Shown in pieces: positions 1 through 19,508 of a DNA stretch of 19,508 nt. Made by a program: the position numbers and the translations under genes. This DNA comes from Chloroflexota bacterium (GTDB lineage: Bacteria; Chloroflexota; Ktedonobacteria; Ktedonobacterales; Ktedonobacteraceae): NCBI GenBank assembly GCA_005881995.1, contig VBHV01000134.1, positions 1 through 19,508 of the forward strand, in the 5' to 3' direction. The stretch's first letter is position 1. Every line of letters begins with the position of its first letter. The notes beneath the pieces are model-generated. The model saw nothing but the letters and a program-made list of their open reading frames with translations. It was not told the origin of the DNA and did not search any database.

Positions 1-510
1 CTGCGCGTCAACTCAGGGCCTATAGAATTCGTTGACGCTGTTGCATGGTCTCCCAACGGTCGATACGTTGCCTCTGGAGATAGCCACAACACCGTGCTCG
101 TCTGGAACCCACGAACAGGAACTACCCTTCCCAATTCCTTCATTGCATATACAGGAGGCATCCTGGAGTCACTGGCCTGGTCCCCCGATGGACGATACAT
201 AGCAGCTGGTTTCAGAGACAAAACGGTGCGCGTCCTGCAAGCCCTTACGGGCCGGCTTCTCTACACTTATCAAGAACACACCGGTGATGTAAGCGCCCTG
301 GCCTGGTCTCCCAACAGTCAATTTATTGCTTCCGGTAGTGGGGACCACACCGTGCGGGTCTGGAACGCGCTCACGGGAGCAACCCTCTTCACCTACACGG
401 GACATAGCAATACTGTAGCTGCGCTGGCCTGGTCCCCTAATGGCCGCTACATTGCCTCCGGTAGTTGGGATCACACCGTACAGGTCTGGGCTGCCCCCTC
501 TACCAGGTAG
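1..510 (+). CDS. WD40 repeat protein, C-terminal part (5' end outside window)
   Basis: The frame is open from the first base of the window to the TAG at 508-510, so this is the 3' end of a longer gene. It encodes four consecutive WD40 blades of about 42 residues, each with the AWSPNG and IASGS..HTV.VW signature (for example AWSPNGRYIASGSWDHTVQVW in the last one). Blades 3 and 4 are also close at DNA level, which suggests recent duplication. The protein stops only five residues after the last blade, as is usual when the propeller is the C-terminal domain. WD40 propellers are protein-interaction platforms. In filamentous Chloroflexota and cyanobacteria they are often fused to kinase, NACHT or TIR domains, so the missing N-terminus decides the function. 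It is convergent with citrate synthase, 45 bp apart, and I see no terminator between them. Confidence 0.9.
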   Translation: MRVNSGPIEFVDAVAWSPNGRYVASGDSHNTVLVWNPRTGTTLPNSFIAYTGGILESLAWSPDGRYIAAGFRDKTVRVLQALTGRLLYTYQEHTGDVSALAWSPNSQFIASGSGDHTVRVWNALTGATLFTYTGHSNTVAALAWSPNGRYIASGSWDHTVQVWAAPSTR

Positions 511-555
511 CGTACCCCAGCGCTGGCGTGTCCTCGCCCTGGTTCGCTTTCCAAG

Positions 556-1677
556 TTACCCGCGTTCTTCAATGGGTGTATAGGCGACATTTTTCGGGCC
601 GACGTATTCGGCGCGCGGGCGGATCAAGCGGTTATTGGCGAACTGTTCCAGGACGTGGGCGGTCCAGCCGGAGATGCGACTGCATGCAAACATGGGCGTA
701 TCCAGGTCTATCGGGATGCCCATCATGTAGTAGACGGAGGCCGAGTAGAAGTCAACGTTGGCGTACAGTCCCTTATGCTCCTTGATATAGTCCTCGATGA
801 TACGTGACATCTCATACCAGCGTGACTCGCCGGTACGCTTGCCCAGTTCTTCCGACATGCTGCGCAGGTGGGTGGCGCGCGGATCCTCTGTGCGGTACAC
901 GCGATGCCCGAAGCCCATGATGCGGTCTTTGCGCTCGAGCGCGGCTTGAATGTATGCAGGAGCTTGATCAACCTCACCAATCTTCAAAAGCATGCGCATG
1001 ACCTGCTCGTTGGCGCCGCCGTGCAGGGGACCAGAGAGCGCGCCAATCGCGGAGGTAATGGCAGCATACATGCTCGCCAGGGTGGCAGCCGTGACGCGCG
1101 CCGCAAAGGTCGAGGCGTTGAGTTCGTGGTCGGCGTGCAAGATCAGGACGACATCCAGCATATGCGCTTTGTACTCATCCGGCATTTCGCCGGTCAGCAT
1201 ATATAAAAGGTTGGTGGCGTGGTTGGAATCGGTGAGCGGGGCAAGTGGTTCTTTGCCGTTGCGCAGGCGGTCCCAGCTTGCGACAATGGTTGGCATGACG
1301 GCAGTAAGGCGCATGGAGCGGCGGCGGTTGGCTTCAGTAGAGTTGTCGCCAGTATCGGGATCGAAGGAAGAGAGAGAGGAAACAGTGGTACGTAGCACAT
1401 CCATAGGGGTAGATGTCCTGGGCAGCAATCGCATCATCTCATTGACAGCATCTGGAAGTGTGCGATTGGCCCGGAGTTGCGCATTCACCTCTTCAAGCTG
1501 CGCTTTAGTGGGTAAAACGCCATGCCAGAGTAGATAAGCCGTCTCCTCGAAGGTGGAGTAATGCGCTAAGTCGTGAATATCAACGCCATAATACAACAGT
1601 TTGCCTTGTTTGCCATCCAGGTCGCAGATGTAGGAATGCGCTGCTACGATATCTTCAAGTCCATCGGTGGTAGCCAT
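556..1677 (-). CDS. gltA: Citrate synthase (citrate/2-methylcitrate synthase family)
   Basis: This 373-residue protein has the length of the short bacterial type II-like citrate synthases (CitZ/PrpC size). It condenses oxaloacetate with acetyl-CoA at entry to the TCA cycle, in the cytosol. The catalytic triad is visible: His219 in GPLHGGAN, His258 in GFGHRVY and Asp309 in NVDFYSA. The HADHELN stretch (181-187), conserved in the family, is present. The start at 1677 is preceded on the minus strand by GGAGGAG (plus-strand 1685-1691) at a good distance, and a near-perfect promoter lies further upstream. From sequence alone, 2-methylcitrate synthase (PrpC) cannot be excluded. No prpB/prpD neighbours are present, which favours the TCA role. 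It is apparently transcribed alone. Confidence 0.95.
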   Translation of the reverse strand: MATTDGLEDIVAAHSYICDLDGKQGKLLYYGVDIHDLAHYSTFEETAYLLWHGVLPTKAQLEEVNAQLRANRTLPDAVNEMMRLLPRTSTPMDVLRTTVSSLSSFDPDTGDNSTEANRRRSMRLTAVMPTIVASWDRLRNGKEPLAPLTDSNHATNLLYMLTGEMPDEYKAHMLDVVLILHADHELNASTFAARVTAATLASMYAAITSAIGALSGPLHGGANEQVMRMLLKIGEVDQAPAYIQAALERKDRIMGFGHRVYRTEDPRATHLRSMSEELGKRTGESRWYEMSRIIEDYIKEHKGLYANVDFYSASVYYMMGIPIDLDTPMFACSRISGWTAHVLEQFANNRLIRPRAEYVGPKNVAYTPIEERG

Positions 1678-1797
1678 AGAAGGTCTCCTCCAGGGATACT
1701 CTCTTCACTGTGGCAGGCGCGGCGGGTGTCACGAAACTGATTCCACAGCGAATCAGACAACTTTCACCACAACAAATGATATGCGGTTCTGTAAAGT

Positions 1798-1827
1798 ATT
1801 ATAGTCATCCAACCCGAGCCATGTCAA
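1798..1827 (-). promoter_or_regulatory. Near-consensus sigma-A promoter of citrate synthase
   Basis: On the minus strand TTGACA (1827-1822) and TATAAT (1803-1798) both match the consensus perfectly, with an 18-bp spacer. A T-rich tract directly upstream (plus-strand 1828-1840, seven As) resembles an UP element. The start of transcription would fall near 1791, giving a leader of about 110 nt before the citrate synthase ATG. This is the strongest promoter in the window. Confidence 0.8.
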
Positions 1828-1881
1828 AGGAAAAAAAGTTGGCATTTATCACAATCTCATCTTATTTTACCTGGACGCTGC

Positions 1882-3318
1882 CTATTTCGTTACAGCCTCC
1901 CGCGGCACAGCATTTGCTTCCCCAATCGCCATTGGTGGTGAAATCACCTCACGCGCTTTGAGTTCTGCGCGATGTTTCTTCTCAATATCGCGCCGCCAGC
2001 GATCACCCAGTTTCATCCATGGTTTCTCCACCACAATGAAGGAGATGAAGGCGAAAGGAAAGACGACGACGAATGCCCACAGCCATAACAGACCATACAC
2101 GACAAATTTGTTCGTGAGGTGAAGCCATGGCGCCACCTGCGCCGTAAAAATGACGAGCAATGGCAGGTGCCACATGTAAAGACTATACGAAATCAAACCG
2201 ATCCAGCGCAATGGCGCCCACTCAAATACGCGCTTGAACGCGGGCGTGCCATAGAGGATGGCGGCAATACACGCGCCGAAGCCAAACGAGAGTAACATCT
2301 CGCTCAGCCAATTGTAGGCTGGCAGCAGCCCATTTAAGAATGGCCAGCCACGCGATGCATCGTTAAAATGCCACATAGCGCCGAACGTCAGCACGACGAT
2401 ACCGCCACCCCACAGCCAGGGGCTGAGACGCGCCCATGTCTCGCCAAATTTACGCCTGGTCGAGGGGTTTTGCGCGTACATGTAGCAGAGACTGATGAAC
2501 ATGCCGACGGCGAAATCTTCTGTATATTTGCCTGTGATGCCAAAGGAGAAGAAGAGCAGAATATTGAGCACCGGACGCGGTACCAGTACCGTCTTCTCAG
2601 GGTGATTGAGATAGTACAATCCGAAGTAGCGCACAAACAATCCCCAGGCGATCACTACCAGAATACAGAATGTCACCGCCTTGAAACGATTGTGCAGCGG
2701 AATCTGTCGCACAAACAGCGCAAACCCCAGACAAATGAGTGGCAGGAGCATGTAGAATTGCCACTCGGTCGCCAGTGTCCAGAACGGCCCGTTCAGTTGC
2801 CGGAAGGTGGATTGCGAGGAGTCCATAAAGAAGGTTAAGAAGAGCAAGAGGTCTTTTAAGTGGTCGCGTTGCAGGTATTCGGGATGCATAAATAGGATGA
2901 GCAGGAAGAGCGAAACATAATAGCCAGGCATGATACGCAGCACACGGCGCAAATAGAAGACGCGCGCAAGCGGCCAGGGGGTATCAAATAAGAGCGCCTT
3001 GGCAAAGGGCATGAAGAGAAGAAAACCAGAAAGCACGAAGAAGAGCGTAACTCCCGTTCCGCCCGCGGTAGCTACCGATGAAGCCAGGGGATTAGCGACC
3101 TGGTTCCAGAGACTATCGCCGGTTATACGATTGATATGGAAGACAATGACCATCAGAATAGCAATTGCGCGCACGCCGTCAAGCACGGCAATGGAGTTTC
3201 TTTTACCTTCCTTCTGGTTGGTGTCTTCCAGCTTATATGCGATCCATCGACCAAAGCGTTGCAATAATTGTCGTATCCACAGAAACGGAAAGGGTATAGA
3301 GTGTCCCAGGTTCTTCAT
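1882..3318 (-). CDS. Acyltransferase 3 family membrane protein (OafA/YrhL type)
   Basis: This 478-residue integral membrane protein has about ten predicted hydrophobic helices. After a cytoplasmic N-terminus comes the family hallmark VLDGVRAIAILMVIVFHINR (about 45-64) with the conserved helix-1 histidine (His61). Later features also fit: YLRRVLRIMPGYYVSL, the FWTLATEWQFYMLLPL segment and the late SYSLYMWHLPLLV motif. Acyltransferase-3 proteins move acetyl or other acyl groups across the membrane onto sugars, peptidoglycan, lipids or antibiotics; the acceptor cannot be read from sequence. There is no C-terminal SGNH domain, so it is the minimal type. The start at 3318 has a weak upstream GAGG. 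The gene is divergent from an ECF sigma gene, so an envelope-related role is plausible but inferred. Confidence 0.92.
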   Translation of the reverse strand: MKNLGHSIPFPFLWIRQLLQRFGRWIAYKLEDTNQKEGKRNSIAVLDGVRAIAILMVIVFHINRITGDSLWNQVANPLASSVATAGGTGVTLFFVLSGFLLFMPFAKALLFDTPWPLARVFYLRRVLRIMPGYYVSLFLLILFMHPEYLQRDHLKDLLLFLTFFMDSSQSTFRQLNGPFWTLATEWQFYMLLPLICLGFALFVRQIPLHNRFKAVTFCILVVIAWGLFVRYFGLYYLNHPEKTVLVPRPVLNILLFFSFGITGKYTEDFAVGMFISLCYMYAQNPSTRRKFGETWARLSPWLWGGGIVVLTFGAMWHFNDASRGWPFLNGLLPAYNWLSEMLLSFGFGACIAAILYGTPAFKRVFEWAPLRWIGLISYSLYMWHLPLLVIFTAQVAPWLHLTNKFVVYGLLWLWAFVVVFPFAFISFIVVEKPWMKLGDRWRRDIEKKHRAELKAREVISPPMAIGEANAVPREAVTK

Positions 3319-3334
3319 CTTGCCTCACTGCTCA

Positions 3335-3346
3335 ATTAACGTTAAT
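3335..3346. promoter_or_regulatory. 12-bp perfect palindrome, possible operator
   Basis: ATTAACGTTAAT is a perfect palindrome, centred about 20 bp upstream of the acyltransferase start in the divergent region shared with the sigma gene. On the minus strand it overlaps a possible -10 (TATTAA). Size and position suit a dimeric repressor site, but the repressor is unknown. Confidence 0.35.
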
Positions 3347-3490
3347 ACTCTTTTCTACTAACGAATGAAGTCGCCGGAAAAACTCATTTTTGTACTTTTG
3401 GGAGGATTTTGCTGTCTACGTCCTCCAGGGTGGAGCAGAAAGAAAATAGTGATCACCAGCGTAGTAACTATAGCAAGTGACGCCGGTTTA

Positions 3491-3524
3491 TGCTACACTA
3501 GCGTCCAAAAGCACGGAAATGAGG
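3491..3524 (+). promoter_or_regulatory. Extended -10 promoter and RBS of the ECF sigma gene
   Basis: TGCTACACT (3491-3499) is an extended -10 element, but no good -35 lies at the right distance. GAGG at 3521-3524 is seven bases before the ATG and fixes the start at 3532. The leader is short, about 25 nt. Confidence 0.45.
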
Positions 3525-3531
3525 CGTCGTT

Positions 3532-4170
3532 ATGACGGAGTCAGCGCGAGAGGATGAGCCACTGCTCATTGCTCGCAGCCAGGGTGGAGATGTCAACGCA
3601 TTTAATTCACTGGTGCTGCGCTACCAGCAAACAGTGTATAACGTCAATCTGCGTATACTCGGCGATCGCGATACGGCTGCCGATATCACGCAGGAGACGT
3701 TTATTGCTTCCTTCCGCGCGATCCAATCCTTCCGGGGCGGCTCCTCATTCCGCGCCTGGCTGCTGCGCATTGCCTCCAACCTGTCATGCGACTACTGGCG
3801 GCGTGTGAATCGTCACCCCGTCGAATCTTTGGAAGATCTGACCGATGAGGAGCAGCCCTATGCGGCCAGTGTGATAAGTTCCCTGGTCGCGACCGAGCGA
3901 GAGGTCAATCCCGAAGAGGCGCTGCTGAACCAGGAATTACAAGAAGTCATCCAGCGCGGCCTAGAAGAATTGCCGCTTGATCAACGTGTGGCGGTCATTC
4001 TATGCGATGTGCAGGGCCTCTCGTACGAAGAAATAGCCACCACGACGCAGACAACGCTCGGAACCGTGCGCTCACGCATTGCGCGCGGACGCTCGCGGCT
4101 GCGTAACTATTTACAGAAACATAGGGAACTTTTGCCAGGAAATTATCGTCTACTCTCTGATAGAGATTAG
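3532..4170 (+). CDS. ECF-type RNA polymerase sigma factor
   Basis: The 212-residue protein has the two-domain ECF layout. Sigma region 2 (about 22-90) includes LRILGDRDTAADITQETFIA and FRAWLLRIASNLSCDYWRR. Region 4 (about 135-195) includes the helix-turn-helix LSYEEIATTTQTTLGTVRSR followed by ARGRSRLR. A longer acidic linker (about 98-130) separates them. Such factors direct RNA polymerase to a small regulon, often for envelope stress. The next gene on the same strand encodes a zinc-finger anti-sigma factor, so the pair should form a signal-responsive module and probably one transcript. The divergent acyltransferase is a candidate target, by position only. Confidence 0.95.
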   Translation: MTESAREDEPLLIARSQGGDVNAFNSLVLRYQQTVYNVNLRILGDRDTAADITQETFIASFRAIQSFRGGSSFRAWLLRIASNLSCDYWRRVNRHPVESLEDLTDEEQPYAASVISSLVATEREVNPEEALLNQELQEVIQRGLEELPLDQRVAVILCDVQGLSYEEIATTTQTTLGTVRSRIARGRSRLRNYLQKHRELLPGNYRLLSDRD

Positions 4171-4222
4171 TTGGGTATGTGCCTAGTTGGCCCTGGCAGT
4201 CGCCATGGAACGGAGCTTTGGA

Positions 4223-4951
4223 GTGACACAACACGAGCATCATAGACATCTAACAACCGGGCAGCTATCAGCCTATCTCGATAAACAGCTTACTCCCCAA
4301 GAGCAGGCTGCTTTTGATGCTCATATCTCGACCTGCCCGCCATGTCAACAGGCTCTGGCGGAACTGCGCAGCACGGTTGCCTTACTGCGTGCCATGCCCA
4401 GCGTCGATGTGCCACGTTCTTTCACCCTGCCCGCTTCTATACGGCCTGTACCAGTACAAGCAGCGCGCGTGAACACCGAACCGCCGAGGCGACAACCAGT
4501 ACCCCACTACAGGCTACGACGCACCGTGCGAGCTGTGAGTACGCTCGCCGCTGTCCTTGGATTCCTCTTCATCCTGTCGGGTTTTCTTACCTATGTCCAT
4601 TTTGCCAGTGGAGGAACAGCAACCAGCAGCGGGTCTCCGGCTTTCTCTTCGCAAAATACTCAAACCACAAAACCCACCTCGGGCGCCGCAGAGCAGACCG
4701 GGCGTGGCACGCCTAACGTAGGTAAAGTGAATGGCTCAGCAACGAAAACGCCTGTACCCGCACAGTCCACTCCTATCGCCACGCCAGCAGCCAATACGGG
4801 TTCTCCACATACGGCAGACCAGGCACCAACAATTCCCCCTGTACTTGATCTGAGCAGATCAGAAGGTCGCCTCAGCCTCGGCTTGCTTCTGCTGCTGTTC
4901 GGTATCATCGGCTTACTTACCACCAGGGGCAGGCGCCGCATCGTTTATTAA
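4223..4951 (+). CDS. Membrane anti-sigma factor with N-terminal zinc finger
   Basis: The N-terminus carries the ZAS-type zinc-binding motif H-x3-C-x2-C in AHISTCPPC (His34, Cys38, Cys41 from this start), after the helix LTTGQLSAYLDKQLTPQEQ typical of anti-sigma factors. A transmembrane helix follows (about 102-126), then roughly 85 residues rich in Ser, Thr, Pro, Gly and Ala, then a second helix (about 217-234) and a basic end (RGRRRIVY). I chose GTG at 4223 because GGAG at 4212-4215 lies seven bases before it and the protein then begins as the family does. The in-frame ATG at 4205 and TTG at 4187 lack a good ribosome site. The likely role is to hold the upstream ECF sigma factor at the membrane until a signal releases it. 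The gene is convergent with acetate kinase. Confidence 0.88.
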   Translation: MTQHEHHRHLTTGQLSAYLDKQLTPQEQAAFDAHISTCPPCQQALAELRSTVALLRAMPSVDVPRSFTLPASIRPVPVQAARVNTEPPRRQPVPHYRLRRTVRAVSTLAAVLGFLFILSGFLTYVHFASGGTATSSGSPAFSSQNTQTTKPTSGAAEQTGRGTPNVGKVNGSATKTPVPAQSTPIATPAANTGSPHTADQAPTIPPVLDLSRSEGRLSLGLLLLLFGIIGLLTTRGRRRIVY

Positions 4952-4964
4952 ACCAACTCCCAGA

Positions 4965-5028
4965 GCAAGCCTCGCCCCTACCATACGCCAGCGAAGCGGC
5001 CAACCGTATAGGGAGGGGCGAGGCTTGC
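4965..5028. repeat. Nested palindrome (REP/MITE-like) at the anti-sigma/ackA junction
   Basis: Outer arms of 15 bp (4965-4979 and 5014-5028, GCAAGCCTCGCCCCT) are perfectly complementary. Inside lie a second 5-bp pair (4983-4987 with 5005-5009) and a small GC-rich inner hairpin, so the whole could extrude as a cruciform or act as a two-way terminator between convergent genes. No T-run follows on either strand. The regular nested structure looks like a dispersed palindromic repeat rather than ordinary intergenic DNA. The acetate kinase stop codon lies inside it. Confidence 0.7.
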
Positions 5029-6234
5029 CCTCGCCCTGCAAAGGGGATCCTGAGCAATAGCCCAGTCTTCTTGCGTATGGACAATCACCACCCGCACAGC
5101 TGAATCTGGGGCAGCAATATCCTCATCAGCCGGAGATTGGGCATTTTTCTGCTCGTCTAGCTCGATACCGAGAAAGCCAAAGGATTCACACGCTGCGGTG
5201 CGTACCGCGGCGGCATTTTCCCCCACACCTCCGGCAAAGACCAGCGCGTCCAGTCCCCCCAGCGATGCGAGCATGGCGCCGATGTAGAAACGCAGGCGAT
5301 GCGCATATACCTCGAAGGCGAGTTTAGCCCGCATATCGCCCTCGTGCATATCGCTCAACACCTGCCGCATATCACCTGAACCGGCGACGCCTTTTAACCC
5401 GGAAGCCTTGTTCAGGGTGGTATTCAACTGCTCGACGCTGTACTTTTTTTCTCGCAGCAGGTAAAGCAGGATGCCGGGGTCAATGGAACCGGAACGGCTG
5501 CCCATCATAACGCCTTCCATGGGAGTAAAGCCCATGGTGGTGTCGATGCTGCGCCCCTGGCGTATCGCGGCCAACGATGCCCCATTGCCTAAGTGACAGG
5601 TGATGAGTCGCAGCGTTGACAGGTCTCTGCCCAGTACCTGGGCAGCACGATGCGCGCAATAGTCATGGCTGATACCATGAAATCCAAAGCGGCGAATGCC
5701 CTCTTGCTCGTACCATGCGTACGGGACGGGATAGACGACGGCAGATAAGGGCATAGCGCGATGAAAGGCTGTATCGAACACCGCGACCTGCGGGACCGAG
5801 GGCAGGACGCGCTCAATCGCTTCGATGCCCTCTAGATTCGCCGGATTATGTTCGGGGGCCAGCACGGCCAGGCGTGCGATGGCCTCTTTCACCTCCGGCG
5901 TCACAAAGACACTTTCCTCGAACTCCTCTCCGCCATGTACCACACGGTGCCCCACGATATCAATGGCCGACAACTGCTCGATCACTCGTGTTTTTCCACT
6001 ACGCAGGCTTTCGAGCATGTGCGTAATCACCTCTGGCCGCGCATCCGTTTGCAGGTTCTCTTCAAGCACTGTATCGCCGGTTGTAATTTTGAGTGACGTT
6101 GTGCCCGGATGATGCGCCCAATCCGCGTCGGCCTGCCAGAGCGGAGTAGGCGCGAGATCAGGTAATGTATCGCCTACTTCGTACAGGCGGCTCTTCTGAC
6201 TGCTTGAACCCGCGTTGAAAACGAGTATTTTCAC
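4978..6234 (-). CDS. ackA: Acetate kinase
   Basis: It interconverts acetyl phosphate + ADP and acetate + ATP in the cytosol. Family signatures are present throughout: the N-terminal MKILVFNAGSSSQKS with Asn7, GHRVVHGGEEF with the substrate-binding Arg, VFDTAFHRAMP with the catalytic Asp, RFGFHGISHDY, TCHLGNGASLAAI, GFTPMEGVMMGSRSG and ALVFAGGVGENA. I place the start at GTG 6234: GGAG on the minus strand (plus 6241-6244) is six bases before it, and the protein then begins exactly like other AckA proteins. An upstream GTG at 6246 is also in frame. The last ~19 residues (after QDPLCRA) are encoded by the palindromic repeat and look foreign to the family. No pta gene is nearby; instead a phosphoketolase remnant sits two bases upstream of the start. 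Confidence 0.97.
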   Translation of the reverse strand: MKILVFNAGSSSQKSRLYEVGDTLPDLAPTPLWQADADWAHHPGTTSLKITTGDTVLEENLQTDARPEVITHMLESLRSGKTRVIEQLSAIDIVGHRVVHGGEEFEESVFVTPEVKEAIARLAVLAPEHNPANLEGIEAIERVLPSVPQVAVFDTAFHRAMPLSAVVYPVPYAWYEQEGIRRFGFHGISHDYCAHRAAQVLGRDLSTLRLITCHLGNGASLAAIRQGRSIDTTMGFTPMEGVMMGSRSGSIDPGILLYLLREKKYSVEQLNTTLNKASGLKGVAGSGDMRQVLSDMHEGDMRAKLAFEVYAHRLRFYIGAMLASLGGLDALVFAGGVGENAAAVRTAACESFGFLGIELDEQKNAQSPADEDIAAPDSAVRVVIVHTQEDWAIAQDPLCRARASLAPPYTVGRFAGVW

Positions 6235-6236
6235 GA

Positions 6237-6332
6237 TCAACTCCACTGCCAGTTGGCAATCTCCTCCGGGTCTACTCCATGTTCCTGGATGTAGCGCCGG
6301 AAATCAACAAGCACAAGTTCAATCTTCTTCCA
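6237..6332 (-). pseudogene. 3' remnant of a phosphoketolase gene (xfp)
   Basis: On the minus strand a 31-codon open stretch ends at TGA 6239-6237, two bases before the acetate kinase GTG, and is preceded by an in-frame TAG at 6335-6333. Its end, YIQEHGVDPEEIANWQWS, strongly resembles the C-terminus of xylulose-5-phosphate/fructose-6-phosphate phosphoketolases (typically YI.EHGEDMPEI..W.W). Phosphoketolase makes acetyl phosphate, the substrate of acetate kinase, and xfp-ackA pairs are a known arrangement, so the position fits. Only the last ~30 of about 790 codons remain; the rest has been lost and the TlpA gene now lies beyond. The family call rests on my memory of the C-terminal motif. Confidence 0.6.
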
Positions 6333-6372
6333 CTACCTACATTACCATTACGTTGCCACGAGTTTCCAAGAT

Positions 6373-7041
6373 TTACGAGAAGGAGACACCAACCGAGGCC
6401 AGCCCCTGTTTCATCGTCTCTGGCGTCAATGGCTGCACGAAGACGGAGCGAACGAAGCCATTTCTATCGATAAAGTAAGTAGTGGGGATGGCGGTCACGT
6501 TATACTGTTGGTCGACCGCGTTGCCCGCGTCGAAGAGCAGCGGGTAGGTGACATGATAGTTTGTGCCAAAGGTGCGGATATCATCCTTTGGATCGGCCTG
6601 GTTGACGCCTACCAGGACAAACTTTCCCTGCGCGGCATCGCGCGCATACACTCGCTGCAGGTAAGGAACCTCCGCCAGGCAGGGCAGGCAGGATTCAGAC
6701 CAGAAGTTGAGTATGACCGGATGCCCTCGCAAAGTATGCAAGTCGATGGAGGAGCCGATGCCACTGCCGCCGTAGACAGGCAAGTGAAATTGGGGCGCAG
6801 CGGTACCGACGGGAATACCACCCAGGGGCTGTGATGTGGGCGCAGGCCAGAGAACCAGCACACTGAATACTAACGCCAGTATCCCAATCACTCCAAGTAC
6901 CAGGAAGGTTGTACGTCTGCGCCGGTAGGTGACATTGCGGGGCCGTTGTGCGTACTGCTCCGCCAGTTCATGCTTGAGCTCCTGCCGCTGGGTGCGCACC
7001 AGGGTTTGTTCTTGTTGGGTTTTGCTCAATTTCTGGGCCAT
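6373..7041 (-). CDS. Membrane-anchored TlpA/ResA-like thioredoxin-fold protein
   Basis: The 222-residue protein has a charged, Gln-rich cytoplasmic N-terminus (1-43), one transmembrane helix (about 44-66), and then an extracytoplasmic AhpC/TSA-TlpA domain. This starts with GTAAPQFHLP and contains VILNFWSESCLPCLAEVPYL with the active-site pair Cys118-x-x-Cys121, and the cis-Pro loop AIPTTYF (Pro186). The usual WC of WCxxC is replaced by SC, which may alter redox potential. Such proteins reduce disulfides outside the membrane, for example in cytochrome c maturation. No ccm/res genes are adjacent, so the partner is unknown. The start at 7041 is supported by GGAG (plus 7051-7054) nine bases upstream. 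The gene is divergent from a multi-helix membrane protein. Confidence 0.92.
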   Translation of the reverse strand: MAQKLSKTQQEQTLVRTQRQELKHELAEQYAQRPRNVTYRRRRTTFLVLGVIGILALVFSVLVLWPAPTSQPLGGIPVGTAAPQFHLPVYGGSGIGSSIDLHTLRGHPVILNFWSESCLPCLAEVPYLQRVYARDAAQGKFVLVGVNQADPKDDIRTFGTNYHVTYPLLFDAGNAVDQQYNVTAIPTTYFIDRNGFVRSVFVQPLTPETMKQGLASVGVSFS

Positions 7042-7069
7042 GCGATGCTTCTCCTATTCCTTGTACCAT

Positions 7070-7098
7070 AGTATAAGCGCATGTTCTGGGGCATGCAA
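7070..7098 (-). promoter_or_regulatory. Candidate promoter of the TlpA-like gene
   Basis: On the minus strand TTGCAT (7098-7093), a 17-bp spacer and TATACT (7075-7070). The -10 is good and the -35 poor. It would give a leader of about 20-25 nt that just contains the ribosome site. Confidence 0.4.
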
Positions 7099-7126
7099 GG
7101 GTTTTTCTTTATTGAGTTTTTCGGGG

Positions 7127-7156
7127 TTGACGAGATATATTTTAGAGGAGTATGCT
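7127..7156 (+). promoter_or_regulatory. Promoter of the seven-helix membrane protein gene
   Basis: TTGACG (7127-7132), an 18-bp spacer and TATGCT (7151-7156). Transcription would start near 7164, about 40 nt before the ATG at 7205. The ribosome site AGGTGGGA (7190-7197) lies in this leader. Confidence 0.55.
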
Positions 7157-7204
7157 CTCTATCAGTAGTGTACTTTCACATATGAAGGCAGGTGGGATTA
7201 AATC

Positions 7205-7981
7205 ATGTCAAGCATTCTCATTTTGCTGATCTTTGCTCTTGTGAATGTGGTAGTAACCGGCCTCTTCGCGGGGGTGGTGTTACGGCAGTTTGCGCGTCGG
7301 CGGCGCGTCTATCAATTGTACTGGATGATTGCTTTGCTGATGGCATTTTTTGCCACGCTGAGCTATGTGTGTATGGTGGTGGTTGGGCCAACAAGCGGCG
7401 CGGGGATCGTCTTCTTCCGGCTTTATTACGTACTGGGTGCCGCGCTTGCGCCCTCCTGGCTGGGATTGGGAAGTATCGCGTTGGTGACGAGCGCGCGTGT
7501 CACACGTATCAGCCTGGTCATACTTTCTCTACTCAGCGTTCTCGTAGCTGTGTTGATCACGACTACCCCTGTGAATATGCACAATCTCAGTCAGATTGCG
7601 GGTACGCCCGGTACGGGTATTTTGCAGTTCGGCGCGTGGTTGGTACTTACCATTACTCTGAACTCGCTGGGGGTGCTGGCTGTGGTCGGAGTAGCCGTTT
7701 ACTCTGGATGGAAGCTGTGGCGCCGTTCATCTAACGTGGCTGGTTTCAACCCTGGCAATCTGCTATGGGCCAATGTGTTGATTCTCATTGGAGACGCGCT
7801 CAATGCTGCTGCTGGAACACTTGCACGCTTCTTTGGATTAGCAAGTAGCTTCTGGCTAATCATGGCGTTCGGCTGGATCGCGTTCTTTACCGGTGTTCTT
7901 CTGACCGGTCGTCGCGCTGCAGTCAGCAGGCCGGTGAATGAAATTCGCGATAAGAGCGAAATGAAAGGTTCGACTGCATAG
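7205..7981 (+). CDS. Seven-helix membrane protein of unknown function
   Basis: I do not recognise a family. The 258 residues form about seven hydrophobic helices: an N-terminal helix, a basic loop RQFARRRRVYQ, then helices around 40-60, 70-95, 100-120, 140-165, 185-210 and 215-235, and a charged cytoplasmic tail (RDKSEMKG). The layout resembles the 7TM sensor halves seen in front of some histidine kinases and diguanylate cyclases, but no output domain follows. The ATG at 7205 is chosen because AGGTGGGA lies just upstream and a good promoter precedes it. It is followed on the same strand, 92 bp later, by the TPR gene, which has its own promoter-like sequence. No substrate motif is visible. Confidence 0.85.
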   Translation: MSSILILLIFALVNVVVTGLFAGVVLRQFARRRRVYQLYWMIALLMAFFATLSYVCMVVVGPTSGAGIVFFRLYYVLGAALAPSWLGLGSIALVTSARVTRISLVILSLLSVLVAVLITTTPVNMHNLSQIAGTPGTGILQFGAWLVLTITLNSLGVLAVVGVAVYSGWKLWRRSSNVAGFNPGNLLWANVLILIGDALNAAAGTLARFFGLASSFWLIMAFGWIAFFTGVLLTGRRAAVSRPVNEIRDKSEMKGSTA

Positions 7982-8012
7982 GGGTGATCTCCGCGAATGG
8001 TTTTTGTTCCTA

Positions 8013-8041
8013 TTGCCTCCATGGCATAATTCTGCGATAAT
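8013..8041 (+). promoter_or_regulatory. Candidate promoter of the TPR gene
   Basis: TTGCCT (8013-8018), a 17-bp spacer and GATAAT (8036-8041). The transcript would start near 8048, just before AGGAGG (8058-8063). This supports translation from the TTG at 8074. Confidence 0.5.
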
Positions 8042-8073
8042 AGCGCTGACAATGAGCAGGAGGTTCGAGTGCT

Positions 8074-9159
8074 TTGGATGAACAAGTTGAGTTAGCAGGC
8101 GCTTCGCACAAGGGTAAGAAGCAAGGAATCACCATGGTGGATGGCAGCATATCATCGAACAAAACAGACACGGCGGAACAACTTCGACAATCTGCGCGCG
8201 AGTATGTGCAGGCTAAACGCTGGGCTGAAGCACGATCAGCATATGCTGCTCTGCTTTCAAACGATAAAGAAGATGAAGATGCGCTGACAGGTCTGGCGGG
8301 AGCTTTGGAGAAGCTTGCCGATTATGAGGCGATGTACGAAGCCGCCCAGGATGCCGTTCAGGCCAATCCAGGTTCAGCCAGGGCGCTGGCGTATAAAGCG
8401 CGCGCTCTGCAAAAACTGGAACGGCTCTCGGAAGCTACGATTGCCAACGACCAGGCTTTACTGCTGGACACCAATCTGGCGCTGGCATGGTTCAATCGCA
8501 GTGGGCAGCAACTCCTGCAGGAGCATTTCCCAGAAGCCCTGCGCTACGCGGAACGCTCCATTGAACTCGACCCCGATGATGCACGCGCCTGGACCAACAA
8601 GGGACTGGCTTTGCTGCAACTCCATCGTCTACATGAGGCATTAGAGGCAGTGAATGAAAGTCTGGCGCGTGACCCCGACTATCTGGTTCCACTTACGCTC
8701 AAGGGCGAGATACTACGCAGGTATGGCCGCTTGCAAGAAGTCGTAGAGACCATGCGCCACGCTCTGGAGATCGCCCCCGATGATATCTCTTCGCTCAATG
8801 TGATGGCGCAGACGCTGCGAACATTGAGTTCCTACGAGGAGTTATCGAAGATTAGTGCGCGTCTGGTGGAGCTAACGCCCGAAAGCCTGTTTGCCTGGGA
8901 TAGTTACGCCTGCGCGCTGCGCGGCCTGGGCCGTTTCGACGAAGCTACCATCGCCATCGAGCATGTGCTGGAACTCGACCCCACCAATGTACGCTACATG
9001 ATGATCAAAGCCGATAACCTCTATCGTCTGGGACGTTACCGCGAGGCGGTCAGTGCCTCTGAATCGGCACTGCGCCTCGATGAAGAGTATCCACCCGCCC
9101 GCAGGATTCACGAGAAGGCCATGCGGGCCATGTACCAGCAAAAGCGGAAAAAGAAGTGA
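8074..9159 (+). CDS. Tetratricopeptide-repeat protein
   Basis: The 361-residue protein is almost entirely TPR helices: about nine 34-residue units from residue ~30 to ~345, with typical signatures such as ARAWTNKGLALLQLHRLHEA and ALEIAPDDISSLNVMAQTL. There is no signal peptide or membrane helix, and it ends in a basic run (QQKRKKK). TPR solenoids bind partner proteins; nothing identifies the partner. AGGAGG at 8058-8063 is ten bases before TTG 8074, the start used here. ATG 8134, with AAGGA six to seven bases upstream, is a reasonable alternative that removes a 20-residue polar tail. Its 3' end is overlapped for 288 bp by the open frame of the convergent sigma gene. Confidence 0.9.
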   Translation: MDEQVELAGASHKGKKQGITMVDGSISSNKTDTAEQLRQSAREYVQAKRWAEARSAYAALLSNDKEDEDALTGLAGALEKLADYEAMYEAAQDAVQANPGSARALAYKARALQKLERLSEATIANDQALLLDTNLALAWFNRSGQQLLQEHFPEALRYAERSIELDPDDARAWTNKGLALLQLHRLHEALEAVNESLARDPDYLVPLTLKGEILRRYGRLQEVVETMRHALEIAPDDISSLNVMAQTLRTLSSYEELSKISARLVELTPESLFAWDSYACALRGLGRFDEATIAIEHVLELDPTNVRYMMIKADNLYRLGRYREAVSASESALRLDEEYPPARRIHEKAMRAMYQQKRKKK

Positions 9160-9684
9160 CTTATAGGTGCTCCGCAAAAGATTTAAACTGCGTGAAAGAG
9201 TGACGCGCACCACGTTCTCCTGCCTTCCCAACGCAGTCGCGATCTCACTACCGGACAAACCTTGACCGAAGCGCAGGCGTAAAATCTCCTGTTGAAGCGC
9301 TGGCAAGCCTTGTAGATGCGCGTACAAATCCATGTAATCTTCTTGTCGCAAGGCGGCATATTCGGGGCTGAAGGCCTCCTCCTCAAAAAGATGCTCGGCT
9401 ACATAATCGAGGGTCACGCTCTGGCGCGTTTTCGCACGCCGGTAAGCGTCAATCACCTTGTTGCGCGTAACTCGCCACAGCCATAACTGCTTCGCTTTCT
9501 CTGAGAGCGCGGCAAACTTCGCATTTTCAATTGCCGCCAGGAATACTTCTACTACCAGGTCCTCCGCGTCTTCTCGCGAGGTAATATGCATTCGCACATA
9601 AGTAAGCATAGCCGGTGCGTATTTCCTGTACAGGAGCGCCATTTCCGGCTCGGCCTGTGCCATATGCCTGTTCACTTGCATCAT
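8872..9684 (-). CDS. ECF-type sigma factor with run-on C-terminus
   Basis: Residues 1-175 form a complete small ECF sigma factor. Region 2 is about 13-85 (MALLYRKYAPAMLTYV, SREDAEDLVVEVFLAAIE, WLWRVTRNKVIDAYRRAK), and region 4 is about 120-174 (LPALQQEILRLRFGQGLSGSEIATAL, then VRVTLSRSLNLLRS). After Lys175 the frame has no stop and runs 95 residues antisense through the end of the TPR gene. That tail resembles no sigma domain, so the original stop was probably lost. Start: ATG 9684 or 9681, with AAGGG a few bases upstream. No anti-sigma gene is adjacent. A large hairpin lies upstream. Confidence 0.8.
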   Translation of the reverse strand: MMQVNRHMAQAEPEMALLYRKYAPAMLTYVRMHITSREDAEDLVVEVFLAAIENAKFAALSEKAKQLWLWRVTRNKVIDAYRRAKTRQSVTLDYVAEHLFEEEAFSPEYAALRQEDYMDLYAHLQGLPALQQEILRLRFGQGLSGSEIATALGRQENVVRVTLSRSLNLLRSTYKSLLFPLLLVHGPHGLLVNPAGGWILFIEAQCRFRGTDRLAVTSQTIEVIGFDHHVAYIGGVEFQHMLDGDGSFVETAQAAQRAGVTIPGKQAFGR

Positions 9685-9744
9685 TTCCCTTGTGTAGTTT
9701 GAGTACTCATCATAACTATCGTTTATCGCAGCTAAATATTACAA

Positions 9745-9804
9745 AAAACGGGAGGCAATTTGAGTTTCATTTATTGCATAGAAACTCAAATTGCCTCTCG
9801 TTTT
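9745..9804. repeat. Long near-perfect hairpin upstream of the sigma gene
   Basis: Arms 9746-9768 and 9781-9803 (about 23 bp, core GAGGCAATTTGAGTTTC) are complementary apart from one G-T position and enclose a 12-nt loop. On the minus strand six Ts follow the stem, so it could end transcription arriving from the right. The length and low GC content are unusual for a plain terminator, and it also looks like a palindromic mobile remnant. It lies about 60 bp upstream of the second ECF sigma start. Confidence 0.65.
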
Positions 9805-9984
9805 GTTAGGAATCCCGAAGCCTCCAGCATTTTCGCCACCGATTATACTCTTGGTAGAGCCGTACTCGCCTATCTGCTCGTCCATTCTTCTCTTCAAGAA
9901 AGGAACTGTTCCATGAACCGCGACACACACAGACCTCGTTTCCAACTCTCCCACCTCCTCACGTTGCATGGTAAACCTCAACCA
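9805..9984. other. Intergenic stretch without recognisable gene
   Basis: Together with the flanking hairpins this fills the gap between the sigma gene (9684) and the HD gene (10048). Open frames cross it on both strands but lack ribosome sites and resemble no family. I see no RNA gene. Confidence 0.5.
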
Positions 9985-9987
9985 TAC

Positions 9988-10018
9988 AAAAAAAATACCG
10001 AGCATTTTGCGCGGTATT
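9988..10018 (-). terminator. Intrinsic terminator of the HD-domain gene
   Basis: On the minus strand AATACCG pairs with CGGTATT (10018-10012 with 10000-9994), extended by an inner GC/GC pair after one mismatch. Eight Ts follow (As at plus 9988-9995). It lies about 30 bp after the HD gene stop. Confidence 0.8.
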
Positions 10019-10047
10019 TGCACACTATCGTAACGCCTGTTACACCT

Positions 10048-11400
10048 TCAAGTCACCGGACCCTGGCCCTTGAGAATGCACTGGAACCCTCGACACTTAC
10101 ATCCCCACGAGCCGCTCCAAAATCGGCAACAACACATCATTCCGTCGGTAGCCTCGACCCACGTGACGAGGGAACCCATGCCGATGGGAGGGTTGGCGAA
10201 TGTGACCCATACATCCATTTCCCATTTCTCTGGACGAGGAATATCGAATAAGATTTCGAAATCGCCGATTTCGGTATCGAGCGCACCTGCCAGTTCCCCT
10301 GCGAGTTGTTGCTCGACCTGGCGACGGCGATGAGCGTCCCAGTAGAGGGCGTCTACTCGAGCATAGAGACGACCTGCCAGGCGACTGATCTCTACGACGC
10401 CTTTATAGGGGCGACGCATCTCCAGGCTCTCGGCCAGGATGCGAGAGGTAGTGGGCATGGAGGAATGCGCGAGCAGTCTCAGCAAAGAGGCATCGTCCAG
10501 CCCGACGAGTTGTTCGGTTTGTAAGGCGCCGCTGAGCAAGGCCTCCTGCACAGCGCGCATGAGCATGACCTGCAAGGCGCGGCTGGTATGGTGCCAGTAG
10601 ATGTTGTCGAACATTTCCTGGCGGGCGTGCAGCAGCGAGTGCAGCGGACTGATGCCCTTATGCGTTACGACGATACGCCGCTGGCCATTCACGTTTGGAT
10701 GGATGCGCAGAGCACCCTGCAGACGCGCTACATCGACGCCGCCATAGGGGACGTTGCAGGCGCGAGCATCGCGCGGCAGGTAGTCGAGTTGGTCCACGTC
10801 GAGCGCGGCCACGCGCTGCGGTGAAAGGGAGTAGTCGCGTTCCAGGATAGTGGCAATCTCGCTCGCTTCGATGATGGAACGCCCGACTTTTTCGTGTGGG
10901 ATGATGGGATGACCCAGTTCTTCGATGGTATGTGAGAAAGGATAATGCCCGATATCGTGCAGCAGTGTCGCCACGACGAGCGTCTGCACACTGCTGATGG
11001 AGACCCCGTTCAGGCCACCCTCGGCACTTACTACCTCGCGCTGCAACAGTGAACGCAATTCGCGAAGCGCCAGGTAGTAAGTGCCGAGGCTATGTTCGTA
11101 GCGCGTGTGGGTTGCCCCTGGCCAGACACGATAGACGAAGCCCAGCTGCTTGACATTTTGCAGCCGTAGAAAGGGCGCTGTGCTGATCAGTTTTTCTTCA
11201 CGCGCACCAAGTGGGATGAGGTCATAGAGGCTATCGCGTACAGTACTTATGGGGTGTTCGTCTGGTAACAGGGGAAATCCAGATGAATCTACCCCTTGAA
11301 GCCCCGTTCCAGGCTGCACGGCGCTGTTTTTATGCGAATGATTGTCGCTGTTTTGGCGTTTCGTCCGCGCTTTTTTAGAATAATTGGCCTGCATGTTCAT
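10048..11400 (-). CDS. HD-domain phosphohydrolase, SAMHD1/dGTPase-like (COG1078 type)
   Basis: The protein has the metal-binding HD signature in order: HTRYEHSLG (His98, Arg100, His103 from this start), LLHDIGHYPFSH (His148-Asp149) and DVDQLDYLPRD. These motifs and spacing match the COG1078 branch of nucleotide phosphohydrolases related to SAMHD1, which cleave dNTPs; other phosphate substrates are possible. The frame is open to 11568, but I start at ATG 11400 (MNMQANYSKK) because a strong promoter ends six bases before it and the upstream part looks non-coding. About 50 polar residues precede the HD domain. The last ~32 residues (from DGMMCCCRFW) have odd composition. One frame over, a plausible ending YRRNDVLLPILERLVGM stops at 10099-10097, suggesting a single-base indel near 10150. 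Confidence 0.88.
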   Translation of the reverse strand: MNMQANYSKKARTKRQNSDNHSHKNSAVQPGTGLQGVDSSGFPLLPDEHPISTVRDSLYDLIPLGAREEKLISTAPFLRLQNVKQLGFVYRVWPGATHTRYEHSLGTYYLALRELRSLLQREVVSAEGGLNGVSISSVQTLVVATLLHDIGHYPFSHTIEELGHPIIPHEKVGRSIIEASEIATILERDYSLSPQRVAALDVDQLDYLPRDARACNVPYGGVDVARLQGALRIHPNVNGQRRIVVTHKGISPLHSLLHARQEMFDNIYWHHTSRALQVMLMRAVQEALLSGALQTEQLVGLDDASLLRLLAHSSMPTTSRILAESLEMRRPYKGVVEISRLAGRLYARVDALYWDAHRRRQVEQQLAGELAGALDTEIGDFEILFDIPRPEKWEMDVWVTFANPPIGMGSLVTWVEATDGMMCCCRFWSGSWGCKCRGFQCILKGQGPVT

Positions 11401-11406
11401 GCGTGG

Positions 11407-11436
11407 ATTGTAGCAGAAGGCTAGGAAGAATGTCCA
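11407..11436 (-). promoter_or_regulatory. Promoter of the HD gene giving a leaderless mRNA
   Basis: On the minus strand TGGACA (11436-11431), an 18-bp spacer and TACAAT (11412-11407) with an upstream TG (TGCTACAAT). Only six bases separate the -10 from the ATG at 11400, so transcription should begin at or next to the start codon. No ribosome site fits between them. Confidence 0.65.
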
Positions 11437-11649
11437 GCCCTCCGGCTCTCCCACCCCCTGTTTTGAAGTCTCGATGACCGTGCAGACCCTCAATAACGGT
11501 GGGGCCTTCGTGACCGAACGGCCCATGTACTTCAATGCGGCTGGTGAGCAAGGGGGAACCGATACCATCGGCTACATTGGCGGCTAAGCTCCATACACTT
11601 TCAGAAACGCCGCTCTCGCAGTTCGTGCCGGGCACTCATCTGAAAGGAT
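11437..11649. other. Non-coding spacer between divergent HD and HAD genes
   Basis: The minus strand is open in two frames here, but the peptides (rich in Gly and His) resemble nothing I know and have no ribosome site. The minus-strand RNA can form hairpins, for example GGGCC...GGCCC around 11503-11525. I could not match it to a known riboswitch. Confidence 0.4.
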
Positions 11650-11679
11650 TTGGTTCCCTGCATGGTTTCGTGATATAGT
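11650..11679 (+). promoter_or_regulatory. Candidate promoter of the HAD phosphatase gene
   Basis: TTGGTT (11650-11655), an 18-bp spacer and TATAGT (11674-11679). Transcription would start near 11687, about 70 nt before the chosen ATG. Confidence 0.45.
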
Positions 11680-11688
11680 ATGGTTATA

Positions 11689-11730
11689 CCCCAATCCGGG
11701 GAGCATGCGGCGGGTTTTTGCCCGTCGCAT
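11689..11730 (+). promoter_or_regulatory. Two tandem hairpins in the HAD gene leader
   Basis: A small CCCC/GGGG hairpin (11689-11701) is followed by a 10-bp stem with a T-rich loop (11705-11714 with 11721-11730, one G-U pair). No T-run follows, so it is not a classical terminator. It fills most of the predicted 5' leader and may affect stability or translation. Confidence 0.4.
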
Positions 11731-11756
11731 CATCATTCTATAGATGTGAGTGTTTG

Positions 11757-12668
11757 ATGGGTCAAATAATACTACCCACGAGTATCAAAATGCTCGTGAT
11801 TGATATAGATGGAACGCTGCTTGATCCCGAGGGCAGCATTTCCGCTCCAACATTGGCAGCGGTGCAGGCCGCACAACAAGCCGGGATCGTTGTCACTCTG
11901 GCGACGGCACGTCGCTATGGTAATACACGGAAGATCGCTGATGAGCTGGGATTGGCTATCCCACTCATCCTGTATGATGGGGCCATGATTGTGCAACATC
12001 CCCAGCAGGCGATCCTCCACACACAGACATTACGCGCCGGCATTGCGCAACAGGCTGTAGAGCTGTTGGTACGCCACCATGTCCAGCCGGTGGTACATCC
12101 CAATACAGGATTGCACGAGGAAATTTGGACGGGGCCAGCGCATTTTGACAACTTGTGGATAGAAGCCTACTTCACGGCCTACCCCGAACTTATGCGCCGT
12201 ATGCCCTATGAAGCATTGTGCACGGGACATCCCGATCCATTGCGCGTGGTAGCCTTCGCCTCGGAGGAAACTATCTATGAATTGAGCCAGGAGATCGCGA
12301 CGCTAGATTGCTCCTGGACAAGCATCAAACGTGGCAGTTACGGGACTGCGGAACTGGTGGTCATGGACGCCACATGTTCAAAGGCGAGCGGTGTAGCAGC
12401 ATTGGCGCATCATATGGACATTCCTCTAGAGCAGGTAATGGCTATTGGCGATAACAACAACGATATAGCCATGCTGCGCTCTGTTGGTTGGGGCGTGGCT
12501 ATGGGGCAGGCTCCCGAAGCTGTCAAAGCGGCGGCAAAGGCTATCACCGCCAGTAACAGTAAGGACGGAGCAGCGCTGGCAATTGAGCTTTACGCGCTGG
12601 GCGAGGGAGCCTGGGAAGATGCGCCAAGCGCCGCCTCAAATTCTCTCAAACGCTTCACCTGCTTGTGA
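11757..12668 (+). CDS. Cof-type HAD-superfamily phosphatase
   Basis: All four HAD motifs are present: DIDGTLLD near the N-terminus (nucleophile Asp and acid Asp), the Thr of VVTLATARR, the Lys of CSKASGV, and GDNNNDIAML (metal-binding Asps) near the C-terminus. The large cap between motifs II and III makes it a class IIB (Cof/YidA) enzyme. These dephosphorylate sugar phosphates, FMN or similar metabolites in the cytosol with Mg2+; the substrate is not predictable. I use ATG 11757 (MGQIILPTS), 11 residues before the core strand, with a weak GTGAG upstream. ATG 11790, which sits in the loop of a 6-bp hairpin (11777-11798), and TTG 11718 are alternatives. Its last 79 bp overlap the convergent phosphatase gene. 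Confidence 0.93.
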   Translation: MGQIILPTSIKMLVIDIDGTLLDPEGSISAPTLAAVQAAQQAGIVVTLATARRYGNTRKIADELGLAIPLILYDGAMIVQHPQQAILHTQTLRAGIAQQAVELLVRHHVQPVVHPNTGLHEEIWTGPAHFDNLWIEAYFTAYPELMRRMPYEALCTGHPDPLRVVAFASEETIYELSQEIATLDCSWTSIKRGSYGTAELVVMDATCSKASGVAALAHHMDIPLEQVMAIGDNNNDIAMLRSVGWGVAMGQAPEAVKAAAKAITASNSKDGAALAIELYALGEGAWEDAPSAASNSLKRFTCL

Positions 12669-13279
12669 TTTGGCGCGGCCTGCCAGCGTTTCTCCTGGAC
12701 GAGTTGTAAAGCATCCTGGGCATGCATACCGCCATACACCAGCACAGCGCAGCCGAGCAGGACACTGCGCCCGACTCCATGCTCACAGTGAATAAGCACG
12801 CGTCCATCCTGCTCCATACGCTGGTTTACCCACTGCGCACCCTCCATTAATTGTTCAACGCTCATAGCATGGGTATCGCGTGTAGGCAGGTACAATAGCT
12901 CGATGTGTTCTTTAGCTAATGCCTGTTCGTCATCGCGATATTCTGAACGGGTATCGACTACATGCGTGATACCAGCCCGCGCTACCGCCGCTATATCCTC
13001 AGGTCGAATACGCCCGCCAACAGCGAGGTGTTTCGTCACCCAGCTCATATTGAGCCGGTCAGGCAAGGGAATATGCAGCGCACGGGCTATGCGCTCCGAC
13101 TTTGATTCCTCGGGAAACAGCCGTACAGCCATGCGAGTCCATCGACGATAGGCAACGCGAACGATACCGGTAAAAAACCAGCGCGCGCCTGAAAAACGCA
13201 CCTGGGGAATTTCTCGTTCCTCGGGCAAATCTTGAGGAGTATCAACGGGAGGCGGCGTAATGGTTGGATCAGACGACAT
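12590..13279 (-). CDS. Dual-specificity/protein-tyrosine-like phosphatase
   Basis: The signature IHCEHGVGRSVL supplies the HCx5R loop with nucleophile Cys165 and Arg171. A candidate general acid, Asp135, lies in LPTRDTHAM. The domain spans about 77-217 and begins NMSWVTKHLAVGGRI, as in DUSP/PTPMT-type phosphatases. The ~75-residue N-terminal part contains a Pro/Glu-rich segment and an amphipathic basic stretch (about 31-55) that could contact the membrane. The substrate could be a phosphoprotein or, as in PTPMT1, a phospholipid; the latter is attractive because a glycolipid-type glycosyltransferase lies two genes upstream in the same cluster, but this is inference. AAGGAA eight bases before ATG 13279 supports the start. 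It follows DUF1385 by 50 bp. Confidence 0.9.
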   Translation of the reverse strand: MSSDPTITPPPVDTPQDLPEEREIPQVRFSGARWFFTGIVRVAYRRWTRMAVRLFPEESKSERIARALHIPLPDRLNMSWVTKHLAVGGRIRPEDIAAVARAGITHVVDTRSEYRDDEQALAKEHIELLYLPTRDTHAMSVEQLMEGAQWVNQRMEQDGRVLIHCEHGVGRSVLLGCAVLVYGGMHAQDALQLVQEKRWQAAPNHKQVKRLREFEAALGASSQAPSPSA

Positions 13280-13330
13280 ATCTATGTTCCTTATTAACCT
13301 TGAAATTCATTCCCCCAACGCTGCTGCGAC

Positions 13331-14377
13331 TCAGGAGGAATGATGGGAATTACTGGTGACAACCAGCGGTGGAAGTGCTGCATCAACATCTTGCCGGTTC
13401 TTTTGCTGTTCATCGCGACGCATCACACGTTGTAAAGCAGCAATGGCGCATTCTATCATACTATCATCCGGTTCGCGTGTGGTTAATCCCTGCAAGGCTA
13501 AGCCTGGCGCGAGCAGCCAGCGCACTATACGATAACGGTAATTCGCGGCTCCCAGGCGCATCAGTTCATAGGCGATACCCGCGACTACAGGCACCAGCAC
13601 GACGCGCGACACGACTTTGAGCAGCAATGGGGGCGAACCAACCAGGGCGAACACCACAATGGAAACCACAACAACCAGCAGCAAAAACCCTGTGCCGCAG
13701 CGAGTATGCACGCGCGAGGCCTGGCGTACATGTGGAATATCCACTGGCTCTCCATGTTCCATTGCATTAATGGCTTTATGCTCGGCCCCGTGATAGCCAA
13801 ATACGCGCTGGATATCGGGTATACGCCCGATCAGGTAGAGATAGCCAATCAGCAGCGCCAGGCGGATCACGCCCTCTATCGTCAGGTTCAGCCAGCCCTC
13901 GCCGATCTGATTGTGCAGCAAGCCCGTAATGAGCAATGGCCCCAGAAAGAAAACTGCTATCGCCAGCCCTAACGAAATCAGTAGCGTGAGCGCCAGCGCC
14001 AGTCCGCCGATTTGTGACGGCGTTTCAGGCTGTTCAAGCAGACCCTCCTCGGTGTGTGTGGCCGCATCAGTATATACCTGCGCTGCACCGGTCACGCCAG
14101 CTTGAGATGCAGGTGCATCGGGATCGATAGCGCCCGTAGCTATATTAGTGGAGAGGGTCATCAGACGGGTTCCCAGCACCAGCATCTCCCATAGTAACAA
14201 CATGCCGCGCAGGAACGGTAAACGAAACAGTCTATTCTGATAAAGGCGAGGATTCAGCGCTTCTTCATAGATATAAATGCGATCGTCGGGTTGCCGTACA
14301 GCCATAGCAGCCGATGTCCGCCCCCGCATCATCACCCCCTCCATAACTGCTTGACCGCCATAATAAAATTTTGCCAT
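13331..14377 (-). CDS. DUF1385 family membrane protein (YqhQ-like)
   Basis: The N-terminus KFYYGGQAVMEGVMMRGR and the later GYHGAEHKAINAMEHGE are the defining motifs of DUF1385/YqhQ. In 348 residues it has about five hydrophobic helices, including LALALTLLISLGLAIAVFF and a pair after VHTRCGTGFLLLVVVV. Its biochemical function is not established. Such genes are often found near rpmE and prfA; here rpmE lies two genes upstream and prfA is absent. The gene begins 14 bp after the glycosyltransferase stop, with AGAGG just upstream of ATG 14377, so the two are surely co-transcribed. The last ~45 residues are polar and variable. Confidence 0.93.
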   Translation of the reverse strand: MAKFYYGGQAVMEGVMMRGRTSAAMAVRQPDDRIYIYEEALNPRLYQNRLFRLPFLRGMLLLWEMLVLGTRLMTLSTNIATGAIDPDAPASQAGVTGAAQVYTDAATHTEEGLLEQPETPSQIGGLALALTLLISLGLAIAVFFLGPLLITGLLHNQIGEGWLNLTIEGVIRLALLIGYLYLIGRIPDIQRVFGYHGAEHKAINAMEHGEPVDIPHVRQASRVHTRCGTGFLLLVVVVSIVVFALVGSPPLLLKVVSRVVLVPVVAGIAYELMRLGAANYRYRIVRWLLAPGLALQGLTTREPDDSMIECAIAALQRVMRRDEQQKNRQDVDAALPPLVVTSNSHHSS

Positions 14378-14391
14378 GACCTCTAACCTTA

Positions 14392-15840
14392 CTATTCCCT
14401 TCGCCCGCGAATGGATCGCCGTAATAATCTTAAACGAACCAATCTACGTTTGATGGTTCCCATTGGAACTTTGGAGCGCAAACGCGACAGCCTGGGGCGC
14501 AAAATGCGCGCTGGCATCGCAGGTTGCAAACGCCTGATCCTCGTTCTATGCTGTATATGGCCTTGCGATGCGCTCTGCCAGACACCCGGAGCATCATCCG
14601 AGGGGAGGAAACTCAAGATACAGTTCCCAATATCAAACGATGCATAAGGGCGAGCGATGCGCCTGGCATTTTTCAACTGCTCTTGCAGCACTTGCGATCC
14701 AGGTTTCACCAGTCGCCGCAGCATGTTAATCATTTCCAACGAATCATATGCCAGCGCGCCTGCGTTATTTTCCGTGATAAATGTCACGTTACCTTCTTCC
14801 TGGCCGGGAACAAAGGCGCTGAGAATAACCGGCAGGTCGCAGGCCAGGGCTTCGCAAATGGTGCCTGGTCCAGCCTTGGTAATGATGACATCCGAGGCGT
14901 GCATTATCTCTGGCATATTATGTACAAAGCCAAATATCTTCGCGGGAACCCGCAAACTTGCTCTCACGCGCTGCAGATGCATATATAGGCGTTTATTACG
15001 ACCCGTGACAATCAATAGTTGCACGGGCAGACGCGCCTGCGAAATCGCCTGCACAGCGGAACGTATTCCACCCGCGCCGTCACCTCCACCTACTAATAAT
15101 ACGACCGGCAGGCCCGGTTCCAGACCCAGTTTGCGCTGTAATTCCTGCTTGCTTTCAATTGGCAGCGTAAACTTGGGATCGATTGGCATACCCAGCATGT
15201 GCACGCGTTTTTGATCCAGGCCGCGCTCTAAATACAGTTCTTTGGCGCGCTCAGTTGGCACAATGTAGGCATCCGCGCCAGGAGCGAACCAGGAATAATG
15301 GAGACTGACCAGATCGGTTACGACTGTAATGAATGGAATGTGGAAATCCAGGTCTTGCAAAACACGCAGGGTGACATGATTGAGCAAGGGATGAATAGAG
15401 ACGATTACATCAGGCTGCACACTGTTAATTAAACGCAACAATCCCTTATGAATGAGAGGAGTAGCCATGAGCCGTCCTACCGAGATGCTCTGAGCCTGGT
15501 TACTCAAATGAAATACCTGCCCGTAAAGTCTGGGGTTATAGCGGATTGTAGGCCCATACAGTTTCATAGCCTCTCGTAAAGGGAAGCGACTATACTCCTC
15601 AAAGGCATCCACAATTTCAACGCGGTAGGTCGGCGGATGCGGCGTAGCTGGCGCATCGAACGGAGCGGACGCATCAGGCGTTGCAGCCTTCTCAGCATTG
15701 TTTTGCTGGCAAGCAAGCCATGCCTCCTGTTCGTGCTGGGCAATCAGTGTTATAGCATTGCGTATGGCGTTGGCTGCACTGCGATGTCCCGCTCCAGTAT
15801 CAGCAATAAGAAACAGTAAAGTTCTTTCCTGGCCTTTCAA
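14392..15840 (-). CDS. MGDG synthase/UgtP-type glycosyltransferase (GT28)
   Basis: The N-terminal MGDG-synthase domain starts with LLFLIADTGAGHRSAANAI (9-27). The GT28 C-terminal domain carries GGGDGAGG (251-258), ITKAGPGTICEALA (320-333) and GQEEGN (346-351), which bind the sugar nucleotide. Members transfer glucose or galactose to diacylglycerol, or GlcNAc in MurG, at the inner membrane face; a glycolipid product is most likely. Two oddities are a ~37-residue polar, Ala/Pro-rich insertion (about 35-71) and a strongly basic C-terminal tail (about 430-482). It starts at TTG 15840, with AAGGGG nine bases upstream; a minimal ATG-ACC-CGT-TGA frame ends on that start. A strong hairpin separates it from rpmE. 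Confidence 0.9.
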   Translation of the reverse strand: MKGQERTLLFLIADTGAGHRSAANAIRNAITLIAQHEQEAWLACQQNNAEKAATPDASAPFDAPATPHPPTYRVEIVDAFEEYSRFPLREAMKLYGPTIRYNPRLYGQVFHLSNQAQSISVGRLMATPLIHKGLLRLINSVQPDVIVSIHPLLNHVTLRVLQDLDFHIPFITVVTDLVSLHYSWFAPGADAYIVPTERAKELYLERGLDQKRVHMLGMPIDPKFTLPIESKQELQRKLGLEPGLPVVLLVGGGDGAGGIRSAVQAISQARLPVQLLIVTGRNKRLYMHLQRVRASLRVPAKIFGFVHNMPEIMHASDVIITKAGPGTICEALACDLPVILSAFVPGQEEGNVTFITENNAGALAYDSLEMINMLRRLVKPGSQVLQEQLKNARRIARPYASFDIGNCILSFLPSDDAPGVWQSASQGHIQHRTRIRRLQPAMPARILRPRLSRLRSKVPMGTIKRRLVRLRLLRRSIRGRRE

Positions 15841-15891
15841 CGGGTCATTCCCCTTATAAAGTAAGCACCTACAGCTTCAAAAGCAGGAACA

Positions 15892-15919
15892 GGGGATAAG
15901 GGAAATCTCCCTTATCCCC
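15892..15919 (-). terminator. 12-bp perfect hairpin between rpmE and the glycosyltransferase gene
   Basis: GGGGATAAGGGA (15892-15903) pairs perfectly with 15908-15919 around a 4-nt loop, 22 bp after the rpmE stop. The following minus-strand sequence (TGTTCCTGCTTTTG) is only moderately T-rich. It probably works as a partial terminator or processing site, lowering expression of the downstream genes relative to L31. Confidence 0.65.
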
Positions 15920-15940
15920 GTTATATATACCCGAACTGGC

Positions 15941-16147
15941 TTACTCTTCTGGCAGGTTGAAACGCTTGCGGAAACGCTCTACTCGGCCAGCTGAGTCCAG
16001 GATACGCTGCTGCCCCGTAAAGAACGGGTGGCACTTTGAGCAGACGTCAACCTTCAAAACCGGCTTAATACTGACGGTCTTAAAGCTATTTCCACAGGCA
16101 CAAGTGACTGTGGCCTCAACATAATTTGGATGTATTCCCTTTTTCAT
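15941..16147 (-). CDS. rpmE: Ribosomal protein bL31, zinc-binding type
   Basis: The 68-residue protein begins [20 protein letters not shown], as bL31 does, and ends with the conserved [11 protein letters not shown]. Four cysteines (16, 18, 36, 39) make the zinc-binding C+ form, which serves as a zinc store. It bridges the subunits of the 70S ribosome. The start is fixed by GGGAG about six bases before ATG 16147. A strong promoter and an 80-nt leader with a perfect hairpin precede it. It is the first gene of the minus-strand cluster running down to 12590. Confidence 0.98.
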
Positions 16148-16172
16148 GATCTCTCCCAGGCTCCTTTATATT

Positions 16173-16195
16173 CACTGCTGTACATGCCAGCAGTG
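16173..16195 (-). promoter_or_regulatory. Leader hairpin of rpmE, candidate L31 autoregulatory element
   Basis: CACTGCTG (minus 16195-16188) pairs perfectly with CAGCAGTG (16180-16173) around a 7-nt loop, inside the predicted 5' leader of rpmE and about 26 nt before the ATG. L31 leaders that bind the protein product are known in several phyla. This one is proposed from position and structure only. Confidence 0.45.
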
Positions 16196-16234
16196 GTGCA
16201 AGGTATTAATTCAACAGTTATGGCTGTGAGCATG

Positions 16235-16263
16235 ATTGTACACGGATGACACATGGCCGTCAA
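16235..16263 (-). promoter_or_regulatory. Promoter of the rpmE cluster
   Basis: On the minus strand TTGACG (16263-16258), a 17-bp spacer and TACAAT (16240-16235); each differs from consensus at one base. Transcription would start near 16228, giving an ~80-nt leader. Confidence 0.75.
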
Positions 16264-16386
16264 GAGGACAGGAGTTCAGGGGTCTTCCCACTCCTCCCAT
16301 TCACCATCACCAACGCATTGACTGTATTCTATCATATAAGAACAAATTTGGGGAGGCGTTTATGCCGCATGCCGGCATTCACAACG

Positions 16387-16420
16387 AAAACAGAGGAGAG
16401 AGGTTCGCCTCTCTCCTCTG
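16387..16420 (-). terminator. Strong intrinsic terminator of the FHA gene
   Basis: Arms 16391-16403 and 16408-16420 are perfectly complementary over 13 bp with a four-base loop (CGAA in the minus-strand RNA). TTTTCGTT follows on that strand. The hairpin begins 12 bp after the FHA stop and insulates the rpmE promoter region. Confidence 0.85.
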
Positions 16421-16431
16421 AGTGTATGAGC

Positions 16432-18045
16432 TTATGCTCGTTGTTTCCCGCTATCAATCTTCCAGGTGCCATTCTCCATGATTAACGTATAGTCAATGAT
16501 ACTTGTGGCCCCGTCCGCAAAGGTATAGCTAATCGTACCTGTGCCTGCTGTATCATTGACATTGCTCACCGTGCAGGCGGTCACCATATTGGAGGTAAGA
16601 GAGGCCGCAAACTGGGCTTCCGTCCCCAGGCTTTGCTCCCTGGCAGAAAGCTGGTTATAGGCCGTCTGGTAATCTCCAGTCTTCAACGAATTGCAGAATG
16701 TATTAAGGGTCAGGGTCGGGGTAGAACGTACCTGCTCGGACTTAATCTTCCAGGTGCCATTCTCATTGACCAGTGTATAGTCAGCAACCAGTGAGACCCC
16801 GTTAGCCAGGCTATAGTTAATCGTGCCGGTGCCTGCCGCATCGTTGACATTGCTCACTGTGCAATTGTTCACCTTATTGTTGCTGAAATTGGCCGCAAAC
16901 TGGGCTTCAGTTTCCTGGCTTTGGGCAGTGCTGGAGAGCTCTTTGTAGGCGCTCTGGTAATCTCCGGCCTTGAGCTCGCCACAGTAGTTGCTAAGGGTGA
17001 GGGTTGGAGAAGAGTGTGGCTGCGTTCGAAAAATCTTCGAGCTGCCATTCTCATCGCCTAGCGAATAGTCAACGACCAGTGCATTCCCTTGAGCAAAGGT
17101 ATAGTTAATCGTACCTGTGCCTGCCCCATCGTTGACAGTTGTCACCGTGCAGTTGGTTATCTTGCCCAGGCCCCCGTTGGAAGCGTATCCAGCAGCAAAC
17201 ACCCCCTCAGAACCAACCTTGCTTTGCAAACCACTGGAAAGCTGATTATAAGCCGTCTGGTAATCTGCACCTTTGAGCGCAGTGCAGAAAGCATTCAGGG
17301 TCTTGGTCGGTGTCGAGCGATTCACATAGCCGATGACCCCAAAGATGATCAGCGCGATCACCACCACCCCAAGGACAGCACCCAGGATAGTCCAGAGCCG
17401 ACGACGATTCGGTCGCTGTGTCGGGGGAGCAGCAGGTGCAGGTGCACCAGGATAGGAAGCAGCCTGGGCATAGCCGGATGGCCCGTAACCAGGTGCAACA
17501 GGTGGGGGCGACTGATACGCTCCAGGTTGGGCGCCCTCACCGTAACCGGCAACGGGAGTACCGTAGTAAGGAGAACTCGGCGGATAGCTGGCTTGCTCGT
17601 ATCCAGCAGGAGGTGGGGGCGGGGGCTGATACGCTCCTGGTTGTTGAGCATCTGCACCGTAACCGGTGTTAGGAGGAAAAGGAGCCGCAACCGTAGGAGT
17701 ATAGGAGGGGCCACTCCCCTGCCTGGAACCAGCAAAGACAGTTGGTTCAGTTCCAGCAGAGCCAGGCACCTCATAAGTGATTCGTGTGTCTCCGATGACT
17801 ATGGTATCCCCTGTACGCAGCATGCTCGGCACATTGCTCGCGAGCCGCTGATCATTGACAAAGGTACCGTTGGTACTTCCCAGGTCAACAATGGCATAAT
17901 CCTGTCCCTGCGGGCGAATTTCAGCATGATGCGATGACACTTTAGGTTCAGCCAGCACCAACTGATTGCCGGGCGTGCGACCGATGGTCAATGGAGTTGG
18001 TCCCAGGTCAACTTGCCCAAATGGCCCTTTGAGTACTGCACTCAT
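16432..18045 (-). CDS. FHA-domain membrane protein with three extracytoplasmic repeats
   Basis: Residues ~5-95 are an FHA domain, a phosphothreonine-binding fold: TIGRTPGNQLVL, the KVSSHHAEI loop and DLGSTNGTFVNDQRL are its signature loops. A Pro/Gly/Tyr/Gln-rich linker (about 96-214) and one transmembrane helix (about 216-241, WTILGAVLGVVVIALIIFGV) follow. Three tandem repeats of 96-101 residues come next (DNA 17313-17011, 17010-16723, 16722-16435). Each has LTLNxFCxxLKxGDYQ, a second Cys in CTVSNVND, AGTGTI.Y and ENGTWKI, and looks NTF2/DUF4878-like with a likely internal disulfide. I use ATG 18045 (MSAVLKGPFG) with GGAAGGG eight bases upstream, rather than the in-frame ATG 18102. It probably relays between a Ser/Thr kinase inside and something outside; no kinase gene is in the window. 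Confidence 0.92.
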   Translation of the reverse strand: MSAVLKGPFGQVDLGPTPLTIGRTPGNQLVLAEPKVSSHHAEIRPQGQDYAIVDLGSTNGTFVNDQRLASNVPSMLRTGDTIVIGDTRITYEVPGSAGTEPTVFAGSRQGSGPSYTPTVAAPFPPNTGYGADAQQPGAYQPPPPPPAGYEQASYPPSSPYYGTPVAGYGEGAQPGAYQSPPPVAPGYGPSGYAQAASYPGAPAPAAPPTQRPNRRRLWTILGAVLGVVVIALIIFGVIGYVNRSTPTKTLNAFCTALKGADYQTAYNQLSSGLQSKVGSEGVFAAGYASNGGLGKITNCTVTTVNDGAGTGTINYTFAQGNALVVDYSLGDENGSSKIFRTQPHSSPTLTLSNYCGELKAGDYQSAYKELSSTAQSQETEAQFAANFSNNKVNNCTVSNVNDAAGTGTINYSLANGVSLVADYTLVNENGTWKIKSEQVRSTPTLTLNTFCNSLKTGDYQTAYNQLSAREQSLGTEAQFAASLTSNMVTACTVSNVNDTAGTGTISYTFADGATSIIDYTLIMENGTWKIDSGKQRA

Positions 18046-18072
18046 TATCGTTTCCCTTCCTTTAGTTAGGCT

Positions 18073-18115
18073 CAACATATTATGTTGGTGACCAGGAAGC
18101 AATCAGAACTTCCTG
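18073..18115 (-). promoter_or_regulatory. Two short palindromes upstream of the FHA gene
   Basis: CAACAT-ATT-ATGTTG (18073-18087) overlaps the only -10-like sequences (CATAAT or TAATAT, minus strand) near the FHA start. A second inverted repeat pairs CAGGAAG (18093-18099) with CTTCCTG (18109-18115). Together they look like an operator/promoter region, but no good -35 is present. Confidence 0.35.
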
Positions 18116-18363
18116 CTTACTTGCTAGATCCAATCATTCTTTAAAACGATGGGGGTCTAAATTTTTCTGCCTGGGATTTTTTCGTTGGAGTATACTGACT
18201 TTCATGAATGCTTCAGGAGCAGATTTGATTTGAATCTAGGAAGCTACGCGGGAAAACTATTTCTTCTCTGATATGCATTGCAGTCTACATGAGGTATTTC
18301 TTTTTGTCAAGAAAATTGGAACATTCCCGTTTTTTACTTTAAATCATCTTTCATCGCTTGCGC
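18116..18363. other. AT-rich intergenic region without clear gene
   Basis: AT-rich, with no ribosome site or convincing frame. A weak plus-strand promoter-like pair (TTGGAA, 17-bp spacer, TTAAAT, about 18318-18346) points at the small frame starting at 18364. I see no RNA gene. Confidence 0.4.
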
Positions 18364-18480
18364 ATGCAGTTTTTAGAGGCATACCAGGTGCTTGTACTTG
18401 CTGAACCGGAAAGCGCAGTTAGCCAACCCCTAAAAGAGGCTTTTTTAGCATTACGCCAAGCTGCTGAAAGCGGTGAATAA
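18364..18480 (+). CDS. Possible 38-residue small protein or gene remnant
   Basis: The frame starts MQFLEAYQVLVLAEPESA and ends QAAESGE, with TAA at 18478-18480 touching the stop of the convergent gene at 18481. Its composition is protein-like (an amphipathic helix, then a Leu/Ala-rich helix), but no ribosome site precedes the ATG. I do not recognise it. It could be the 3' end of a deleted gene, since the frame is closed only a few codons upstream. Confidence 0.3.
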   Translation: MQFLEAYQVLVLAEPESAVSQPLKEAFLALRQAAESGE

Positions 18481-19311
18481 CTACTTGGAAGACAACGCCT
18501 CCACCCACTCCTGCGCATACCCCGTCACCGACCAGTGCGAACTACTGCCAATATTACCGGCAATAGTCGTCTCGTAGCCCAGCATAATCACATAATCCTT
18601 ATCCTTGTAGCGAATTGAGAACGACTCACATTCCAGTTTGCCCACATAGAAAGAATCTCTCTGCTTCACAGAGGTCAGTTTTCGTAGAGGAGCGTAAAAG
18701 AAGACACGCTTCTCGCCACGATTTTCGGCGCATAACACCTCATGTTCAAACAGGTAGAGCCTTCCCCTTGCCACCGTCTCACCTTTGTTATTGAGCAGGG
18801 TCATCAGCGTGAAATGTTTGGGCCGACGCACCTCCATGTGTTCAGCTATCGCTGCTTCAGCTTGCTCACGCTGTCCTGGATAGAGTCCCTCCAGGTGCAG
18901 GCGCACATAACATGTGTCACCAAAGACATGCCCCAACCCTTCTTTCCCCTTACTGATACGCAGATAGTCTTCTCCCTCGTTCACCGCGAAACGCGCATCC
19001 GACCATGCCATCTCCTGCGCTTTCTCCCCCGGAAACTGCACACGCACGCGATCAGCATCAATCCATATGCCGGAACGCCTGTATTCGTTCGACAGGATAA
19101 GCATGAGCAAAAGCACAGCAAGGGCGACAAACCCCAGGATATACGCGAGTATCCCTAATCCTTCCAGGCTTGTCGGCAGCGCACGGAGGGTGGAAAGGAG
19201 TATGACCAAGACCGCTATTGCCAATAGCAGGGCAGAAACAACCATGAAGCGCGTAATTCGACGAGTATGGAGCGCAAAAGGATAGCGCATTGTAGCTACC
19301 GGTGTAGACAT
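18481..19311 (-). CDS. Two-helix membrane protein with PH-like cytoplasmic domain
   Basis: The 276-residue protein has two N-terminal hydrophobic helices (about 20-42 and 52-75), separated by a short loop. A soluble part follows, starting RRSGIWIDADRVRVQFPGEKAQEMAWSD, which is the strand pattern of bacterial PH-like domains (YdbT/YcxB style). A second beta-rich segment (about 165-255, including GRLYLFEHEVLCAEN and SFSIRYKDKDYVIML) could be another PH-like unit. The function is unknown. GAGG seven bases before ATG 19311 supports the start. It is divergent from purB with 88 bp between, and its own promoter lies there. The end of the gene abuts a small open frame on the other strand. Confidence 0.82.
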   Translation of the reverse strand: MSTPVATMRYPFALHTRRITRFMVVSALLLAIAVLVILLSTLRALPTSLEGLGILAYILGFVALAVLLLMLILSNEYRRSGIWIDADRVRVQFPGEKAQEMAWSDARFAVNEGEDYLRISKGKEGLGHVFGDTCYVRLHLEGLYPGQREQAEAAIAEHMEVRRPKHFTLMTLLNNKGETVARGRLYLFEHEVLCAENRGEKRVFFYAPLRKLTSVKQRDSFYVGKLECESFSIRYKDKDYVIMLGYETTIAGNIGSSSHWSVTGYAQEWVEALSSK

Positions 19312-19346
19312 ATCTTATCCTCGGATGGGTGTGTGATACACTAAAC

Positions 19347-19375
19347 AGTATATTCGTATATGCGGTGCAGTGTAA
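19347..19375 (-). promoter_or_regulatory. Candidate promoter of the PH-like gene
   Basis: On the minus strand TTACAC (19375-19370), a 17-bp spacer and TATACT (19352-19347). The 88-bp gap must also hold the purB promoter, so the two probably overlap. Confidence 0.45.
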
Positions 19376-19399
19376 CATATTGAGGGTCTTTTTCATATC

Positions 19400-19508
19400 A
19401 TGATTGAACGATATTCCCGGCCAGAAATGGCAGCCATCTGGTCCCCAACACATAAAAGTGATACCTGGCTCAAAGTCGAACTGCTGGTCTGCGAGGCCTG
19501 GGCGCGTG
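19400..19508 (+). CDS. purB: Adenylosuccinate lyase, N-terminal part (cut by window end)
   Basis: The first 36 codons, starting [14 protein letters not shown] and continuing to LVCEAWAR, match the very conserved N-terminus of PurB ([12 protein letters not shown]...K...WL.VE...CEAWA). The enzyme removes fumarate from SAICAR and adenylosuccinate in purine synthesis. GAGGG about 13 bases upstream is a distant ribosome site, but no other in-frame start fits. The rest of the gene is outside the window. Confidence 0.93.

What the first reader, a model, noticed from the sequence alone, without database searches (positions are those of the whole stretch)
6237..6332. Phosphoketolase remnant fused to the front of ackA
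A 31-codon minus-strand stretch with a phosphoketolase-like C-terminus ends two bases before the acetate kinase start, and the rest of the gene is missing. This looks like a dismantled xfp-ackA module: the enzyme that supplied acetyl phosphate is gone while acetate kinase keeps its ribosome site inside the dead gene's tail. It implies a change in acetate metabolism in this lineage, or relocation of xfp.
Basis: partly seen in the sequence, partly recalled or inferred. Interest (0 to 1): 0.7.

Follow-up and report, generated by a model that had tools for sequence, protein, structure and literature searches.

The report
Deleted phosphoketolase's tail before acetate kinase
A bacterium has lost the gene for a sugar-splitting enzyme that in a close relative sits just in front of its acetate kinase gene, and only the last 25 codons of the lost gene remain, probably holding the start signal of the surviving one; it is a clear but ordinary trace of gene loss, and a few related genomes show similar losses.

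Summary
The stretch before ackA is a phosphoketolase C-terminus: Pfam XFP_C 176-202 of 202, E 0.0028; own profile E 1.9e-16, none in 1614 downstream control pieces. Only 25 of the 31 codons plus the stop (6237-6314) are homologous. G024 has six window genes in the same order with an intact 815-aa xfp between TlpA and ackA: xfp was deleted in place. The scar equals the end of intact Xfp P0065 over 25 of 25 residues, so the loss is recent or the tail constrained. A GGAG for ackA lies in the scar's last codons; the gap is 2 nt. Similar losses are seen in G047 (decayed scar), G048 (no scar) and, more weakly, G039. The metabolic reading is not supported: no genome is held for the window, and 27 of 28 ackA-bearing genomes of the family have an xfp, the three other losers included. 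A deletion scar, ordinary in kind; an assembly error is not excluded.

The parts
6237..6314 (-). 3' scar of a type-A xfp: last 25 codons plus TGA (VLVDFRRYIQEHGVDPEEIANWQWS*)
   Evidence: Pfam XFP_C 176-202/202; profile E 1.9e-16; DNA profile E 3e-16; 25 of 25 residues identical to the end of intact Xfp P0065
6315..6372 (-).
   Evidence: no match above shuffles to the xfp leaders of G024 and G002; longest exact match elsewhere in the loci held is 13 nt
4978..6234 (-). ackA, acetate kinase, 418 aa, start GTG 6234-6232
   Evidence: Pfam Acetate_kinase E 2.6e-141, profile 1-392 of 392; eight of eight ACK motif patterns (patterns recalled) found
6241..6244 (-). GGAG, likely Shine-Dalgarno of ackA, inside the last two codons of the scar, 6 nt before GTG
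   Evidence: sequence; duplex energy -5.9 kcal/mol, equal to the 10% quantile of 300 random positions
6261..6267 (-). GGAGGAG inside the scar, 14 nt before the in-frame alternative start GTG 6246
   Evidence: duplex energy -9.5 kcal/mol, beyond the 5% quantile (-7.0) of random positions; position counted by hand
6373..7041 (-). TlpA-like thioredoxin-fold protein upstream on the same strand; left neighbour of xfp in G024
   Evidence: Pfam AhpC-TSA E 1.1e-22; 63-66% identical to the G024 gene next to intact xfp
556..4951 (.). citrate synthase (-), acyltransferase-like (-), ECF-type sigma factor (+), anti-sigma-like protein (+): syntenic block downstream of ackA, also in G024; names other than citrate synthase rest on reading the translations
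   Evidence: 79, 65, 72 and 46% identity to genes in L078, same order and relative orientation; Pfam Citrate_synt E 7.5e-138

Best explanation
An ancestor carried TlpA - xfp (type A) - ackA on one strand. A deletion of about 2.4-2.6 kb (sizes from G024) removed xfp and its leader but stopped inside the 3' end of xfp, leaving 25 codons plus stop. Shown: homology, position, synteny with an intact relative. Inferred: the breakpoint was tolerated because ackA starts 2 nt after the xfp stop and its ribosome site lies in xfp's last codons, so a loss that also cut the tail would silence ackA; ackA is now read from an upstream promoter, probably together with TlpA. The loss is probably recent, since the tail has no broken codon. 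Phosphoketolase activity itself is probably kept by another xfp elsewhere in the genome.
For: Identity of the tail. Synteny: citrate synthase, acyltransferase, sigma, anti-sigma, ackA and TlpA in the same order in G024, with xfp of 815 aa between TlpA and ackA; TlpA stop to ackA start is 138 nt in the window and 2756 nt in G024. Two intact pairs have the same 2-nt gap, read by eye from the letters: G032 (TAG CC ATG) and the Chlamydiia MAG L009 (TGGAGTTGATCATG against TGGAGTTGATCGTG here). Relatives show similar losses: G047 scar DNA E 2.1e-5, G039 scar E 5.9e-5, best downstream control 0.38. In G048 ackA follows a leader that matches G002's xfp leader over about 272 nt, up to ACAACG/ACAGCG. 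The tree puts G048 with G002 (intact xfp; N half of ackA only) and G047 outside both, so these are two losses unless G002 regained xfp. The last 15 nt of an upstream gene sufficed for termination-reinitiation in E. coli reporter fusions (PMC10666635, section 7 read).
Against: The window's own genome is not held, so a second xfp cannot be shown. The 58 nt before the scar match nothing, so the left breakpoint is not located. The scan found no sigma-70-like promoter on the minus strand at 6150-7250. The GGAG at the ackA start is only moderate. In G024 ackA starts 56 nt after xfp, and the other gaps that the script measured run from 3 to 198 nt, so an RBS inside xfp is not general. G048 kept no tail, so a tail is not always needed. 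In the larger search the G047 and G039 scars have E 3.3e-4 and 9.3e-4, no better than a similar tail in G001 that is not before ackA (6.1e-4); the protein profile gives G039 only E 0.0071, and the whole-genome tail search did not report either of them. The contig length of P0065 (42160) is not among the 120 AckA clusters listed, so nothing shows that P0065 comes from the window's species.
Confidence: 0.82

Rival explanations
1. Assembly artefact or strain mixture: the source assembly skipped the body of xfp, which is really intact.
For: The tail is undecayed, identical over 25 of 25 residues to intact P0065, as an artefact would predict; no genome or reads are held.
Against: The 58 nt before the scar match neither xfp ends nor the TlpA-xfp spacer of G024, so it is not a simple skip between two known edges; similar losses are seen in other genomes, among them G047 where only the last 47 nt of the tail still match.
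Confidence: 0.1
2. The tail is kept because it works: a short leader ORF (GTG 6314 to TGA 6237, 25 codons) whose stop lies 2 nt before ackA, coupling ackA translation to ribosomes that read the scar.
For: Open frame; differences from G024 fall 5/1/14 on codon positions 1/2/3; 2-nt gap; short 3' fragments suffice for coupling in E. coli.
Against: The same codon pattern follows if the loss is recent. The site before GTG 6314 is weak (-3.3 kcal/mol; random quartile -3.9, median -2.5). In the E. coli fusions ribosomes came in from a reporter gene fused in frame, whereas here stop codons separate the scar from TlpA, so the scar would need its own start. The G047 scar has decayed and G048 has none.
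Confidence: 0.15
3. ackA moved here by transposition or transfer and carried a piece of xfp with it.
For: None beyond the remnant itself.
Against: Six genes in the same order as in G024, where xfp is whole at this place.
Confidence: 0.02
4. Chance resemblance of a short ORF to the phosphoketolase end.
For: PDB sequence search of the 31 residues finds no phosphoketolase.
Against: E 1.9e-16 and 3e-16 with controls; 25 of 25 identity to P0065; position and stop as in G024.
Confidence: 0.005

Closest known systems
Xfp-AckA gene pair (phosphoketolase pathway to acetate and ATP)
   Same: Same gene order and strand as intact pairs; ackA complete; the tail is of the Xfp type found in G024 and in proteins labelled Ktedonobacteraceae.
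   Different: The xfp body is missing; 25 codons and the stop remain.
Gene-deletion scars and pseudogene remnants in bacterial operons (recalled as a general kind)
   Same: 3' fragment left between neighbours that are in place; related genome with the intact gene.
   Different: Nothing in kind; the scar also holds a ribosome site for the next gene, and losses recur at the same place in related genomes.
Termination-reinitiation pairs (PMC10666635, abstract and section 7 read)
   Same: Stop of the upstream frame 2 nt before the next start; the paper finds that coupling needs overlaps or very short distances.
   Different: The commonest pairs overlap by 4 or 1 nt; here the upstream frame is a remnant and its translation is untested.

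Membership tests
Phosphoketolase (XFP) 3' remnant | Sequence match to the XFP C-terminus | tested here: met
   XFP_C 176-202/202 E 0.0028, under the curated cut-off; profile E 1.9e-16
Phosphoketolase (XFP) 3' remnant | Ends at the native C-terminus and stop | tested here: met
   W-x-W-S then TGA as in G024; P0065 ends W-Q-W-S
Phosphoketolase (XFP), functional enzyme | XFP_N and XFP catalytic domains present | tested here: not met
   only 25 codons remain; the TlpA gene ends 58 nt upstream
In-place deletion scar | Relative with the intact gene between the same neighbours | tested here: met
   L078 (G024): TlpA 4961-5689, xfp 5942-8389, ackA from 8446
In-place deletion scar | Breakpoints mapped on both sides | tested here: inconclusive
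   right edge 6314-6320; left edge not found
Xfp-AckA module lost from the genome | No xfp elsewhere in the genome | not testable with these tools
   no genome held
Translationally coupled leader ORF | Scar is translated and affects ackA | not testable with these tools
   only sequence: 2-nt gap, weak site before GTG 6314

The most novel reading that the evidence does not exclude
Excision of xfp from the xfp-ackA operon is a recurrent event in Ktedonobacteraceae. Where ackA's ribosome site lies inside xfp, the 3' tail is kept under selection as a mini-cistron that goes on feeding ribosomes to ackA, so a dead enzyme's last codons become a regulatory leader.
Probability: 0.15. Interest if true: 0.5.

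Novelty: new member of a known kind. Interest (0 to 1): 0.3.

Why it matters
It is a clean case of an operon losing one member while the other keeps its start signal inside the lost gene's end, with an intact relative for comparison and other losses at the same site in kin. That makes a small natural series for asking which deletion edges an operon tolerates. In this family xfp is common (27 of 29 genomes) and pta rare (3 of 29), so acetate kinase here probably works with phosphoketolase.

Tried and rejected
Chance resemblance and transfer of ackA with a piece of xfp were rejected (profiles with controls; synteny). I tried to extend the remnant upstream into the 58 nt before it: DNA alignments to eight type-A xfp ends start at 6320 or nearer to ackA, and the leaders of G024 and G002 gave nothing above shuffles. 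I looked for a promoter before ackA: none on the minus strand by the consensus scan. I searched the 47 genomes of the class with a tail profile for further short remnants anywhere: 21 of 47 had matches, all in open frames of 198 aa or more, so it showed no new scar and did not report the weak ones of G047 and G039. I looked for the small ORF behind the G001 scar in the other loci held: only in G001.

Literature: phosphoketolase with Ktedonobacter (0 papers); Ktedonobacteria with acetate kinase (4); phosphoketolase with acetate kinase and Chloroflexi (1); gene order or adjacency (15 listed of 203; 8 of 8; 12 of 21). Among the titles and abstract starts listed I saw none on xfp loss before ackA; of these listed papers I saw passages of two only (PMC4390882; PMC11650866). 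A general search on gene remnants and coupling (10 listed of 49) led to PMC10666635, of which I saw the abstract and section 7.

Limits: the class search covered the 47 genomes held, fewer than the class has. The scar scan used 30 regions (the window and 29 ackA loci). It left out G002 (ackA in two contig pieces), G038, the second G037 copy and the distant ackA copies; the upstream region of G025 was only 117 nt because its contig starts there, and some downstream control regions were shorter than 1500 nt. The loci partly overlap each other.

Full report
What is there. On the minus strand, TGA at 6239-6237 ends an open stretch from 6332, and the ackA GTG follows two bases later at 6234. The peptide matches the last residues of Pfam XFP_C (176-202 of 202, E 0.0028, 17.6 bits against a cut-off of 23.4). 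I collected Xfp C-termini from relatives; they fall into two types, which I call A (12 sequences) and B (30). A profile of the 12 type-A tails finds the window stretch at E 1.9e-16 among 1859 pieces upstream of 30 ackA genes, with no hit in 1614 downstream pieces. In the window's own 784 pieces it is the best hit, E 7.8e-17, the next being 2.5. A DNA profile gives E 3e-16. The PDB sequence search found no phosphoketolase, which says little for 31 residues.

Its true length. DNA alignments to eight type-A xfp ends start at 6320 or nearer to ackA. Y-E-Y just before the tail is invariant in 119 of 119 homologues that could be placed, of 120 listed, but the window reads I-E-L. So 25 codons and the stop are phosphoketolase (6237-6314) and the six codons before them are not. 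The 58 nt between the TlpA stop and the scar match neither the two xfp leaders tested nor anything longer than 13 exact nt elsewhere in the loci held.

The deletion. G024 carries citrate synthase, acyltransferase, sigma, anti-sigma, ackA and TlpA in the window's order (79, 65, 72, 46, 67 and 63% identity), and between TlpA and ackA a whole xfp of 815 aa. TlpA stop to ackA start is 2756 nt there and 138 nt in the window. The simplest reading is deletion of xfp in place. An intact Xfp from public assemblies, P0065 (813 aa, cluster of 5 members on 5 contigs, one source name being Ktedonobacteraceae), ends with the same 25 residues. Against G024 the scar differs at 20 of 78 nt, 14 of them at third codon positions, with 7 amino-acid changes, the trace of past coding constraint. 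The scar has not decayed, so the loss is recent or the tail is still constrained. Against a same-species reading of P0065: its longest contig (42160) is not among the 120 AckA clusters listed.

How ackA starts now. GGAG at 6244-6241, in the last two codons of the scar, is 6 nt before the GTG; its pairing energy is moderate (-5.9, the 10% quantile of 300 random positions). A stronger GGAGGAG lies further in, 14 nt before an in-frame alternative GTG at 6246 (-9.5). Two intact pairs show the same 2-nt gap, G032 and a MAG labelled Chlamydiia (L009), the latter with almost the same letters (read by eye). The other intact pairs that the script measured have gaps of 3 to 198 nt; G015 was not measured. 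It is inferred, not shown, that a deletion that also took the tail would have cost ackA its start site. In E. coli reporter fusions the last 15 nt of an upstream gene sufficed for termination-reinitiation, and distances near 20 nt nearly abolished it (PMC10666635; abstract and section 7). There the ribosomes came from a reporter fused in frame; here stop codons separate the scar from TlpA, so the scar would need its own start, and the site before GTG 6314 is weak (-3.3). No minus-strand promoter was found at 6150-7250.

The same in relatives. Of 47 genomes of the class, 39 have ackA, 38 have XFP_C and 3 have pta. In 10 of the 39, xfp lies directly before ackA on the same strand: G002, G008, G015, G023, G024, G026, G031, G032, G037, G038 (positions). 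G047 has a decayed type-A tail before ackA, of which the last 47 nt match (DNA E 2.1e-5), and G039 a short type-B tail about 130 nt before it (E 5.9e-5); the best downstream control is 0.38. By protein profile G039 is weak (0.0071). G048 has no tail: its ackA follows a leader that matches the xfp leader of G002 over about 272 nt, up to ACAACG/ACAGCG, a short repeat found with one difference on both sides in G002. G048 does hold a type-A xfp piece at a contig edge, but that is only 79% identical to the G002 gene, so it is not that gene moved within the last divergence, and it may be foreign to the MAG. In the ackA tree G048 pairs with G002, which keeps xfp, and G047 is outside both (100/93 and 100/99), so these are separate losses unless G002 regained the gene. 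With the window this makes three losses, and G039 a weaker fourth. The window's own place in the tree is not resolved; G024 is nearest by path.

Background. In the 688,014 bases held, some of them overlapping, the partial matches at E up to 0.05 that do not lie in whole xfp genes were the window scar (4.8e-15), G047 (3.3e-4), G039 (9.3e-4) and one more: a type-B tail in G001 (6.1e-4) that precedes another small ORF, near an intact xfp. So scars are not confined to ackA, and the two weak ackA scars rest on their place as much as on their score. A whole-genome search with a tail profile found 21 of 47 genomes with matches, all in frames of 198 aa or more; it reported neither weak scar.

Metabolic meaning. 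Of the 28 genomes of the family with ackA, 27 have at least one XFP_C match, among them the three other losers: G047 1, G048 2 and G039 3. So loss at this site is usually not loss of the enzyme. In fungi acetate kinase partners with Xfp (PMC4390882, passages). Whether the window's genome has another xfp cannot be tested. Twelve longest-contig lengths occur both in the Xfp list and in the AckA list (120 rows each, compared by eye), which suggests that this Xfp type and this AckA type often share a contig; this is indirect.

Judgement. The sequence observation is right and the deletion is well supported; the claim of changed acetate metabolism is not. As a kind it is a deletion scar. What lifts it slightly is the recurrence at one site and the start signal inside the scar.

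Noticed in passing
L019 1010-1050 (G001:C1, about 1343315-1343355): Another xfp scar, of type B: 12 codons and stop (DIPELRGWVWTD) 26 nt before a 69-aa ORF, on the opposite strand to an intact xfp nearby.
   Followed up: partly
L085 3724-3813 (G002): An inverted repeat, seen by eye, that could be a terminator or attenuator lies between xfp and ackA in G002.
   Followed up: no
G048:C231: A type-B xfp lies next to pta in G048 (PTA match 1747-2715, XFP_C 2789-3394, both minus), one of only 3 pta-bearing genomes of 47.
   Followed up: no
G028:C2:2142430-2142981: XFP_C match of positions 19-202 in an open frame of only 189 aa: probably a truncated xfp.
   Followed up: no
G038:C1:8913385-8914662: ackA next to xfp is matched in two pieces, possibly an insertion or a frame break.
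   Followed up: no
L009: A MAG labelled Chlamydiia carries a type-A xfp-ackA pair with nearly the window's junction; transfer or mislabelling.
   Followed up: no
window 7205-7981: Membrane-protein-like gene divergent from TlpA; its homologue lies next to ackA or xfp in G047, G048 and G002, where no TlpA match was found.
   Followed up: partly
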